Source: Gemmatimonadota bacterium (GTDB lineage Bacteria > Gemmatimonadota > Gemmatimonadetes > Longimicrobiales > Gaopeijiaceae). From it: a DNA stretch of 64,000 bases. Position numbers and translations under genes: made by a program. Shown piece by piece: positions 1 to 64,000 of the stretch. The notes under the pieces are model-generated. The model saw only the letters and a list, made by a program, of their open reading frames with translations, searched no databases and was not told where the DNA came from. The stretch lies in the NCBI GenBank assembly GCA_030428885.1, contig JAUIEJ010000008.1:1-64000 (forward strand). Direction: 5' to 3'. The first letter of the stretch is position 1; the number at the start of each line of letters is the position of its first letter.

Positions 1-159
1 TCGGAGATCTCGGGGCCCGGCCCCCCGCCGGGTCGAGAGTCGGAGGGCGCGGGAGGGGGCTCGCGGACGGCGTTCGATCAGGTTGCAGGACGCGGGCCAC
101 CGCGGAATCCCGAGACCTGTCCATGGCTTGATGGGACACGTTCTCGGCAACCGGAGCGC
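1..159. other. Left-edge non-coding stretch
   Basis: This is very GC-rich sequence downstream of the first minus-strand gene. I see no credible reading frame, RNA gene or U-tailed hairpin in it. Confidence 0.4.
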
Positions 160-3100
160 TCACGTGATGGGACGCGGGCCCCCGAGGTACAGTTCCGGGA
201 GTCCGGCCCTGCGCAGCACCTCGTTGAACGACCGCAGATCGTTCATGAGCACCTGCAGGTCGGCCCGGTGTCCCGCCCACTCCTCGAGGTAGTCGCCGCT
301 GACCTCCTTCACCCCGGCGGTCACCGGGATGTTGGCCCCGGAGATGCGCCCGAGCAGATCCTTGAACTTGATGAGCAGCCGGGCCTCGAACATGTAGTTG
401 TTCTGACTGGTCTCGAGATACTTCTGGAGGATCCGGGACTCCCATTCCTCCATGCGCTCGGTCAGCATCTCTCCGCCGTCGAGCACCGCGCCGTACGGGT
501 CCTCCCCGGCGGGCGCCGTGGACAGGGCGGCCTCGGAGCGGGCCGCCTCGAGAATCAGCTCCATCTGCTCCCCGACCCGTCGCAGGTCCAGCACGCCCCC
601 CTCCATCTCCTGCGCCCCGGCGAAGAGCGTGGCGCTCACGCGATCGAGTTCGGCGTATTCGGCCACGGGGTCGGCGGCGATGCCGTCGAGACGTGGGTCC
701 ATGCGGATCGTGAAGTCCCGTTCCTGCACCTCGTCGCCCACCACGAGACGGATCGAATAGTCGCCGGGGGCGGCGGCGTACGCCGAGAGGTCGCGGGAGG
801 TGTTGGTCACTTCGGCGATGCAGGCGAAGCGCCCCACGTTCATGTCCCAGCTCCACCGATGAGCGCCGGCCGAGCGGCGGAGCAGGCGTTGCCGCGGAGA
901 GGCGGGGCAGTCGTCCCGGGTTTCGGGGGCGTACTCGCCGAACACCACGTTCCCCGCCCGGTCGAGGATCTCCATGGCCATGGGCACGTCCTCGGGCACG
1001 TTCACGCCCAGCACGTAGTTCACCTGCATGCCCGACGGCGGGTTCTCCCCGGGCCCGCCCTCGGCGTAGTAGCCGGGGGTGATCTCCCGCACCGGGTCCC
1101 GGGGGTCGTAGAGGTGGACGTCGGCCGCCGCCACGGCGTCGGAGATCTGATGGAGAGGCGTGAGATCGTCCAGGATCCAGAGGGACCGCCCCTGGGTGGA
1201 GATCACCAGGTCCTGCTGGCGCACCCGCAGATCCGTCACGGGGACCTCGGGCAGGTTCAACTGGAACTCCTGCCAGTGGGCGCCGTCGTCGAACGAGACG
1301 AACATGCCCGTTTCGGTCCCGAGATAGAGCAGCCCTTCCCGATCCGGATCCTCACGGATGCTCCGAGCGAAGGTGTTGCCCGGGACTCCGTCGACGATCG
1401 TCGTCCACGTCGCGCCGTAGTCGTCGGTGCGGAAGACGTGGGGCGTGAAGTCGTTCATCTTGTAGCCCGCCGCCACGAAGTAGGCCTTGGCGGGGTCGTG
1501 GGGCGACGGCTCCACCACGTTGATGATGCTCTCCGGGAGTCCCTCGGGGGTGACGTTGGTGATGGTCCGGCCGCCGTCCCGGGTCACGTGCACCAGGCCG
1601 TCGTCGGAGCCGATCCAGAGCAGTCCCTCCTGAATGAGGGACTCCTCGATGTTGAAGACGTTGTTGTAGCTCTCGGCGGTGATCTGCTCGTTGGAGATGG
1701 GATACCCGCCCATGCCCTGCTTCTCCTCCTCGTTCCGGGTGAGATCTTCGGAGAGCACCTCCCACGTATTGCCCCGGTCCGTGGACTTCATGAGGTACTG
1801 GGACCCGTAGTAGATCACGTCGGGATCGTGGGTCGAGACGTAGACCGGGCCGTTCCAGTTGGCCCGGTACTTCAGATTCTTCGGCTGTTCGCCCGTGACC
1901 CGTTCCGGATAGGGGCGGACCATGCGGTAGTTCCACGTTTCGGAGTCCCATTCGCCCAGGAAGGAGGCGAAGAACGTGGAGTAGACGAAGCGGGGATTCT
2001 CGGGATCGAGGCCCACCGTCGCCGATTCGCCGGAACGGATCGTCTGCCAGTGGTGCTCGCCGATGCCGCCGCCCAGGCTGCGGCTCTGGATGACGATGCC
2101 GCTGGCGTCCTGCTGTCCCGAGTAGACGTTGTAGGGAAACAGGTTGTCGGTCATGACCCGGTACATCTGGGCCGTGGGCTGGTTCATGAGCGTCGACCAC
2201 GACTGGCCCCCGTTCACGCTCACCGCGGCGCCCCCGTCGTTGCCGTTGATGACGATGTCGGTGTTCGTAGGGTTGATCCACACGTCGTGGTGATCGACGT
2301 GGCTCGCCGGCATGCGGGTGAAGGTGCGGCCTCCGTCGATGCTCTTCAGCAGGGGCGAATTGAGGATCCACAGCTCGTCGGGATCCACCGGGTCGGCCAC
2401 CACGTGCATGTAGTACCACGCCCGGGCGTAGGTCACGGCTTCGTCGTTCACGTGGCGGAACGACTCGCCGCCGTCGTCGGAGCGGTAGACGCCGCCCTCA
2501 CCGGGCACGGCCTCCACGGCGAGGTAGACGACGTCCGGGTCGGCGGGCGAGATGCTCACGCCCACCTTGCCCATGAGGTCGGGCAGACCCGCCGTGATCT
2601 CGCGCCAGGTGTCGCCGCCGTCGGTGGTCTTCCACAGCTTCGATCCCGGACCCCCGCTCTTCACCACCCAGGGGCGGCGCCGGAAGTCCCACGACGTGGC
2701 CATCATGACCCGGGGATTCGCCGCCGATACCGAGAGGTCGACGATTCCTGAATCGTCGTTCACATAGAGGATCTTCTCCCAGGTGGCGCCCCCGTCGGTG
2801 GAGCGGTACATGCCCCGCTCCTCGTTCGGGCCCCACGGGTTGCCCTGGGCTCCCACGTAGATCACGTCGGGGTCGTCGGGATGGACCCACATGGCCCCCA
2901 CGTGACGGGTGGCCTCGAGCCCGATGTGGCTCCAGCTCTGGCCTCCGTCGGTGGACTTGTAGACGCCGTCGCCGTGGGAGGTCTTCACGCCGCGCACCGG
3001 CGACTCCCCCGTGCCCACGTAGATCACGTTGGGGTCGGAGGGGGCCACCACGATGTCGCCGATGCCCGTCGTGCCGAAGTACCCGTCGGAGATGTTCTCC

Positions 3101-3354
3101 CACGTGGTGCCCGCGTCGGTGGTCTTCCAGACGCCGCCGCCGGTGGCGCCCATGAAAAAAGTGAACGGTCGTTCGGGAATGCCGGTGACCGTCGTGACCC
3201 GTCCGCCGCGGTGGGGGCCGATGTTCCGGTAGCGCATGGACGAGAAGAGGGTCGCGTCGACGTTCTGGGCGGCGACGGGGGCCGGGGCCGTCGAGGCCGT
3301 CGTCAGGAGGGCCAGAACGGCGAGGGACGCGCGGGCATGGGAGCGAATCGACAT
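160..3354 (-). CDS. Secreted VPS10/BNR-repeat propeller protein
   Basis: The 1064-residue product begins with an export signal of about 29 residues (Arg-containing start, Leu/Ala core, AxA-type site near VAAQ). The rest carries about ten Asp-box/BNR motifs of the form S/T-x-D-x-G-x-T-W, such as TTDAGTTW, STDGGQSW and STDGGATW, spaced through residues 75-760. This is the pattern of the WD40/YVTN/BNR or sortilin (VPS10)-like propellers often labelled glycosyl hydrolase. A C-terminal region of about 300 residues contains a beta-sandwich-like part and a helical, Glu-rich tail. Catalysis is not demonstrated for this family, so a binding role outside the inner membrane is as likely. A paralogue lies at 35004-38162. 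No clear Shine-Dalgarno sequence precedes the ATG. Confidence 0.9.
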   Translation of the reverse strand: MSIRSHARASLAVLALLTTASTAPAPVAAQNVDATLFSSMRYRNIGPHRGGRVTTVTGIPERPFTFFMGATGGGVWKTTDAGTTWENISDGYFGTTGIGDIVVAPSDPNVIYVGTGESPVRGVKTSHGDGVYKSTDGGQSWSHIGLEATRHVGAMWVHPDDPDVIYVGAQGNPWGPNEERGMYRSTDGGATWEKILYVNDDSGIVDLSVSAANPRVMMATSWDFRRRPWVVKSGGPGSKLWKTTDGGDTWREITAGLPDLMGKVGVSISPADPDVVYLAVEAVPGEGGVYRSDDGGESFRHVNDEAVTYARAWYYMHVVADPVDPDELWILNSPLLKSIDGGRTFTRMPASHVDHHDVWINPTNTDIVINGNDGGAAVSVNGGQSWSTLMNQPTAQMYRVMTDNLFPYNVYSGQQDASGIVIQSRSLGGGIGEHHWQTIRSGESATVGLDPENPRFVYSTFFASFLGEWDSETWNYRMVRPYPERVTGEQPKNLKYRANWNGPVYVSTHDPDVIYYGSQYLMKSTDRGNTWEVLSEDLTRNEEEKQGMGGYPISNEQITAESYNNVFNIEESLIQEGLLWIGSDDGLVHVTRDGGRTITNVTPEGLPESIINVVEPSPHDPAKAYFVAAGYKMNDFTPHVFRTDDYGATWTTIVDGVPGNTFARSIREDPDREGLLYLGTETGMFVSFDDGAHWQEFQLNLPEVPVTDLRVRQQDLVISTQGRSLWILDDLTPLHQISDAVAAADVHLYDPRDPVREITPGYYAEGGPGENPPSGMQVNYVLGVNVPEDVPMAMEILDRAGNVVFGEYAPETRDDCPASPRQRLLRRSAGAHRWSWDMNVGRFACIAEVTNTSRDLSAYAAAPGDYSIRLVVGDEVQERDFTIRMDPRLDGIAADPVAEYAELDRVSATLFAGAQEMEGGVLDLRRVGEQMELILEAARSEAALSTAPAGEDPYGAVLDGGEMLTERMEEWESRILQKYLETSQNNYMFEARLLIKFKDLLGRISGANIPVTAGVKEVSGDYLEEWAGHRADLQVLMNDLRSFNEVLRRAGLPELYLGGPRPIT

Positions 3355-3423
3355 GGGGACCGGGTCGGAGGGGGGTAGGTCGGGCGATCCTACGCGGCGG
3401 AGCGGACGGCGGGCAAGCGCGCC

Positions 3424-4923
3424 TCAGGGGGGCGGCGCCGGGGATCGTCCGGGTCGGGACACCACCGCCACCCGCCCGTCAGCCTGGGCCACGAGCCAGT
3501 CGTCGCCCTTCAGCGCGAGGCCCACGGGCTGCTCCAGCCCGGGTACGGCCCAGGCCGCCACCAGCCGTCGAGCCGTGAGGTCGACGGCGAGGATCGTCGA
3601 ATAGGCGGCGCTCACGGCGTAGAGGGTGCCCTCGGCCACCACGGCACCGGTGACCACGAACTCGGCCGCAGACCGGTCGGGGCCGGCCAGGGCCAGAGGA
3701 GCGTCGACGTGGACCTCGAACTCCGACGACAGTTGAAGGTCGGAGCGAGCGAACCGCGAGATCACCATGCGGGGATGGTGGGGGGACGGCACGCTCACCG
3801 TGACGATCTCGTCGGCGTCGGGGTCGTAGGCCACGGACGAGATGTACATCTGCCGGGCCCGCAGGGTGGACAACCTCGAGCGGCCCACTTCGGCTACGCC
3901 CCCCGAGGTCTCCACGAAATGGCGCCACTCGTGGTCTTCGTCGGCATCGGGATCGGCCCGGAGCAGGGCGTAGCTCTTGTTCGTGGCCATGGCCACCAGG
4001 GTGTCGCCAACGAACGCCGCGCCGGCGAGAGGCGTGAGTTCCACGCTGAAGTGGGGGTCAAGGCGCATCTCGTGCCGGATGGTGGCGAGACCGCTGCCGA
4101 GCACCACCACCCCGTGATCGTCCGTCACCGCCAGGAAGCGATCGCCCGCGGGATCGAAGGCGAGGTCCGTGAGGCGCCCCGGGAGAGGCGCCGCTACCGA
4201 GTCCCATCGCGAGAGGCTCAACGTCGGCACGGCCGCCAACGGTCCAGCCCCGGGGTCCGCCGGCGCCTCCACGAAGGCCGGATCCGGCTCGGGGATGTTC
4301 CACGATCCCCGGAGCGTGATCGCCCCACCCAGTTCGTCGTCGGCGAGCCACACCCAACGGCTCGGGTTCCACGAGAAGCGCAGGGGGTCGGCCTGGCCCA
4401 TAAACGGCGGGGGTCCGGTGGTGATGAAGGCCTGGAGGGCGTTGGCCCCCACCACCAGCATGAAGAGGCCCACGGCGAAGCCCCCCACGACCCCGAAGGG
4501 GCGCACGCCCGACTCCACCGAGTCCTCCCGGAGCACCAGGAGGAGTTTGCCCAGGACCGCCAGCACCACGAAGTGGACAACCCCGGCCCAGACGTAGGTG
4601 TGGGCTCCGAAATAGGCGGCGGCGAAGCCCTGCCCCACGTCCCGGGCCATGTGGAGCGACCAGTGGCGGAGCGACATCCAGATGCCCCACAGGCCCAGGA
4701 GCACCAGGGTGCCGAGGTACCGGGGCCGGGGCCCGAAGCGGAGCACGAAGAGCCCCGTGAGGGCCATGAGGGCCATGGAGGTGCGCTGGGCCCAGCACAG
4801 GATGCAGGGGGACTCCCCGTAGGCGACGCCCAGTACGACGGCCGTACCCACCGGGCCCGCCGTGAGCACCACGATGGCTGTGGCCAACACCGTCCGGAGC
4901 CGGGCCTCCGACAGGCCCTTCAC
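3424..4923 (-). CDS. DsbB-like membrane protein fused to a propeller-like C-terminal domain
   Basis: I start this at the GTG at 4923, which overlaps the stop of the upstream 55-residue gene as GTGA; an in-frame extension upstream to 5049 is poor protein sequence. Residues 1-130 hold four membrane helices and CILCWAQR (Cys40, Cys43), the quinone-side CxLCxxQR signature of disulfide bond formation protein B. A further membrane segment lies near residue 160. Residues 220-499 are non-membrane and repeat-like (LAFDPAGDRFLAV, SVAYDPDADEIVTV, GLALKGDDWLVA), as in a WD40/NHL-type propeller. These are the only two cysteines in the protein, so the second redox pair of classical DsbB is absent. DsbB is normally about 170 residues; here it is a 499-residue fusion whose partner and substrate I cannot name. 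Confidence 0.8.
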   Translation of the reverse strand: MKGLSEARLRTVLATAIVVLTAGPVGTAVVLGVAYGESPCILCWAQRTSMALMALTGLFVLRFGPRPRYLGTLVLLGLWGIWMSLRHWSLHMARDVGQGFAAAYFGAHTYVWAGVVHFVVLAVLGKLLLVLREDSVESGVRPFGVVGGFAVGLFMLVVGANALQAFITTGPPPFMGQADPLRFSWNPSRWVWLADDELGGAITLRGSWNIPEPDPAFVEAPADPGAGPLAAVPTLSLSRWDSVAAPLPGRLTDLAFDPAGDRFLAVTDDHGVVVLGSGLATIRHEMRLDPHFSVELTPLAGAAFVGDTLVAMATNKSYALLRADPDADEDHEWRHFVETSGGVAEVGRSRLSTLRARQMYISSVAYDPDADEIVTVSVPSPHHPRMVISRFARSDLQLSSEFEVHVDAPLALAGPDRSAAEFVVTGAVVAEGTLYAVSAAYSTILAVDLTARRLVAAWAVPGLEQPVGLALKGDDWLVAQADGRVAVVSRPGRSPAPPP

Positions 4924-5087
4924 AGGTTCACCCGCGGGAACAGCGACGTGTGGGTGCCGATGAGGAAGAGGCCGGCCATGATCAGGGCGCTGACCAGCAG
5001 GAGGCCGAAGGCCAGGCCCTCCCGTTCCGGGCGCTTCCAGACGAGCCACGCGGCGAGGAGGATGATCAGGTAGTTGAGGAACTCCAT
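4920..5087 (-). CDS. 55-residue two-helix membrane protein
   Basis: The ATG at 5087 opens a 55-residue frame with two hydrophobic segments (FLNYLIILLAAWLVW and FGLLLVSALIMAGLFLIG) separated by the charged turn KRPEREG. It ends in a short polar tail. Its stop overlaps the GTG of the DsbB-like gene by four bases, so the two are probably translated together and the small protein may be a partner of that oxidoreductase. I do not recognise the family. The pure two-helix composition and the coupling make it a real gene in my view. Confidence 0.7.
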   Translation of the reverse strand: MEFLNYLIILLAAWLVWKRPEREGLAFGLLLVSALIMAGLFLIGTHTSLFPRVNL

Positions 5088-5145
5088 GGCGACGGCCTCT
5101 CGTGGGGGGACGTGCGGGAGGGTGCCCTCGCCGGGCAACGTAGGC

Positions 5146-5163
5146 CGCCGGGTCGACCCGGCG
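5146..5163. promoter_or_regulatory. Perfect 18-bp palindrome in a divergent intergenic region
   Basis: Positions 5146-5163 read identically on both strands (arms CGCCGGGTC and GACCCGGCG). The site lies between the minus-strand 55-residue gene and the plus-strand AEC transporter. It could be an operator serving both directions. High GC raises the background for such palindromes, so function is inferred only from perfection and position. Confidence 0.35.
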
Positions 5164-5228
5164 CCATCTCGCCCCTCGCGGGATCGTCTCCGCTGGCGGT
5201 TCGGCGCCCCGTTCGCCACCCTCCTGCG

Positions 5229-6161
5229 ATGCCGGTCCTCCTCAACGTCGTCGCCCCGGTCTTCGGGATCCTCGGTCTGGGCTTCGGGGCCGCCCGACTC
5301 CGGATTCTGGATCCGGCCGGAATCCGCGGACTGGTGGTCTTCGTCTTCTACTTCGCCATTCCCGTGCTCCTCTTCCGGAGCCTGGCGGAGATGACGCTCC
5401 CCGACGCGATTCCCTGGCCCTTCCTCGGCGCCTTCTACGTCGGCGCCCTCACCGTATACGCCGCGGGAATGGCCCTGGCCCGATGGGGATTCGGGCGTCC
5501 GCTGGCGGATCAGGCGATCTGGGGCATGGGAGCGGGATTCTCCAACACCGTCCTCCTGGGGATCCCCATCGTCCTCACGGGCCTGGGGCCGGAGGCGGCG
5601 CTCCCCCTCTTCCTGATCATCGGATTCCACTCGGCGGTCCTCATGCCGGTGACGGTGGCGATCCTCCACCTCGACCGCCCCGACGGCGATGGACGGGGCG
5701 GGAAGGCGGCCACGGTGGTCCGGGAGGTGATGCGGAACCCCATCGTCATGGGGCTCGCTCTCGGCATGCTGGCGAACCTGGCCGGCGTGACCCTGCCGGG
5801 GGTCCTGGACGGCATGGCGGAGCTTCTGGGCGGTGCCGCGGTTCCGGCGGCTCTCTTCGCCATGGGGGCCTCGTTGGCCGCCTATCCAGCCGGGGGGGAC
5901 ACGCTGCCGGCCCTGGCCCTCGCCGGCCTGAAGCTCGTGGTGCACCCGTTCCTGGTCTGGGTGCTGGTGGGTCCCGTGCTCGGCGTCGACGGGATCTGGC
6001 TGTCGACGGCCGTGGTGGTGGCCGCCATGCCCACGGGGGTGAACGTGTACCTGTTCGCGGCCCGCTACGACGCGGCGCCGTCGGTGGCGGCCCGGACGGT
6101 CCTTCTGGCGTCCGCGGCCTCGGTGGTGACGGTCTCGGTGCTGCTCGTGGCGTTGGCTTAG
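5229..6161 (+). CDS. AEC-family transporter
   Basis: The 310-residue product is almost entirely hydrophobic, with about ten membrane helices in two groups of five around a short polar loop (HLDRPDGDGRGGKA, near residues 150-165). This is the layout of auxin efflux carrier/AEC permeases. Recognisable family segments are the N-terminal LLNVVAPVFGILGLGFGAARL and the late MPTGVNVYLFAARY, typical of the second half of the fold. The substrate is unknown; bacterial members carry malate, malonate or other organic anions. The ATG at 5229 is chosen because the protein sequence upstream is not membrane-like. The gene runs convergently into the cyclase gene, and their ends overlap by four bases. Confidence 0.88.
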   Translation: MPVLLNVVAPVFGILGLGFGAARLRILDPAGIRGLVVFVFYFAIPVLLFRSLAEMTLPDAIPWPFLGAFYVGALTVYAAGMALARWGFGRPLADQAIWGMGAGFSNTVLLGIPIVLTGLGPEAALPLFLIIGFHSAVLMPVTVAILHLDRPDGDGRGGKAATVVREVMRNPIVMGLALGMLANLAGVTLPGVLDGMAELLGGAAVPAALFAMGASLAAYPAGGDTLPALALAGLKLVVHPFLVWVLVGPVLGVDGIWLSTAVVVAAMPTGVNVYLFAARYDAAPSVAARTVLLASAASVVTVSVLLVALA

Positions 6162-7252
6162 GCCGGCTCCACCGCGAACACCTCGACATCGATGTCCTTG
6201 CCCCGGAGCCGCTGGGGACCCAGCGACCGGAAGGTCCACCCCTCCTCGTCTCCCAGCCGCGCCCGGAGGGTGTCTCCCACCAGGACATCGGCGTCGTGCC
6301 GGCCGCACAGTGCCTGGATGCGGGCCGTCTGGTTCAGGACGTCGCCGGTGAACACGATCTCCTTCTTGAGGGCTCCGATCTCGCCGGTGGTGGTGGGGCC
6401 CGCCTGGAGCCCCGCCTTGAAGTCGGGGGCCACGCCGAAGCGGGCCTCGAACTCCGCGGCGCGGTCCCGGAGGTCGCGTTTCATGCGCAGGACGCAGCGG
6501 ATGCAGGCGTGGTCGCGGAGCCCCGCGGCTTCGGGCCAGGAGACGATGATCTCGTCGCCGACGTACTGGTAGACCTCGCCCCCCGAGTCGACGACGGCGT
6601 CGGCCAGGGCGTCGTAGTAGACCCGGAGCAACTCGAAGTACCGGGCGTGGCCGAGACGTTCGGCGATGGTGGTGGAGGACTTCATGTCGGAGAAGAGGAA
6701 GACCCGCCGTTCCTCTTTCGGCCGGTGGTACCGGCCCGTGAGGAAGTTGGCCAGAACCTGGGGACCCATGTGCTCGGCGATCTCGGCGTAGAACAGTGAG
6801 GCCACCAGGGACGTGGCCATCTGGACCGCCGTCCCCAGCCCCGTCTTGCTGACGAAGAACGCCTGCAAGCGGTCCCACACCCGGGGATCGGAGAGGCCCA
6901 CCCCCATCTCCATGGCGGCGGCCACGGGAAACGTCACCAGCATCACGACGCCGAAGAGCACCACGTAGAACGCCGTCTTGGCCACGAGCTTCGTGGTGAG
7001 GCTGTAGCGGGAGAGCCGTCGGTTCAGGAACAGCAGCTCCACCGCCCCCACCAGGAGCCCCACCACCGTGACGGCCAGGGTGGCGAAGGCGTAGATGGCC
7101 GGCGTCAGGACGATGGCCGTGTCCGGCACGTCGGCGAAGCTCTCCGTGGCCGCGAAGTCCGAGATGAGGAAGATCTGAGCGAACAGGAACCAGATCACCC
7201 CGAACGGGACGATGCGGAGCAGGGTGCGGCGCGTGCGGGGGGAGAGGCTCAA
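6158..7252 (-). CDS. Membrane-bound class III adenylate/guanylate cyclase
   Basis: The start is a TTG at 7252, inside the TTGA overlap with the stop of the ATPase gene. The 364-residue product has about four membrane helices in residues 14-160 and a class III cyclase catalytic domain from about 182 to 335. Visible catalytic features are FLFSDMKSS with metal ligand Asp189, YQYVGDEII with Asp233, KKEI (Lys296/297) and FTGDVLNQTAR with Asp304, Asn307 and Arg311. The Lys/Asp pair in the base-selecting positions points to ATP rather than GTP as substrate. It is the last gene of the operon with the ATPase and the SLATT-like protein, which suggests its cyclic nucleotide output is linked to them. The membrane part has no named sensor domain I recognise. 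Confidence 0.85.
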   Translation of the reverse strand: MSLSPRTRRTLLRIVPFGVIWFLFAQIFLISDFAATESFADVPDTAIVLTPAIYAFATLAVTVVGLLVGAVELLFLNRRLSRYSLTTKLVAKTAFYVVLFGVVMLVTFPVAAAMEMGVGLSDPRVWDRLQAFFVSKTGLGTAVQMATSLVASLFYAEIAEHMGPQVLANFLTGRYHRPKEERRVFLFSDMKSSTTIAERLGHARYFELLRVYYDALADAVVDSGGEVYQYVGDEIIVSWPEAAGLRDHACIRCVLRMKRDLRDRAAEFEARFGVAPDFKAGLQAGPTTTGEIGALKKEIVFTGDVLNQTARIQALCGRHDADVLVGDTLRARLGDEEGWTFRSLGPQRLRGKDIDVEVFAVEPA

Positions 7253-8457
7253 CCGGTGGGTCCCGTGAGGGGAGGGGTGGGAAGACCGAGGTCGGCCAGG
7301 GCCGTGCGCTGCACCCAGCGTCGCATGAAGGGGTCGTCGAAGGTGAGTCGGCCGTCGTCGGTGCGAGCGAGCCACTCCCGATCCACCAGGGTTTGGATGG
7401 CGCTGGCCACTGTGGACTTGGGTCCCAGGGCGAATTCGGTCAGGGTGTCGGCCGACAGCAGTTCCACGGCGCGAGGGTCGGGGGCCGCGGCCAGCACCCG
7501 AAGGATCTGCTGTTGGGGCGAGTCGATCTTGAGATCCCGCCAGGCCCGCCCCACGTGGGGCGCCTTGGCATCCACGAGGGTGTCGAAGGCCCGGTCCACG
7601 CCGTCGGGCTCCGGTCCCGGGCCGTCGCCCCCCGCCTCCCACACCGCGTGGGCCAGTTCCACGACGTCCTGGGTGCGCGGCCAGGCGAGTTCGACGATGC
7701 GGGCGGCGGCGTCGTGGTCGAGGGGGCGGCCCGTGTCGTTCATGCGCCGCCAGATCCACGCCCGGAGCTCGTCGGGGGCGATGGGGCCGAACTCCACCAC
7801 CCGGACCTGCTTCCAGAGGGGACTGGCGCGGGTGTCGAAGAGCCCGCGGATGAGGGCCTTCTCGGATCCGGCGAAGAGGTACGAAACGGCCCCATGCCTC
7901 TCGGTGGCGCCCTTGAGGGCCCACGCCGCATCGGGGTCCCAGTGCTGGATGCGCTGGAACTCGTCGATGGCCACGCCCAGGTGGCGGCCTTCGGCGGTGA
8001 GTCGTCGATCGACCTCGTCGAAGACCCCCAGGAACGACGGCAGCGCCGACTCGCTCCGGGCCCGGCGGGCGAGGCGGAGGCTCGGAATGGGTGCCCCCGA
8101 GATCGGATCCGTGCGCACCTCGAACGAGAGGTCGAGGGAGGCGGCGATGCCCTGGACGGCGTCGAGGAGCCCGGACCCCAGGCAGGGCGCCAGGGCCCGG
8201 AGCGCCAGGTTGGTCGCCTGCTCGGCCGAACTCGCCGTGGCGAGATCGATCAAGGCCACGGCGTGGCCCTGCCCCCTCAGGCGATCCACCGCCTTCTCCA
8301 GGAGCGACGATTTGCCCAGGCGACGGTCTCCGTAGAGCACGACGCGCTCGCCCGGCGTGGTCAGGATCGTCTCGGCGTCGGCGAGTTCCCGCCGTCGATC
8401 GGCGAAATCGTCGCCCCGGGCGAGAAGGCCCACGTGGAAGGGATTGGAAGCGGTCAC
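7249..8457 (-). CDS. P-loop ATPase of the archaeal-ATPase (ATPase_2/AAA) type
   Basis: The GTG at 8457 opens a 402-residue protein. Walker A is GDRRLGKSS (about residues 43-51). Walker B is GVAIDEF, with a polar LFAGSEK segment after it, as in the STAND-related ATPase_2 family (PF01637-like). The last 110 residues look like winged-helix DNA-binding or regulatory repeats (ILRVLAAAPDP, IQTLVDREWLARTDDGRLTFDDPFMRRWV). There are no membrane helices, so it acts in the cytoplasm. It sits between the SLATT-like gene (89 bp upstream) and the cyclase (4-base overlap), so it is translationally linked to second-messenger synthesis. Members of this class are known as signal switches, including in defence, but a defence role here is inference. 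Confidence 0.8.
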   Translation of the reverse strand: MTASNPFHVGLLARGDDFADRRRELADAETILTTPGERVVLYGDRRLGKSSLLEKAVDRLRGQGHAVALIDLATASSAEQATNLALRALAPCLGSGLLDAVQGIAASLDLSFEVRTDPISGAPIPSLRLARRARSESALPSFLGVFDEVDRRLTAEGRHLGVAIDEFQRIQHWDPDAAWALKGATERHGAVSYLFAGSEKALIRGLFDTRASPLWKQVRVVEFGPIAPDELRAWIWRRMNDTGRPLDHDAAARIVELAWPRTQDVVELAHAVWEAGGDGPGPEPDGVDRAFDTLVDAKAPHVGRAWRDLKIDSPQQQILRVLAAAPDPRAVELLSADTLTEFALGPKSTVASAIQTLVDREWLARTDDGRLTFDDPFMRRWVQRTALADLGLPTPPLTGPTG

Positions 8458-8475
8458 GGACGAGTCCGGAAAAAG

Positions 8476-8499
8476 TCGGACCGAAAATTATCGGACCGA
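8476..8499. promoter_or_regulatory. Two TCGGACCGA palindromes in the gap upstream of the ATPase gene
   Basis: The 9-mer TCGGACCGA occurs at 8476-8484 and again at 8491-8499, with centres 15 bp apart around an A/T patch (AAATTA). A related TCCGGA lies at 8465. This is the most AT-rich part of the 89-bp gap before the GTG at 8457. The arrangement looks like paired operator half-sites over a promoter, so the ATPase and cyclase could be transcribed separately from the SLATT-like gene. No binding protein can be named. Confidence 0.4.
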
Positions 8500-8546
8500 C
8501 ATTGTTCGCACCAGCCCCCGGACCCTCCGGGCCGCCGTGCTCGACC

Positions 8547-9419
8547 CTACGGCTGGGCCCGGGCCACGCGCCAGCTCGTGTGTTCCCGGCCGATGCCGGA
8601 CTCGGCCGTCTCGACGAAGTCGGCCCACTCCGACTCGGAACGGGCTCGGCCCAGGGCGGTGTGGACCAACGTGAGCTGGTTGGCGGCGGCGGCGTACGTG
8701 GCGGCCTGCTTTCCGTAGCGTCGCTGGCTCTGCCAGGTATAGAACGACGCGCCGATGACGCCGAACAACCCGAGCAGGTTGACGTTGAGAACGGCGAAGG
8801 CCTGGAGCAGGCCGAAGAAGACGGCGGCCGCGCTGGCCGTGAGGAAGAGCACGTCGAGACGGGCGCTCCGGTAGCCGTCCCGTCGGGCCCGGGCCACGTA
8901 CCATTGGAGCTGGGAGAGCACGCGCTCCTCGGCGTAGATCTTCTTCCGGTCGGCCAGGGCCAGCTCCCGGGCCCGGCGCATCTCCTCGGTGATGAGCTGC
9001 ACGTCGGTGGGACCTTCGGGCACCGGAGCGTGCTTCATGTCGTCCAGCAGGTGGGTGATCCGCTCCGTGTACTCGTCGTCGACGTCGCGGGACTCCTCCT
9101 TGCCGAAGGGCGCCCCCCCCATGGCGTACCGCCACACGAGGCTCCGGAGCGACTCGGCGAGCTGCCGGTTCTCGTACCAGATGGCCTCGTGGTGCGAGAT
9201 GCGGCCGTACACCCGCACGAAGACCAGCACGATGTAGGCGCCCACGCCGAAGAACCCGAACGAGCCGTTGCCCGTGACCTGGGTCGACACGCCCGCAAGG
9301 ACGGCGATCCACAACATGGCGAGCTGGGTGAGGGTGACCCGCACGTGACGCGTCTGGGCCAGGACGGCCCGGCGGTCGGCGACGCGGAAGAGGCCGGGCA
9401 TGAGGGCGTCGCTGATCAT
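8547..9419 (-). CDS. DUF4231/SLATT-like four-helix membrane protein
   Basis: The 290-residue protein has two pairs of membrane helices. The first pair is at about 30-75 (LTQLAMLWIAVLAGVSTQ and FGFFGVGAYIVLVFVRVYG) and the second at about 190-235 (LFLTASAAAVFFGLLQAF and LLGLFGVIGASFYTW). Each is followed by charged helices with aromatic and Arg-rich residues (YENRQLAESLRSLVWRY; SQRRYGKQAATYAAAANQL). Duplicated two-helix plus cytosolic-helix modules are the mark of DUF4231/SLATT proteins. Those are predicted pore-forming effectors often linked to nucleotide-signalling systems. Here it heads an operon with an ATPase and a nucleotide cyclase, which fits that idea. The annotation rests on pattern and context. 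Confidence 0.72.
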   Translation of the reverse strand: MISDALMPGLFRVADRRAVLAQTRHVRVTLTQLAMLWIAVLAGVSTQVTGNGSFGFFGVGAYIVLVFVRVYGRISHHEAIWYENRQLAESLRSLVWRYAMGGAPFGKEESRDVDDEYTERITHLLDDMKHAPVPEGPTDVQLITEEMRRARELALADRKKIYAEERVLSQLQWYVARARRDGYRSARLDVLFLTASAAAVFFGLLQAFAVLNVNLLGLFGVIGASFYTWQSQRRYGKQAATYAAAANQLTLVHTALGRARSESEWADFVETAESGIGREHTSWRVARAQP

Positions 9420-9437
9420 CGACGGGCTGGGCTGGAG

Positions 9438-9473
9438 GGTGATCCGTTCATCACCTGTTTCACGCGTGAACGG
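9438..9473. promoter_or_regulatory. Overlapping palindromes between the SLATT-like operon and the RND operon
   Basis: Within the 122-bp divergent gap are GGTGAT-ccgttc-ATCACC (9438-9455), a perfect 12-bp palindrome TTCACGCGTGAA (9459-9470), and a longer pairing of CCGTTCA (9444-9450) with TGAACGG (9467-9473). Such nested dyads are typical of TetR- or MarR-type operators. The site could control the efflux operon at 9542, the SLATT-like gene, or both. No regulator gene lies next to it. Confidence 0.45.
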
Positions 9474-9541
9474 TCGGCGCCGGGGATCACGGCTTCCGGT
9501 CGCCGAGGTCGAGCCTCTTCTTCCCTTCGACGATCCGGACC

Positions 9542-11938
9542 ATGGCGTGGTGGCCCCCCGTGCCGCTCCTGGCGGCCCTCATCCTCCTCCTTCCCGGAGC
9601 CGCCCGCGGCCAGGTGCCCGGGGTGCCCGACGAACCGCCTCCGGTGGACACGCTCCATCTCGGGGTGATGGTGGATCAGGGCACTCCCACCATCCGTGAA
9701 GGCGTGCGGGATCTGGTGGCCGAGATCACCGCCGTGGTGGGGGGACGGGCCGAGGTGGTGTTCGACGAGGACGAGCTGGCGGTGGTCTCCTTCGACCCCG
9801 ACCGCACCCGGGCCGAGTACCAGGCCCTGGTGGACGGGGGGCGCGACGTGATCCTGGCGCTGGGCACGGGCATCGGGGGGGTGCTGACGGAGCAGGAGAC
9901 GTTTCCCGTGCCCACGATCCTCCTGGGATCGGTGGTCTCCGACGCCGCGGCGCTGCCCTCGGCGGGAGAGACCTCGGGCGTGCCCAACTTCACCTTCCTG
10001 GTGACGGTGCGGTCGTGGCAGGCCGATCTGGCGGCCCTCTCCGAACTCGTGGACTTCCGCCACCTGGGCATCATCGTCCCCGACGCCCTCCGGCCCGTGC
10101 TCCCCGACCCGGCCACCCTCGACGCCTACCTGGCCGAGGTGGGCGCCACCGGCGAGGTCCTGCCCCTGGACGGCATCGACGAGGTCGCCCGGGATCTGGC
10201 GGGCATCGATGCGGTCTATCTTCCCGAGACCCTCTCCATCGGCGACGACGACATCGCGGCCCTGGCCCAGGTCCTCATGGAGCGGGGCATCCCCTCCTTC
10301 AGCGGGTCCCGTCGGGAGGACGTGGAGCTGGGCATCCTGGCCACGAACCGCAGCGCCCAGGATCGGGAGCGGGTGGTGCGCCGCATCGCCCTCCACGTGG
10401 AGGCCGTGGTGGAGGGCGAGAACCTGGCCGACCGCCCCGTGTTGGTCGACCTCGCCGGGCGGCTCTCGCTGAACTTCCAGACCGCTCGCGCCGTGGACCT
10501 CCCCATCCGCACGAGCCTCCTGGGGGAGGCCGAGATCCTGGGGTCGTTCGAGAACGTCCAGGCCGAGGTCCGCTACTCCCTGGCCGAACTGGTGGAGGAG
10601 GCGCGGGCCGCCAATCTGGGCTTCGAGGTCGCCCGTCGGGACCTTCGCCTCGCCGAGCTCGACCGGGGGCAGGGGTGGAGCGCCTTTCTTCCCGACGTGG
10701 GACTCGACATCGGCTCCACGGTCGTGGACGAGGCCCTTGCGGCGGCGTCCCAGGGGACCAACCCCCAGTACACCACCGAGGGGTCCCTCTCGGTGGGTCA
10801 ACTTCTCTACTCTCCGGCGGCGGTGGCGGGACTGTCGATTCTGGGGTCCCAGTTGGAGGCCCAGCAGGAGAGCCTGAGGGCCACCGAGTGGGACCTGATC
10901 CGGGAGGCGGCCGACGCCTACTTCTCGGCGCTGATTCTCAAGGCCAACGCCGAGATCCAGCTCCGCAATCTCGACGCCACGAACCGCAATCTCCGGGTGG
11001 CCGAGGAGAACTACGCCGCGGGCCAGGCGGGCCTGGCCGACGTGCTCCGCCTCCGCAGTCAGGCCGCCCGGGAGAAGCAGTCGCTGGTGGCCGCGGTGAC
11101 CCGGGTGCGCCAGGGCTTCCACCGCATCAACCAACTCGTGGACCAGCCCATCGAGCGGGACATCGACGTCACCGACGTGGAGTACACCGACGGCAACTTC
11201 GACGACCAGGACTTCGAACGGGTGCGGGCGATCCTGGACGATCCCCGCACCCAGGGCGCCTTCCAGGACTGGGCGGTGGAGGAGGCGCTGACCCGGGCCC
11301 CCGAGCTCGCCGCCTTCGATCACGCCCTGGACGCCACGCGACGTCAGGCCCGGCGGTTCGGCGCCGAGCGGTTCCTGCCCACGGTGAGTGGGGGCGTGGC
11401 GTGGACCGACGTGGTGGACCGTTCGGGCGCCGGCGCGCCCCCCGACGGAGTGCTTCCCGATCGCTACTGGACGCTGGGCGTTCAGGCCGCGGTGCCCCTC
11501 TTCGCGTCCAACCGCAACCGCCTCGAGGGCCAGATCGCCGACGTCCAGGCCCGGCGTCTCGAGCTGGAGCGGGCGCAGGTGGCCTCGCGCATCGAGCAGG
11601 CGACCCGCGACGCCGTGGTGTCGCTGGTCCAGACCATGACCGACATCGAGCTCTCCACCATCTCGGAAGACGCCGCGGCCGAAAGCCTGGAACTGGCCGA
11701 AGAGGCTTACGCCACCGGCGCCATCAGCATCGTCGACCTGCTGGACACCCAGGCCAACTACCTCCAGGCCCAGCTCGCCCGGGTGTCGGCGACCTACACG
11801 TTCCTCAACACCACCGTCGCGCTGCAGCGCCTCACGGGACACTTCCTGCTCCTGGGAGACGACGCCGCGCGGGAGATGGTCCTCGACCGGTTCGACGCCT
11901 TTCGCAGGGCCCGAGACCGACAGGAGCCTTCGTCATGA
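9542..11938 (+). CDS. TolC-family outer-membrane efflux protein with N-terminal ABC substrate-binding domain
   Basis: The 798-residue product has a signal peptide (to about residue 23). A region at about 37-300 resembles the ABC_sub_bind fold (HLGVMVDQG, VILALGTGI, LGIIVPDALRP, IDAVYLPETLS, GIPSFSGS). A TolC/OEP efflux domain follows from about 345 to 785, with the duplicated coiled-coil pattern (AEENYAAGQAGLADVLRLRSQ and AEEAYATGAISIVDLLDTQAN). Ordinary TolC proteins are 430-500 residues, so about 300 extra residues explain the size. It is the first gene of the operon, and its stop overlaps the adaptor start as ATGA. The extra domain would face the periplasm and might bind substrate or the adaptor. 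That role is inference. Confidence 0.85.
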   Translation: MAWWPPVPLLAALILLLPGAARGQVPGVPDEPPPVDTLHLGVMVDQGTPTIREGVRDLVAEITAVVGGRAEVVFDEDELAVVSFDPDRTRAEYQALVDGGRDVILALGTGIGGVLTEQETFPVPTILLGSVVSDAAALPSAGETSGVPNFTFLVTVRSWQADLAALSELVDFRHLGIIVPDALRPVLPDPATLDAYLAEVGATGEVLPLDGIDEVARDLAGIDAVYLPETLSIGDDDIAALAQVLMERGIPSFSGSRREDVELGILATNRSAQDRERVVRRIALHVEAVVEGENLADRPVLVDLAGRLSLNFQTARAVDLPIRTSLLGEAEILGSFENVQAEVRYSLAELVEEARAANLGFEVARRDLRLAELDRGQGWSAFLPDVGLDIGSTVVDEALAAASQGTNPQYTTEGSLSVGQLLYSPAAVAGLSILGSQLEAQQESLRATEWDLIREAADAYFSALILKANAEIQLRNLDATNRNLRVAEENYAAGQAGLADVLRLRSQAAREKQSLVAAVTRVRQGFHRINQLVDQPIERDIDVTDVEYTDGNFDDQDFERVRAILDDPRTQGAFQDWAVEEALTRAPELAAFDHALDATRRQARRFGAERFLPTVSGGVAWTDVVDRSGAGAPPDGVLPDRYWTLGVQAAVPLFASNRNRLEGQIADVQARRLELERAQVASRIEQATRDAVVSLVQTMTDIELSTISEDAAAESLELAEEAYATGAISIVDLLDTQANYLQAQLARVSATYTFLNTTVALQRLTGHFLLLGDDAAREMVLDRFDAFRRARDRQEPSS

Positions 11939-13041
11939 CCCCCGCCTTCCGAAGGGCGTTCGTCCCTCCCCTCCTCGCGGCCGGGACCGTCCTGGCCGGG
12001 GCCTGCGGCGGCGAGGCGCCCGAGTCGACCCTGCCCCCTCGCCCCGTGGCCTGGGAGACCGTGGGCGCCGGAGGAGGCGCCGTGTCCCGGAGCTTCAGCG
12101 GCGCGGCGTCCACCGATCGGATCCTCACCCTGAGTTTCCGGAGTGCCGGGGTCGTGACGCTCCTGAACGTGCGGCTGGGCGACCGGGTGCAGCGCGGGCA
12201 GCTCCTGGCCGAACTCGACAACGTGGCCGCGCGCCTCGCCTACGAGCAGGCCCGGTCCCAGCTCAACAGCGCCGAGTCCCAGATGAACACGGCGCGCCTC
12301 GCCCTGGACCGCACGCGGTCGCTCTACGAGTCGGGTACGGCCTCGCTCAGCGAATACGAAAACGCCCGCAACGCCTACCGCACCGCCGAGGCCGGTCACG
12401 CGTCGGCGCTTCGCAGCGTGGAGATCCAGGAGGAACAGATCGGCTACGGGCGCATCGTCGCCCCCGCCGGCGGGACCATCGCCCAGGTGAGCGTGGAGGA
12501 GGGAGAAAACGTGAACCCGGGGCAGCCCGTGGCCGTGCTGAACGCCGGGGGTGACATGCAGATCGCCCTGGGGCTGCCCGAGACCGTCATCAACGGCGTG
12601 ACGTCGGGCATGGACGCCCGGGTGCGCTTCGCGGCGCTGCCGGACCGGGAGTTCGAGGGACGGGTCACCGAAGTGTCGCCTTCGGTGGACCCGGCCACGG
12701 CCACCTACCCCGTCCGGGTCGCCGTGCTCGACGCCTCCGCCCAGGTCCGCACGGGCATGGCCGCCACGGTCACCTTCCAACTCGCCGCCCCCGACGGCGC
12801 CGGGGCGTCGGAAGCCCTGGTGGTGCCGGCCCGGGCCGTGGGCGAGGACGGAGACGGTCGGTTCGTGTTCGTGGTGGACGGAGACGACGACGGGACCGCC
12901 GTCGTGCGGCGGCGAGCGGTGACGGTGGGCCGCCTCGGGGCCGACGGCTTCGAGATCCTGTCGGGGCTGAGCCGGGGGGAGCGGGTGGCGGTGGCGGGGC
13001 TCCAGACCCTGCTCGACGGTCAGCGGGTGAGCGTGCGATGA
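11935..13041 (+). CDS. RND efflux periplasmic adaptor (membrane fusion) lipoprotein
   Basis: The 368-residue protein begins with a lipoprotein signal ending in the lipobox LAGAC (Cys24). It has the order of HlyD/AcrA-type adaptors: a first half-lipoyl segment (VVTLLNVRLGDRVQRGQLLAELDN), a helical hairpin rich in Ala, Glu and Arg (about 95-165), a second half-lipoyl segment (VAPAGGTIAQVSVEEGENVNPGQPVAVL), a beta-barrel, and a membrane-proximal domain ending with LSRGERVAVAGLQTLLDGQRV. It joins the TolC-type protein to the inner-membrane pump. It overlaps both neighbours by four bases (ATGA), so all three pump parts are co-translated. Confidence 0.92.
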   Translation: MTPAFRRAFVPPLLAAGTVLAGACGGEAPESTLPPRPVAWETVGAGGGAVSRSFSGAASTDRILTLSFRSAGVVTLLNVRLGDRVQRGQLLAELDNVAARLAYEQARSQLNSAESQMNTARLALDRTRSLYESGTASLSEYENARNAYRTAEAGHASALRSVEIQEEQIGYGRIVAPAGGTIAQVSVEEGENVNPGQPVAVLNAGGDMQIALGLPETVINGVTSGMDARVRFAALPDREFEGRVTEVSPSVDPATATYPVRVAVLDASAQVRTGMAATVTFQLAAPDGAGASEALVVPARAVGEDGDGRFVFVVDGDDDGTAVVRRRAVTVGRLGADGFEILSGLSRGERVAVAGLQTLLDGQRVSVR

Positions 13042-16000
13042 ACCTCGCCGGGGCGGCGATCCATCGGAGTCGCGTGACCTTCGTGTTGCTGGCCATGGTG
13101 ATCCTGGCCGGACTGTCGTCGTTCGGCGGCCTCGCCCGGGACAGCATGCCCCCCTACACCGTGCGGGCCGCCAGCGTGGTCACCCGGTTTCCCGGGGCCA
13201 GTCCCGATCGGGTGGAACTCCTGGTCACCGACCGCATCGAGAAGATCGCCCAGGAGCTCCCCGAACTCGACGAGGTCACCAGCACCTCCCGCACCGGGAT
13301 CTCCATGGTGACCGTGGAGCTCCGCGACGAGGTGGGCGCCGAGGCGCTCCAGGGGGTGTGGGACCGTCTGCGCCTCAAGCTCGAGTCCATGGACGGGTTG
13401 CCCAGCGGAGTCGCCCCCGACCTCCGGGACGACGGCGTGGGCGAGGTCTACGGCATGGCCGTGGCGCTGGTGAGCGACGGCTTCACCTACGCCGAGATGA
13501 AGGACTGGGCCGACGACCTGCGGGACGATCTCATTCGGCTGCCCAATGCCGCCAAGGTTGAGCTCGGCGGGGCCCAGGACGAGCGGGTCTTCATCGAATA
13601 CGACAACGCCCGCCTGGCCGAGTACGGGCTGTCGGCGAGCCAGCTCCAGAACGCCATCTCCGCCACCAACATCGTGGGGTCGGGGGGCGCCCTGAACGTC
13701 GACAACGAACGCATCTCCCTCGAACCCACGGGGAACTTCGACGATCTGGGGGAGCTGGGCCGGCTTCTGGTGCCTGTGGGCGGCGGCCAGCTCATCTACC
13801 TGGAGGACCTGGCCGATATCCGCCGGGGCACCGTGGATCCGCCCAGCCAGATCGTCCGGGTCGACGGGCGGGAGGCCATCTCCCTCCACGTCAGCCTGCG
13901 GGAGGGCGCCAACGTGCTGGCCCTGGGCGAGGAGATCGACGCCGTGCTGGCCGACTGGAACGCCCGGCTCCCCGTGGGCCTGAGCGTTCGGCGCATCGCG
14001 TCCCTCGACAGCTACATCGGCGAGAAGGTGAGCGGCTTCGTGGGCAACCTGGCCCAGTCGGTGGCCATCGTGCTGCTGGTCATGGTGGTGTTCCTGGGAC
14101 TCCGCACCGGCTTCGTCATCGCGAGCCTGATTCCCATCGTCACGCTGGCCACCCTGCTCCTCATGGGGGTCCTGGGCCAGGGGCTCAACCAGGTGACCCT
14201 GGCGGCCCTCATCATGGCCCTGGGCATGATGGTGGACAACGCCATCGTGGTGGCCGAGGCGGTGGTGGTGAAGAGGGAGGAGGGCGCCGGCGCCGTGGAG
14301 GCGGCCGTGGACGCCGCGGCCGAGCTGTGGGCGCCCCTTCTCATCTCCACCGCCACGACCTCGGTGGCCTTCCTGTCGTTCTACCTGGCCCAGAGCGCCA
14401 TGGGCGACATCGTGGGGCCCCTGTTCGTGGTGATCTCCATCGCCCTGGGGGCCTCGTGGTTGGTGTCCCTCACCATCACCACACTCTTCTGCGTTCGATT
14501 CCTCTCCGACGCCGAGGCGGGGGAGCCGTCCTGGATCGACCGCACCATCGAGGCGCTCCGGCGCGAGTACCGCACCGTGATTCTCTGGGGACTCCGTCGT
14601 CGCACGGCGGTGCTGGCCGGCGTGGGGGGGATGTTCGTCCTGGCGCTGCTGGGCTTCACCCGGATCCCGTTCCTCTTCTTCCCCGACTCCGACCGCAACC
14701 TCGTCACCGTCGATCTCGATCTTCCCCTGGGCACCCGCATCGAGGAGACATCGCGCCTGGTGGCGGGGTTCGAGGCCTTCCTCCGGGACTCCCTCCAGGT
14801 GGAGGATTCCGGAACGCCCGGGGTGACCGGGTGGTCGGCCTTCGTGGGGGCGGGACCCGAGTCGTACGATCTCGGCTACCTCCCCGACGAACCCAACACC
14901 AGCTACGCCCACCTCCTGGTGAACACGTCGAGCCACGCCGACAACGGCTACGTCATCGCCCGCATCTACGAGCACGGATTCCTGCAGCACCCCGACGCCG
15001 AGGTGGCCGTGGCGGCCCTGGCGGCAGGGGGCGGGGGGCTGCCCATCGAGATCCGCATTGCCGGCGACGATCCCGACGAGCTGGCCCGCATCGCCGCCGC
15101 CGTGAAGCTGCGCCTGGCCGGGATCGAGGGCACCCGCAACGTGAAGGACGACTGGGGACCCCGGTCGAAGAAGTTCGTGGTGGACATCGACCAGGCCCGA
15201 GCCCAGGCCGCCGGAGTGTCCAGCCAGGACATCGCCACCTCGCTCCAGACCGTGCTGGAGGGGTTCCGGGCCGGCGAGTACCGGGAGGGCGACAGCTCCA
15301 TTCCCATCCTGATCCGGACCCGGGGCAGCCAGCAGCAGACCCTGTCGGCGGTGGAGACGGTGGACGTCTTCTCCCAGCGCACAGGGGCCCGGGTCCCCCT
15401 GCTCCAGGTGGCGAGCATCGTTCCCGAATGGCAGTTCTCCCGCATCCGCCGACGGGACCTGGTGCGCACGGTGACGGTGACCGCCGACCTCACGGCGACG
15501 GGCAACGCCCGGGAGGTCATGGGCGAGATGACGCCGTGGCTCGAGGATCAGGCCGCGTCGTGGCCCGCCGGGTACGAGTGGAGCGCCGGCGGCGACGCCC
15601 AGGAGACGGCCGAGAACATGGGCGCCGTCATGCGCTACCTGCCCCTCTCGGGGCTCATCATCCTCCTGCTCCTCGTGGTGCAGTTCAACTCCATCCGGAA
15701 GACCACCATCGTGGTGGCCACGGTGCCGCTGGCCCTCATCGGCGTGGTGCTGGGCCTCCTGGTGTTCCGGGAGCCCTTCGGCTTCATGCCGTTCCTGGGG
15801 CTGATCTCCCTGGCGGGCATCATCATCAACAACGCCATCGTCCTCCTCGATCGCATCGACATCGAGCAGGCCCTGGGCAGGCCGCCGGAACACGCCGTGG
15901 TGGAGGCGTGCCTCCAGCGGTTCCGCCCCATTCTCCTGGCCACCTTCACCACGGTGTTCGGCCTGGTGCCCCTCTATCTGAGCGGGGGCGAGATGTGGGA

Positions 16001-16127
16001 GGGCATGGCCATCGGGATCATCTGCGGCCTGCTCTTCGGCACCGTCATCACCCTGGTCTTCGTGCCCACCCTCTACGCCGTGCTCTTCCGGGTGCCGCCG
16101 CCTGCTACCCCCGCAGGTGCTGGTTGA
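13038..16127 (+). CDS. RND efflux transporter permease subunit
   Basis: The 1029-residue protein has the AcrB-type plan: an N-terminal helix, a large periplasmic loop (about 35-330), a helix bundle (about 335-530), a second periplasmic loop and a last bundle. The proton-relay helix reads MALGMMVDNAIVVAEAV, so the usual Asp-Asp pair is Asp-Asn, a variant known in many RND pumps. The repeat in the second half reads IIINNAIVLLDRIDI. It would drive export of small molecules or metals by proton antiport; the substrate cannot be read from the sequence. It is the third gene of the operon. Its 3' end overlaps the convergent dienelactone hydrolase gene by 23 bases. Confidence 0.92.
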   Translation: MNLAGAAIHRSRVTFVLLAMVILAGLSSFGGLARDSMPPYTVRAASVVTRFPGASPDRVELLVTDRIEKIAQELPELDEVTSTSRTGISMVTVELRDEVGAEALQGVWDRLRLKLESMDGLPSGVAPDLRDDGVGEVYGMAVALVSDGFTYAEMKDWADDLRDDLIRLPNAAKVELGGAQDERVFIEYDNARLAEYGLSASQLQNAISATNIVGSGGALNVDNERISLEPTGNFDDLGELGRLLVPVGGGQLIYLEDLADIRRGTVDPPSQIVRVDGREAISLHVSLREGANVLALGEEIDAVLADWNARLPVGLSVRRIASLDSYIGEKVSGFVGNLAQSVAIVLLVMVVFLGLRTGFVIASLIPIVTLATLLLMGVLGQGLNQVTLAALIMALGMMVDNAIVVAEAVVVKREEGAGAVEAAVDAAAELWAPLLISTATTSVAFLSFYLAQSAMGDIVGPLFVVISIALGASWLVSLTITTLFCVRFLSDAEAGEPSWIDRTIEALRREYRTVILWGLRRRTAVLAGVGGMFVLALLGFTRIPFLFFPDSDRNLVTVDLDLPLGTRIEETSRLVAGFEAFLRDSLQVEDSGTPGVTGWSAFVGAGPESYDLGYLPDEPNTSYAHLLVNTSSHADNGYVIARIYEHGFLQHPDAEVAVAALAAGGGGLPIEIRIAGDDPDELARIAAAVKLRLAGIEGTRNVKDDWGPRSKKFVVDIDQARAQAAGVSSQDIATSLQTVLEGFRAGEYREGDSSIPILIRTRGSQQQTLSAVETVDVFSQRTGARVPLLQVASIVPEWQFSRIRRRDLVRTVTVTADLTATGNAREVMGEMTPWLEDQAASWPAGYEWSAGGDAQETAENMGAVMRYLPLSGLIILLLLVVQFNSIRKTTIVVATVPLALIGVVLGLLVFREPFGFMPFLGLISLAGIIINNAIVLLDRIDIEQALGRPPEHAVVEACLQRFRPILLATFTTVFGLVPLYLSGGEMWEGMAIGIICGLLFGTVITLVFVPTLYAVLFRVPPPATPAGAG

Positions 16128-17001
16128 AGAAGGCGATGGTGCGGTCCTGGGCCAGCATGGCCGCGTCGTCGTCGTATCGGGGCGTGGTGTCGTTGTGGAA
16201 GCCGTGGTTCACGCCCTCGTACACGTGGACCGTGAAGTCCTTGCCCGCAGCCTCCATGGCGGCCTCGTACTCGGGGTAGCCGGCATTGACCCGATCGTCC
16301 AGGCCCGCGAGCTGGGCCATGATGGGGGCCGTGATCCGGGGCACGTCGGCGAGATCGGGCGCCGAGCCGTAGAACGGCACGCCGGCACCCAGGCCGTCCC
16401 CGAGGCGCACCGCGAGCTGATTGACCACGCCGCCACCGTAGCAGAAGCCCACGGCCCCGATGCGTCCGGTGGTGGACTCGTGGTCCCGGAGGAAGCGCAC
16501 GGCGGCGAGCCAGTCCTCCATCATGACCTCCCGATCGAGCTGGCGCTGCATCTCCCGCCCCTCGTCGTCGTTGCCGGGATACCCGCCCAGGGGAGTGAGG
16601 GCGTCGGGACCCAGGGCCACGAAGTCGGCCGCGGCGAAGCGCCGCACCACGTCTTCGATGTAGGGGTTGAGCCCCCGGTTCTCGTGGATCACCAGGACCG
16701 CGGGGAGGGGAGCGGTGGCGCCGGCGGGCATCGCCATGTAGCCCCGCATCTCCCCCGAGCCGTCGGGGGAGGGGTAGGCGACGTACTCCTGACGGATCCG
16801 GGCGTCGTCCCGGGGCACCTGCTCGGCCCAGGCGTACTGGGGTTTGAGGGCGTCCAGGGCGGCCACGGCCGCCGCGCCCCCGCCCAGCACCTTGGCCGCG
16901 CCTTCCAGGAAATCGCGCCGGCTGGTGAACCCGTGCACGTACCCGTCGAACAGTTTGAGGATCTCCTGGGGAAAGTCCTTCGCGCTCCGTCGCTTCTTCA
17001 T
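16105..17001 (-). CDS. Tat-exported dienelactone hydrolase family protein
   Basis: The 298-residue protein has a twin-arginine type start (TSRRDFLEGAAKVLGG, then an Ala-rich stretch to YAWA), preceded by a short charged N-terminus. The alpha/beta-hydrolase core shows the family's cysteine nucleophile elbow GFCYGGG, an acid at GLDDRVNAGY and a histidine at GVNHGFHND. This Cys-His-Asp set is the dienelactone hydrolase (carboxymethylenebutenolidase) triad. Export implies action on periplasmic esters or lactones; the true substrate is unknown. The ATG at 17001 gives the complete Tat signal. The 129-bp divergent gap separates it from the lipoprotein gene at 17131. Confidence 0.87.
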   Translation of the reverse strand: MKKRRSAKDFPQEILKLFDGYVHGFTSRRDFLEGAAKVLGGGAAAVAALDALKPQYAWAEQVPRDDARIRQEYVAYPSPDGSGEMRGYMAMPAGATAPLPAVLVIHENRGLNPYIEDVVRRFAAADFVALGPDALTPLGGYPGNDDEGREMQRQLDREVMMEDWLAAVRFLRDHESTTGRIGAVGFCYGGGVVNQLAVRLGDGLGAGVPFYGSAPDLADVPRITAPIMAQLAGLDDRVNAGYPEYEAAMEAAGKDFTVHVYEGVNHGFHNDTTPRYDDDAAMLAQDRTIAFFNQHLRG

Positions 17002-17130
17002 GCCGGCCTCCGGGAGGGGGGGATCGGTGCGGGGGGGAAGACTAGGCTCCGGGATCGACGGAACGAAAGGGTTGTTCTCGGAGGGGGCGGCGCGTAACGA
17101 GAAGCATCCGCTCTCCGGAGGAGGCTTCGC

Positions 17131-18663
17131 ATGACCCGTCCGGCCCCTCGGCATCTCTTCGCTGCCGCCCTGGTCCTCACGTCGATGGCGTGCAACGTCA
17201 TGAGGCATCCTCAGGCGGAGCCGCTCGCCGCCCCGGCCACGGTGGCGACCCCGGTCAAGGCCCACCTCGTCGACGGCTCGGTGATCGTCTTCCCCGCCGG
17301 GGTGGTCTATGCGGCCGACAGTCTCCGCGGAGCGGGGATCCAGTACGGTCTGCGGTTGGATTCCCTGGGACCCCGTTCCGCCGTCCCTCTCGACTCGCTC
17401 CTCGGGGTCGAGGCGGTGACCGGGGGAGGAGACGCCGCCGCGTCGGTGGCGCTTTCGACCCTCGCCGTGGCGGGCGCCGTGGTGGGGGGCTCCGCGTTGG
17501 CCGTCGCCATCTTCGGCTCCTGTCCCACGGTCTACGCCTCGTCGGCTCCCGACGCGATCATGGAAGCCGAGTTGTTCTCGCACAGCATCGTGCCGCTGGC
17601 CGAGGCCCGGGACGTCGATCGGTTGGGGCTGCAGGGAGACACCGAACGAATCGTCCTGGACGTGCGCAACGAGGCGCTGGAGACCCACTTCATCAATCAC
17701 CTCGAGGTGCTGGCAGTGGAGCGGGAAGCCCACGAGTGGATCGTGAACGACGGCTCGGGCGTTCCGTTGGCGGTGTCGGAGTGGCTTCCCACCACCTCGG
17801 CCCTCGATGGCGCCGACCGCGACGTGGCGGAGGTGCTCGCGGAGGCCGACGGACGGTGGTTCGCCACCGCGGCGTCGCGCCTGGCCGCGGCGGGCCCCGA
17901 CGGGTTCGACGACCATCTCGTGCTGGAGGTCCCGGCGCCCGCGTCCGACTCGGCCGCCGTGGTGCTCCGGCTGCGGAACAGCCTGCTCAACACCGTGCTG
18001 TTGTACGATTTCATGCTCGGCCCGGCTGGGCTCCACGCGGCGGAGTGGCTCGGCGGCACGTTGGAGCGGCTCGGAACGGCCGTGGAGATGGGACGCTGGT
18101 ACCAGTCGCGCATGGGAATGCGGTTCGAGGTGTGGCGCGACGGCGCCTTCCATCCCGCCGGGCGCTTGAGCGACACCGGCCCGCTGGCGTGGGAAGACGT
18201 GGCGCTGGTCGTTCCCGTCCCCCGGGGCGAGGATCGCCTGCGCATCCGCGTCTCGTTCGTCGCGGACCAGTGGCGCATCGATCAGGCGCGGGTCGCCGCG
18301 TCGGTCCGCCGCCCGCGGCTCACCGTGGTCCCGTTGAGCGACGTCCTGGACCGCGACGGCCGACCCCTGCCCGAGGCCCGGGCGGCGGCGGCGTGGCCCG
18401 ACGAGCGGTACCTGGAGACCCGTCCCGGCGACGTCGTCCAGGCGGTGTTCGAGCCGGGTCCGGCCGAGGGGCCGAGGACCTTCCTCCTGGCCGCCCAGGG
18501 GTACTACACGGAGTGGTTGCGGCCGGGGTGGATTCGCGACGGGCGGGAGGCCGATCGGTTCGTGGCTTCGGACGAGGTGTTGCTGCAGGCCCTCGAACGG
18601 TGGAGGACGGTCAAGTCCGATCTCGAAACGCGGTTCTACGAATCGCGGGTGCCCACGCGGTGA
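17131..18663 (+). CDS. Lipoprotein of unknown function with an SCPTVY module
   Basis: The 510-residue product has a lipoprotein-type signal (LVLTSMAC). A strong ribosome site GGAGGAGG precedes the ATG by six bases. A hydrophobic stretch at about 105-130 ends in FGSCPTVYASS, followed by EAELFSHSI. I recall similar SCPxVY...E-x-E segments from uncharacterised lipoproteins of several phyla, without a named function. The remainder looks beta-rich. The next gene, another lipoprotein, follows after ten bases, so they likely form one operon with the AraC gene. I cannot assign a role beyond the cell envelope. Confidence 0.75.
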   Translation: MTRPAPRHLFAAALVLTSMACNVMRHPQAEPLAAPATVATPVKAHLVDGSVIVFPAGVVYAADSLRGAGIQYGLRLDSLGPRSAVPLDSLLGVEAVTGGGDAAASVALSTLAVAGAVVGGSALAVAIFGSCPTVYASSAPDAIMEAELFSHSIVPLAEARDVDRLGLQGDTERIVLDVRNEALETHFINHLEVLAVEREAHEWIVNDGSGVPLAVSEWLPTTSALDGADRDVAEVLAEADGRWFATAASRLAAAGPDGFDDHLVLEVPAPASDSAAVVLRLRNSLLNTVLLYDFMLGPAGLHAAEWLGGTLERLGTAVEMGRWYQSRMGMRFEVWRDGAFHPAGRLSDTGPLAWEDVALVVPVPRGEDRLRIRVSFVADQWRIDQARVAASVRRPRLTVVPLSDVLDRDGRPLPEARAAAAWPDERYLETRPGDVVQAVFEPGPAEGPRTFLLAAQGYYTEWLRPGWIRDGREADRFVASDEVLLQALERWRTVKSDLETRFYESRVPTR

Positions 18664-18673
18664 GGAGGACGCC

Positions 18674-19915
18674 ATGAAGGCCCTTCTGGCCATGCTCGCC
18701 GTCTTCAGCCTCGCGTCGTCGGGCTGCCGCACCGGCGGTCTCGCGACGGAGGAGGTCATCGCCACCGGACCCGCGGGGATTCGGCTCGCCATCGAGTTGG
18801 AGTCCGGCCTGCTCGTGGCCGAACTGCTGGAGGTGCGATCCGGGGGGCTCCTGCTGAACGTCCATGCCGCGGCGTCGGAGGTGCCCACGGAGGGGCCCGT
18901 GGTCTTCCTGCCCGAAGCGTCGATTCCCACGACCCTCCGAGCGGGGACCGATCTGCCCGGCAACACCGAGAAGGGGCGCGCGGTGCGCTTTGGGCGGGAG
19001 GCGCATCGGGAGTGGCTCACCGGCCTCGCCCGGTTCCCCTACGGACTGACGCCGGAGACCGAACAGCGGCTGCTCGAGGCGTACGGCCAGTCGGAGATCG
19101 GACGAGTGATCGCCGGGGAGCCGGGCGGGACGGAGGCGTTCCTCCGGGAGGTGGAGGCGGCGTCTGCGAGATTCCAGAATCCCGACAGCGCGGTGCGCGC
19201 CGGGTATCGAAAGGTCGGTCCGGACTTTCCCGGTATGGGCCAGCACTGGGTGAATCCGGGCCTCGTCCTGTCGGGGGGCGTGCACCCCGGGCGCCCCCAG
19301 ATCCTGACGTACGTCGACGTGGAGGGCACTCCCCGCCTCACCGGCGTGGCCTTCGCCGCGCCCCTGGCGGCCGACGAACCGCCGCCCATGGGTCCGTTGC
19401 CCGCCGAGCTGTGGCACGACCACGGAGGCTCCCTCGACGAGGAGGCGCTGATCCTGGAGAGCCCCCACACCGCCGACCACGACCCACAGGGCCCTCGCCT
19501 CGCCATGGTCCACGTGTGGCTCTGGCCCGACAATCCCGACGGGCCCTTCGCCCAGAACAACTGGGCCCTGGGTTGGGCTCGTCGGGGATGGGCGCCACCG
19601 GAGCATGTCGATCCCGTGGTGTCCCGGGCCCTCTTTCTCACCCATGGAGGCGACGAGTACTACCGCCGGTTGCTCGCGAGAGTGGTGGGGCCCGGCACCG
19701 ATGGGGTCATCCGGCGGGCGGTGGAGCGCGCCGCCGGGCGCGCCTCCGCGGCCATCGACGGCCTTCCCGACGGCGCTCACGGGTGGAGCGAGGACGCCGA
19801 AGCAGCCCTCCTGGACGCCTGGCGGGGGCTCTGGGACGACCTCCGCTACGAGATGGATCCGGCCCTCTGGTCGCGACTGGAGCCTGCCCATCGGCAATGG
19901 GGCGGCGCTTCGTGA
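18674..19915 (+). CDS. Lipoprotein of unknown function with GMGxH and HxWxWxxNPxG motifs
   Basis: The 413-residue protein has a lipobox-like SSGC (Cys18) after a short hydrophobic signal and a GGAGGA ribosome site. Its core has the His/Trp-rich motifs FPGMGQHWVNPG, RPQILTYVDVEG, ELWHDHGG and VHVWLWPDNPDGPFAQNN. From memory these recur together in uncharacterised secreted bacterial proteins. The clustered histidines (GQH, WHDH, HVW) suggest a metal or ligand site. A C-terminal helical region follows (DEYYRRLLARVVG). The gene is 10 bp after the first lipoprotein, and its stop overlaps the AraC-type regulator start as GTGA. Function is unknown. Confidence 0.72.
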   Translation: MKALLAMLAVFSLASSGCRTGGLATEEVIATGPAGIRLAIELESGLLVAELLEVRSGGLLLNVHAAASEVPTEGPVVFLPEASIPTTLRAGTDLPGNTEKGRAVRFGREAHREWLTGLARFPYGLTPETEQRLLEAYGQSEIGRVIAGEPGGTEAFLREVEAASARFQNPDSAVRAGYRKVGPDFPGMGQHWVNPGLVLSGGVHPGRPQILTYVDVEGTPRLTGVAFAAPLAADEPPPMGPLPAELWHDHGGSLDEEALILESPHTADHDPQGPRLAMVHVWLWPDNPDGPFAQNNWALGWARRGWAPPEHVDPVVSRALFLTHGGDEYYRRLLARVVGPGTDGVIRRAVERAAGRASAAIDGLPDGAHGWSEDAEAALLDAWRGLWDDLRYEMDPALWSRLEPAHRQWGGAS

Positions 19916-20763
19916 GGCCGTCGGCTCCGAGGCATCGACTCGGCGGGTATTCCGAGACCGCCCCACCCGTCGAACTGGCTCACGTCGTCGAAGCCTGTTG
20001 GTGCTACTCCTCCCCCGGGCGGGGGCGCCCTCCGCACCACCGGGTCCTGCCGAGCATCGGAACGACCCTCTGTCTGCATTGGGGGGAACGGGGGCGGGCG
20101 CCCGGCGACGCACGACTGCTCGTCATGGGACCCGTCGTCACGCCTCGAACGTTCGCCCCGAGCGAGGGCGAGGGCATGGCCGCCGTCGTGGTGCGGCCCG
20201 AATGGACCCGAGCCATCTTCGGAGTGCCCGGAGCCCGGCTGGACGACGACGCCGTCCCCGCCGGTGATATCCTGGGGCCATCGGCGGCTCCGCTCCGGGA
20301 TCGGGCCGTGGCCAGGGTCCTCGGGGGGGGCTCGCCCATGGTCCCCCTCCTGGCGTGGGTCGAAGACCGGCTCACCCGGGTCGACCTGGGGGCGTCGCGG
20401 TTGGTGGGCGCGGCCCTGGACCGGGCGCTGGGCCGGGAGGGCGGCGTGCCCGTGGCGCTCCATCGAGCCGCCGACGCGGTGGGCGTGTCGGAGCGCCATC
20501 TCCGGCGGCTCGTTCGACGCATGACGGGCGCGGGGGCGAAGGGCCTCCATCGCGTTCACCGCCTCCAGCAGCTCGTCGAGGCTGCCGATCGGGTCGAGCG
20601 CCCCCGGTGGTCATCCCTCGCCGTCGCCCACGGCTTCTACGATCAGGCCCACCTGATCCAGGAGTGCCGCGCCCTCACGGGCGAGACGCCGGTGGAGGTG
20701 CACCGGCATCGCCGGGACGAGCACGTCCGGTTTTTCCAATACGCGGTCGCCGGTCGGCTCTAG
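19912..20763 (+). CDS. AraC-family transcriptional regulator
   Basis: I place the start at GTG 19912, overlapping the upstream stop as GTGA; the in-frame ATG at 19897 is the alternative and adds five residues. The 283-residue protein ends in an AraC double helix-turn-helix: ALHRAADAVGVSERHLRRLVRRMTG, then WSSLAVAHGFYDQAHLIQECRALTGETPVE, with the family's usual Tyr/Phe-Asp-Gln-AHL wording. The N-terminal half (about 1-170) should be the ligand-sensing part and is divergent. The effector is unknown. Coupling to two lipoproteins suggests it reads a signal connected to them. Confidence 0.85.
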   Translation: MRPSAPRHRLGGYSETAPPVELAHVVEACWCYSSPGRGRPPHHRVLPSIGTTLCLHWGERGRAPGDARLLVMGPVVTPRTFAPSEGEGMAAVVVRPEWTRAIFGVPGARLDDDAVPAGDILGPSAAPLRDRAVARVLGGGSPMVPLLAWVEDRLTRVDLGASRLVGAALDRALGREGGVPVALHRAADAVGVSERHLRRLVRRMTGAGAKGLHRVHRLQQLVEAADRVERPRWSSLAVAHGFYDQAHLIQECRALTGETPVEVHRHRRDEHVRFFQYAVAGRL

Positions 20764-20773
20764 CCTCGTTCCA

Positions 20774-20798
20774 CCCTCGCCGGGTCCGCCGGCGAGGG
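20774..20798 (+). terminator. Stem-loop after the AraC-type gene
   Basis: A perfect 10-bp stem (CCCTCGCCGG / CCGGCGAGGG) closes a five-base loop just after the regulator stop. It has no U-tract, so it is a weak candidate for intrinsic termination or an RNA-stabilising hairpin. It lies in the 58-bp gap before the next gene. Confidence 0.4.
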
Positions 20799-20821
20799 GT
20801 CATCACGGGCGGGGGGGAGCG

Positions 20822-21934
20822 ATGCGGCGCAGGGCGTCGAGGTGGGGGTGGGGATTGCTGGCTGGGCTCGTGGCCGGATCGGTGCCGGGTGACGGGTGCG
20901 GCCAGGTCCCCTGGGACGAAAGCCGGTGGGACGTGGCCGCTCAGGAGTCCCATACCGGGAGGTATCTGGGACGCGACGCCTTCTACATGGCCGGGGGTAC
21001 GGCCTGGTTCGACGATGCCGGCTTCCGGGACGGGGTCATCGAGTTCGATATCGCCGCTCCGGCCGAACAGGGATTTCACGGGCTGCGGTTCCGGGCGGTG
21101 GATCGGCGCAATCACGAGTACGTGTATCTGCGACCCCATCTCTCGGGCCTTCCGGACGCGGTCCAGTACACGCCGGTGAATCGTGGGCTCTCGTCGTGGC
21201 AGCTCTACTCCGATCCGCGATTCGTGCTCTCCGCCACCCTTCCCCCCGACCGGTGGATCCACGTGCGGGTCGCCCTCCAGGGTCGGCGCATGGAGATGAG
21301 CATCGACGATCAGGTGCTTGTCTTTCCGGATCTGCAGCGCGACCCGGCCCTCGGGGGGCTCGGTCTGTCGGCGTCGGGAGGAGGGGCCTGGTACGCCAAC
21401 GTCGTGGTGCGGCCCGGGGCGGACCCGGAGTTCAGCGCCGATCCGGGAGCCGAGGCGCCCGAGGTGTCTCCCGACCTGGTGGGGGGATTCCGGGTGTCCG
21501 AACCGTTCGCGGAGGCGGTGGTGGACGGGGTGGTCGAGCTGCCGGCCGCCGTGCGGGGCGGTCAGCAGTGGACGCCGCTGCCGGTGCACGTGCGGGGGAT
21601 CGCCGACGTGACGAAGGTCCATACCCTGGCGCCGGAAACGAACACGGTCTTCGCGGCCCTCACCCTGGTGGCGGAGCGGCCCACTGTCGCCCGACTGCGG
21701 TTCGGGTTCAGCGACCGGGTGCGGGTGTTTCTCGAGGGCCGGCAGATCTTCGCCGCGGCCGACGAGTACGCCACCCGCGACTATCGATTCCTGGGCACGG
21801 TGGGACTGTTCGACGAGCTCTTCCTGCCGCTGGACGCCGGCGACAACGAAGTGTGGTTCGCATTGAGCGAGGACTTCGGCGGGTGGGGGCTCACGGTGGA
21901 GATTCCCGCGGGCCAGGGGGTAACGACGCGGTAG
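20822..21934 (+). CDS. Secreted lectin-fold (DUF1080/LamG-like) protein
   Basis: The 370-residue protein has a short Arg-rich signal start. Residues 30-200 carry the jelly-roll pattern of the 3-keto-disaccharide hydrolase (DUF1080)/concanavalin-like fold: YMAGGTAWFDDAGFRDGVIEFD, GFHGLRFRAVDRRNHEYVYLR, WIHVRVALQGRRMEMSID. A second beta-rich part (about 225-365) contains RVRVFLEGRQIFAA and LPLDAGDNEVWFAL, which looks like a separate sandwich domain. It likely binds or cleaves carbohydrate outside the inner membrane, but no catalytic residue can be pointed to. It is followed after 35 bp by a VOC-family gene. Confidence 0.75.
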   Translation: MRRRASRWGWGLLAGLVAGSVPGDGCGQVPWDESRWDVAAQESHTGRYLGRDAFYMAGGTAWFDDAGFRDGVIEFDIAAPAEQGFHGLRFRAVDRRNHEYVYLRPHLSGLPDAVQYTPVNRGLSSWQLYSDPRFVLSATLPPDRWIHVRVALQGRRMEMSIDDQVLVFPDLQRDPALGGLGLSASGGGAWYANVVVRPGADPEFSADPGAEAPEVSPDLVGGFRVSEPFAEAVVDGVVELPAAVRGGQQWTPLPVHVRGIADVTKVHTLAPETNTVFAALTLVAERPTVARLRFGFSDRVRVFLEGRQIFAAADEYATRDYRFLGTVGLFDELFLPLDAGDNEVWFALSEDFGGWGLTVEIPAGQGVTTR

Positions 21935-21969
21935 CGACCGCCGGTCGCCCTCCCCCGACCCGGAGTCCC

Positions 21970-22368
21970 GTGGCCCACATCGATCTGGTCTCGCTCATCG
22001 TGCGCGACTACGACCCCGCGATCCGCTTCTTCGTCGACGTTCTCGGGTTCGACCTGGTGGAAGACAGTCCGGCCCACACCAACGACGGTCGTCGGAAGCG
22101 GTGGGTGGTGGTGCGACCGCCCGGGGCCCGGACGGGCCTGCTCCTGGCCCGGGCGGACGGCGAGAGGCAGGTCGCCGCCGCAGGCCACCAGTTCGCCGGT
22201 CGGGTGGGGCTCTTCTACCGGGTGGACGACTTCGACGCGACCTACGCCCGGATGGCCGCCGCCGGGGTGAGATTCGTCACCGAACCCCGGACGGAGCCCT
22301 ACGGGACGGTGGCGGTCTTCGAAGACCTGGAGGGGAACCGCTGGGACCTCCTGGGACCGCGTCCCTGA
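21970..22368 (+). CDS. VOC superfamily (glyoxalase/bleomycin-resistance fold) protein
   Basis: The 132-residue protein starts at GTG 21970. It has the two beta-alpha-beta-beta-beta units of the vicinal oxygen chelate fold: HIDLVSLIVRDYDPAIRFF with DVLGFDLVED, and VGLFYRVDDFDATYARMAAAGVRFV with VAVFEDLEGNRWDLL. The His in the first strand and the Glu before DLEGN are where such enzymes bind metal. The size is normal for a single-subunit VOC protein. The reaction is not predictable. Six bases separate its stop from that of the convergent serine hydrolase. Confidence 0.88.
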   Translation: MAHIDLVSLIVRDYDPAIRFFVDVLGFDLVEDSPAHTNDGRRKRWVVVRPPGARTGLLLARADGERQVAAAGHQFAGRVGLFYRVDDFDATYARMAAAGVRFVTEPRTEPYGTVAVFEDLEGNRWDLLGPRP

Positions 22369-22374
22369 GCGTCC

Positions 22375-24030
22375 TCACCCTCCGCCGATCCGCTCCGCCC
22401 GCACCTCGTTGGGGCCCTGCTTCACGATCATGGCCACGGTCCGGCCGTCCACGACCTCGAAGGTGACGTACGCCGAGACCTCCACCACGTGGTAGGCGTC
22501 GTCGCCGTCGGGCACGAGGCGCAGGCGCGGCTCGTCGCCCAGTTCCACCCAGAGGGAGCCGTCGTCCACGAGGATCTCGGCCACCGCGCCCATTTCGGTC
22601 ACGTCGTAGCGGCCCACGTGGCGCGCCATGGCGTCGGGGTCCACCGCCACCTCCATCACGGGGCCCAGGGCGCCGGCGGCCAGGACGTAGTGGCCGTACA
22701 CCTGGTCGATGTCGAGGCGGGTGGGGACTCCGTCGACCAGGGTGAACGTGATGCGACCCGTGCCCTGGGCGAACGTGGTGCCCTCGAGGAAATCCAGGGA
22801 CCGGGTGGGCCCGAGGCCCTTCAACACGAGCCGGCCCTCGTCGTCGAGGTCGGCTCGAACCCGCACGTCGTTGTCCCCCCGAACGGGGCCCCGGTACTCG
22901 CCCACCAGGGCCGAGAGATCGCCCGGGTACTCGGCCACGGCGGGCTCGGGGGTGCCGTAGAGACGGTCGGCCACGGCGTCGGCCACCGCGTTCGGGCTGA
23001 GGGAGCCCGTGGTGTTCACCAGCACCACCACCCGGGCGTCGTGTTCCGGGTACCACCGGGTCTCCGACGAGAAGCCGTTGATGCCGCCGCCGTGGGCGAT
23101 CATGGGGCCCCCCGCACCCTCGAACGACACCAGGCCCCAGGCGTACCGGGTGGGCGTGCCGTCGGTGAGCCCCTTGGGAGTGACCAGGAGCTCGTAGGCC
23201 TCGGGGCCCAGGACCTCGCCGCCGTGGAGGGCCGCGATCCAGTCCAGGAGGTCGGGTACCGTGGAGCAGAGGGATCCGGCGGCGTAGGGCCAGGTGTGGT
23301 CGAGGTACGCGGCCCGGACGAGCCCGTCGGAGGTGGCGGCGTACCCTTCCGAGCGGTGCTCCACGAGGGCCCGGTTGGAGCAGTAGGAGGTGTCGTCCAT
23401 GCCCGCGGTGGGAAAGACGTGCTCCTCGAGGAAGTCCTCGTAGCTCTGCCCCGAGACCTCTTCGATGATGAGTCCCAGGAGGAAGTAGGCGGAGTTGTTG
23501 TAGATGAGGGCCTCTCCCGGCTCGAACTGGAACGGCTCGGCCTCGAAGAGATCGACCAGGGTGTCCCGGGGAAGGGCGCGGGTGGCCAGTTCGGTCATGG
23601 CCGAGTTCATCTCGGTGTAGCCCTGGATGCCCGACGTGTGGTCGAGGAGCAGCCGCACCGGCACGCTCCGCCCCTGGGTGTCGTAGTCGGGAAGGTAGGC
23701 GGTGAGATCGGCGTCCAGATCGAGGTCGCCGCGCTCCCAGAGCATGAGGGCCGCCACCGCCGTGAACTGCTTGGTCACCGACCCCACCTGGAAGACGGCG
23801 TCCACGGGCAGGGGCACGTCCCACTCGACGTCGGCCTCGCCGTAGCCCTTCAGGAGGAGCGTCCGCCCGCCCTCCACGACGCCCACCGCCACACCGCCCA
23901 GGCGCCCCGCCTCCAGGGGACCGGCCACGATGGAGTCCACCAGGGTCTCGAGGTCCGGGGATTGGGCGTGGACGACCCCGGGGATCAGGCTCGCCAGGGC
24001 GAGGGCGACGAACGGGCGGCAGAGACGCAT
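22375..24030 (-). CDS. Secreted class C beta-lactamase-like serine hydrolase
   Basis: The ATG at 24030 has a GGAGAT ribosome site and starts a signal peptide ending near VVHAQ. The 551-residue protein contains the serine beta-lactamase/penicillin-binding set: SVTK (catalytic Ser and Lys), the tyrosine motif YNNS, and HGGG replacing KTG. It has the usual conserved DHTSGI and FEPGEALIYNNSAYFLLG segments. A C-terminal region (about 355-551) forms a beta-barrel-like lipocalin or DUF3471-type domain. Such proteins are D-aminopeptidases, esterases or peptidases rather than true lactamases. An upstream in-frame extension to 24138 is low-complexity and rejected. Confidence 0.9.
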   Translation of the reverse strand: MRLCRPFVALALASLIPGVVHAQSPDLETLVDSIVAGPLEAGRLGGVAVGVVEGGRTLLLKGYGEADVEWDVPLPVDAVFQVGSVTKQFTAVAALMLWERGDLDLDADLTAYLPDYDTQGRSVPVRLLLDHTSGIQGYTEMNSAMTELATRALPRDTLVDLFEAEPFQFEPGEALIYNNSAYFLLGLIIEEVSGQSYEDFLEEHVFPTAGMDDTSYCSNRALVEHRSEGYAATSDGLVRAAYLDHTWPYAAGSLCSTVPDLLDWIAALHGGEVLGPEAYELLVTPKGLTDGTPTRYAWGLVSFEGAGGPMIAHGGGINGFSSETRWYPEHDARVVVLVNTTGSLSPNAVADAVADRLYGTPEPAVAEYPGDLSALVGEYRGPVRGDNDVRVRADLDDEGRLVLKGLGPTRSLDFLEGTTFAQGTGRITFTLVDGVPTRLDIDQVYGHYVLAAGALGPVMEVAVDPDAMARHVGRYDVTEMGAVAEILVDDGSLWVELGDEPRLRLVPDGDDAYHVVEVSAYVTFEVVDGRTVAMIVKQGPNEVRAERIGGG

Positions 24031-24173
24031 TGTGGATCTCCGGGGCAGGGAGGCGGGGGCGGCGTTCTCGATCATCGCCACCCCCCTGCGGCGGCGCCAG
24101 CCGCGGCGTTGTGCTCCGCCCCCCCTCCGGGCCACCATGGAGTCCCCCTTCCCCCACCGGCACGGAGCGAGCC

Positions 24174-24482
24174 ATGGGCACCGCCCCCGAGACCTTCCGC
24201 TATCCCGTCAGCGAGTCCATCCGCGCCCTCGCCCTGCGGTATCCCGAGACCGAGGAGGGCACGAGCTGCGTGAACCGGGCGTTCAAGGCCGGCGGGAAGA
24301 ACTTCGTCTTCCTGGGGGAGAAGGAGGGCGAGTGCAAGCTGCGCCTGAAGACCTTCGACGACGGGTGGACCCTCAAGGTCTTCGCCCCCGACGATCCCCC
24401 GCCGCCGGCCGAGCTCGAGCGGTGGATCGACGAGAGCTTCCGGCTCCTGGCGCCCAAGCGGGTCCAGAAGCTGCTGGAGTAG
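24174..24482 (+). CDS. MmcQ/YjbR-family protein
   Basis: The 102-residue protein starts at ATG 24174 with a GGAG ribosome site seven bases upstream. It shows the short CyaY-like fold of MmcQ/YjbR proteins: FRYPVSESIRALALRYPETEEG, KNFVFLGEKEGECKLRLK, WTLKVFAPDDPP. Family members are suggested DNA-binding proteins of unknown process. It is divergent from the serine hydrolase, with a 143-bp gap, and ends two bases before the convergent receptor gene. Confidence 0.83.
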   Translation: MGTAPETFRYPVSESIRALALRYPETEEGTSCVNRAFKAGGKNFVFLGEKEGECKLRLKTFDDGWTLKVFAPDDPPPPAELERWIDESFRLLAPKRVQKLLE

Positions 24483-24484
24483 GC

Positions 24485-27283
24485 TCAGCCCCGGCCCCGC
24501 CCCCGTCCGATGAGATTGCCCAGGCGATAGTTGAATCGGAGCATCACGTAGCGCCCCAGGGCCTGGGTCCGGGTCTCGCTGATGGCGTTCACCGAACTCG
24601 TGAGACTCACGACCTCGCTCTCGTTGAGAAGATCCATGGCCGACAGTTCCAACGATCCCCGCTGATCCAGCACGTACCGGGAGAGGGTCAGGTTCAGGAG
24701 CGAGACGTCGTCGGTGTCGCCGAAGACCTCGGGGTCGTACTGCTGGAGTCGCCAGTCGCCGCCCAACGTCCAGTTTCCGCTCAGGTACACGGTGCCCCGG
24801 AGCCCGTAGCTCGCGTTGAGGTACGATTGGTCGAGTTCGTCGTTCAGCGAGTAGGTGACGTCGCTGAAGTCGAAACTGGCGTCGGCCACGAGATCGAAGC
24901 GGGACTTGTCGCGGTTCTGCACCTGGAGCGACACGGTGTTGCCCAGGATCCGGCTCCGGTTCTCGTCGCCGTTCACGAACTCGGGCCGCCTGGTGAGGTT
25001 CACCCGATAGTCGGCCGAGAGGCTCACGCCGAGGGGGCGAATGGGCCGCCCGACGTTCACGCCCCCCGTGGCGCTCCAGCTGGTGCCGCCGTTCACGGGC
25101 TGGGCCGTCTGGAACCCCCGGTCGTCGATGGTGCGGGACGTGACGATGTCGTCGGTGGTGCGGCTCACCCGGGCGAAGGTGAAGACGTTCAGGAACGTGA
25201 AGGCGTCGAAGTACCGCCAGTCGCCGTTGAGGGCGTGGGTGAATTCGGGCCGCAGGTCCGGGTTGCCCACGTACACGTTGGTGGGACTCGCGTTGTCGAC
25301 GAAGGGTTGGAGTTCCTCCATGGACGGCTCCCTGGTCGAGGTGCGGTAGCCCAGGGTGACGTTGTGGGACTCCCCGACCTGAACCCGCAGATCCGCCGAG
25401 GGCAGGAGGTGGGAGTAGCCGCTCTCGATGGACTCGCTTCGGCCCTCGATGGTGCCCTCGAGGTTGGAGCGTTGGGCTTCGAGGCCGAGGACGAACCGGC
25501 TGGCGTCGGTGTTGCGGTTCCAGCGCACGCCGCCCCGATAGTAGCCGTAGGTCTGGTCCAGCCCCGACGTGAGGTCGGCCACGGGCACCGGGGTCGAGCC
25601 GCCGGTATCGAACACGTCGACGTTTTCGTCTTCCCTCACGTCCCGACGCAGGCCGAAGATCTCCAGCGTGCGCCCCGACCCCAGGGGCTGGGTCAGAGCC
25701 ACACGCTGGGTGTTCGACAGGACGCGCCCCGTCTCGTTGCGGCTCTGCAGGATCTCGGTGATGGAGCCGTCGTTGCCCCGGGGCACGTCGACGGTGGACG
25801 CCAGGAGCCCGTCGGACTCGGGCCGGGAAAGGTTGGCCCCGAGGTTGACGATGAGGCTTCGCCCGCTGTCGTCCAGGCGCTTCATCCAGGTGAGGGTGAC
25901 GTCGCCCGACAGGGTGTTGGCCTCGGTCAGCGTGTTGGACGTCTCGGCGTTCACCAGCGTGCCGTCGAGACCCACGGTGGAGCGGTCGGTGGCGCTGGTG
26001 GTGGTCTGGTCGCCGGCGTCGAGTCCCGCCCGTACCCGCAGGATGTTGCCGGCGGAGAACTGACGCTGGGCGTTCACGTCGAGGCGGTGGCTCCGGCTGT
26101 CCACCACGGTGGAGCCGAGGTCGGACACCGTCGACGCCACCGACGACCCGAGGAGCTGCTGCTGAAGACGGTCCGACTCCCGTTGGCTCGCCAGGTCGGT
26201 GAAGAAGTACGAGCTGCGGATCCAGTCGTCGTCGGAGAACTGAACGCTTCCATTGAATCCCAGGACTCCGGAGCGGGAGAATCCGCCCCCGGCGGCGCCC
26301 GTGGCCGGGGCGGCGAGGCTCGTCCCGCCGGCGCCGGCCCGGCCCGCCCCGCCGGCGCCGCCCACGGCGCCTCCCGTGGCCCGTCCGATGGAGAAGCGGG
26401 CCCGGCTCACGTTGTTGAGGCTCCCGATGAGGGCGAGCTGGGTGGTGGGCGAGAATCGGTTGAGGCCGAGCTGGCCGTCGTAGCGCACCCGCTGATCGGC
26501 CAGGGAGAGGTCGGAGGGCACGGTCTCGCTGGAGCCCAGGGCGGTCTGGGCCTCGCCGAAGGTGCCCCGTTGGGCCGCGTCGGTGAGGAGCAGGTTCAGG
26601 GTCAACTGTTCGTTGCCGTCGGGGATCCCGGTGAACTCGGCCATGTCCGACTCCTTGTCGAACACCTCGACCCGCTCCAGGGCGTCGGCCGGGAGTCCCC
26701 GGGTGGCCACCGTGGGGTCGTTGCCGAAGAACTCCCGGCCCTCCACCAGGACTTGCTGCACCACCTCGCCCTGGACCTCGATGGTGCCGTCGGCGTCGAT
26801 CTCGAAGCCGGGCATGCGGCGGAGCAGATCCTCCACCGAGGCGTTGGGGCGCACCTCGAAGGCCGCCGCGTTGAACGACAGGGTGTCGCGTCGGTTCTGG
26901 AAGGGCACGTGGTCGACGCTCACCACCAGCTCCTCCATGCCGTAGACCAGCACCGCCAGGGCCGTGGGCGCGAGGGTCACGTCTCCGGCCGCCACGGAGA
27001 AGGGCGTGCGGAGGGTGGCGAACGAGGCGAGCTGGACCTGGAGCAGGTAGTCGCCGGGGGGCACCCGCTGGAGGGTGAAGGCCCCCTCGCCGTTGCTCGT
27101 GGTGAACGCGGTGAGGATGGAGTCGGGGAGGGCCAGGGCCACCACCATGGCCCGCTCCAGGGCCGCGCCGGTGCTGTCCGTCACGACGCCCGAGACCCGG
27201 TACGTGTCCTGGGCTCGGGTGGGCGCCGGGAGGGCCAGGGCCGCGAGGGCCGCCGCCGCCAGGATCGAGCCGACGCGGCTCAT
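24485..27283 (-). CDS. Outer-membrane plug-and-barrel receptor with carboxypeptidase-like N-terminal domain
   Basis: The 932-residue protein has a signal peptide to about TRAQ. A carboxypeptidase-regulatory-like beta-sandwich follows (YRVSGVVTDSTGAALERAMV...PPGDYLLQV, about 25-105). A TonB-receptor-type plug is next (SVEDLLRRMPGFEIDADGTIEVQG, VLVEGREFFGNDP), then a long barrel rich in alternating strands to the C-terminus. The barrel resembles the OMP_b-brl_3 group. An Ala/Gly-rich insert lies at about residues 300-335. The start overlaps the stop of the upstream GLPGLI gene by four bases (ATGA), the standard pairing for these families. It probably imports or exports an unknown ligand across the outer membrane. 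Confidence 0.86.
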   Translation of the reverse strand: MSRVGSILAAAALAALALPAPTRAQDTYRVSGVVTDSTGAALERAMVVALALPDSILTAFTTSNGEGAFTLQRVPPGDYLLQVQLASFATLRTPFSVAAGDVTLAPTALAVLVYGMEELVVSVDHVPFQNRRDTLSFNAAAFEVRPNASVEDLLRRMPGFEIDADGTIEVQGEVVQQVLVEGREFFGNDPTVATRGLPADALERVEVFDKESDMAEFTGIPDGNEQLTLNLLLTDAAQRGTFGEAQTALGSSETVPSDLSLADQRVRYDGQLGLNRFSPTTQLALIGSLNNVSRARFSIGRATGGAVGGAGGAGRAGAGGTSLAAPATGAAGGGFSRSGVLGFNGSVQFSDDDWIRSSYFFTDLASQRESDRLQQQLLGSSVASTVSDLGSTVVDSRSHRLDVNAQRQFSAGNILRVRAGLDAGDQTTTSATDRSTVGLDGTLVNAETSNTLTEANTLSGDVTLTWMKRLDDSGRSLIVNLGANLSRPESDGLLASTVDVPRGNDGSITEILQSRNETGRVLSNTQRVALTQPLGSGRTLEIFGLRRDVREDENVDVFDTGGSTPVPVADLTSGLDQTYGYYRGGVRWNRNTDASRFVLGLEAQRSNLEGTIEGRSESIESGYSHLLPSADLRVQVGESHNVTLGYRTSTREPSMEELQPFVDNASPTNVYVGNPDLRPEFTHALNGDWRYFDAFTFLNVFTFARVSRTTDDIVTSRTIDDRGFQTAQPVNGGTSWSATGGVNVGRPIRPLGVSLSADYRVNLTRRPEFVNGDENRSRILGNTVSLQVQNRDKSRFDLVADASFDFSDVTYSLNDELDQSYLNASYGLRGTVYLSGNWTLGGDWRLQQYDPEVFGDTDDVSLLNLTLSRYVLDQRGSLELSAMDLLNESEVVSLTSSVNAISETRTQALGRYVMLRFNYRLGNLIGRGRGRG

Positions 27284-28197
27284 GCGTCCCCGCCGCCGCC
27301 CCGGCGACGGGATTGCATCTCGGCCCGGAATTCCTCGGTCTTCTCCGCCACCAGGGCGTCGAACTCCCCGGCCGTGATCTCGTCGCCGTCGGTGGGGCGG
27401 GCGACCGCCTCGACCGGGCCGTCGGTCTGGACGTCCACGGCCTGGATCAGGGTCTCGCCCCGGTTCACCGACACCATGAGGACGACTCCGGGGAGTCCCG
27501 TGTAGTCCTCGGGGGCGGCGAAGCCCGGCACGTCCACCGTGAACCACGCCTCGATGGTAGCGCTGTCCCGCTCGGCCACGGCCTTCTGGACCACGTAGCC
27601 CAGGTATTCGCTCTCTTCGCCCAGGAGGCGCCAGGCCAGGGGGGCGACCTGGCCCACGACGCGGAACTCGCGGGTCATGAAGTCCACGGCCTCGACCTTC
27701 TCGCCGGTGGCGGCGTCGACCCACAGGGCCGTGGTGGTCCGGAGGGGGAGGCCCGGAAGCCCCCGGGCGCGCAGCCCGGCCTGGAGACGGGCGACGCCCG
27801 CGCCGTCCCCTGCGATACGCCGCTGTCCCGGCTCGCCGGCGGGAAATCCCTCCCGGCCGCCGGCCCCCTCGGCAGTGGCCAGGGGCTCGATGCGGGTCAG
27901 GGCCGTCGTGCCGTCGAAGCTGACGGTCAGGGTCGCGTACTCCTGAAGGGCTCTCCCCCCGACCGGGGCGCCCGGGGCGGCGCCCTGGGGCGGAACGCGC
28001 CCGCCCGGGACCCGGCCGCCGGGAGCACCGCCGGGGCGCGCGCCGCCCGGAGGCCCTCCCCCAGTGGCGTCGCCGAAGAGGGCGGCCCGGGTGCGGGTCG
28101 CCGAGCGTTCGTAGGTGATGGTCCCGGTCTGGCCGGCCAGGGCCGGGGGAATCAGGAGGAGGGCGGCGGTGAGGCCCGCCAGGGAAATGCGTGACAT
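27280..28197 (-). CDS. GLPGLI-family secreted protein
   Basis: The 305-residue protein has a signal peptide (SLAGLTAALLLIPPALAGQ), then YERSATRTRAALFG. It carries the signature YTGLPGVVLMVSVNRGETLIQAVDV, matching the GLPGLI motif that names this family. A Gly/Pro/Arg-rich insert of about 40 residues lies after residue 45, unlike the compact family norm. The end is RRRGGGGDA. It is translationally coupled to the outer-membrane receptor by ATGA. Family members are of unknown function and occur beside such receptors, mainly in Bacteroidota. Here it probably works with the receptor in the cell envelope. Confidence 0.82.
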   Translation of the reverse strand: MSRISLAGLTAALLLIPPALAGQTGTITYERSATRTRAALFGDATGGGPPGGARPGGAPGGRVPGGRVPPQGAAPGAPVGGRALQEYATLTVSFDGTTALTRIEPLATAEGAGGREGFPAGEPGQRRIAGDGAGVARLQAGLRARGLPGLPLRTTTALWVDAATGEKVEAVDFMTREFRVVGQVAPLAWRLLGEESEYLGYVVQKAVAERDSATIEAWFTVDVPGFAAPEDYTGLPGVVLMVSVNRGETLIQAVDVQTDGPVEAVARPTDGDEITAGEFDALVAEKTEEFRAEMQSRRRGGGGDA

Positions 28198-28262
28198 GGG
28201 CCGGGGGTCCCGAGTGAGAGCGGCGCGTTCGTCACCCAGAGATGTCGGCGGGGCCGCCGGCG

Positions 28263-28652
28263 TTAAGTCGGGGGCCGCCCGAACCCCAGGGCTTCCGCTG
28301 CCGCGGCCTGACTCCCGTCCAGCGTCAGGAAGTCCAGGCCCCCCGGATCGTCGGCCAGAAAGAGGGCCGTTGCGACGTGCCAGAGGTCGGCCCCCCGCAG
28401 ATATCGCACCTGCAGAACCCGCTCGATCTCGGTCGTCAGGGGCCGGTCGGGAAGGACCCACGACAGCCGTGCCAGCACCGGGTCGCCTCCTTCGACCTCC
28501 TCGCGGGCCAGCGTAGAGCGAAACTCGGCCTCGAGCAGGTTGGCGCTCACGAGCACGTCGTACCCGGCGAGCGTCCGGCCCCACTTCCGCCCCCCCGGCT
28601 CGTCGAACGCCACCGCCACGAGCCAGGAGGTGTCGACGTAGGCGACCTTCAT
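28263..28652 (-). CDS. PIN-domain toxin, VapC type
   Basis: The 129-residue protein starts at ATG 28652, overlapping the antitoxin stop as ATGA. Its PIN acidic residues are visible: YVDTSWL near the N-terminus, LLEAEFRS, RGADLWHVATALFLAD and DFLTLDGSQAAAA. These match the Asp/Glu quartet of metal-dependent ribonucleases. It is normal in length for VapC toxins. Pairing with a Phd/YefM antitoxin in the same operon supports the assignment. The RNA target is unknown. Confidence 0.88.
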   Translation of the reverse strand: MKVAYVDTSWLVAVAFDEPGGRKWGRTLAGYDVLVSANLLEAEFRSTLAREEVEGGDPVLARLSWVLPDRPLTTEIERVLQVRYLRGADLWHVATALFLADDPGGLDFLTLDGSQAAAAEALGFGRPPT

Positions 28653-28927
28653 CCGTGGCGTTCGGCGAGGAAGCGGGCCAGGGCCCCGGGGCGAGAGGCC
28701 ACGGGTCGGGGCGGCGACTCGACTTCGGCGGGGACGGAGAGAAGTCCTCGACCGCGCATCCACTCGATCCGGGCCCCCAGGCCGGTGGCCGGCTCCAGGG
28801 GACGGATTTCCGCCACGGGAGCCCCGTGGTAGGTCACGGTGACCGTGCGGCCCTCACGGACCATGCGGATCACTTCCGAGAAGCGTGACTTGGCTTCGTA
28901 GGTCGAGAAGACGGGCGAGTCGGTCAT
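28649..28927 (-). CDS. Phd/YefM-family antitoxin
   Basis: The 92-residue protein (ATG 28927) has the Phd/YefM N-terminal DNA-binding core: FSTYEAKSRFSEVIRMVREGRTVTVTYHGAPVAEIRPL. The C-terminal half is disordered and Arg/Pro-rich, and would wrap the toxin. An in-frame upstream ATG at 28960 lies across the operator repeats and is less likely. It is the first gene of the pair, so it would repress the operon with the toxin as co-repressor. Confidence 0.88.
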   Translation of the reverse strand: MTDSPVFSTYEAKSRFSEVIRMVREGRTVTVTYHGAPVAEIRPLEPATGLGARIEWMRGRGLLSVPAEVESPPRPVASRPGALARFLAERHG

Positions 28928-28938
28928 GGATCGAATCT

Positions 28939-28956
28939 GGTCAGACCGGTCAGACC
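28939..28956. promoter_or_regulatory. Tandem GGTCAGACC operator of the toxin-antitoxin operon
   Basis: Two adjacent copies of the 9-bp near-palindrome GGTCAGACC lie 12 bp upstream of the antitoxin ATG. Their position and symmetry fit the autoregulatory operator expected of a Phd/YefM system. Confidence 0.65.
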
Positions 28957-28987
28957 ACACAAGATCGTCGGGACCCTTCCGTCCGCC

Positions 28988-30205
28988 CTACGAGTCGGTT
29001 CGCTCCGCCCAGTGACGGAGCCGGCGCGCCCGGGCGTCCTTTTCCACGAGGGGCGCGACCCGGTCCTGACCGGCGAGCAGGTCGATCACGACCCGGCGCC
29101 GGCGCGCGAGGACCTCGAAGGGGCGGGTGAGCCGGCGAGCGAGGAGGCGCAGGCCGGTGGTTTGGGGCCCGTAGATGCGTCGCAGGTCGTCGTCGGGCGG
29201 AAAGAGGCTTCCGAGCAGCCCTGCCGCACGCCCGCGCCAGGTGGTCGCGGCGCGAAACCGGACGAAACCCGTGGGGAGGCTCTCGCTGCGGTCCAGCAGG
29301 TACTCTCGCGTAACGGCCACGATCTCGTCGTCGGCGGGTCCGGACCGGAGGGCCGAGAGGGGGGCGGCGGGCACGGGTGAGGCCAGGAGGTCGGCGGCGA
29401 GGGTCAGGGCGACGTAGGCGTAGGGGGCCCGCCCGTCGTCCCGGGCGGTGGCGACGAGGCGGTCCCAGTCGAGGCGGGCGGCCGCCTCGGCGATGAGGGC
29501 GTCGGCATCGCAGAGGCCCTGGAGTCCCGTCAGGAAGCGGTGATCGAAGGCCGTGTGGGTGCAGAGGTGCAGGAGCGCGTCGTCGGGGGCCAGGTGGGCG
29601 ACGGCGCGCCCTCCGTAGTCCCGGGACTCCATCCGTGACCAGAGGGCGTCGAGGTCGACGCGGAACGGTGCGTCGCCGGGGGCGATTCCGGTGTGGATCT
29701 CGACATCGTGGCTGCCCGGGCGCTCGAGGCGGGGCAGGTGGTGGCCGGGGTTGTCCCGTTCCCATTGCGGCCGGGTGGCGAAGCCCCGCTCCACGAGCCG
29801 ACCCTGGAGGCGGCGGGCCGCGTCGGGGCTGAGCAGCAGGTCGATGTCGATCATGTCGCGCACCCCCGGGTCGTCGTAGACCCGGAGGGCCAGGTGGGCT
29901 CCCTTGAGCAAGGCGACCGGGGTCGTGGAGTCCATCCGGGCGAGCATCTCCCGGAGCTGCGCCTCCATCGCCTCGTTCCGCAGTGTGGCGACGCCGTGCA
30001 GGTCCTCGAGTCGCTGGGCCACCTCGGGGGTCAGGAGGGCCCGGTCCGCCCCCAGGCGTCGGTGAAGCAGGGGCGCCACGCCGTGCCAGACGGCGGCCTC
30101 GAGCAACTCGTCGGCGACCTCGCGTCTGCGAGTCCGGAGAAGCCGCGAGAACGCGGGGTCGGTCTCCCGACGTAGCGCCGTGGGAAGCCAGCGCTCCCGG
30201 TTCAC
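28988..30205 (-). CDS. PF14907-type nucleotidyltransferase family protein
   Basis: The GTG at 30205 overlaps the stop of the methyltransferase gene (GTGA). The 405-residue protein has the NTP_transf_5 pattern: VALLKGAHLALRVYDDPGVRDMIDIDLLLSPDAARRL, with the DID metal-binding residues, LVERGF, and HDVEIHTGI. A helical C-terminal half has His-rich LLHLCTHTAFDHRFLTG and ends in a basic region. The family resembles eukaryotic-type nucleotidyltransferases and is commonly near HprK-like and PqqD genes. Here both lie within 3 kb. The acceptor is unknown, and a role in modifying a peptide or surface compound is inference. Confidence 0.78.
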   Translation of the reverse strand: MNRERWLPTALRRETDPAFSRLLRTRRREVADELLEAAVWHGVAPLLHRRLGADRALLTPEVAQRLEDLHGVATLRNEAMEAQLREMLARMDSTTPVALLKGAHLALRVYDDPGVRDMIDIDLLLSPDAARRLQGRLVERGFATRPQWERDNPGHHLPRLERPGSHDVEIHTGIAPGDAPFRVDLDALWSRMESRDYGGRAVAHLAPDDALLHLCTHTAFDHRFLTGLQGLCDADALIAEAAARLDWDRLVATARDDGRAPYAYVALTLAADLLASPVPAAPLSALRSGPADDEIVAVTREYLLDRSESLPTGFVRFRAATTWRGRAAGLLGSLFPPDDDLRRIYGPQTTGLRLLARRLTRPFEVLARRRRVVIDLLAGQDRVAPLVEKDARARRLRHWAERTDS

Positions 30206-31809
30206 CGGGTCTTCCCGCCCATCAGCCTCGCCACGGAGAGGTGGAGCATCACGTGGTCGAGGTGACGGACATCGGGCGCCGCGGCCAGGGCGTCGGGGTT
30301 CGCCGGTCCGTCGCCGTCGGGCCAGCCGCTCCAGTAGCCGGGCGCGCGAGCGAGGAGGTCGGTCAGGGCGGCCGCCGCCTCGGGCGTCCGGCCGAGGCGG
30401 ACTTCGGCCAGGGCGCGCAGGTGGAGCTGGGCCGGGGTGAGGAGCTCGTCGCGGGCGACCTCCTCGAGCCCGTCGAGCACGGCTTCGTGGAGTCCCGCTC
30501 GCGCGAGCACGAGGGTCGCCTTCGTGGCGAGCTGGTCGGTGCCCGTCACCGACGGGAGATCGTTGCGCAGGGCCCGAAGAAGGGCCTCGCGAAGCATGGT
30601 GCGGTCGACGGTCTTCCCGGCTTCGAGGCTCCGGTCGAGATGGGGGATCGCCCCCTCCACCGAGACGGGGTCGAAGCCGGCCATGCGAAGCCAGGCCAGG
30701 GCCGTCCAGCTCTCGAGCTCGCCCTCGTGGGCCAGAATCAAGTCGTCGAGGTTCTGGGCGTCGGGGGGACCGAACCCCAGGAGCCGCGCGCGGGCGGCCT
30801 CTTCGCACCGGCCCAGGGCCACGTTGCCCCCGCGCAGGAACGCCCCCACGACGAAGTCGGAGTCCTCGGCTCGTGGGAATACGGCGGTGGCTCCCCGGGC
30901 CTCGAACACGCGGCCCAGGAGGTCGAAGTTGGTCCGGCAGGCCACGTAGGCGTGGTGGAGGAGTGGCACCTCGTCGGGGAACGCTTCGATGGTGATGGCC
31001 AGATCGCCCGTCAACACGAGGGTGGGGTCGGCACCGTCGCTCAGGGCCCCGAGAAATCGGATGACCTTCACGGGCACCGGCACGTACCCCGTGGCGCCCC
31101 GGCGCCGGTAGCCTTCGATCTCGCGGTCGACGAGAGGGTGGCCCGTGATCGGGACGTCCGTGGGAATCGGCCGATCCTCCGTGCGCACCTCGAGCCCGGA
31201 TAGGTCGGGACGTCCCGACTCCCGCTCCCGCACCTCGCCTTCGAGGGCCACGTGCACCCGATGCACCCGGCCCTCGCGCAGCAGGAGCATGTCGGTGGGC
31301 ACGCTGTCGAAGACGTAGTTCGCGATGACCACTACCGGACGGTCGGTGAGGGGTACGGGCACGCCGTCGAGATCGACCACTTCGGTGGGTGGGGTCTCGT
31401 CGACTCTCAGCACCCCGAGGTGGATCTCCGGGCGCGCGAACCAGCGCGCCATGCGGGGTTCGCCCAACCATGCGCGGGCGTGGGCCGCCGAGGTCTCCGT
31501 CAGCAGGACGTCGACCGGGAGGTCGTCGTCGGGGCTGATCTCGGCGAGGCGACGGGTCCAGTGCCAGCCCAGGAGGCCGCTCCCCGCACCCAGTTCCACG
31601 ACCAGGGGTCGGGCGGTCGAGCCCGCCGCCTCCAGATCGCGCATGAAGGCGGCGATGATCTCCGCGTAGGCGTCTGCGATCCAGGCGTTGCTCGAGATCC
31701 GGCTCGGGACGGTTCCCGACGCCCACGACTCGAGCCCCCGCTCGGTGTAGAACGTCGCGATGGAGTCCCATATCGAGGACTCCTCGAAGGGTCGGAACGA
31801 CTCCTTCAC
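30202..31809 (-). CDS. SAM-dependent methyltransferase-like protein with helical C-terminus
   Basis: The 535-residue protein has a class I SAM-binding glycine motif VVELGAGSGLLG (about 70-81). Further on it has VVIANYVFDSVPTD, which parallels the aNEffDalP motif of MidA/NDUFAF7-type methyltransferases. Residues 350-535 are helical and repeat-like (LAWLRMAGFDPVSVEGA, LVLARAGLHEAVLDGLEEVARDELL), suggesting TPR-like repeats. It sits upstream of and overlaps the nucleotidyltransferase, and its start is only 41 bp from the divergent HprK-like gene. The methyl acceptor is unknown; MidA homologues methylate protein arginine. Confidence 0.66.
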   Translation of the reverse strand: MKESFRPFEESSIWDSIATFYTERGLESWASGTVPSRISSNAWIADAYAEIIAAFMRDLEAAGSTARPLVVELGAGSGLLGWHWTRRLAEISPDDDLPVDVLLTETSAAHARAWLGEPRMARWFARPEIHLGVLRVDETPPTEVVDLDGVPVPLTDRPVVVIANYVFDSVPTDMLLLREGRVHRVHVALEGEVRERESGRPDLSGLEVRTEDRPIPTDVPITGHPLVDREIEGYRRRGATGYVPVPVKVIRFLGALSDGADPTLVLTGDLAITIEAFPDEVPLLHHAYVACRTNFDLLGRVFEARGATAVFPRAEDSDFVVGAFLRGGNVALGRCEEAARARLLGFGPPDAQNLDDLILAHEGELESWTALAWLRMAGFDPVSVEGAIPHLDRSLEAGKTVDRTMLREALLRALRNDLPSVTGTDQLATKATLVLARAGLHEAVLDGLEEVARDELLTPAQLHLRALAEVRLGRTPEAAAALTDLLARAPGYWSGWPDGDGPANPDALAAAPDVRHLDHVMLHLSVARLMGGKTR

Positions 31810-31837
31810 GCCGCCCCCGCGACGGGCCTGCCCGGCC

Positions 31838-31843
31838 TATATT
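31838..31843 (+). promoter_or_regulatory. Candidate -10 box for the HprK-like gene, possibly leaderless
   Basis: TATATT ends seven bases before the ATG at 31851, so transcription could start at or next to the start codon. No ribosome-binding purine run is present, and the gap to the divergent methyltransferase gene is only 41 bp. No clear -35 box is visible. Confidence 0.35.
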
Positions 31844-31850
31844 CCCGAGC

Positions 31851-32633
31851 ATGAGCCCACTCGCCACCGTCTCCGCCGTCGAGGCCTTCGGGGTCCGAAT
31901 CCGCATCCGGGCGCCCGCCGGGCTCCACGACGGCGTAGATGTGCGGCCCCCGCCGTCCGCACGCCCCCACCAGGGCAGGGAGTGGGACGTCGAGTACGTC
32001 GTGCGTCCGGCCGCGGCCGGTGGGATCGACGTCGCCCGCGGCGGCGAACCGATGGGCCGGTTCGCCGACATCGCCGCGGCCAGCTTCGAAATCGAGTCGG
32101 ATCAGCATTTCCGGGTTGCGGTGACGGCGCGAGACCACCTGTTCGTCCACGCCGGGGTGGTGCTCGTCGGCGACCGGGCCCTGGTCCTGCCGGGGCGGAC
32201 CCTGGCGGGAGAAAGTACGCTGGTCCTGGCGCTGGTGAGAACCGGAGCCACGTACTTTTCCGACGAATTCGCGGTGCTCGACGCCCAGGGGCGGGTCCAT
32301 GCGTACCGGAAGCCGTTGTCGGAGCGCGTCGAGGGCGCTCCCCGTCCGCGCCTCCACCCGCCGGAAACGTTGGGGGGCTCCACCGACGGACGGGGCCGCA
32401 GCCTCGGCTGGGTCGTCTCCACCCGGTTTCGGCCCGCCGGAGCCTGGGCTCCCGCCCCGATGAGTCGTGCCGATGCGGTCATGGCGCTCTTTGACAACAC
32501 GGTATTGGCCCGGGAGCGGCCCGACTTCGCTCTGGAGCGCCTCACGCGGGCCGTGGAAGGGGCCCATGCACTTCGCGGCGACCGGGGAGAGGCCCCGATC
32601 GCCGCGAAGAGGATCCTGGAAGATCTGGCGTAG
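31851..32633 (+). CDS. HprK-like (HPr kinase-related) protein with altered P-loop
   Basis: The 260-residue protein resembles the C-terminal kinase half of HPr kinase/phosphatase. His100 (LFVHAGVV) precedes a phosphate-loop segment, LPGRTLAGESTLV (113-125), followed by TGATYFSDEFAVLD, the counterpart of the HprK SDD region. The conserved P-loop lysine is Glu121 (codon GAA at 32211), which should weaken ATP binding. The N-terminal hundred residues are beta-rich and not HPr-specific. There are no HPr or PTS genes in the window, so classical sugar regulation is unlikely. It lies opposite the PqqD gene, with stops three bases apart, inside the nucleotidyltransferase island. A pseudokinase role is possible. 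Confidence 0.72.
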   Translation: MSPLATVSAVEAFGVRIRIRAPAGLHDGVDVRPPPSARPHQGREWDVEYVVRPAAAGGIDVARGGEPMGRFADIAAASFEIESDQHFRVAVTARDHLFVHAGVVLVGDRALVLPGRTLAGESTLVLALVRTGATYFSDEFAVLDAQGRVHAYRKPLSERVEGAPRPRLHPPETLGGSTDGRGRSLGWVVSTRFRPAGAWAPAPMSRADAVMALFDNTVLARERPDFALERLTRAVEGAHALRGDRGEAPIAAKRILEDLA

Positions 32634-32636
32634 GGG

Positions 32637-33041
32637 TCACCCCTTCTTCTTTCCCGCCCCCTTCTTCTTGACCGGGGCGCCGCCCGATTGGGCCTGGGCC
32701 GCCAGCGGCGCGTTGATCGACGTGATGGCCGGGAGCATGAGCCCCACGGCGGCAGCGGCGGCCACGCGGGCGAGTGCCTGGCGACGGGTCACGGGAAGGG
32801 CCTCGCCGTCGGCCAGCAGCCCGGCCTGGGCCAGGGTGTCGATGGTGAGCTCGACGACGCTCTCGTCGATCTCGAGTTCGGCGGCGAGATCGGCCACGGA
32901 GCGGCTGCCGTCGAGGAGCGGCCAGACCGACGCCACGGTCTCGTTCAGGCGGTGGGCCTTCTTCGACGTTTTGTCGTAGACGACGGCTTCCTGATCGACG
33001 ACGTGGACGAGGACGTCCTGGTGGCGGGCCTTCGGGTTCAT
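32637..33041 (-). CDS. PqqD-family protein with Tat-like tail
   Basis: The 134-residue protein (ATG 33041, AGGAG eight bases upstream) has a PqqD/RRE fold at about 1-82: VLVHVVDQEAVVYDKTSKKAHRLNETVASVWPLLDG, then VADLAAELEID and TLAQAGLL. Residues 85-118 look like a twin-arginine export signal in the wrong place: TRRQAL, an Ala-rich hydrophobic stretch, MLPAITSINAP and AAQAQ. A short Lys/Gly tail ends the protein (KKKGAGKKKG). PqqD domains hold precursor peptides for modifying enzymes, so this could be a peptide chaperone with a membrane tail, or leader and exported core in one chain. It is convergent with the HprK-like gene. Confidence 0.78.
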   Translation of the reverse strand: MNPKARHQDVLVHVVDQEAVVYDKTSKKAHRLNETVASVWPLLDGSRSVADLAAELEIDESVVELTIDTLAQAGLLADGEALPVTRRQALARVAAAAAVGLMLPAITSINAPLAAQAQSGGAPVKKKGAGKKKG

Positions 33042-33079
33042 GTGCGGGGCTCCTGGCGTAGGTCGATGAACAAGTTTTC

Positions 33080-33622
33080 TTAACCGACGTCGTGCCGGAA
33101 GGCAAGAGGAGCGTTCGACCCGCCCGACGGCCAGCGCACCGTGGCCCCCTCGTCGGGCACGAGGATGATGCGCTTCGGGACGCGCTCCACCTGTTCCTGG
33201 GGAGTCGTCTCCCACTCGGCGCAGACCATCCGCGCGGAGCGTTCCTCCCAGGAGAGGCAGCGTCGCCGGTAACCCTCCCGTCGGCGGGTCTCCCGGACCG
33301 TGGCCACCAGTTCGCCCTCGTCGTTGGGAACGATGTCCATGTAGACGGGGCATGGGACCGTGTACCCGCCCCCGCGCGGTCTCGGGGTCGCCTCGCAGAC
33401 GTTCCGCTCTCCCCGGTCGCCGTCCCAGATGACGAGACCGTCGGGCGAGAAGATGAGGTGCCCGGCGTAGTCGACCCCGTCGATGGTGGTCAACATGTCC
33501 CAACTGCCCTCGAGGATGGGAAGGGGATCGGACTGCAGGACCGAGGCACAGCCCAGGAGCACCGACGCGGCGAGGGCGGCGGCACAGCTACGGCTTGCCC
33601 GGGATGGAACGGGTGCGATCAT
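33080..33622 (-). CDS. Hypothetical lipoprotein
   Basis: The 180-residue product has a signal with lipobox LLGC (Cys25). A beta-rich domain follows, with SWDMLTTIDGVDYAGHLIFSP and later cysteines in NVCEATP, PCPVY, RRCLSW and MVCAEW, which may form disulfides outside the cytoplasm. I do not recognise the family. It lies 38 bp upstream of, and on the same strand as, the PqqD gene, so they may share a transcript. TAGGTT six bases before its ATG is another possible leaderless promoter. Confidence 0.68.
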   Translation of the reverse strand: MIAPVPSRASRSCAAALAASVLLGCASVLQSDPLPILEGSWDMLTTIDGVDYAGHLIFSPDGLVIWDGDRGERNVCEATPRPRGGGYTVPCPVYMDIVPNDEGELVATVRETRRREGYRRRCLSWEERSARMVCAEWETTPQEQVERVPKRIILVPDEGATVRWPSGGSNAPLAFRHDVG

Positions 33623-33667
33623 ACTCTCAACCTACTGTCCCATCGCCTCACGCGGAGTCCCCACTCG

Positions 33668-34336
33668 ATGAACGTGCTCCTCTTCGGTGCCACCGGCATG
33701 ATCGGATCGGGCGTGCTCCTGGAGGCGCTGGACGACCCGACCGTGACGTCGGTGCGCACCATCGGCCGCTCCCCCACCGGGCGCTCCCACCCGAAACTCT
33801 CCGAGGTCGTGCGGAGCGACTTCTTCGACTGGTCCGAGGCCGGCGACGCCCTCGACGAGGTCGATGCCTGCCTCTTCTGTCTCGGGGTGTCGTCGGCGGG
33901 CATGTCCGAATCCGACTATCACCGCCTCACCCACGACCTGACCGTGGCGGTGGCGGGGGCGTTGGTGAAGCGGAGCCCTCAGGCCGTGTTCTGCTTCGTG
34001 TCCGGCCAGGGCACGGACGCCAGCGAGGAGGGGCGGGTGATGTGGGCACGGGTGAAGGGGAAGGCCGAGAACGCGGTCCGGGCCCTGCCCTTCCGGGACG
34101 TGTACGTGTTCCGCCCCGGCTTCATCCAGCCCCTGCGCGGCGTCCGGTCCAGGACCCGCCTGTACGCGGTCCTCTATGGAATCCTGGCTCCCCTCCATCC
34201 GATTCTGCGACGCCTCTTCCCGGGGCAGGTGACGGACTCGGTCACCCTGGGTCGCGCCATGCTCCGGGTCGCCCGGGACGGGTACGAAAGACCGGTGCTG
34301 GAGGGGGCCGACATCAACCGGGTGGGCGCGGGCTGA
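33668..34336 (+). CDS. NAD(P)-binding Rossmann protein, HTATIP2/epimerase type
   Basis: The 222-residue protein begins MNVLLFGATGMIGSGVLLEAL, the glycine-rich nucleotide-binding loop of an atypical short-chain reductase (GxTGxxG). SDFFDW and CLFCLGVSSAGMSE follow, with VSGQGTDASEEGRVMWARVKGKAE carrying the Ser and a late Tyr/Lys-like pair substituted by Trp-Lys. Proteins of this type (oxidoreductase HTATIP2-like) are about this length. The substrate is unknown. It is divergent from the lipoprotein at 33080, with a 45-bp gap. Confidence 0.82.
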   Translation: MNVLLFGATGMIGSGVLLEALDDPTVTSVRTIGRSPTGRSHPKLSEVVRSDFFDWSEAGDALDEVDACLFCLGVSSAGMSESDYHRLTHDLTVAVAGALVKRSPQAVFCFVSGQGTDASEEGRVMWARVKGKAENAVRALPFRDVYVFRPGFIQPLRGVRSRTRLYAVLYGILAPLHPILRRLFPGQVTDSVTLGRAMLRVARDGYERPVLEGADINRVGAG

Positions 34337-34395
34337 GGTCGGATCGGAGCGGGAAGACGGTCCCGGCCCCTTCCACCCCCGCCGCCGCGGGCACG

Positions 34396-34465
34396 ATCCG
34401 GCAATGAAGGCTGTTCGCCGGTTGAGATCCGGCAACGAGCTTCTCGGCGACGTTCATTGCCGGAT
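34396..34465. repeat. Imperfectly nested 13-bp inverted repeat with internal third copy
   Basis: ATCCGGCAATGAA at 34396-34408 is exactly matched in inverted orientation at 34453-34465. A further direct copy, GATCCGGCAACGA, lies between them at 34425-34437. The element fills most of the gap between the NAD(P)-binding gene and the small lipoprotein gene. It could be a folding RNA element, a REP-like repeat or an operator cluster. I see no gene in it. Confidence 0.5.
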
Positions 34466-34559
34466 TGTGACCGCCCATGTGAGCCCCCAATCTGGGAGCC
34501 GTCGCTTTCCGGGAAGAACCGCGTGCCCACACGCGTCCCCTCTTCCGCGGAGCGTCTTC

Positions 34560-34979
34560 ATGTCGCGTATTCGTTCGACCGGTTCGGCCGCCCTTCTCCT
34601 GGCCGCCGTGTTCGCTTCGTCGGCCTGCAGCAACTCCACCGGCCCCGGTGGGGGCGCCGACGACGTGCTCGCCTTCGCCAATTCGACCGGTGTGGAGGTG
34701 ACCGTCGATCTCACCTTGCCCGGCGGCGGCACCCGCACACTCACGCTCCCGGCCAGCTCCTTCGCCGAGGAGACGCGTACCAACGTCAGCTTCGTCGAGG
34801 GCGAGGTCTACACGTTCGTGCTGAGCAACCCATCGCCGTCGATCGCGGCATCGGCCTCGACGAGCTGCACCGTGGCGGCTCCGGCGGTGGCCGACGGCGT
34901 GGCTGCCGTGCTGGTGCTCCTCGACACGCAGCTCGGGCGCTTCCGGGGTGACTGCCTGACGAACTGGGTGGAGTCGTAG
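34560..34979 (+). CDS. Small hypothetical lipoprotein
   Basis: The 139-residue product starts at ATG 34560 and has a lipoprotein signal ending in SSAC, then the linker NSTGPGGG. The mature part has about a hundred Thr/Val-rich residues (VEVTVDLTLPGGGTRTLTLPASSF) and two cysteines (SCTVAAP, GDCLTNW) that could form a disulfide. Frames opening further upstream (34404) run through the inverted repeat and are rejected. Its stop lies 24 bp from the stop of the convergent BNR gene. No family is recognised. Confidence 0.7.
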   Translation: MSRIRSTGSAALLLAAVFASSACSNSTGPGGGADDVLAFANSTGVEVTVDLTLPGGGTRTLTLPASSFAEETRTNVSFVEGEVYTFVLSNPSPSIAASASTSCTVAAPAVADGVAAVLVLLDTQLGRFRGDCLTNWVES

Positions 34980-35003
34980 GCTCGATGGGCGGGGCGGGAG
35001 GTC

Positions 35004-38000
35004 CTACTCGCCTCCCCCCCGGCTCGGCACGGGGATCGGCCCCAGGGCCTCGCCGGCGGGCAGAGTCACCGCCGCCGCCGCCGACAACACGCCGGGGAGA
35101 TCGCCGGCCAGCCACGCGTTGATCTCCCGGATCACCCCGGGCAGATCGTTCCACGAACGGTCGATGGCCTCGAGCTGGGCTTCGGTGGGAGGCATGTGGA
35201 TCGACTGGATCGATCCCCACACGCCGGCGCCGTCCCCGGCGTCGTCCAGGGCGTCTTCGAGTTCACTCCGCCGCTCGAGGGCGGCCTCCACCCGCGCGGT
35301 CACGGCGTCGTCGCCGGCGTCTCGCGCCCGCTCCAGGGCCGCGTCGAGGCGTTCCTCGGCGTCATCCAGGGCGTCCTCGGCCTGGTTGGCGGGCCCCGAC
35401 AGACGATAGCTCTCGAGCATGGCCTCGTGCCGGGCAACGAGCTGCGCCCGCGTGATCTCGGCTCGGGGGTCCAGCACCACCTCGAACTCGCTCGTGGCGG
35501 TGGCGTCCATGCCGTCGACCTGGAGGGACGCCCGATAGGTGCCGGGGAGGACCCGGGGCCCGGGATTCATGAGTTCGCCGTCAGGGCCCTCGAGCTGCAG
35601 GGCCAGGTTCCAGCGCACCTCGTGCATGCCGGGGTCCGCGGCCCCCCGGAGCCGGCGGACCAGCGTTCCCATGGAGTCCTCGATGCGCACGGTGAAGCTG
35701 TCGGCGGCTTCGGCCACGGTGTGTCCGATGTGGAAGCGAACGCCCACCCCGTAGTCGGCGTTGTCGGCCTGCCACACGCCGGCGGGCCATTCCTGGGGCG
35801 AATAGGGGTTGTACGATACGGCGTCGCGCACCCGGAAGAGTTGGACGTCGGAGAGGGCGGCGTCGGGTCCCAGGTCCTCCAGGGGGCCGATGTCGTCCAT
35901 GATCCAGATGCCCCGGCCGTGGGTGCCGATCACCAGGTCGTTGTCCCGGGGATGGATGTCGATGTCGTCCACGGGGACGGTGGGGAGTCCCGACTCCATC
36001 TCCACCCACCCGTCGCCGCCGTTCACGCTCACCCACACTCCCAACTCGTTGCCCACGAACCAGAGATTCGCGGTGTGCGGATGCTGCTCCAGGGCGTTCA
36101 CCGACGACGGGGGAAGGCCGTCGGTGATGCGGCGCCACGACGCTCCGTAGTCGTCGCTGCGGTAGACGTAGGCCTCGAAGTCGTCGGAGCGGTGGCCGTC
36201 GAAGGCGGCGTACACGGTGCCGGCTGCGGCATGGCTGGCGACGATCCGGGTCACGTAGGTGAAGGCCGGCAGCCCCGGGACGTTGCCCGTGAGGTCGGTC
36301 CACGTGGCGCCTCCGTCCCGCGTGCCCATGAGGCGGCCGTCGTCGGCGCCGGTGTAGAGCACGTCGTCGTCCACGGGGGATTCGGCCAGGGACACCAGGT
36401 TGCCGTAGTTCGACTGGCCGTCGTTCCGCGACATCTGGGGGTCGCCCCCCGGCACGCCCATGATCTGCAGGGTGTCCCGATCCACCGCGTAGGTGAGGTC
36501 GTCGGAGATGCGCTCCCACGAATGCCCCAGGTCGTCGGAGCGGAAGAGCACGTTGGCCCCGTAGTACATGCGGGACTCGTCGTGGGACGACATGAGGATC
36601 GGCGTGTTCCAGTTGCGGCGGAGGTCCATGGCCTCGCCGTCGGCGTCCCGGGCCTCGGGGCGGAATCCGTACTGCCGCTCCCGGGTCACCAGATCGACCC
36701 GCACCAGGTTGCCCCCCTGGGACTCGGCGAACATGAGCCGCCCGTTGGGATGCATTTCGGTGAAGAAGCCGTCGCCGGCACCCACGTTGAACCAGTCCTT
36801 CGTACGGATGCCCTGGCTGCCCCAGGTGTCCGAAGGCGCGCACCACGAGCCGTTGTCCTGGAGTCCCCCGCACACCGTGTAGGGGCGCCGCATGTCCAGC
36901 CCGATCTCGTAGAACTGGGAGACCGGGAGGTTGCGAAGCTGCCGCCAGCGCCGCGACCGATCGAACGACACCGACACGCCGCCGTCGCTGCCCAGGATCA
37001 GGTGGTCGGAGTCGGCGGGATCGATCCAGATCGCGTGGTGGTCGAGGTGCACCTCGGGCGCGGCTTCGTCGGTGAAGTTGCGGCCCCCGTCTTCCGACAT
37101 GTAGAAGTCGGCGCCTCCGAGATACACCCGCTCGGGATCGTTGGGGTCGACCCGGATCTGGGAGTAGTACATGGGGCGGGGGTTTTCGGTGCTCACCTGC
37201 TCCCACGTCTCCCCCCGGTCCCACGAGCGGTAGACCCCGTTCTCGACGTCGCCGTCGTCGTCGCCCGACGCGTCGGCCTGCACCACGGCGTAGATCCAGT
37301 CGGAGTCGCCGCGGTAGATGTCGAGACCGATGCGGCCCATGTCGCCCTGGGGCAACCCGTCGGTGAGCTCGTGCCACGAGTCGCCGCCGTCGAGGGTGCG
37401 GTAGATGCCCGATCCGGGCCCGCCCCCGTTGTATCCCCACGCCCGTCGCTGCCGCTGGTACAAGGCGGCGAAGAGGGTGTTGGGGTCGTGGGGATCCATG
37501 ACGAGGTCGATGGCCCCGGTGTGTTCGTCGACGTAGAGCACCTTCTCCCAGGTGGCCCCGCCGTCGGTGGTGCGGAAGACGCCCCGCATCTCGTTGGGAC
37601 CCCAGAGATGGCCCATGGCTGCCACGTAGGCCACGTCGGGGTCGGCGGGGTGCACCTGGATGCGACTGATGTGATGGGTGTCGTCGAGGCCGAGATGGGT
37701 CCAGCTCCGGCCCGCGTCCACCGATCGGTAGACGCCGTTCCCCCACGGAGAACTCTGACGGTTCTGGGGCTCGCCCGAGCCCACCCACACCACGTTGGGA
37801 TTGGACGGAGCCAGGGTGACGTCGCCGATGGACGCCGTGGCCTCGTCCCGGAAGACCGCGTCGAAGCTGGTGCCCCCGTTCACCGTCTTCCAGACGCCGC
37901 CGGTGGCCGTGCCCACGTAGAAGATCCGGGGATCGGCTTCGTTCACCGCCAGGTCGGAGATGCGGCCGCCCATGATGGTGGGGCCGATTTCCCGGAACTC

Positions 38001-38162
38001 CAAAACGGACATCACCTCGCGGATGTGATGCTCCGGGCTGTCGTCGTGTTCCTGGGCGGACAGAGGGGGCGGTGCGTAGGCGGTGGCCGCGGCGAGGGCG
38101 GCGAGGGCGAGCGAGCGGATGACGGAATCCCCGTTTGCGGGCGCGTGGTGGCGACGGAGCAC
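35004..38162 (-). CDS. Second secreted VPS10/BNR-repeat propeller protein
   Basis: About 1052 residues, taking GTG 38162 as start; the longer frame to 38252 is possible. The export signal is [21 protein letters not shown]. Asp-box motifs ([48 protein letters not shown]) recur through two propeller-like blocks to about residue 800. A beta-sandwich (TFRV-like [20 protein letters not shown]) and a helical tail with many Glu, Asp and Arg follow. Opening residues [18 protein letters not shown] parallel RNIGPHRGGRVTTV in the gene at 160-3354, so these are paralogues with the same domain order. A substrate is not known. Confidence 0.88.
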
Positions 38163-38269
38163 AAATGGGGGAGGCCCGGGTGCGGCGGCAAGGATTCCGG
38201 GGGTGGCCGCCGGCGCGCCCGGGGCGGTATGGTTGGACGTCCCCTCCCCCACACCGTACCCGCCGAGCC

Positions 38270-38632
38270 ATGTCCCTTCGCCGTCTGTCCTCCCTGGTGC
38301 CCACCGCCGTCCTCGTCGCCTGCGCGTCGTCCGGCGAGCCGTCGCCGCCTCCCGTGCCGGTGTTCTTCGACGCGGGCGAGGTGCCGTGCGCCTACACGGT
38401 GGTGGGGCAGGTCGCGGAAGAGACCGCGCCCGAGCGGGATTTCGAGCGACTGGCGCGGAGGGTGCTGGGTCGGGCGGGAGCGCGGCGGGGCGCCGACGCC
38501 GTCCTCGTGGAACGAGGGGGCCTGACCGTGGAGCGCATCGACTTCGCCGACCGCCCTCCCGGCGATCAGCGCATCACCGTGGAGGGCGATCTCCTTCGCT
38601 ACTCCGACGCCTCCTGTGGGGGAGGCGGGTGA
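38270..38632 (+). CDS. Small hypothetical lipoprotein
   Basis: The 120-residue product (ATG 38270) has a signal with lipobox LVAC, then [10 protein letters not shown]. The mature part has [42 protein letters not shown], a pattern like small YbjQ/DUF4156-type stress lipoproteins that carry 'GADAV' near a helix. I hold that loosely. It overlaps the YaiI-type gene by four bases (GTGA), so the two are co-translated although functions do not obviously match. Confidence 0.68.
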
Positions 38633-39081
38633 CCATCTGGATCGACGCCGACGCGGCCCCCCGGGACGTGAAGGAGATCGTCTTCCGGGCGGCGCTGCGT
38701 CTGGAGCTGACCACGATCCTGGTGGCCAACGCTCGCGTACCGCTCCCGGCCAACAACCCGTTCGTCGCCGCGCTGCGGGTGGGGGGTGGGCCCGACGAGG
38801 CCGACCAGGTCATCGCCGACCAGGCGGAGGCGGGCGATCTGGCCGTCACCGCCGACATTCCCCTGGCGGCGAAGCTCGTGGCCAAGGGAGTGGTGACCCT
38901 CGATCCCCGGGGCGAGACCTACACCGAGGCCAACATCGGGGAGCGCCTCTCGATCCGGGACTTCATGCAGGGCCTGCGGGACACGGGTGTGGAGACGGGC
39001 GGCCCCAGCGCCTACGGTCGGAAGGACAAGCAGGCCTTCGCAAACGCCCTGGACCGTACCCTGACGCGGCTACTGCGCTGA
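38629..39081 (+). CDS. YaiI/YqxD (DUF188, UPF0178) family protein
   Basis: The 150-residue protein starts at GTG 38629. It has the clear family pattern: [21 protein letters not shown] near the N-terminus, [31 protein letters not shown] in the middle, and [22 protein letters not shown] at the end. The acidic residues resemble a PIN-like nuclease core (NYN/PIN clan). Its function in bacteria is unproven. The 3' end overlaps the convergent membrane gene by twelve bases. Confidence 0.92.
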
Positions 39082-39612
39082 GTCGGGCGAAGCCGGGGCG
39101 GGCGGGGCGTCGTCGTCGGCCTGGGGGGTCGGCCGGGGCGCCAGGGTCGGGAAGAGCCGGGGTCGCCACACGCCCAGGGCCACGTTGACCAGCGCGACTC
39201 CCAGCAGGATCCACAGGGCCCCCGTGTTGGTCTGGAGCGCGCCGAGTTCGGCCACCGGGAGTTCCCCGGTCAGGGCCTGTCGGGCCCGCTCCGCACCCAG
39301 TTCCATGGGGGACTGCACCGTGACCAGCGTCCCCTCGAAGACGAGAATCCCCGTGGCGAGCTTCGCCCACACCCACCCGGCGTTCTGGAAGGCGGGGGTG
39401 ATGGCGACGGAGAAGAGGCCGCTCACCAGGATCCCGATCATGGACGGGAACACCATCCACTGGGCCACCGATCCCATGACGATCCGCAGGGTGGTGTAGC
39501 GCTCCACCTCGTCGGGAGTGGGCAGGGCCCCGTGGAGAATCACCAGGGCGGCCATGGCCCCGGCGTAGCCGAGGGATCCCACGGTGTGGAGGAACTTGGT
39601 GGCCTTGCGCAT
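39070..39612 (-). CDS. Four-helix inner-membrane protein (DUF2269-like)
   Basis: The 180-residue protein starts at ATG 39612. It has four membrane helices ([78 protein letters not shown]) and a Pro/Asp-rich cytosolic tail. The layout resembles DUF2269-type predicted integral membrane proteins with His and Trp in the first and second helices. Its role is unknown. It follows the S9 peptidase gene by 29 bp on the same strand, so they may share a transcript. Confidence 0.72.
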
Positions 39613-39641
39613 GACGTGAGGGACCCTGGGGGCGGCCCCCC

Positions 39642-42464
39642 CTACGAGATGATCTTCGGCTTCGCCACCCGGTCCTTCTGCTCGATGTAGGTCAGTCCCT
39701 TCATCATCCAGTCGGGAGCCGGCTCGCCCTTCAGGTAGTGGCCGAACCACTGCATGATCCGCGACTGGTAGTCCTTCTGGTTGGGTTCCCGGCTGAAGCC
39801 GTGGTTCTCGCCCTCGTACGACAGCATGACCATCTGCTTCCCGAGTCGCCGGGCGGCGTTGTAGAACTCCACCCCCTGGTTGTATTCCACGGCGCCGTCG
39901 TTCGTCCCGAAGGCCATGAGCAGCGGCGTGTTCATGTTCTGGATGTGGTGCACCGGGGAGTTGGCCTCGTACGACTCCCAGTCCTCCCACCAGGGCACCT
40001 GCATGCGGCCCTGGCTGATCTCGAAGATGCGGGCGTCGGTCCCCCCGCTGTTCCAGTAGAACGACAGGTACATGCTCATGAGGTTCGTGAGGGGCGCTCC
40101 GGCCACGGCGGCGGCGAAGAGGTCGTCCTGGGTCACGAAGAAGGTGGTCTGGTACCCGCCCCACGAATGGCCGATGAGACCCATACGCTCCGGGTCGACG
40201 GCCGGCTCGTGCTCCACCACCGCCGCCATGGCCGGACGCAGGGTCTCGACGTTGGACTGGCCCGGCCGGCGGTCCCGGTACACGATGTCGGGCCGGAAGA
40301 CGAAGTAGCCGTTCTGGCTCCAGATCTGCTGGTTGTAGTACTGGGTCGGGTCGGGGAGCTGGAACTGGTGCAGCCCCTGGGACAGCAGTTCGTACTGGTA
40401 GACGATCACCGGATACGTCTGGGACGGGTCGTAATTCGCGGGATAGGTGAGCACGCCCTGGAGGCGCCGACCCCACTCGTTCTCGTAGTCCACGAGTTCG
40501 GTGCGACCCCAGGCGAACTCGCCCAGGAACGTATTCGTCGCGGTGACCTGCCGCGCGTCGGCGAGATCGGCTCCGGCCACGAAGATGTCGGGGGAGTCGT
40601 CGAAGCGTTCCATGCGGTAGGTGAATCGGTCGGCGTCGTCGGCCTTGTCCAGGCCGTAGACCCGGGCGTCCTCCCAGACCAGAATGTCGGGCTCGTCGCC
40701 GATCTCGTCGGACCGGGCGTAGCCGGCCTTCTTCGTCCACTCGCCGTAGACCGAGAAGTACAGGGCGTCGTCGTCGTCGAATCCCGGATCGTCGTCGCCG
40801 TCCAGACTCGTGAGGCGCCACCGCACCTGGTCCTCGGCGCCCCGGGTCAGGCGTCGCGCCTCACCGTCCTCCAGGGGCACCATCCACACGTCCCACTCGT
40901 CGTTCAGGAACACCGCGCCGTCGTCTTCCATCCACCCCGCCACGCCGAAGGGGGGCATCTGCTCGACGGTGGGCGTCTGGTCGAGGTTCACGAACGTCGA
41001 CGCGAGTCCCTCCGTGATGTTGCGAGTCTCCCCGGCGATTAGGTCGTGGGCGAACCAGTCCTCGCCCTCGAACCAGAGGACGTATCGGCCACCGGGGCTC
41101 ATGGTCCCGCCGATGGTCAGACGGTCTTCCACCAGGTACCGGCTACCGGAGGCCGGGTCGATGGCGTAGAGATCGAAGAACTGCTGGCGGAACATGGCGT
41201 CGGCGTCGTACGGGGTCTCGTCCCGACCGACCGCTCCGGTACCGTCGGCGCTCAGCGAGACACTCTCGAGTTGGTCGTCGTCGAGGCGGACGAGGGCGTC
41301 GCCATCGACGTGCCAGGCCGCCAGTTCGTTCTCCTGCCGGAGCTGGCGGTCCCTCACGCGCTGCTCGGGGACGGGGTCGACGTCCAGGGTGTGCCAGATT
41401 TCCACCCCCGGTTGATCGTCGTCGTCGGGCTCCTCGCAGGTGGGGGCGTCGTCGTCGCCTTCCTCATCCTCGTCGTCGTCGGACGGCGCCGGACAGGGTG
41501 CGGGGCGCCGGGGCTGGAGTCCCACGAACACCCGTGCGCCGTCGTCGGACCAGGCGGGCGCGCGATACTCCACGACGCGCATGCTCGGGGGGAACCCGCC
41601 GGTGGATCCGGCATCGAGGGTATGGGACTCCGGCGCGGCGCCGTCGACCCCTCGCCAGACCATGGCCACGTGGGCCGTGTCCTCGAACGCCGGGTCGGGT
41701 CGGGTCTTGAGCACCACGAGGTCGTAGGCGTCGTCTCGCCAGGCCATGCGGCGGTAGGTGGCCTCGTCGGTGTCGAGGCCTCGCAGGCGCCCACTCCGGG
41801 CGTCGTACACGCGCACGCCGTTGCCCACCTGATCGGCGGCGTCGGTGACCAGGGCCAGGAGGGCGCCCTGATCACTCCACGCCATCTCGGAGATGTTGCC
41901 GAAGGGCAGTTCGGCGCCCGTGGCCAACTCCCGCACCAGGACGTCCACGCCGTCGGCCTCGGCGTCTTCGGGGGCGTAGCGGCGCAGCGCCACGAAGGCG
42001 CCGTCGGCGGAGAACGCGAAGTCGGCGATCTCGTCCCGGACCGTGGCCGTCCCGGCCCGGAGGTCCATGAGCCCGAACTTGTCCCGCACCGGACGCTTCG
42101 CATCCTCGGCCTTCTCCTCGTCGGCCTGGGACACGCCGATGGCGTAGGCCAGCCACCGACCGTCGTCGCTGAAGGTGGCCTCCCGGGCGTGGGGCACGAC
42201 CACGACGGAGTCGGAATCGGTCCGGTGGATGCGGAGCTCCCGGTCGTCGTCGACCCGGATCACGTCCACCGCCAGCCAGAGCCCATCGGGAGACAGGGTG
42301 CTGGAGCCCAGCCGTTCGAAGCGGTCGTAGTCGCTCTCGCCCACGGTGGGGCGCTGCTGAGCCACCAGTCCGGTGACGGGGCCGGCCGAGGCCAGCATCG
42401 CGGTCAGGGCCGCGGTGGTCCGGAAGACGGAACGGAGGCGGGACGGGACCGGAATCGGGCGCAT
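39642..42464 (-). CDS. Secreted S9-family (prolyl oligopeptidase-type) serine peptidase
   Basis: The 940-residue protein has a signal peptide to about VTGLVAQQ. An N-terminal seven-bladed propeller (about 30-610) is recognisable from repeated LSPDGLWLA and FSDDGRWLA-type blades. The catalytic alpha/beta-hydrolase is at about 650-925. The triad is in GHSWGGY (Ser), GTNDGAVEY (Asp) and GENHGFSR (His). An acidic insert with CPAPSDDDEDEEGDDDAP (near residue 350) interrupts the propeller. Enzymes of this class cut short peptides, often after proline or with a dipeptidyl mode. It sits near other peptide-use genes in the window, but not in their operon. Confidence 0.9.
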   Translation of the reverse strand: MRPIPVPSRLRSVFRTTAALTAMLASAGPVTGLVAQQRPTVGESDYDRFERLGSSTLSPDGLWLAVDVIRVDDDRELRIHRTDSDSVVVVPHAREATFSDDGRWLAYAIGVSQADEEKAEDAKRPVRDKFGLMDLRAGTATVRDEIADFAFSADGAFVALRRYAPEDAEADGVDVLVRELATGAELPFGNISEMAWSDQGALLALVTDAADQVGNGVRVYDARSGRLRGLDTDEATYRRMAWRDDAYDLVVLKTRPDPAFEDTAHVAMVWRGVDGAAPESHTLDAGSTGGFPPSMRVVEYRAPAWSDDGARVFVGLQPRRPAPCPAPSDDDEDEEGDDDAPTCEEPDDDDQPGVEIWHTLDVDPVPEQRVRDRQLRQENELAAWHVDGDALVRLDDDQLESVSLSADGTGAVGRDETPYDADAMFRQQFFDLYAIDPASGSRYLVEDRLTIGGTMSPGGRYVLWFEGEDWFAHDLIAGETRNITEGLASTFVNLDQTPTVEQMPPFGVAGWMEDDGAVFLNDEWDVWMVPLEDGEARRLTRGAEDQVRWRLTSLDGDDDPGFDDDDALYFSVYGEWTKKAGYARSDEIGDEPDILVWEDARVYGLDKADDADRFTYRMERFDDSPDIFVAGADLADARQVTATNTFLGEFAWGRTELVDYENEWGRRLQGVLTYPANYDPSQTYPVIVYQYELLSQGLHQFQLPDPTQYYNQQIWSQNGYFVFRPDIVYRDRRPGQSNVETLRPAMAAVVEHEPAVDPERMGLIGHSWGGYQTTFFVTQDDLFAAAVAGAPLTNLMSMYLSFYWNSGGTDARIFEISQGRMQVPWWEDWESYEANSPVHHIQNMNTPLLMAFGTNDGAVEYNQGVEFYNAARRLGKQMVMLSYEGENHGFSREPNQKDYQSRIMQWFGHYLKGEPAPDWMMKGLTYIEQKDRVAKPKIIS

Positions 42465-42565
42465 GGCACGGCGGGTTCGAGGCGTCGAGGACGGCGACCC
42501 CGGAGCGGGTCCGCCGTGGACGGCCATCATGGTCCCGGTCCCGTCTCCCGGGCAAGCGTATCGAG

Positions 42566-42585
42566 GCCCCCAACCTCCTGGGGGC
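42566..42585. other. Short GC hairpin in a 226-bp divergent gap
   Basis: GCCCCCA (42566-42572) pairs with TGGGGGC (42579-42585) around a six-base loop between the S9 peptidase and the outer-membrane-type gene. It may be an untranslated-region hairpin or operator. Otherwise the gap shows no gene. Confidence 0.25.
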
Positions 42586-42690
42586 AGGATCGGTCTGGCA
42601 CGTGGGCACAGGAGGCTGACCCGGAGCCACAATCGGGATCGGCCGTGGGCGTCCATCGTTGGAGGACTCGCTCTCTCAAGGGAGGTCCCC

Positions 42691-43401
42691 ATGCGTATTC
42701 CCGGCGCTCGTGTCGCCCTGTACTCCGCTGTTCTCGTTCTTGCCGCGACGGGATGTGCCGCCCAGACGACCGATCTCGACGGTCGATGGACGGTGGCCCT
42801 GGAATTGGGTGAACTGCCCCTCCACGGCTCCTTCAAGCTCGGGGTTTCGGCGGGGTACCAGTGGAACGAGCACGCCTGGTTCGGACTGGCCTGGCAGATG
42901 CCCGACGAGATCCGCCGGGGTGGCAGTTCCTTCAACGCGGAAGCCACCGGCCTCGAGGGCTTGGTGGGGACCCAGGAGGAGGTGGGGCAGCGGGCGTACC
43001 TTCACGCCCGGATTCGGCCCCACCGCTATGCGCCCCACCTCTCGGTGGGACTCGTCTACAACGCCCGGGACACCGAGATCATGCGGTACGACGACCGGGT
43101 CCGAACCGCCGACGGGACCGAGGCGTCCGGGTCCGTGACGATCCGATCGTCCCGGCGGAGTGCGGTACGGCCGGCTCTGGGTGCGGGGTACGCGTGGACC
43201 TCACCCGAGGGGATCACGGTCTTCGCCGAATGGTCGGGATGGTGGCTGCGTGGGGCGCCGCAGCCCGAGGTCGCCATCACGGCGGCGGGTGCCGATCCGG
43301 CGTTCGTCGACGAGGTGGATCGCCGCCTTCGGGAGCACTTCACCTCCAGCGTGTTCAACACCTGGCACATCTTCCAGATGGGAGTGGGCATCAGTTGGTG
43401 A
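42691..43401 (+). CDS. Secreted outer-membrane beta-barrel-like protein
   Basis: The 236-residue protein has an excellent ribosome site (GGGAGG, four bases before ATG 42691) and a signal ending in TGCAAQ. The rest alternates aromatic and polar residues as in barrel strands (FKLGVSAGYQWNEHAWFGLAWQM, YLHARIRPHRY, HLSVGLVYNARD, RPALGAGYAWTSPEG, FAEWSGWWLRG) and ends with HIFQMGVGISW. The terminal aromatic is typical of outer-membrane proteins, which suggests a small 8-stranded barrel. No family is named. The 3' end overlaps the convergent AraC-type gene by eleven bases. Confidence 0.72.
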   Translation: MRIPGARVALYSAVLVLAATGCAAQTTDLDGRWTVALELGELPLHGSFKLGVSAGYQWNEHAWFGLAWQMPDEIRRGGSSFNAEATGLEGLVGTQEEVGQRAYLHARIRPHRYAPHLSVGLVYNARDTEIMRYDDRVRTADGTEASGSVTIRSSRRSAVRPALGAGYAWTSPEGITVFAEWSGWWLRGAPQPEVAITAAGADPAFVDEVDRRLREHFTSSVFNTWHIFQMGVGISW

Positions 43402-44440
43402 CGGGCGGCGCCCCTCGACCGGCGGTCTGGCGCCACCGCCCCGGCGCCTCGCCGGTGATGCGTTTGAAGGCGTGGCTGAAGTGGGCCGAGTCGGCGAACC
43501 CGCAGATGTAGCCCACGGCCGTGGCGTTGAGGTCGGACTCCACCAGCAGCCGCTGAGCTTCGGCGACCCGGATCCGTAGCACGAGGTCGGTGAAGGTCAG
43601 CCCGACGTCGGAGAGGCGTCGCTGGAGGGTGCGTCGGGACATGAACAGCCGCGTCGCCACTTCCGCTACCGACCAGCGGCGACCCAGGTCCTCCCGGAGG
43701 ATTCGTTCCACCGCGGCCGCCACACCGGGGCGATCGTCGATCTCGTCCAGACGCGCCTGGTCCAGGAGCAGTTCATCGAGCCCTGCCATGGGCGTACGGG
43801 TGGCCTGGAAGGAGTCCCAGCGAAAGTCCCATTCCTCGTATCCGCCACTCGCGGGCACAGATGCGAGTCCGTCGTCGGCCCACGCCACCGCATGGGGATC
43901 TGACGAGCGTGGGAACCGCAGCGACAGGCCCCGGGCGCCGATCATGCCCAGCATGGCCACGTGCTGGCCGCACGACGCCAGGCTCTCCGTGGGCTCGGGG
44001 GGACTCCGCCCGGACGCGCCATGCTCCAGAACGAGGGAACCCGGCGCCGAGGCCAGGATCCGCACCCGGTGCCGGGAGTGGATGAATCGGGCCAATCGAT
44101 CCTCCTTCTGCACGAGGATCTCGGGTCGATCCGAGTTCAGGAGGACGAAGAGCAGGGGATGGACGGCGTGCCGCAGTTGCACCCCCGCTTCGAGAATCGG
44201 GCCGCCTCCGTAGCGCGAGTACACCTGCTGTAGCAGCGCTCGGTAGGGGTCCAGGGGCACCGCGTGGTCGGTACCCTCGAGCCACGACAGATCCGCTCCG
44301 TCCACCACCGGACGCGCGGGGGTGGTGCGGAGCCCGCCGATGATCACGTCGGCCACCGCACGGAGGATCTGTCCGGACATGGCGCAGCGGTGCAGGAGGG
44401 TGGCGCGGCCGCTCAATCTCGCGGCGCGGGACGGTGCCAT
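43391..44440 (-). CDS. AraC-family regulator with AraC-ligand-like N-terminal domain
   Basis: The 349-residue protein starts at ATG 44440; a GTG at 44488 is the alternative. Residues 25-215 resemble the PF12625-type ligand domain (DGADLSWLEG, AGVQLRHAVHPLLFVLLNSD). The C-terminal HTH pair reads RWSVAEVATRLFMSRRTLQRRLSDVGLTFTDLV and NATAVGYICGFADSAHFSHAFKRITGEAPGRWR, textbook OruR/ArgR-like AraC wording. It is divergent from an SDR gene with 62 bp between starts, so it probably controls that gene. The ligand is unknown. Confidence 0.88.
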   Translation of the reverse strand: MAPSRAARLSGRATLLHRCAMSGQILRAVADVIIGGLRTTPARPVVDGADLSWLEGTDHAVPLDPYRALLQQVYSRYGGGPILEAGVQLRHAVHPLLFVLLNSDRPEILVQKEDRLARFIHSRHRVRILASAPGSLVLEHGASGRSPPEPTESLASCGQHVAMLGMIGARGLSLRFPRSSDPHAVAWADDGLASVPASGGYEEWDFRWDSFQATRTPMAGLDELLLDQARLDEIDDRPGVAAAVERILREDLGRRWSVAEVATRLFMSRRTLQRRLSDVGLTFTDLVLRIRVAEAQRLLVESDLNATAVGYICGFADSAHFSHAFKRITGEAPGRWRQTAGRGAPPVTN

Positions 44441-44502
44441 CGTGAAACCGTCGCCGGTGCCCGACGATGCACCGGCTCCCTCGAACACGAAAGGTGAGAC
44501 CC

Positions 44503-45246
44503 ATGAAGCTCCACGGGCGGACGGTTCTGGTGACGGGTGGAAGCCGGGGCATCGGTCTGGAATTGGCCGGGTGCCTGGCAGCCCGGGGCGCTCGGGTGGC
44601 CGTCTGCGGACGAAGCGAGGAGGCGCCGTCGGCGTTGGCGGCGTTCGGGCGATCGGTGCGCTATCTGCGGTGCGATCTCGCCGATGCGTCGCAGGTACGG
44701 GCGCTGCCTGCTCGGGTGCGTCGGGAGTTGGGGAGCCCCAGCGTGCTGGTGAACAACGCCGGCGTGCAGTTCAATCACGAATGGGCCCACACCCGACCCG
44801 ACGATCGGGCGCGCTGGGCGGAGACGGAGCTGACCGTGAACCTGGTGGCACCGGCGCTCCTCACGGCCCTGCTCCTGGACGACCTTCGGGCGGCGGACCC
44901 CGGGGTGGTGGTGAACGTCACGTCGCTTCTCGCTCTGGCCCCCAAGCCCTCGGCCCCCACCTACTGCGCCAGCAAGGCCGGCCTGCGCAGCTTCACCCGG
45001 GCGCTCCGGTGGCAGCTCGCCGACGATCCGTCGGTGCGGGTGGTGGAAGCCGTGCCGCCTCTCGTGGACACCGCCATGGCGGCCGGGCGCGGGTCGAAGA
45101 AGATGGACCCGGCCGACGTGGCCCATCGCATCGTCGCGGGACTCCTGGCCGACGAGACGGAGATCCGGATCGGGGCGGCCCGGGTGGTGGGGGGGCTGGC
45201 CCGTGTGGCGCCGGCGGCGGTGGAGGCCCTTCTGAAGGGGGGGTGA
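44503..45246 (+). CDS. Short-chain dehydrogenase/reductase
   Basis: The 247-residue protein starts at ATG 44503 (GGTGAG upstream). It has the classical SDR set: cofactor loop VTGGSRGIGLEL, NNAG in the beta-4 region, catalytic Ser in NVTSLLALAPK, and YCASK as Tyr-x-x-x-Lys. Length is normal for a classical SDR. An Arg at CGRSEE after beta-2 points to NADP(H). The substrate is unknown. It is divergent from an AraC regulator, which may respond to the same compound. Confidence 0.92.
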   Translation: MKLHGRTVLVTGGSRGIGLELAGCLAARGARVAVCGRSEEAPSALAAFGRSVRYLRCDLADASQVRALPARVRRELGSPSVLVNNAGVQFNHEWAHTRPDDRARWAETELTVNLVAPALLTALLLDDLRAADPGVVVNVTSLLALAPKPSAPTYCASKAGLRSFTRALRWQLADDPSVRVVEAVPPLVDTAMAAGRGSKKMDPADVAHRIVAGLLADETEIRIGAARVVGGLARVAPAAVEALLKGG

Positions 45247-45286
45247 AACTCCCTCGACCCGGGACCCGTAGGTCGATGCGTCGCGA

Positions 45287-45310
45287 CACGAGGTATCGTG
45301 CCACGAGGTA
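45287..45310. promoter_or_regulatory. Candidate PadR operator
   Basis: CACGAGGTATCGTG (45287-45300) is a dyad with 5-bp arms CACGA/TCGTG. It is followed by a direct partial copy, CACGAGGTA (45302-45310), 15 bp before the PadR ATG. PadR regulators of ABC operons usually repress their own promoter, so this is the likely autoregulatory site. Confidence 0.45.
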
Positions 45311-45324
45311 CTCACGGAGCGCTC

Positions 45325-45708
45325 ATGACCGACGGACTCACCGAACGGGCTCGCACCCATCTGCCGCTGACGGATGCGGTCTTCCACCTCATGCTCTCCC
45401 TCGCCGACGGCCCGGCCCACGGCTACGGCATCCTGCTGGAGGTGGAGGAGCGGAGTGACGGAGCCGTGCGCATGGGCACGGGCACCCTCTACTCCGCCGT
45501 GAAGCGGCTGAGGGACCAGGGGTTGATCGAAGACGTGGCCGCTCCGGCCGATCCGGGCGATTCGGAGGCCGGCGGCGACCCGCGGCGACGCTACTACGGG
45601 CTCACGGCTCTGGGCCGGGCCGTGCTCCGGGAGGAGGCGAGGCGTCTCGAGGCCCTGGTGTCGTTCGCCCGGAGGAAGTCGGTCCTCGATGCAGGAGGGC
45701 CGGGGTGA
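45325..45708 (+). CDS. PadR-family transcriptional regulator
   Basis: The 127-residue protein starts at ATG 45325 (GGAG site). It has the PadR winged helix: LTDAVFHLMLSLADGPAHGYGILLEVEERSDG, MGTGTLYSAVKRLRDQGLIED, and RRRYYGLTALGRAVLREEARRLEALV. PadR proteins next to this type of ABC permease repress it until a toxic compound binds. Its stop overlaps the permease start as GTGA, so both are co-translated. The effector is unknown. Confidence 0.92.
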   Translation: MTDGLTERARTHLPLTDAVFHLMLSLADGPAHGYGILLEVEERSDGAVRMGTGTLYSAVKRLRDQGLIEDVAAPADPGDSEAGGDPRRRYYGLTALGRAVLREEARRLEALVSFARRKSVLDAGGPG

Positions 45709-48377
45709 GCCCGGGTCGCGCGCCCGTCCTGCTGCGGGCGCTCGCCCGACTGCTGCCGGCGGAGTTCCGGCGGGAGTTCGGAGACGAGGTGCTGGCCGTG
45801 GCCGCCCGACGGGTGGCCACCGGAAGGAAGGGGTTGGGGGCCGAGAGCCTCGACCTCATGCGAACCGTGATCCGGGAGCGATGGAGTGCCGTCCGGACCG
45901 ATGTACTGGATCTCACGAAGGCGGGAGGGGAACCCATGGGAACGTTGATTCGGGACGTACGCTACGCCGTGCGCATGCTGTGGAAGACACCGGTGGTGAG
46001 CGTGATCGCCGCCCTCTCGCTGGCCCTGGGCATTGCGGCGACCTCGTCCATGCTGGCCATGGCCGACGGGTTCCTCTACTCGCCGATTCCGTGGGACGAG
46101 GGAGGGGAGGTCGTCAACGTCAACATGCGGAACCCGGCCCGGAACATCCCCTCGGGAGGGGGCCTTTCGGCGGCCACCTTCTTCGAACTCCGGGACTCCG
46201 ACGCCTTCGCCGAGCTCGCTCTCTACGCCAGCGCCATCACCAACCTCTCGGAAGAGGGACGGGATCCGGAGCAGATCCAGCGCGTGGTGTCCAGTCCGGG
46301 CTTCCTGGACATCGTGCGCCGATCTCCCGCCGTGGGACGGGCCTTCACCGACGAGGACGCCCTGGACGGGGCCGAGCCCACCGCGGTCCTCATGTATCCC
46401 TTCTGGGAGCGCCGCTACGGGGCCGATCCGGGCGTGATCGGGCGCTCGGTGGAGATCGGCGGCGAGGCCCACACCATCATCGGGGTCATGCCGGAGGACT
46501 TCGAACTCATTCCGGCCAACGTTCAGGTCCTGAGCACCTCGAACTTCGAGGACCAGCGGACGAATCACCTGCGCCAGTACCTGGTGGTGGGCCGCCTCGC
46601 CGACGGGGTCACCCTCGAGCGGGCCGATGCCGAGGCGGCGTCGGTCCAGCAGGGCGTGGCCGCCCTGGCCGATGCCGAGGCGTACGAGGGGTGGGAGGCC
46701 CAGGTCGAATGGTTCCGCGACATCTTTCCGGGGCCGACCGACACGCGACTGATCCAGGTGCTCATGGCGGTGGCGCTCTTCGGACTGCTCATCGCCTGCG
46801 CCAACGTGGCGAACCTGCTCCTGGGGCGGGCGGAGCAGCGCCAGCGAGAGGTTTCGGTCCGCACGGCCCTCGGCGCCGGCCGGGGGCGCATCATTCGCCA
46901 GTTGCTCACCGAGAGCGTGGTTCTGGCCGGGATCGGCGGGGCGGTCGGCTTGGGGCTCGCGGTGATGCTCGTCGATTGGTTCGCCTTCTCCATGCCGGCC
47001 GAACTCCCCCGGGCTCTGTATCCGCAGCTTTCCCCGCGGGTGCTGGTGATCTCCTGTGCCGTGACCCTCGGAGCGGGTGTGTTGTTCGGCCTGGCCCCGG
47101 CGCTCCACGCGGTGAAGGGCGATCTGAGGAATGCCCTGGCGGGCTCCCGGGGCGGCACGGCGGGTCGATCGCGGCGGCGGGTGCGCAACGCGTTCGTGAT
47201 CTCCGAGTTCGCGGTGGCCCTGGCGCTCCTCACCGGCGCGGGCATCCTCGTGGAAGCCTTCCAGACCATTGCCGGTGGGGATCCGGGGTTCGAGTCGTCC
47301 GGGGTGATGACCTTCGTGGTCGCGCCCACGGCGGATCGGCACCCCGACGGAGAGGCCCTCCAGACGTTCCGCCGGTCGGCCCTGGAGGCGCTGGAGGCGC
47401 GCCCCGAGATCGGGCGCGCGGCGCTCATGAGCCACCTGCCTCGGTCCCGGAACGGGTCCCTCACCAACTACACCATCGACGGGCAGGACCCGCCGGCCCG
47501 GGCCACCGACCTCCAGGCGAACTGGGTGGCCGCCTCCCCCGAGTTCGTCGACGCCCTGGCCGCGCGGATGACGTCCGGCCGCTTCTTCGGTCCCGAGGAC
47601 GGGGCCGACACCCCGCCCGTGGCGGTGGTGAGCCGGGCATTCGCCGAGCGGCACTTCCCCGATGAGGACCCGGTGGGGCGTACCCTCCACCTCTCCCGGG
47701 ATCAGAGCGGAGCCGCCGCCGGGAGCGGACGCCGGATCGTGGGCGTCATCGACGACGTGGCCATGGATCGACTCGAGATCAACGCCCGCCCTTCACCCAC
47801 CGTGTTCGTTCCCGTCGCCCAGACGCCGGTGCGCACCCTGGCGTTCGCCGTGACGGCCGCGGGGTCCGACGAAGGGCTGCCTCCGGCCATTCGCGAGGCC
47901 GTGCTCTCGGTGGACCCGACCCTTCCGGTGGGTTCGCTGAAGACCCTGGATACCCACGTCGCCGAGCAGTTGGCGGGCCCCCGCATGATCGGGGTCTTCG
48001 TGGGGGGCATCGGGGCCATCGCGTTGTTGCTGGCCGCCCTCGGGATCTACGGCGTCATGGCGCACAGCGTCGTGCAGCGCACCCGGGAGATCGGGATTCG
48101 GGTCGCCATGGGCGCCGAACGGGGCACGGTCATCGGCATGGTCACCCGCAGCGGCTTCGGCCTGGTGGGCGTGGGGATGTTGGCGGGGGTGCCCCTGGCC
48201 TGGCTCATGTACCGCGCGACCCAGGCGGCCCTTGGCGAACTGGTGGGTCTGATGTCGCCCGTGGGGCCGTTCCTCGGGGTCACGGTCGTGCTGATCGGCG
48301 TGGCCGCCGTGGCGACCCTGGTGCCTGCGGTGCGGGCGTCCACCATCCGGCCGGCCCGGGTCCTGGGAGGCGAGTGA
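45705..48377 (+). CDS. ADOP-type ABC transporter permease (FtsX/MacB fold, duplicated)
   Basis: The 890-residue protein starts at GTG 45705, four bases into the PadR stop. Its N-terminal extension of about 80 residues (LLRALARLLPAEFRREFGDEVLAVAARR) is the usual helical leader of acidobacterial duplicated orphan permeases. Two FtsX/MacB halves follow: VRMLWKTPVVSVIAALSLALGIAAT then MacB-periplasmic and the FLIACANVANLLLGRAEQRQREVSVRTALGAGRGRIIRQ core, and again near the C-terminus with ERGTVIGMVTRSG. No ATPase gene is adjacent, as is common for these orphan permeases. It probably moves lipids or toxic molecules with a distant ATPase. Confidence 0.92.
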   Translation: MSPGRAPVLLRALARLLPAEFRREFGDEVLAVAARRVATGRKGLGAESLDLMRTVIRERWSAVRTDVLDLTKAGGEPMGTLIRDVRYAVRMLWKTPVVSVIAALSLALGIAATSSMLAMADGFLYSPIPWDEGGEVVNVNMRNPARNIPSGGGLSAATFFELRDSDAFAELALYASAITNLSEEGRDPEQIQRVVSSPGFLDIVRRSPAVGRAFTDEDALDGAEPTAVLMYPFWERRYGADPGVIGRSVEIGGEAHTIIGVMPEDFELIPANVQVLSTSNFEDQRTNHLRQYLVVGRLADGVTLERADAEAASVQQGVAALADAEAYEGWEAQVEWFRDIFPGPTDTRLIQVLMAVALFGLLIACANVANLLLGRAEQRQREVSVRTALGAGRGRIIRQLLTESVVLAGIGGAVGLGLAVMLVDWFAFSMPAELPRALYPQLSPRVLVISCAVTLGAGVLFGLAPALHAVKGDLRNALAGSRGGTAGRSRRRVRNAFVISEFAVALALLTGAGILVEAFQTIAGGDPGFESSGVMTFVVAPTADRHPDGEALQTFRRSALEALEARPEIGRAALMSHLPRSRNGSLTNYTIDGQDPPARATDLQANWVAASPEFVDALAARMTSGRFFGPEDGADTPPVAVVSRAFAERHFPDEDPVGRTLHLSRDQSGAAAGSGRRIVGVIDDVAMDRLEINARPSPTVFVPVAQTPVRTLAFAVTAAGSDEGLPPAIREAVLSVDPTLPVGSLKTLDTHVAEQLAGPRMIGVFVGGIGAIALLLAALGIYGVMAHSVVQRTREIGIRVAMGAERGTVIGMVTRSGFGLVGVGMLAGVPLAWLMYRATQAALGELVGLMSPVGPFLGVTVVLIGVAAVATLVPAVRASTIRPARVLGGE

Positions 48378-48380
48378 CCG

Positions 48381-49424
48381 TCAGTAGGCGCGCTCGGGGT
48401 CGAGGACGTTGCGGAGCGCCTCGCCCCGGCGCCACCGGCCCAGGTTGTCGCAGAACAAGTCGGTGATGCGGGCGTTCTCCCGATCGCTGGTGCTGGCGGA
48501 GTGGGGGGAGACGAGCACCGAGTCCATCGTCCACAGGGGGCTGTGGGCCGGCAGGGGCTCCTCGGCGAAGACGTCGAGGTAGGCCCCGCCGAGGTGGCCG
48601 GAGTCGAGGGCGGAGACGAGGGCGGTCTCGTCGATGAGGGCGCCCCGGCCGACGTTCACCACCACGGCCCCCCGGGGGAGGGCGGCCAGGGCCTCGGCGT
48701 CGAGGAGCGCGGCGGTCTCGTCGGTGTGGGGCGCGGCCAGGACCAGGAACTCGGCCCGGGGCCACAATTCCGGCAGGGCCTCCGGCCCCCACAGTTCGTC
48801 GGCGTGGACCGACGCCGGATCGACACCGCCCGGGTGTCGCTTCACGCCGACGACCCTCAGACCCAGGGCCCGGCAGATCCGGCCGGTCTCCCGGCCGATG
48901 GCGCCGTGGCCCACGATCACGACCGTACGCCCTTCCAGGTCGGTGCCGGCGAAGCGCTCCCAGCGGCGCTCCCGCTGGGCCCGCACCGTGTGGAGCAGCT
49001 TACGGGCGTGCCCCAGGATGCACATGGCCGCGAACTCGGCCAGGGGTCGGGCGTGGACGCCGCTGGCCGTGGTGAAGACCGTGCCGGGCATGCGCTCGGC
49101 GTAGCGGTTCCGCTTCACGAACTGGCCGATGCCCGCCGAGGTGGCCTGGATCCAGCGCACGTTCGGCGCTCGCTCCGGCAGGTCGTCGCGGTGCGTGGCG
49201 TCGAAGTCGAACAGGATCGTGGCCCGGGCCAGGTGCTCCCGCCATCGGGCCTGTTGTTCGGGGGTGCGCTCCCGGGGCGCGCCGAAGTGGTCGGCGGGGT
49301 ACCGGGGCGGGCGAAGGAGCTCGGGTTCGTGGATCACGGCCATGCCGTCGGCCGCGTCCCGGATGCGGTCCACGAGGTCGGGCTCGAGCCAGCTGCAGAT
49401 CAGGATCGTGTCGTCGGTGGGCAT
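48381..49424 (-). CDS. D-2-hydroxyacid dehydrogenase
   Basis: The 347-residue protein has the family order: a catalytic domain around a Rossmann core with GHGAIGRETGR, then VNVGRGALIDETALVSAL (catalytic Arg), VFAEEPLPAHSPLW (Glu) and SPHSAS (His). These residues are the Arg-Glu-His catalytic set of NAD-dependent D-2-hydroxyacid dehydrogenases. There are no membrane segments. It reads convergently toward the ADOP gene, with stops three bases apart, and its start is 75 bp from the divergent DUF885 operon. The hydroxyacid substrate is not obvious. Confidence 0.92.
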   Translation of the reverse strand: MPTDDTILICSWLEPDLVDRIRDAADGMAVIHEPELLRPPRYPADHFGAPRERTPEQQARWREHLARATILFDFDATHRDDLPERAPNVRWIQATSAGIGQFVKRNRYAERMPGTVFTTASGVHARPLAEFAAMCILGHARKLLHTVRAQRERRWERFAGTDLEGRTVVIVGHGAIGRETGRICRALGLRVVGVKRHPGGVDPASVHADELWGPEALPELWPRAEFLVLAAPHTDETAALLDAEALAALPRGAVVVNVGRGALIDETALVSALDSGHLGGAYLDVFAEEPLPAHSPLWTMDSVLVSPHSASTSDRENARITDLFCDNLGRWRRGEALRNVLDPERAY

Positions 49425-49499
49425 CGGCTCAACCTACGCGGTGGCGGCGCGGGCGCACCCCGGCTATGTCTGTCCGGCCCACCCACCCCGCTCTACCGC

Positions 49500-51104
49500 A
49501 TGGCCGATTCGATCTCCGGCGTCGACGATCCCCTCGACGCATTCTTCGTCGCCTTCTACCGTCGTCGCCCGGTGGACGCCTCGTTCATCGGCGTCCACGA
49601 TCACGACGCCCGCCTGCCCGACCTGTCCGAGGCGGGGCTGGGCGACGCCCTCGCCGACGTCGAGTCCGGGCTCGTCGCCCTCGACGGCTCCGGCGAGGGC
49701 GACCTCGACCGCCGCCTCGCCCGGGGCGTGTTGCGCCAGAACCGCTGGGAGCTCACCGGTGGTCACTTCGCCCGGGGCAACCCGTCGTTCGCCACCGGCG
49801 AGGCGGTGTTCGGCTTCCTCTCCCTGTTCCTGACCCACGGCGGCGCGCTGGCGCACCGGCTCGACGCGGCCCGGCAGCGCCTCGAGGCGGTGCCGACCTT
49901 CCTGGCCCGGGCCCGGGCCCTCATCGATCGAGCCCCATCGGCCTGGATCGAGCGGGCGATCCGGGAGGCCCGGGGCGCCGTGCCCCTGTTCGGCGACGGC
50001 GTGGACCGGCTGTGCGACGAGCTCGCCGTGGAGCGGTCCACGCTCCGGTCGGCCGCCGACGTCGCAGCCGCCGCCTTCGCCGAACACCTCGCCTGGCTGG
50101 AGACCGACCTGGCCCGGAGTCCCCGGGAATCCGTGGCCGCCGGACCCGAGGCGCTGGACCTCTACCTGCGCGACGGCCACGCCCTGGAGGCGTCCCACGA
50201 CGACGTGGTGGCCTACGCCCGGGACGCCCTGGACGAGGCCCGGAGTCGACTCGCCGAGCCCGCCTCCGACGGCCCCACCCGGGGCGACGGCGCCCGCCCT
50301 CCCGACGGCGATGTTCTGCGCCGCTACCGCGACACCTGGGACGCCATGCGGGCCCTGGCCGAGGCCCACGACCTGGTCACCTGGCCCGACTTCCCGATCC
50401 GGTACGTGCCCCGCCCCGCGTGGGTGCGGGAGGCGGCGCCGGCATTCTACTTCCTGTTCTACCGCTCGCCGGCGGCGTTCCACCGCCCCCCGGTGCACGA
50501 CTATCTGGTCGCCCCCCTCGACGAGCCCGTCACCGACGCCACCATCAAGCTCAACCACGTGGTGCACCACGGGGGCCTGGGCCACCACGTCCAGAACTGG
50601 AACGCCTTCCGGGCGCCGTCGCGGATCGGCCGGGTGGCGGCCGTGGACGGGGCCTCGCGCATCGCCATGCCGTGCGGCGGCACCATGGCCGAGGGGTGGG
50701 CGTGCTACGCCACCGACCTCGTGGGCGAGTTCGGCGGGCTCACACCCGGGGAGCAGCGCGCCGAACTCCACTCCCGGGCGCGCATGGCGTGCCGGGCGGT
50801 GGTGGATCTCGAACTGCACCGGGGGCGCATGGGCCTCGACGAGGCGGCTGCGTTCTATCAGGAGCACGCCGGCATGCCCGCGGCCGCCGCCCGGGGCGAG
50901 GCTGTGAAGAACTCCATGTTTCCAGGCATGGCGGTGATGTACCTCGCCGGCACCGACGCGATTCACCGCCTTCGGGCCACCATGGAGCGCCTCGAGGGGC
51001 CGGCCTTCGACCTCCGCCGCTTTCACGACACCCTGCTGTCGTACGGCTCGGTGCCCGTGTCTCTCATCGCCCGCGACATGACGGAGGCTGCCCGTGCTCT
51101 CTGA
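49500..51104 (+). CDS. DUF885-family protein lacking the canonical catalytic Glu
   Basis: The 534-residue protein starts at ATG 49500, with an in-frame upstream extension rejected as low-complexity. It is a mainly helical DUF885 protein, a family of predicted zinc peptidases with the core HExxPGHxxQ. Here the equivalent reads HHGGLGHHVQNW, so the general-base Glu is His. The later EGWACYATDLVGEFG segment keeps its Glu. It may be an inactive partner or use another residue. It opens a nine-gene operon with a peptide importer, and its end overlaps the next DUF885-like gene by eleven bases. Confidence 0.82.
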   Translation: MADSISGVDDPLDAFFVAFYRRRPVDASFIGVHDHDARLPDLSEAGLGDALADVESGLVALDGSGEGDLDRRLARGVLRQNRWELTGGHFARGNPSFATGEAVFGFLSLFLTHGGALAHRLDAARQRLEAVPTFLARARALIDRAPSAWIERAIREARGAVPLFGDGVDRLCDELAVERSTLRSAADVAAAAFAEHLAWLETDLARSPRESVAAGPEALDLYLRDGHALEASHDDVVAYARDALDEARSRLAEPASDGPTRGDGARPPDGDVLRRYRDTWDAMRALAEAHDLVTWPDFPIRYVPRPAWVREAAPAFYFLFYRSPAAFHRPPVHDYLVAPLDEPVTDATIKLNHVVHHGGLGHHVQNWNAFRAPSRIGRVAAVDGASRIAMPCGGTMAEGWACYATDLVGEFGGLTPGEQRAELHSRARMACRAVVDLELHRGRMGLDEAAAFYQEHAGMPAAAARGEAVKNSMFPGMAVMYLAGTDAIHRLRATMERLEGPAFDLRRFHDTLLSYGSVPVSLIARDMTEAARAL

Positions 51105-52269
51105 CGCCACGCTGGCCCACGGCGAGCGCGCGCTCCAGGCCCTTCTCGGCGTCGACGCCCTCTACCGCGCCGAGAGCGGCGACGACGTGGGCCTCTGCGT
51201 GCTGAACCTCGACACGGAGGGCCGGTACGTTCCGACCTCGTACGCCGACTACGACGAGGCCGCGACCGCGTGGCGCGAGCTCGGCCGGGCCGCCGCCGGC
51301 CTTCCCGAGCCCGACCGCCGGGTCTACTACGAGCAGCTGGCGGCCTCGACGCTGGCGTTCCTCGACTGGCGCCGCACGGGGCTGCCCTTCCGTGAGCAGC
51401 TCACGGGCTTTCTCCACGTGCCCGCGACGCCGGCGTCCGACGCCGAACTCGACGCGCTGGAGGGCGAGATCCACACCCTGCTGGGGCGCATGGGACTCCA
51501 CGGTGACCTGCGTCACCGGGCCGCCGCCTGGGAGGAGCGGGTGCAGGTGCCCCCCGAGGCCGTGCCGGAGGTCTGCGACGCGTACCTGTCCGAGGCCTGG
51601 GCCCGCACGGAGGACCGCCTGCTGGCGATCCCCGCCGAGCCCTCCGACGGCATGCGGGTGGAGCCGGTCACCGGCGTGCCGTACAACGCCCGGTGCGACT
51701 ACCTGGCCCGCACCGTCCAGCTCAACGTCGACCCCGTGCTGACCCGCCCGGGCCTCAAGCACCTGGCGGTGCACGAGGGCTGCCCCGGCCACTACGTGCA
51801 GTTCAAGCTCCGGGAAACGGGCGCCCGGGCCGGGACCGCCCCCGCCGACGTGCTGGTGTCGGTGGTCAACACGGCGAGCTCGTCGGTGTTCGAGGGCATC
51901 GCCGACACGGGGCTCGAGATGCTCGACTGGATCGACACCGACGACGACCGGGTGCAGGCCCTCGTCAACCGCCACCGGGCGGGCATCGGCACCGGAGCGG
52001 CGTGGCGACTCCACGCCCTGGGACGCCCCGAGACCGAGGTCGCCGAGTGGCTCCGGGGCCGCTCGCTCCTGGGGGGCGAGGGGTGGGTGGCCAACCGCAT
52101 GGCGTTCATCGCGGCGCCGGCCCGGGCCGTGCTGATCTGGTCGTACTGGTGGGGAGAGCGTACGGTGGCTCCGGCCTGGCGCGCGGTCCCGGGCGATCGC
52201 CGCGCCGACTTCCTCCGCTTCCTCCACGGACGCATGCACTCCAACGACTCGGTGGGGATGTTCTCGTGA
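51094..52269 (+). CDS. DUF885-family putative metallopeptidase
   Basis: The 391-residue protein starts at GTG 51094. It contains the intact HEGCPGHYVQFKL zinc-peptidase motif (HExxxGH) and FEGIADTGLEMLDW, where a family Glu sits. It is shorter than typical DUF885 (550-600 residues) and seems to lack the N-terminal extension found in its neighbour. The second of a tandem pair, it shares a stop overlap (GTGA) with the substrate-binding protein gene. Peptidase activity feeding the transporter is inference from gene order. No signal peptide is seen, so it is likely cytoplasmic. Confidence 0.82.
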   Translation: MLSDATLAHGERALQALLGVDALYRAESGDDVGLCVLNLDTEGRYVPTSYADYDEAATAWRELGRAAAGLPEPDRRVYYEQLAASTLAFLDWRRTGLPFREQLTGFLHVPATPASDAELDALEGEIHTLLGRMGLHGDLRHRAAAWEERVQVPPEAVPEVCDAYLSEAWARTEDRLLAIPAEPSDGMRVEPVTGVPYNARCDYLARTVQLNVDPVLTRPGLKHLAVHEGCPGHYVQFKLRETGARAGTAPADVLVSVVNTASSSVFEGIADTGLEMLDWIDTDDDRVQALVNRHRAGIGTGAAWRLHALGRPETEVAEWLRGRSLLGGEGWVANRMAFIAAPARAVLIWSYWWGERTVAPAWRAVPGDRRADFLRFLHGRMHSNDSVGMFS

Positions 52270-53903
52270 CCCGGCTGCGACGCTCGGTGCCCGTCTGCGC
52301 CCTGGCCCTCCTCGCGGCGTGCGGAGGCGGTGACGGCGGTCCGGAGGCCGCCGCCGGCACGGCGAGCGCGGGCGAGGCGCGGTCCCCCGGAATCCTGCGC
52401 ATCGCGTACGACCGGGAGATCGACGTCCTGAATGCGTTCACCAGCCAGAATCTGGTGGACATCCAGTTCAGCATGGTCGAGGGGCTCGTCACCACCAACG
52501 ACCGCAACGAGTACGTGCCGGTGCTCGCCACGGAGATCCCCACGCCGGACAACGGCGGAGTCGTGGAGAACGCCGATGGCACCGTGACCATGACGTGGCC
52601 CCTCCACCAGGGCGTGCGCTGGCACGACGGCGAGCCCTTCACCAGCGCCGACGTCTGCTTCACCTGGCGCTTCGTCACCGCCCCGGGGTCGCAGGTCTAC
52701 AACCGCCACGAGTACCTGGGCATCGTCGACTGCGCCACGCCCGACGAGCACACGGTGGTCTTCACGTGGGACGGCCCCTACGGCTACGCCACCGGCCTCT
52801 TCGAGGCCATGCTCCCCGAACACGTGCTGGGCGATCTCACGGCCGAGGAGATCGTCGACTACACGCCGTACAACCGGGGCGAGGCCCTGGTGGGCACCGG
52901 TCCGTTCCGCTTCGCCGAGTGGCGGGCCGGTGAATACATCCGGGTCGTGCGCAACGACGACTACTGGAGGGGGGACTCCCTCCCGGCCATCGACGAGATC
53001 GTCTGGTCGTTCGTGCCCGACGACAACACCCGCTTCAACGCCCTGAAGGCGGGGCAGTACGACTGGGCCCGCATTCTCCCGACCCAGGTGGACGAAGCCC
53101 GGGGACTCGACGGCTACGACGTCTTTCTCGTGTCGTCGAATTCGTTCCTGCACTTCGACCTCTCGCTGAACTCCGACAACGCCCGGGCGCTGTTCTCCGA
53201 CCCCGCGGTGCGGGAAGCGCTCTTCCTGGCCGTGGACCGGGCGGCCATCGCCGACCAGCTCATGCAGGGCACCGTGGTGCTGGCCGATTCGCCCATCAAC
53301 CACACGAGTCCGTACCACAACGACGACACGCCGGGGGTGCCCTTCGATCCGGATCGGGCCCGGGCGATGCTCGACGCCGCGGGGTGGCAGCCCGGCCCCG
53401 ACGGAATCCGGGTGAAGGAGGGCCGCCGCTTCTCGTTCGAGATGTTGAACCGGGCGGGCACGTCGGACCGCATCGCGGTGGCCCAGGTGATCCAGGCCCA
53501 GCTCAAGGATGTGGGCGTCGAGGTGACGTTCCAGACCCTGGAGAGTGCGGCCTGGACCCAGCGGTGGCGGAGCGGCCAGTGGGAGGCCATGGTCTCGGCC
53601 TGGTTCCTCCCGGCCGACCCCAGCGTAACGGGGCTTTACGCTTGCGAGGGGTCGAACAACATGACGGGGTTCTGCGACCCCGAGCTCGACGCCCTCATGG
53701 AGCGCTCCGACCGCACCCTCGACCCGGCCCGGCGCAAGGCGGCCCTCGACAGCGTGCAGGTGGCCGTGGCCGGCGAGCACCGCTTCCTGCCCCTCTACTT
53801 CAACGTCGTGCCCGAACTCGTGAGCACCCGCATCGAGGGGCACCGGGGCAGCGGCACCAACTTCGGCAGCTTCTGGAACCTGTGGTCCTGGCGGCTGCGC
53901 TGA
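52266..53903 (+). CDS. ABC peptide transporter, substrate-binding lipoprotein (DppA/OppA type)
   Basis: The GTG at 52266 overlaps the upstream stop by four bases. The 545-residue lipoprotein has lipobox LLAAC (Cys) and the family 5 solute-binding fold: VLNAFTSQN, GVRWHDGEPFTSADVCFTWRF, GTGPFRFAEWRAGEYIRVVRNDDYW, SDPAVREALFLAVDRAAIADQL, and PDRARAMLDAAGWQPGPDG. It collects peptides, or possibly nickel or sugars, in the periplasm and hands them to the permeases downstream. Following two peptidase-like genes, peptides are the likely cargo. The gap to the first permease is 28 bp. Confidence 0.92.
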   Translation: MTRLRRSVPVCALALLAACGGGDGGPEAAAGTASAGEARSPGILRIAYDREIDVLNAFTSQNLVDIQFSMVEGLVTTNDRNEYVPVLATEIPTPDNGGVVENADGTVTMTWPLHQGVRWHDGEPFTSADVCFTWRFVTAPGSQVYNRHEYLGIVDCATPDEHTVVFTWDGPYGYATGLFEAMLPEHVLGDLTAEEIVDYTPYNRGEALVGTGPFRFAEWRAGEYIRVVRNDDYWRGDSLPAIDEIVWSFVPDDNTRFNALKAGQYDWARILPTQVDEARGLDGYDVFLVSSNSFLHFDLSLNSDNARALFSDPAVREALFLAVDRAAIADQLMQGTVVLADSPINHTSPYHNDDTPGVPFDPDRARAMLDAAGWQPGPDGIRVKEGRRFSFEMLNRAGTSDRIAVAQVIQAQLKDVGVEVTFQTLESAAWTQRWRSGQWEAMVSAWFLPADPSVTGLYACEGSNNMTGFCDPELDALMERSDRTLDPARRKAALDSVQVAVAGEHRFLPLYFNVVPELVSTRIEGHRGSGTNFGSFWNLWSWRLR

Positions 53904-53931
53904 GGCGGGCCGCGGGCCCGCGGACGTCGCC

Positions 53932-54885
53932 GTGACCGGGTGGGTCGCCCGCCGGGTGCTGCAGATGGTGCCCCTGATCCTGGGCATCACCGTCGTGCTC
54001 TTCGCCGTGATCCAGGCGGCACCGGGGGGCCCCGAGGGCGCCCTGCTCGAGTCGGGACGCTTCATCGATCCCGAGGTCATCGAGGCCTACCGCCAGCGCC
54101 TCGGGGTCGACGAGCCGATCCCCGTGCAGTACGTGGGCTGGCTGGGGGCCGCCGTGCAGGGCGACCTGGGGGTGAGCTTCTCCACGACCCGCCCGGTGGC
54201 GGAGATGATCCTCGAGCGCCTTCCCGCCACCCTCGAGCTCATGGGAGCGTCGTTCCTGCTCGCGGCGGTACTGGCCTTCGCCATCGGGACGTTCAGCGCC
54301 GTGCGCCAGTACTCCTGGTTCGACCACCTGGGCACCGGGGCGTCGTTTCTGGGCATCGCCATGCCGGTGTTCTGGTTCGGGCTGATCCTGCAGCTCGTGT
54401 TCGGCGTGTGGCTGGGGTGGCTGCCGGTGGCGGGGCGGGGCACGGTGGGGGCGTCGGGGCTGGGGGATCACCTGCTGCACCTGGTGCTCCCGGCCACCGT
54501 GCTCTCCCTGCGGTACGTGGCCGGGTGGTCGCGGTATCTGCGCTCCAGCCTGCTCCAGGCGCTCCGGGCCGACTACGTGCGCACCGCCCGGGCCAAGGGG
54601 CTGCCGGAGTCGGTGGTCGTGGGGGTGCACGGGCTGCGCAACGCCCTGATCCCGGTGGTGAGCATCATGGCCCTCAACCTCGCCGGGCTCTTCAGCGGGG
54701 CCGTCATCACCGAGACGATCTTCGCGTGGCCCGGCATCGGGCGCATGTTCGTCCAGGCCATGTTCGCCCGGGACTACCCGCTGCTCATGGGGATCCTGCT
54801 CCTGGGGTCGGTCATGGTCGTGGTGTTCAACCTGGTGGCCGACCTCGTGTACGGGCTCCTCGACCCCCGGATCCGCTATGAGTGA
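53932..54885 (+). CDS. ABC transporter permease DppB/OppB type
   Basis: The 317-residue protein begins at GTG 53932. It has six membrane helices, with the long periplasmic loop after helix 1 typical of DppB (RLGVDEPIPVQYVGWLGAAVQGDLGVSF). The EAA cytoplasmic loop reads YVRTARAKGLPESVVVGVHGLRNALIP, which docks the ATPases. Its 3' end overlaps the second permease gene by eight bases. It forms a heterodimeric peptide channel with the next gene product. Confidence 0.94.
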   Translation: MTGWVARRVLQMVPLILGITVVLFAVIQAAPGGPEGALLESGRFIDPEVIEAYRQRLGVDEPIPVQYVGWLGAAVQGDLGVSFSTTRPVAEMILERLPATLELMGASFLLAAVLAFAIGTFSAVRQYSWFDHLGTGASFLGIAMPVFWFGLILQLVFGVWLGWLPVAGRGTVGASGLGDHLLHLVLPATVLSLRYVAGWSRYLRSSLLQALRADYVRTARAKGLPESVVVGVHGLRNALIPVVSIMALNLAGLFSGAVITETIFAWPGIGRMFVQAMFARDYPLLMGILLLGSVMVVVFNLVADLVYGLLDPRIRYE

Positions 54886-55720
54886 CGGCGGCTTCTGGCG
54901 CGAGTTCCGGCGGCACCGCCTGGCCACGGTGTCGTTGGGGGCGGTGGTGGTGCTGGGGGCGGCCTGCGCCCTGGCGCCGGTGCTGGCGCCCTTCGAGTTC
55001 GACGCCATCGACCTGTCGAGCATCCGCGCCGCGCCGTCGCTCGAACACCTCATGGGCACCGACGATCTGGGCCGCGACCTCTTCACCCGGGTGCTCTACG
55101 GGGGGCGGGTCAGCCTGCTCATCGGGGTGTTGTCGGCGGTGCTGGGCACGTCGCTCGGGGCCGCCGTGGGGGCCGTGGCGGGCTACTACGGGCGCTGGAT
55201 CGACAACGGGCTCATGCGCGTCACCGACGTGGCGTACGCGATTCCGACCCTGCCCCTGCTCATCGTCCTGGCGTCGTACACCCAGGCCACGGCCCTCTCC
55301 ATGGCGCTGGTCGTGGGACTCCTGAGTTGGATGACCACCGCTCGGGTGGTGCGCTCCGAGGTGCTGACGATTCGCGAGATGCCGTACGTGGAGGCGGCCC
55401 GGTCGGTGGGGGCGTCGAACGGGCGGATCCTGGGGCGCCACGTCCTGCCCAACGCCCTGGGACCCATCGTCGTGGGGGCGACCCTGGCCGTGGGCAACGC
55501 CATCATCCTGGAATCGTCGCTGTCGTTCCTGGGACTCGGGGTGCAGCCCCCCACGCCAACGTGGGGCAACATGCTCATGGACGCCCAGGCCACCATGTCG
55601 ACCACGCCCTGGCTGAGCGTGTTTCCCGGGGCGGCGATCCTCATCGTCGTGTTGGCCGTGAACTTCATCGGCGACGGGCTGCAGGATGCCCTGGACCCCG
55701 GCGCCCGGTCGTCGTCGTGA
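54878..55720 (+). CDS. ABC transporter permease DppC/OppC type
   Basis: The 280-residue protein, from ATG 54878, has the DppC pattern: one helix after a short N-terminus ([20 protein letters not shown]), the conserved [27 protein letters not shown], then the binding-protein-dependent transport core and EAA loop [30 protein letters not shown]. It pairs with the upstream permease. Its stop overlaps the start of the first ATPase gene as GTGA. Confidence 0.94.
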
Positions 55721-56748
55721 GCGCGTCGCCGTCGGTGTCGGCCTCGGCGTCGGTGGCCCCCGGGCCCGTGCTCCGGGTGCGGGACCTCACCACCCGGTTC
55801 TTCACCCGGGGCGCCACCGTGCACGCGGTGAACGGGGTGTCCCTCGACCTCCGGGCCGGGGAGTCGCTGGCCCTGGTGGGCGAGAGCGGGTCGGGGAAGA
55901 CCGTCACGGCGCTGTCGGTGATGGGGCTGGTGCCGGCGCCCGGACGGGTGGTGGGGGGTGCGGTGGAGCTCGGCGGGCGCGACCTGCTGCGGCTCTCGGC
56001 GCGGGAACTGCAGCGGGTGCGGGGGCGGGAGATCGCCATGGTGTTCCAGGACCCCATGACGTCGCTCAACCCGGTGCTCACCGTGGAGCGGCAGCTCACC
56101 GAACCCATGCGGCGGCACCTGGGCATGACGAAGCGGGCGGCCCGGGACGAGGCCGTGGCTCTCCTGACCCGGGTGGGCATCTCCGACGCGGGCCGGCGCC
56201 TCGGCCATCACCCCCACCGGTTTTCGGGGGGGCAGCGCCAGCGGATCATGATCGCCATGGCCCTGGCGTGCCGGCCGGCGGTGCTGGTGGCCGACGAGCC
56301 CACCACGGCCCTGGACGTCACCATCCAGGCCCAGATCGTGGCCCTGGTGAAGGACCTCCAGGCCGAACTGGGCACGGCGATCCTCTGGATCACCCACGAC
56401 CTGGCCCTGGTGGCGGGGCTCGTCGACCGGGTAGCCGTGATGTACGGCGGGGCCATCGTGGAGGAGGCCGACGTGGATGCCCTCTACGCCGAGCCCCGCC
56501 ACCCCTACACCCGGGGGCTCCTGGCCTCGCTGCCCGGGCGGGCCGACGCCGCGGGGCGGCTGGCGGCCATTCCCGGGCGGCCGCCGGCCCTCACCGCGGC
56601 CCCCGGGGCGTGTTCGTTCGCGCCGCGGTGCGGCTGGGCCGACGACCGGTGCCGGGGCGCGGTGCCGCCCCTGGAGGGGGTGGACGCCGGGCACCGCTCC
56701 GCCTGCTTCCGCTGGCGGGAGCTGGACGACGGGAGGCGGGATGGCTGA
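55717..56748 (+). CDS. ABC transporter ATP-binding protein DppD/OppD type
   Basis: The 343-residue protein (GTG 55717) has Walker A GESGSGKT, the ABC signature FSGGQRQR, Walker [12 protein letters not shown] and the switch histidine in WITHDLALV. The C-terminal oligopeptide-type extension has the Cys pattern [14 protein letters not shown]...C, as in DppD proteins where it can bind an iron-sulfur cluster. A low-complexity Ser/Ala/Val start precedes the domain. It powers the importer with the next gene product, which overlaps it by eight bases. Confidence 0.94.
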
Positions 56749-57769
56749 CGGGTCGACCCCGCTGCTCCAGGTGCGGGATCTGGTGAAACACTTCCCGGTG
56801 GGCGGCGGCGTGCTGCGTAGCGACCGGGGCGCGATCCGGGCGGTGGACGGGGTGAGCTTCGACGTCGCCGCCGGCGAGACCCTGGGCCTGGTGGGCGAAA
56901 GCGGGTCGGGGAAGTCCACCACGGGGCGGGCGATCCTGCGGCTCCACGAACCCACCTCGGGCACCGTGGCGTTCGACGGCCGCGAGCTCACCATCCTCGA
57001 CGCCGCGGCGCTCCGCCGGGAGCGGCGTCACCTGCAGATGATCTTCCAGGATCCGTACGCGTCGCTGAACCCCCGGCACACCGTCGCGACCATCGTCCGG
57101 GAGCCCCTGGACGTCCACGCCGTCGGGGGCGACGATGAGCGCCGGGCCCGGGTCGACGAACTGCTGGAGCTCGTGGGGCTGGGGGCCCGCTGGCGGCGCC
57201 GCTACCCCCACGAGATGAGCGGCGGGCAGCGTCAGCGGGTGGGCATCGCCCGGGCCCTGGCCACCCACCCCCGCTTCATCGTGGCCGACGAGCCCATCGC
57301 GGCGCTGGACGTGTCGATCCAGGCCCAGATCGTGAACCTCATGGCCGACCTCAAGACGCGGCTCGGCCTCACCTACCTGTTCATCGCCCACGACCTGTCC
57401 ATGGTGCGCTACCTGAGCGACCGGGTGGCCGTCATGTACCTGGGCCGCCTGGCCGAGCTGGGGCCCGCCGCCGACCTCTTCGACCGGCCCCGCCACCCCT
57501 ACACCCGGGCTCTGGTGTCGGCCATTCCGGTGCCCGATCCGGCCCTGGAGCGGGCCCGGGCCCGGGTGGTGCTGCCCGGCGACGTGCCCAGCCCCGCCGA
57601 CCCCCCGCCCGGGTGCCGCTTCCACACGCGCTGCCCCTTCGCCGACGCGCGCTGCCGCACCGAGGTGCCCGCGTGGCGCGACCTGGGCGGGGCCGGCGCC
57701 CCCCACTTCGTAGCGTGTCATCACGCCGACACGCTCGACCTCTCCCCCGATGGAGTCCCCCATGCCTGA
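56741..57769 (+). CDS. ABC transporter ATP-binding protein DppF/OppF type
   Basis: The 342-residue protein starts at ATG 56741. It shows Walker [10 protein letters not shown], signature MSGGQRQRV, Walker [13 protein letters not shown]-loop FIAHDLSMV, and the oligopeptide C-terminal motif [15 protein letters not shown]. It is the second ATPase of the pair. Its end overlaps the first Gfo/Idh/MocA gene by eight bases, so the transporter and the oxidoreductases are translationally linked. Confidence 0.94.
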
Positions 57770-58952
57770 CAAGCTCCGCGTCGGCGTCATCGGCGCCGGA
57801 CGCTGGTCCCGCACCGCCCATCTGCCGGGCTTCACCCGCTCTCCTCTCTGCGACCTCGTGGCCATCTGCGACCTCGACCGGGAGCTGGCCGAGGCCCGGC
57901 AGCGTGAGTTCGGCATTCCCGATCTGTACACCGACGCCGAGGCGCTGCTGGCCCGGAGCGACCTCGACGTCATCGACGTGTGCACCCGGGGCGACCACCA
58001 GGACCTCGTCTTCGCCACCCTCGAGGCCGGCAAACACTGCCTCGTGGAAAAGCCCGTCTGCCACGACTACCGGGACGTGTGGCGGGCCCACGAACTCGCC
58101 CGCTCCAAGGGGCTCCTCACCAAGGTGGGGCTGACGTTCCGCTACGCCCCGGCGGTGATGTACATGTTCGATCTCATCCGGGACGGCTTCATCGGCGAGC
58201 CGTACATCTTCAACGGGTACGAGCAGAACTCCCAGTGGCTCGACCCCGACGTGCCCATGGACAAGCGGATCCACAAGACGAAACCCGAGGGCGAGGCGCC
58301 GTGGGGCACCGACCTCTCCCGGGAGGGCATCACGGTGTCGTCGCTGGAGGGCTACGGGGCCCCCACCATCGACATCGGCCTCGAGTGCGTGGGCGCCGAC
58401 CTGGGGCGGGTGGTGGGTCTGTTGGCCAACATGGTGCCCTTCCGACGCAAGACGAACCTGGACACCGAGCGAACGCGCCTGAACGTCGACGACGCCGACA
58501 TGTTCATGGGCGAGGCGACCAACGGGGCCCTCTTCTCCATGCAGTCCAGCTACGTGACGGTGGGCAACTACCCGGGCATCGAAGCCCGCATCTTCGGATC
58601 GGAGGGGGCGATCCAGGTGCGGCTGGTGGAGGAGTTCGGCGAGATCCAGACGATCAAAACGGCTGCGCCCGACGCCGTGGAGTTCGTGGAGCGGGAGATC
58701 CCCCGGCGCTACTTCGCCCCCGGCGCCCGCCTCGACGACCACTGGAGCACGGCGTTCTACGGCAACCTCGTGCACAACTTCATGGAGGAGATCGTGGCCG
58801 GCGGCGACGTGAACCAGGGCGACTTCGCCCAGAGCGCCCGGGTGCAGGAAGTCATCAACGCCGTGACCCTGTCGCACCGGGAGGGGCGCTGGATCGACCT
58901 GCCCCTGGACCGGTCCCTCGAGATGCCCGCAGCGGAGACCATGCCATGGTGA
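57762..58952 (+). CDS. Gfo/Idh/MocA-family oxidoreductase
   Basis: The 396-residue protein (ATG 57762; ATG 57750 is also possible) has an N-terminal Rossmann domain with [18 protein letters not shown] and the EKP-type active-site motif [11 protein letters not shown]. The C-terminal alpha/beta domain follows. No Tat signal is seen, so it is probably cytoplasmic. Such enzymes oxidise or reduce sugars, inositols or amino acids with NAD(P). Placement at the end of a peptide-import operon is unusual for sugar enzymes and leaves the substrate open. Confidence 0.9.
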
Positions 58953-59935
58953 AGTGGGGAGTGCTGAGCACGGCCAACATCGGACGAGCCGCGGTGAATC
59001 CGGCGATCCAGCGCTCGTCGAACGGGGAACTCGTGGCGGTGGCCAGCCGGGACGGCGAGCGGGCCCGGGGGTTTGCCGAGGCCCACGGCATTCCGAGGCA
59101 CTACGGCTCCTACGAGGCGCTCATGGAGGACCCCGAGGTCGACGCCCTCTACATTCCCCTGCCCAACGGGCTGCACCGGGAGTGGACGATCCGGGCGTGC
59201 GAGGCGGGCAAGCACGTGCTCTGCGAGAAGCCCCTGGCCCTGGACGCCGCCGAGTGCGAGGAGATGGCCGACGCCGCCGAGAGCGCCGGGGTGCTCCTCA
59301 TGGAGGCGTTCATGTACCGCTTCCACCCCCGCACGGAGCGCCTCGCGGCCCTGCTCCGGGACGGCGTGGTGGGCGATCTGCGCACGATCCGGAGCGCCTT
59401 CACCTTCCGCCTGACGAAGCCCGACAACATCCGTCTCGATCCCGACCTCGGGGGCGGCGCTCTCATGGACGTGGGCTGCTACTGCGTGAACGTGAGCCGC
59501 ACACTGGCCGGCATGGAGCCGGCGGAGGTCATGGCGACGGCGCGCTGGACGGAGCGGGGGGTCGACGACGAACTGACGGGCATGATGCGCTTCGAGGGTG
59601 GGCTCGTGGCCCACTTCGACTGCTCCCTCACCATGGAGCGCTGCGAGTTCGTGGAGGCGGCGGGCACCGACGGGTACCTGAGGGCCGACGCGGCCTTCCT
59701 GCCGGGCACGGGCGACGTCGTCCTCGAGGAGCACCGGGGGCGCGAGGGCCTGGTGGAGCACGGCGTCGCCGGGGCCGACGAGTACCTGCGCATGGTGGAG
59801 CACTTCGCAGACTGCGTGCTCCAGGGGACCCCACTCCGGTACCCCGCCGCGGAGGCCTCGGCCAACATGCGGGCCATGGAGGCCCTCTACCGGTCGGCCC
59901 GGAGCGGCCGCTGGGAGCCCGTCGTTGCCCCGTAG
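58946..59935 (+). CDS. Gfo/Idh/MocA-family oxidoreductase
   Basis: The 329-residue protein (ATG 58946) overlaps the previous gene by seven bases. It begins WGVLSTANIGRAAVNPAI, has the active-site lysine in VLCEKPLALDAAEC, then EAFMYRFHPRTERL, a stretch typical of the D-xylose/trans-dihydrodiol type dehydrogenases. GGGALMDVGCYCVNVSR carries the family's second-domain catalytic region. It may act in series with the first oxidoreductase. Its stop ends the nine-gene operon, and the FHA gene starts 26 bp on. Confidence 0.92.
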   Translation: MVKWGVLSTANIGRAAVNPAIQRSSNGELVAVASRDGERARGFAEAHGIPRHYGSYEALMEDPEVDALYIPLPNGLHREWTIRACEAGKHVLCEKPLALDAAECEEMADAAESAGVLLMEAFMYRFHPRTERLAALLRDGVVGDLRTIRSAFTFRLTKPDNIRLDPDLGGGALMDVGCYCVNVSRTLAGMEPAEVMATARWTERGVDDELTGMMRFEGGLVAHFDCSLTMERCEFVEAAGTDGYLRADAAFLPGTGDVVLEEHRGREGLVEHGVAGADEYLRMVEHFADCVLQGTPLRYPAAEASANMRAMEALYRSARSGRWEPVVAP

Positions 59936-59961
59936 CCACGGGGGGGCCATATGTGGTGACC

Positions 59962-61401
59962 ATGGCGGATGAGATCAGAATCGAGATCGACGGCCGGGCC
60001 GGGGTGTCGTCCTTCCACGACACGGTCCGGGTGGGCCGGGCTTCGGACAACGACGTCGTTCTCCCCCAGGCCGCGGTGAGCGGCCGGCACCTGGAGATCC
60101 GCCGAACGGAACAGGGCTTCGAACTCCGGGATCTGGGGAGCACCAACGGCACCTTCGTGGACGGCGCCCGCGTCACCCGCCTGACTCTCGGCCGTCGAAC
60201 GCGGGTGCAGGTGGGGACGGGGGCGGGGGCGGCCATGACGGTCACCATTCCCTCGCTTCCCGACGCGACCCGGACCGTGCCCGCCTCCACCCTCGCCGAT
60301 CGGTACCTGGGGGAGGAGGACCCGGCGAACATGTCCGAGCGCACCCAGCTCATCCGGGCGCGGATCCAGGAGCATCGGGAGGAGGAGACCCGGACGTGGT
60401 CCCAGCGGAACCGCACCCTGCGGCGCGTCGCCGCCGGATTCGCGGTGATGGCGGTGGCGGCGGCGGGCGCCGCCTTCTGGCAGGGGCAGCGGGTGCAGGC
60501 CCAGCGGGAAGCGGCCGAGGCCCTCTTCTACACCCTGAAGGAGGTGGAGCTGGACCTGCGACGGCTCGAGGCGTCGGCGGGCGAGGACCCGTCCATGCAG
60601 GAGCGTCGCGCTCGTCTGGAGGCCCAGTACGAAGACCTCATGGCGACGTTGGGGATCTACAGCGACGGCACGCCCCCGGAGGTGAAGCTCATCTATCGCA
60701 CGATCCACCGGCTGGGGGAGTCGGAGGTGTCGGTCCCCCGGGAGTTCGTGGACGAGGTGCTCCGCTTCGTGGAGGAGTGGAACGAGGCCGACCTCCGGGC
60801 CGGGTTCCGCCGGGCGCGGGCCGGGGGGTTCTCCCCCCTCGTGGCCGATATCCTCCTGGACCACCACCTCCCCCGGGAGTTCTTCTACGTGGCCCTCCAG
60901 GAGAGCAAGCTCGATCCCGAGGCCATCGGGCCCGCGACCCGCTTCGGGGTCCCCAAGGGCATGTGGCAGATGATTCCCGGCACCGCCGAGGCGTACGGGC
61001 TGTCCCTCGGGCCCCTCCAGGGGGAGCGCCGGGTGGATCCCGCCGACGAGCGCCACGACGTGACCAAGGCGACGGCGGCCGCCGCCCGGTATCTCGCCGA
61101 CCTGTACGAGACCGACGCCCAGGCATCGGGGCTCCTGGTCATGGCGGCCTACAACATGGGGCAGACCCGGCTGCTGCGTCTCGTCCGTTCCCTGCCCGAG
61201 TCCCCCCGGGAGCGGAATTTCTGGACCCTCATGGAACGGCACGGCGACGACGTCCCGCAGGAGACCTACGAGTACGTGTATCGGGTGGTGGCGGCCGCGG
61301 TCATCGGCGCCGATCCCGGGTTGTTCGGGTTCGACTTCGCCTCTCCCCTGGATCCGGATCCGGGGTCGTCGGAGTCCACCACGGGGACCTCGCCGCCGTA
61401 G
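59962..61401 (+). CDS. FHA domain-membrane helix-lytic transglycosylase fusion
   Basis: The 479-residue protein starts at ATG 59962. An FHA domain lies at about 1-90 (VRVGRASDNDVVLPQAAVSGRHLEI, GSTNGTFVDG). A cytosolic linker is followed by one membrane helix at about 154-174 (VAAGFAVMAVAAAGAAFWQ), a coiled coil and an MltD/SLT-type domain at about 285-430 (FFYVALQESKLDPEAIG with the catalytic Glu, KGMWQMIPGTAEAYGL, AAYNMGQTRLL). The cytosolic FHA would bind phosphothreonine while the periplasmic enzyme cuts peptidoglycan. That suggests a kinase-controlled murein hydrolase. It is 26 bp after the oxidoreductase operon. Confidence 0.85.
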   Translation: MADEIRIEIDGRAGVSSFHDTVRVGRASDNDVVLPQAAVSGRHLEIRRTEQGFELRDLGSTNGTFVDGARVTRLTLGRRTRVQVGTGAGAAMTVTIPSLPDATRTVPASTLADRYLGEEDPANMSERTQLIRARIQEHREEETRTWSQRNRTLRRVAAGFAVMAVAAAGAAFWQGQRVQAQREAAEALFYTLKEVELDLRRLEASAGEDPSMQERRARLEAQYEDLMATLGIYSDGTPPEVKLIYRTIHRLGESEVSVPREFVDEVLRFVEEWNEADLRAGFRRARAGGFSPLVADILLDHHLPREFFYVALQESKLDPEAIGPATRFGVPKGMWQMIPGTAEAYGLSLGPLQGERRVDPADERHDVTKATAAAARYLADLYETDAQASGLLVMAAYNMGQTRLLRLVRSLPESPRERNFWTLMERHGDDVPQETYEYVYRVVAAAVIGADPGLFGFDFASPLDPDPGSSESTTGTSPP

Positions 61402-61404
61402 GCG

Positions 61405-64000
61405 TCACCCGAAGCCGTGGAGGGCCGCGAAGGGCTCTCCCGCTCCCACCCCGAACACGATCCCCAGGAGGGGGTCGGCGGCGATGCGGCGCCGGAAGTC
61501 GGAGACCCGAGCCCGGCGACGTTCGCTGTCGATGCGCTTCGTGATGCTGTAGCGCACCCGCAGGCGGGGGGACAATTCCACCACCAGCGTGGATCCCCCG
61601 CGGAACGTCCCGCCCTCCACGTCGGTGGTCTGGGTCAGGGAGACGATCACCTGGGGGTGGATGCGTCCCGAGGGGCTCGTGCGCATGGCGCGGCGCAGGG
61701 CGTGGACCTCGAACGAGCGCCCGGATTCCAGGCCCAGATGGTGGGCGAACTCCGGGGTGTCCCGGAAGGCCTTCTTCAGTTTCGCGTGGAGCACGACGCG
61801 GGCCTTTCGGGTCTCGTCGAAGAGGGCCTCCCGGGACTCGAAGTAGGTGCAGTCGTCGGCGTATTTCCGGAGACTCGATCCCACCGAGTCGTAGGCCGCC
61901 CGCACGGCGTCCACGAGTTCGGCGGCCACGTCGTCGTCGTCCAGCCCCTGCCAGCGCAGGGTGTCCACCGACAGGGTCCGGGGCGCCGTCGGGTCGGTGG
62001 GATCGGGCACGATCCCGTGGCGACGAAACGCCTCCACGAAGGCCACCCGGTAGTGATAGGGATCGTCGGGCACCAGGTCGAAGTCGGCGGTGAGGATCGC
62101 CCGGAGGTACTCGAAGAAGGTCAGGTCCACCGGGGGCGTGTAGTCCAGGGCCCGGATGCAGATGTTGAGCACGTGGCTCGCCGACTTGGCGGCTTCCTTC
62201 GCCATGCGTTCCACCAGATCGGGCGAGATGGCGCCGTCGGGGAGCACGCCGGAGCCGCCGGTGCTGAGCCGCAGCAGGTCGGCGGTGCGGGTGCGGTAGA
62301 TGGCGAGGAAGGCGTCGAAGACCGCCGCCACGAGAATCGCTCCCCGGGCGTGGGGTGACGTGAGGCGCTCCAGGGCCGCGGGGTCCGGGGCACGGCGCGT
62401 CCAGGAGCCGTTCTCCATGCGTCCGATGGCGTCCCGGAGCGCCCCCCGTCGGCCGGTGGCCTGGCCGAACTGCACTGCCAACTGGCCGAGTCGGGACTCG
62501 GTCTCCAGGTCGCCCCGGGTCCGGGCGATCTCGCTGCGGAGCACGTCCTCCATGGCGAAGTGCTGCATGAGGGCCACGATGTCGGCGAACGCTTCGTGGA
62601 AGGCCAGGACGTCGGGGTTGGTGGGCTCCCGGAACCGGGCGTGCATGCCGTCCAGGAGCGCGTGGGTCGTCTCGTGGGCGACGATGTCGTGGGAGAGACA
62701 GGTGTAGACCCGCGTGCCCGGGACCACGGTGGCGGGGTCCGACGAGGTGGCGTCGAAGTAGCCGAACTCCAGGGCCACCTCGTCGGGGCTGTAGTAGGCG
62801 TTGGCCTGGTGGTGGGCGTGAGGCCGGATCTTCAGGCGCTGGACGAACGTCCGGTCGTCGGTCTCGTCGTCGGGATTCGGCGCCGCCCGCCAGAGGGCCG
62901 GGCGGCCCGTGGCCCGCTCGAAGTGTTCGATGGTCTTCATGGCCACGGCGTAGACCATCTGCTGGTGGAACTGGGGATTCCCTTCGGAGGGCGACCACCC
63001 GTCCCGGGCCAGGAGCCGAGGGTCGTCCAGATCGACCCCCCGGTGGCGATGCCCTGCGGCGTCGTAGTCGTAGACCGCCAGGTACTCGCCGATGGGACCC
63101 CGGTTCAGGGACTCCCACCGCACCGCCAGGGTGGCTTCGTTCACCCCCGCGGTCTCGAACCGGCCCGAGAGGCTGGGGTCCACGGCGTAGACTTTGAGAC
63201 GCCGGGTCGACGGAGAGGTGACGGGCGGGGCCGGGTCACACGCCCGGGGTGCTTCCCGCACCACCGTGTCGGGGGTGGGGCGGGGCGACGAGCCCACGAT
63301 GGTGCGGTAGCGCCCGGCCAGGTGCCGCCTCAGGGTGCGCGACGCGCCCGGGTCCTCGATGAGGGCGTCCAGGAGCCGACGCAGGGTCGATCGGGCCGAG
63401 CGGGGATCGCCCAGGGTCGAGAGATCGTGGACGTCCGACGGATCCGCCACCAGCTCCTGGACGTGGGGATTCAGGATCCAGCGCTGCGCCAGTTCGACGT
63501 TGAACATGCGCTCCCGGGGCGACACGTCGTCGATGCCCAGTCCCGTGAGCACCCGGAGCAGAGGTAGCCAGTCCGAATCGGAGTCGGTCTTCGGGAGGCT
63601 CAGCGCTGGTTGGATCGCCAGGGCGGCGTGGGCTCGGAGCACGCCCCACCCCACCCGGTCGGGATCGAAGGCGCGGCCGAGTCCGTCGGCCGTGGCCGCC
63701 GTGAACTTCAGGGCGTGGCGCACGGCCTCGACCCGCCGCCAGTCCCGGGGCAGCCGGTCCTTGTACTTCTCGTACCAGAGGGCCACCGCCGCCGCCACCT
63801 GGGGCGTGGCCGACGAGGTGCCGCCCCCGTCCATGCGCACCTTGTCGCCGCAGCCGAAGAGCGCCCAGGGCACGTTGGGCGAGTACGCCGCCATGGCCGC
63901 GAACATCCGGCTGCCCGGGCCGAAGTTGCCCTCCATGGTGAAGCCGCCCAGGTCGGTGTAGGGGCGGTGATCGGCCATCATGCCCGTGACGCCGATCACC
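61405..64000 (-). CDS. Subtilase-metalloprotease fusion, 5' end beyond the window
   Basis: The reading frame is open to the right edge; the visible 864 residues are its C-terminal part. The first 90 residues end an S8 subtilisin domain, with the catalytic serine in GGGTSSATPQVAAAVALW. A linker region (about 100-265) follows. A gluzincin metalloprotease then shows HETTHALLDGMHARF (HExxH, about 425) and LAFHEAFADIVAL, in which the Glu would be the third zinc ligand, as in thermolysin-type enzymes. The remaining 350 residues are unassigned and strongly charged. Two protease classes in one chain is unusual. The GTG at 63999 lies inside the subtilase domain and is not a start. Confidence 0.82.
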   Translation of the reverse strand, partial: VIGVTGMMADHRPYTDLGGFTMEGNFGPGSRMFAAMAAYSPNVPWALFGCGDKVRMDGGGTSSATPQVAAAVALWYEKYKDRLPRDWRRVEAVRHALKFTAATADGLGRAFDPDRVGWGVLRAHAALAIQPALSLPKTDSDSDWLPLLRVLTGLGIDDVSPRERMFNVELAQRWILNPHVQELVADPSDVHDLSTLGDPRSARSTLRRLLDALIEDPGASRTLRRHLAGRYRTIVGSSPRPTPDTVVREAPRACDPAPPVTSPSTRRLKVYAVDPSLSGRFETAGVNEATLAVRWESLNRGPIGEYLAVYDYDAAGHRHRGVDLDDPRLLARDGWSPSEGNPQFHQQMVYAVAMKTIEHFERATGRPALWRAAPNPDDETDDRTFVQRLKIRPHAHHQANAYYSPDEVALEFGYFDATSSDPATVVPGTRVYTCLSHDIVAHETTHALLDGMHARFREPTNPDVLAFHEAFADIVALMQHFAMEDVLRSEIARTRGDLETESRLGQLAVQFGQATGRRGALRDAIGRMENGSWTRRAPDPAALERLTSPHARGAILVAAVFDAFLAIYRTRTADLLRLSTGGSGVLPDGAISPDLVERMAKEAAKSASHVLNICIRALDYTPPVDLTFFEYLRAILTADFDLVPDDPYHYRVAFVEAFRRHGIVPDPTDPTAPRTLSVDTLRWQGLDDDDVAAELVDAVRAAYDSVGSSLRKYADDCTYFESREALFDETRKARVVLHAKLKKAFRDTPEFAHHLGLESGRSFEVHALRRAMRTSPSGRIHPQVIVSLTQTTDVEGGTFRGGSTLVVELSPRLRVRYSITKRIDSERRRARVSDFRRRIAADPLLGIVFGVGAGEPFAALHGFG

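Follow-up and report, generated by a model that had tools for sequence, protein, structure and literature searches.

An RRE domain fused to a twin-arginine signal and a hypervariable tail: a candidate peptide precursor encoded beside HprK-like kinases in Gemmatimonadota and other bacteria

Introduction

Studies of phosphorylating RiPP kinases, and of the nucleotidyltransferases that accompany them, concern the lasso and LPP clusters of Bacillota (PMC9266682, PMC13381572). The linear polyphosphorylated peptides (LPP) are the products of lpp clusters in Bacillota, which encode an RRE, an HprK and an NTP transferase; the HprK-like enzyme LppK phosphorylates AQSNWK at Ser3, a residue beside a signal-peptidase-type cut, and the core (AQS...) is released by a signal-peptidase homologue (PMC13381572). 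LPP clusters are situated in capsule loci; no LppN activity was seen there, and the chemistry of this partner stayed unsolved (PMC13381572). In the case of pseudomycoidin, PsmK phosphorylates a Ser and PsmN then puts a hexose on the phospho-Ser (PMC9266682).

The locus analysed here encodes an HprK-like kinase, a PF14907 nucleotidyltransferase (NT), a methyltransferase-like protein (MT) and a PqqD protein that continues into a twin-arginine signal and a short tail. The explanation that we favour, on balance and with reservations set out below, is a RiPP-like family in which the recognition domain and the substrate are one protein and the modified tail is exported. Our literature search found no description of an RRE-Tat-precursor fusion and no mention of TIGR04352, TIGR04353 or PF14907, and this bacterial system is apparently undescribed.

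Results

Gene content of the locus

The window is the whole 64,000-nucleotide stretch of Gemmatimonadota DNA that was analysed. It contains the following features.

28988-30205, (-) strand: PF14907 (NTP_transf_5) nucleotidyltransferase (NT) gene, GTG start
30202-31809, (-) strand: SAM methyltransferase-like (MT) gene, MidA/PF02636-like with a TPR-like C-terminal part, GTG start, accessory
31851-32633, (+) strand: HprK-like kinase gene, 260 amino acids (TIGR04352 E 3.4e-14)
32211..32213, (+) strand: Glu121 (GAA) in place of the Walker A lysine, GRTLAGEST, one base from AAA
32637-33041, (-) strand: PqqD-Tat-tail gene, whole, 134 amino acids
32808..33035, (-) strand: PqqD/RRE domain of the candidate precursor, residues 3-78 (PF05402)
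32691..32792, (-) strand: internal twin-arginine signal, residues 84-117, VTRRQALARVAAAAAVGLMLPAITSINAPLAAQA (family alignment; TIGR01409)
32640..32690, (-) strand: hypervariable tail, residues 118-134, QSGGAPVKKKGAGKKKG, putative exported peptide (tails differ among close relatives)
32685..32687, (-) strand: Ser119 codon TCG, +2 after AxA, proposed phosphorylation site (conservation; analogy with LPP Ser3)

The four genes, their coordinates and their spacings had been reported in a first-pass annotation and were all correct on re-check. All four reading frames are intact; the NT and MT genes overlap by four bases, the HprK-like gene is divergent from MT with 41 bp to the MT start, and the PqqD gene converges on the HprK-like gene with a 3-bp gap to its stop. 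The NT call was borne out by PF14907 (152 bits against a Pfam cutoff of 31.2), with the family-conserved K-G, Y, R, DxD, H and D all present, as was the PqqD-fold call by PF05402 (31 bits against 23.4). The description of the methyltransferase as MidA-like was weaker, as PF02636 scored 17.3 bits, under its cutoff of 23.3, although SAM motif I is visible (VVELGAGSG); comparison of MT with PDB sequences gave no convincing match.

MT had also been counted as a member of the set. It was found in only 2 of 395 Gemmatimonadota genomes and is frameshifted in relative G020, missing from G042 and internally deleted in L043, and it was rejected as a core member on these grounds. MT is thus a lineage-specific, dispensable accessory that relatives are losing, and the intact MT of the window may methylate the tail as a candidate role.

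A widespread module of kinase, nucleotidyltransferase and PqqD

The HprK-like kinase, the PF14907 NT and PqqD form a real and widespread module. They group far beyond chance, as the first-pass annotation had expected, but MT lies outside the pattern. Among 91 distinct HprK loci, for which the kinase served as bait and of which many are metagenome bins, PqqD-Tat was encoded within 6 kb in 61, NT in 59 and at least one of the two in 73. The median HprK-PqqD gap was 18 bp and close pairs were co-directional in 53/58; the inverted layout is common to the window, G020 and L043, whereas an intact Acidobacteria cluster (L071) runs HprK-PqqD-NT. In 13 genomes with a kinase locus lacking both neighbours, an A3 match was present elsewhere in every one (13/13), running through the signal in 11 and covering the PqqD domain only in two (G418 and G423). 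The kinase profile was found in 14 of the 395 Gemmatimonadota genomes and full-length PqqD-Tat in 18, including 14/14 of the kinase-bearing genomes (Fisher p 1.5e-22), with the two on one contig and a few kb apart in 13/14. Three of the four other PqqD-Tat genomes, which had been scored kinase-negative, have a divergent HprK and an NT (L136-L138). Judged by contig titles, the module is present in at least ten phyla, and the loci with the PqqD-Tat layout come from Gemmatimonadota, Acidobacteria, Cyanobacteria, Chloroflexi, Armatimonadota, Abditibacteriales, Actinobacteria, Myxococcales/Deltaproteobacteria, Rokuibacteriota, Calditrichota, Rhodothermia and alphaproteobacteria.

The HprK-like kinase

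The AF2 model of the kinase (pLDDT 96.2) matched PEPCK (1.7e-5) and HPr kinase 3tqf (8.8e-4) in Foldseek, with a probability of 1.00; the kinase profile found no match among PDB chains at E 0.01, and fold comparison alone found relatives. TIGR04352 was the best NCBIfam match, and the first-pass annotation had placed the genes among the HPr-rel-A sets. An HPr-rel-A member, or an HPr-like regulatory phosphorylation switch, is very improbable in our judgement: the kinase is a distant relative of TIGR04352, as is the PqqD domain of TIGR04353, but the scores are 52.6 bits against an NCBI cut-off of 200 and 21.6 bits against 35 respectively. Moreover, the partner encoded here is an exported-type protein, whereas the HPr-rel-A PqqD model covers 74 positions and has neither signal nor tail.

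A feature absent from the first-pass annotation is the Glu at the P-loop Lys position of the window's kinase. Across 91 kinases, at least 88 have Lys at this Walker A position, a paralogue (L051) has Arg and the window has Glu; the residue of L083 was not resolved by the pattern. With Glu121 in place of the P-loop Lys, the kinase of the window may have lost its activity, although an erroneous base is another possibility; the missing Lys counts against the explanation that we favour. A related reading, compatible with that explanation, is that the window's copy is decaying, with a dead kinase and a peptide that is no longer made. The broken or lost MT of three relatives, a low-complexity tail without Cys and a patchy distribution (12/96 genomes of the taxonomic family) would all fit. 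We consider decay somewhat unlikely, as the four frames are intact, the conserved NT residues are present, the remaining HprK motif residues (HAG, SDE) are conserved and the PqqD protein retains RR, S108, P112 and S119, and an assembly error could account for the one-base change.

The PqqD-Tat protein

Beyond its RRE domain, the PqqD protein of the window continues as VTRRQALARVAAAAAVGLMLPAITSINAPLAAQA-QSGGAPVKKKGAGKKKG, in which a short peptide comes after a twin-arginine signal; the signal that opens this tail had also gone without mention in the first-pass annotation. PqqD proteins encoded near HprK-like genes in the collected loci and in Gemmatimonadota genomes were compared, and about 70 relatives shared, with almost no exceptions, one architecture of PqqD/RRE domain, twin-arginine signal and hypervariable tail. 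The family alignment has RR without exception (73/73), and Pro104 (69/70), Ser/Thr108 (67/71), Pro112 (70/71), Ala117 (61/71) and Ser/Thr119 (66/71) are strongly conserved, after which conservation ends. The end of the signal follows the motif PxxxS[I/V]xAPxxAxA in relatives. The Tat-signal layout (S/T-R-R-x-phi-phi, hydrophobic region, AxA) is present, the genome of the window has a TatC gene, and the TIGR01409 Tat-signal model gave 15.7 bits for the window, slightly under its cutoff of 16.7, with the L137 protein above it. It is unusual for a Tat signal to follow a domain of 80 residues, and this counts against the favoured explanation.

The AF2 model of the PqqD domain has the RRE fold, three strands followed by three helices, and its closest folds were the lasso RREs TfuB1 (Z 9.6) and TbiB1 (Z 9.2), which were crystallised with leader peptides; the complexes with leader matched the RRE with Z 9.0-9.6. 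After the signal helix the model contains a predicted strand at residues 106-110 (ITSIN), where the pLDDT is only about 73. As leaders bound to an RRE are known to adopt a strand on beta-3 (PMC12710340), the conserved segment past the signal helix may dock onto its own RRE. Such docking would explain why this segment is conserved far beyond the needs of a plain signal peptide.

Hypervariable tails and the conserved +2 residue

The tails of close relatives are unrelated, as in ESDGAICDAPCTF of G020 and QSGGGQGYTGQQRHKRRRRGRKGHKGHRGQNWS of L043, and several loci carry tandem PqqD-Tat copies with differing tails (five in L079). Ser/Thr occupies tail position +2 in 93% of the proteins, compared with 6-24% at neighbouring early tail positions. 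Nearly all RR-signals in the loci themselves are PqqD-Tat proteins and were unusable as a control; in a crude control of 15 ordinary Tat signals from related genomes, Ser/Thr was at +2 in 1/15 and the PxxxSIxAP motif in none.

An even number of Cys was counted in 49 of the 51 tails that carry at least four, as expected for disulfide-bonded peptides, and 20 tails are cystine-knot-like (ICK, loose spacing), for example ASCKAKGKGCTTGAECCSGVCGPGNLCL and GSCKASGASCNSGFECCSGYCNAGTCA, against a mean of 2.05 and a maximum of 7 in shuffles. Tails of the ICK type occur at L084, L098 and L119. MauE, a family tied to disulfide formation, was the commonest extra domain among scanned neighbours (6/136, from 45 loci) and is also present at L136, L137, L145 and L050, which is consistent with Cys-rich tails. 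Other tails are Gln/Asn-rich, Thr-rich or Lys/Arg-rich. The tail of the window itself is short, lysine-rich, Cys-free and of low complexity, and this too counts against the favoured explanation.

The first-pass annotation had called for a search for a short conserved frame nearby, and this yielded no separate short precursor. The sole small neighbour on the PqqD strand (33080-33562) is lipoprotein-like, has no Pfam match and lies outside the conserved set; it was rejected as a separate precursor. The best reading is that the PqqD-Tat protein is its own precursor, the tail being a better candidate substrate than a separate short frame. A different possibility is that the PqqD-Tat protein is a membrane-anchored chaperone, with the RRE inside and the tail outside, for a precursor encoded separately at an unlinked site; the tail would then be an extracytoplasmic domain and not the product. 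An uncleaved Tat-type helix could anchor the protein, and in paeninodin-like and LPP systems the RRE is encoded apart from the precursor. However, no recurring small gene was found near the 91 loci in a comparison of frames of at least 90 amino acids, AxA and the +2 Ser are conserved, and tails that are hypervariable, duplicated and often cystine-knot-like fit a product; a chaperone of this kind appears unlikely.

The Thr- and PT-rich tails of Nostoc and L117 have a mucin-like look, which bears on whether the tail might be joined through phospho-Ser to a surface polysaccharide or phosphoglycan, giving a cell-bound glycopeptide and not a free one. The addition of hexose to phospho-Ser by PsmN (PMC9266682), the capsule setting of LPP clusters and the polysaccharide genes (GT2 or GT4) at L137, L138 and several other loci would be in keeping with such a link, but the window and many other loci lie outside polysaccharide clusters, and we regard a cell-bound glycopeptide as an improbable outcome.

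Discussion

The nearest tested system to the module of the window is LPP (PMC13381572). Both combine an RRE, an HprK-like kinase and an NTP transferase, with the kinase adjoining the RRE here, and in both the precursors have a constant N-terminus, a hypervariable C-terminus and a Ser near a signal-peptidase-type cut, which in LPP is phosphorylated. The RRE and precursor of LPP are separate, whereas here RRE, Tat signal and tail are one protein, and the present loci are mostly from phyla other than Bacillota. LPP clusters also have a SipW-like peptidase and an MsbA-like exporter; here neither is encoded nearby, as no SipW-like SpI peptidase or MsbA-like exporter was found among the scanned neighbours in the window or the 25 commonest families near 45 loci. 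Lasso clusters of the paeninodin/pseudomycoidin type (PMC9266682) share an HprK-like kinase, an annotated nucleotidyltransferase and a PqqD-like B1. A lasso cluster was nevertheless rejected: the B2 transglutaminase-like peptidase and the C asparagine-synthetase-like cyclase are absent among the scanned neighbours in the window and the recurring neighbours elsewhere, there is no separate precursor, and the conserved Ser is near the start of the tail and not at the C-terminus. The PqqD of PQQ biosynthesis has the same RRE fold, but here there is no radical SAM partner and a Tat signal and peptide are added.

On the precedents of LPP and pseudomycoidin, we propose the following. In the cytoplasm the RRE, in cis to the twin-arginine signal and hypervariable C-terminal peptide, would present the 'PxxxS[I/V]xAPxxAxA-x-S/T' segment, and the HprK-like kinase would phosphorylate its Ser/Thr at +2; this phosphorylation is probable, and its site is proposed by analogy with Ser3 of LPP (PMC13381572). 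The PF14907 enzyme would then probably extend that phosphate with a nucleotidyl or sugar moiety. This is the weakest part of the mechanism, because no activity of LppN was seen for LPP (PMC13381572). Tat would export the tail, a signal peptidase, presumably a housekeeping one, would cut after AxA, and Cys-rich tails would oxidise outside, helped in some loci by MauE/thioredoxin. Compared with LPP, the kinase, transferase and RRE would thus be kept, the RRE would be fused to its substrate, and Tat and the signal peptidase would take the place of the dedicated exporter and peptidase. Peptide modification, as the first-pass annotation had suggested, is the right kind of answer, and that reading is partly supported overall. 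Perhaps, and we put this forward only tentatively, the loci represent a pan-phylum RiPP-like class with an RRE-fused precursor whose product, often of the cystine-knot kind, is exported by Tat with a nucleotide or sugar attached through phosphoserine at position 2.

The compact version of kinase, transferase and substrate occurs in Gemmatimonadota, Acidobacteria, Cyanobacteria, Chloroflexi, Myxococcota and others. Its predicted modification site is a single residue, and reconstitution would need no dedicated protease or exporter. Of the PF05402 proteins, 21% are too long for a discrete RRE and have no other Pfam domain (PMC12710340), and the PqqD-Tat family may explain some of these. The tails offer a family of putative bacterial cystine-knot peptides, for which bacteriocin, signal and surface glycopeptide are candidate roles.

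In several Gemmatimonadota the kinase and PqqD-Tat genes are recurrently sited within a core operon, beside or between an rpoC-like RNA polymerase gene and rpsL/rpsG/fusA (loci L019, L020, L024, L135 and L140); at L020, HprK and PqqD are set apart by pseudopilin-like genes. Immediately 3' of the nucleotidyltransferase gene in the window lies a toxin-antitoxin pair, a PIN-domain toxin with a Phd/YefM-type antitoxin (28263-28927).

A Rhodothermia contig (L079, 3232-8510) carries a pair of HprK-like genes along with PqqD-Tat genes in a tandem array of five; the tails encoded by the array are SD/SNS-rich and Cys-rich. At an actinobacterial locus, L051, a second HprK-like paralogue (3936-4973) has a P-loop, PLTGRTTL, in which Arg takes the key position; this protein may be a partner that does not act as a kinase. 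Some PqqD-Tat tails, from Nostoc (L076, 6541-7847), consist almost wholly of Thr, and one from Acidimicrobiales (L117, 5303-6808) extends over more than 350 amino acids with APT/PTP repeats; it is possible that both types are glycosylation scaffolds carried by the same leader.

MauE-domain membrane protein genes adjoining the module, by locus
L136, 3810-4820
L137, 7946-8935
L145, 8378-9301
L050, 8322-9233

Some of these proteins have a thioredoxin-like part. The recurrence of MauE-domain membrane proteins next to the module suggests that the putatively exported PqqD-Tat tails undergo disulfide formation.

Follow-up and report, generated by a model that had tools for sequence, protein, structure and literature searches.

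In the lasso peptides paeninodin and pseudomycoidin, the available part of PMC8498205 describes a PqqD-type RRE together with an HprK homologue that phosphorylates the precursor and a nucleotidyltransferase that adds hexoses, and it places the modification made by known HprK homologues on a C-terminal Ser. The linear polyphosphorylated peptide (LPP) systems of Bacillota, as presented in the available part of PMC13381572, comprise an RRE, an HprK-like kinase and an NTP transferase, with variable C-terminal cores, signal-peptidase-like removal of the leader and a location in capsule loci, and the same part gives [Y/W]xxPx[LVIFA] as the RRE-binding motif in the leaders of both lasso and LPP systems. 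A kinase and PqqD pair from the same wide families is also found in HPr-rel-A (TIGR04352 and TIGR04353).

Here, we analyse a gene whose product appears to carry an RRE and an exported tail in one chain. The window, that is, the whole stretch of DNA analysed, comprises 64,000 nucleotides of a Gemmatimonadota bacterium (assembly GCA_030428885.1, contig JAUIEJ010000008.1). The gene starts with an ATG preceded by AGGAG, and its protein runs from a PqqD/RRE domain through TRR, a hydrophobic run, PAITSINAP and an AxA site to a Lys/Gly tail (Table 1). With a probability of roughly 0.6, we read the family to which it belongs as one whose members join an RRE in cis to a Tat-type signal and to a secreted core rich in disulfides, and the gene in the window as a divergent member.

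Table 1. Features of the RRE gene and its neighbours in the window, with the evidence for each.
Feature	Position	Strand	Evidence
RRE-Tat-tail protein P0001	32637..33041	-	134 aa; ORF reading, profile matches, model, family alignment
PqqD/RRE domain, residues 1-81	32799..33041	-	PF05402 31.0 bits; RRE-like fold, lasso B1 top matches
Twin-arginine and hydrophobic segment TRRQALARVAAAAAVGLML, residues 85-103	32733..32789	-	TIGR01409 15.7 bits; RR 70/70, 69/70 in family
Family motif PAITSINAP, residues 104-112	32706..32732	-	P104 68/70, P112 66/70; modelled strand 106-110
AQA, predicted signal-peptidase site, residues 115-117	32691..32699	-	A115 48/70, A117 51/70; putative cleavage
Predicted released tail QSGGAPVKKKGAGKKKG, residues 118-134, without cysteine	32640..32690	-	Cys-rich in 60/70 family members
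HprK-like kinase	31851..32633	+	TIGR04352 52.6 bits, E 3.4e-14, cut-off 200
Kinase Walker A, GRTLAGEST	32193..32219	+	Lys position is Glu121, codon 32211-32213 GAA
NTP_transf_5 nucleotidyltransferase	28988..30205	-	PF14907 E 2.1e-44 on 28988-30142; GTG start predicted
Possible methyltransferase/TPR protein	30202..31809	-	Methyltransf_28 17.3 bits, below cut-off 23.3

A sequence-only reading of this DNA had proposed a PqqD/RRE chaperone at the N-terminus, and both profile and model agree with it. PF05402 (PqqD) matches residues 18-59 above its gathering cut-off (31.0 bits against 23.4), and AlphaFold2, run on a 70-row family alignment, gives a model with a mean pLDDT of 84.6 and an RRE-like fold over residues 1-81, to which the closest structures are lasso B1 RREs (6jx3_B, Z 9.4; 5v1u_B and 5v1v_A, Z 8.9). 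The structural-alignment rows mostly cover residues 1-81, and 8vpo (TigE) alone covers 1-109. On residues 84-103, the TIGR01409 TAT signal model scores 15.7 bits, slightly below its cut-off of 16.7, and a search with a defence-system library gave a weak Csa3 match alone, on residues 8-85.

Of 196 related genomes searched with the window protein, 30 had matches. Many of these were plain PqqD domains, and the frames read at the better matches have the whole layout in common, with Cys-rich tails at the end. When 395 genomes of the phylum were searched with a profile, 70 had matches, plain PqqD proteins among them, while in a second phylum, the Acidobacteriota, 50 of the 396 genomes searched had matches at E<=1e-10, and the neighbourhoods were read for 32 of these 50. 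We gathered 75 members from 53 genomes, 14 of which carry at least two copies and one of which is Gemmatirosa kalamazoonensis KBS708. Seventy of them, the window protein included, were aligned. The alignment leaves out G761 (start uncertain), G069 (in-frame stop upstream) and G579, whose tails have 8, 8 and 6 cysteines by eye, as well as a second G011 copy cut by a contig end and the divergent G153, whose tail has no cysteine. That distant member (L132:13552-14199) has a long, charged tail ending in FFRRRED.

The window gene belongs to a widespread and, it seems, undescribed family of Gemmatimonadota and Acidobacteriota. Among the Pfam and NCBIfam models that matched, none spans the whole layout of RRE, signal and tail, and in the openly licensed literature we found no published account of an RRE or PqqD domain fused to a twin-arginine signal and a Cys-rich tail, or of an RRE-precursor fusion. 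Relatives were found in none of the viral contigs and phages searched, and a plasmid search returned Gemmatirosa matches and weak Halobacterium PqqD matches. The genome of the window also encodes a second PqqD protein (G000:C2:371978-372247, L051), with a C-terminal extension that ends in LLALDPPMPGLGTVPAE; its locus (L001) also matches the kinase and NTP_transf_5 profiles.

Conservation across the 70 aligned members extends well beyond the RRE. The twin arginines are near-invariant (R86 in 70, R87 in 69), and the segment that follows has the family motif LxxPx[VI]x[ST][IL]xAP, with P104 in 68 members, [VI]106 in 69, [ST]108 in 62 and P112 in 66, followed by the AxA columns (A115 in 48, A117 in 51). 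A short form of this motif, P.[VI].[ST][ILMV], occurs in 61 of the 75 members, compared to none of 29 ordinary Tat-model matches from related genomes (30 TIGR01409-matched loci, 29 resolved, one or two of the 29 frames being doubtful). Because the RR and proline columns are conserved and the short motif is absent from ordinary Tat-model matches, the segment resembles a Tat-type signal that carries an additional, family-specific motif. In the genome of the window, TatC is present and signal peptidase I is matched three times. We also considered whether the [ST]C that follows AxA might be a lipobox and set this aside, since Thr stands before Cys in many rows, against the usual lipobox rule.

The sequence-only reading had taken this segment for an export signal at the C-terminus. 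The conserved RR, P and [VI] columns favour the signal, but it does not stand at the very end of the protein: a tail follows it, which in most relatives is longer and Cys-rich. The check on homologues that the sequence-only reading had set gives a split outcome: RR, the hydrophobic run and TSI/AP are conserved, whereas the Lys/Gly tail is not kept. The same hydrophobic stretch with AxA could instead be a Sec/YidC signal anchor in which the arginines set topology only, and TIGR01409 scores are indeed weak across the family (E<=0.01 in 2 of 70 members alone), but this leaves the near-invariant RR, which in 45 of 70 members stands in the context [ST]RRx-phi-[LIVMA]-[KR], without an explanation, and we regard it as unlikely. 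Tat signals are N-terminal as a rule. The Rieske protein Sco2149, as described in the available part of PMC5449189, likewise has a twin-arginine that is not N-terminal, although signals of that type follow Sec-inserted membrane segments and the present one comes after a soluble domain.

The tails that follow the AxA site combine constancy with rapid change. After residue 118, cysteines number 0 in 8 rows, 2 in 2, 6 in 29, 8 in 24, 10 in 6 and 12 in 1, so that 60 of 70 rows have 6-12 and the number is even in 70 of 70 (62 of them non-zero), compared to 52 even and 18 odd in the heads of the same rows; because the aligned rows are related, these parity counts cannot be treated as independent trials. 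Hardly any variation is seen at the main cysteine columns, and values in the loop columns go up to 3 to 3.7 bits. In 51 of 51 close pairs, the two tails resemble each other less than the two heads do, on average 35% compared to 68%. Conserved, evenly numbered cysteines in a fast-changing tail are the pattern expected of a secreted peptide with all its cysteines paired, and the typical tail is apparently a fast-evolving, exported, disulfide-rich peptide. Small disulfide-rich Pfam families match a few of these tails, with at most two members each. The members from G405 and G323 (L120, L121, L122) have Asn/Gln/Gly-rich or other Cys-free tails, for example NQNGQGQNNNNQG.

These tails also bear on the membrane anchor that the sequence-only reading had offered as its alternative. 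On this view, the hydrophobic segment would be a single-pass anchor that holds a PqqD chaperone at the membrane, and the tail, that of the window copy at any rate, would have no function of its own. The hydrophobic run after RR would suit such a role, as would the tail of the window copy, which is short, basic and common to no relative seen, since basic tails can bind lipid. An anchor leaves unexplained, however, why a conserved cysteine scaffold, even in number in all 70 rows, follows the hydrophobic run, why AxA is conserved and why genomes carry multiple copies, and we consider it quite improbable.

An HprK-like kinase and an NTP_transf_5 nucleotidyltransferase are frequent neighbours of the family. 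In the window, the RRE gene and the kinase are convergent, tail to tail, with 3 bp between their stop codons, and the NTP_transf_5 gene is an open frame with a DIDLLL motif. Within 1.5 kb, a kinase lies beside 49 of the 75 members compared to 6 of 31 tail-less PqqD control loci (Fisher p 1.6e-5), NTP_transf_5 beside 43 compared to 3 (p 3.7e-6) and both together beside 33 compared to 2 (p 1e-4), where the control loci come from nearer relatives only and, the loci being related, the Fisher figures are not independent trials. For the window, this count used a distance of 566 bases between the RRE and NTP_transf_5 genes, taken from an over-long ORF, which becomes ~2.4 kb with the predicted start. 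Eleven of the 75 members, some near contig ends, have neither gene within 5 kb. By eye, the nearest relative (L119) has an ORF resembling the possible methyltransferase/TPR protein between its NTP_transf_5 and kinase genes. Several Acidobacteriota loci sit in polysaccharide clusters with glycosyltransferases, Wzy_C, Poly_export and sugar epimerases. MauE-like membrane proteins lie near four loci with Cys tails (L123:9878-10801, L125:5810-7072, L127:9946-11424 and L129:5871-6848); three have a C[PA][FH]C motif by eye, the one at L127 has a weak Thioredoxin_2 match, and these neighbours could serve disulfide formation. Elsewhere in the window, overlapping PIN-domain and Phd/YefM-like ORFs (28263-28960, minus strand) form a possible VapBC-type toxin–antitoxin pair, with the antitoxin below its cut-off.

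By analogy, the family may be a new variant of RRE/HprK/NTP-transferase peptide systems, akin in logic to the lasso and LPP RiPP systems. It shares with LPP, as far as the available part of PMC13381572 describes it, the kinase and NTP transferase beside an RRE, the variable C-terminal cores, the signal-peptidase-like removal of the leader, which is predicted here, and the polysaccharide loci. In LPP, however, RRE and precursor are two proteins, the RRE being discrete, whereas here both are presumably parts of a single chain that also has a Tat-type signal and a Cys-rich core. LPP also has its own SpI peptidase and an MsbA-like transporter, and neither was recognised among the recurrent neighbour clusters here. 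The fused segment reads LxxPx[VI], without the full LPP precursor motif YxxPxVLxHQxIxFETxxS, and we do not assign the family to LPP because no separate precursor was recognised. From paeninodin and pseudomycoidin, in the terms of the available part of PMC8498205, it appears to differ in its recurrent neighbours, among which we recognised neither a lasso cyclase nor a B2 protease, and it differs in its C-termini, which are not Ser. We also set it apart from HPr-rel-A, because its proteins fall short of the equivalog cut-offs: TIGR04353 gives 21.6 bits on the window PqqD protein (cut-off 35) and TIGR04352 gives 52.6 bits on the window kinase and 51.8-90.4 on five related kinases (cut-off 200). 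TIGR04353 has 74 modelled positions and, unlike the window protein, no tail.

In the mechanism that we propose, the N-terminal RRE would remain cytoplasmic and recruit, or present a substrate to, the HprK-like kinase and the NTP_transf_5 nucleotidyltransferase, which may phosphorylate or glycosylate the tail. The Tat-type signal would take the chain across the membrane, a signal peptidase cut at AxA would free the short tail outside and, in most relatives, its cysteines would pair into disulfides. Chemistry of this kind on the tail is suggested by the precedent of the lasso-peptide enzymes in the available part of PMC8498205; as a C-terminal Ser is found in 1 of 75 members, the phosphorylation site would differ from that of the known HprK homologues described there. 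The earlier suggestion of a precursor with a built-in RRE fares well for the family, where we observe conservation of the Tat-type motif and of AxA, cysteines in even number, a tail that evolves fast, multiple copies and the two neighbours, and less well for the window copy, which is atypical. Against a precursor stand the position of the Tat signal, which is not N-terminal, the 8 of 70 tails without cysteine (the window's included), neighbours that are not universal and a window kinase that lacks its Walker lysine.

The family motif may have a further role. AlphaFold models of the window protein and of G008 both place a strand at the TSI motif (residues 106-110 and 123-126, respectively), and for this reason we considered whether it could dock on the RRE sheet. 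Block 101-110 of the window model has a pLDDT of 87, while confidence in the tails of the models is low (block means of about 52-63). At position 101, 54 of 70 aligned members have L, V or I, and L101-x-x-P104-x-[VI]106 is spaced like the leader motif that RREs bind. The export signal might thus double as a ligand of its own RRE, with the Tat signal held and hidden in cis until the kinase and nucleotidyltransferase modify the tail, so that the modified peptide alone is exported. We consider this model-based idea speculative and rather unlikely; if true, the RRE would be a built-in proofreading chaperone for its own peptide.

The window copy itself departs from the family. Its nearest relative, G024, is 63-64% identical and forms a supported pair with it in the tree (SH-aLRT 96), yet has the tail DGAICDAPCTF, with two cysteines. 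None of the relatives seen ends in exactly this Lys/Gly tail, a search of other frames for a hidden Cys-rich tail revealed none, and the gene is absent from five other genomes of the genus in which it was sought (present in 1 of 6 genus members). As the tail is unconserved in these comparisons, it may be degenerate. Where 46 of 47 aligned kinases keep the Walker-A lysine, the window kinase reads GES for GK[ST] and looks inactive, and together with the Cys-less Lys/Gly tail this suggests that the copy is probably in decay or has taken on a different role. Its extreme form, in which the copy is a relic whose locus makes nothing, with a precursor that has lost its Cys core and a kinase that has lost its lysine, draws on the same glutamate, cysteine-free tail and restricted occurrence in the genus, and on the two tail cysteines of the nearest relative; it is weakened by full-length open frames for both the RRE gene and the kinase, by intact RR, PAITSINAP and AxA, and by the open NTP_transf_5 frame with its motif. 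We give it somewhat less than even odds; it concerns the window copy alone and is compatible with a precursor function for the family.

If the family is as we read it, an RRE and its substrate can form one chain, and RiPP-type tailoring by an HprK kinase and a nucleotidyltransferase would be tied to Tat export and polysaccharide loci. According to the available part of a 2025 survey (PMC12710340), 21% of PF05402 proteins are above discrete-RRE size without a further Pfam domain, and the window family belongs to that oversize pool. As Gemmatirosa kalamazoonensis KBS708 has a member, the idea that an RRE and an exported, disulfide-rich peptide may be made as a single protein is testable.
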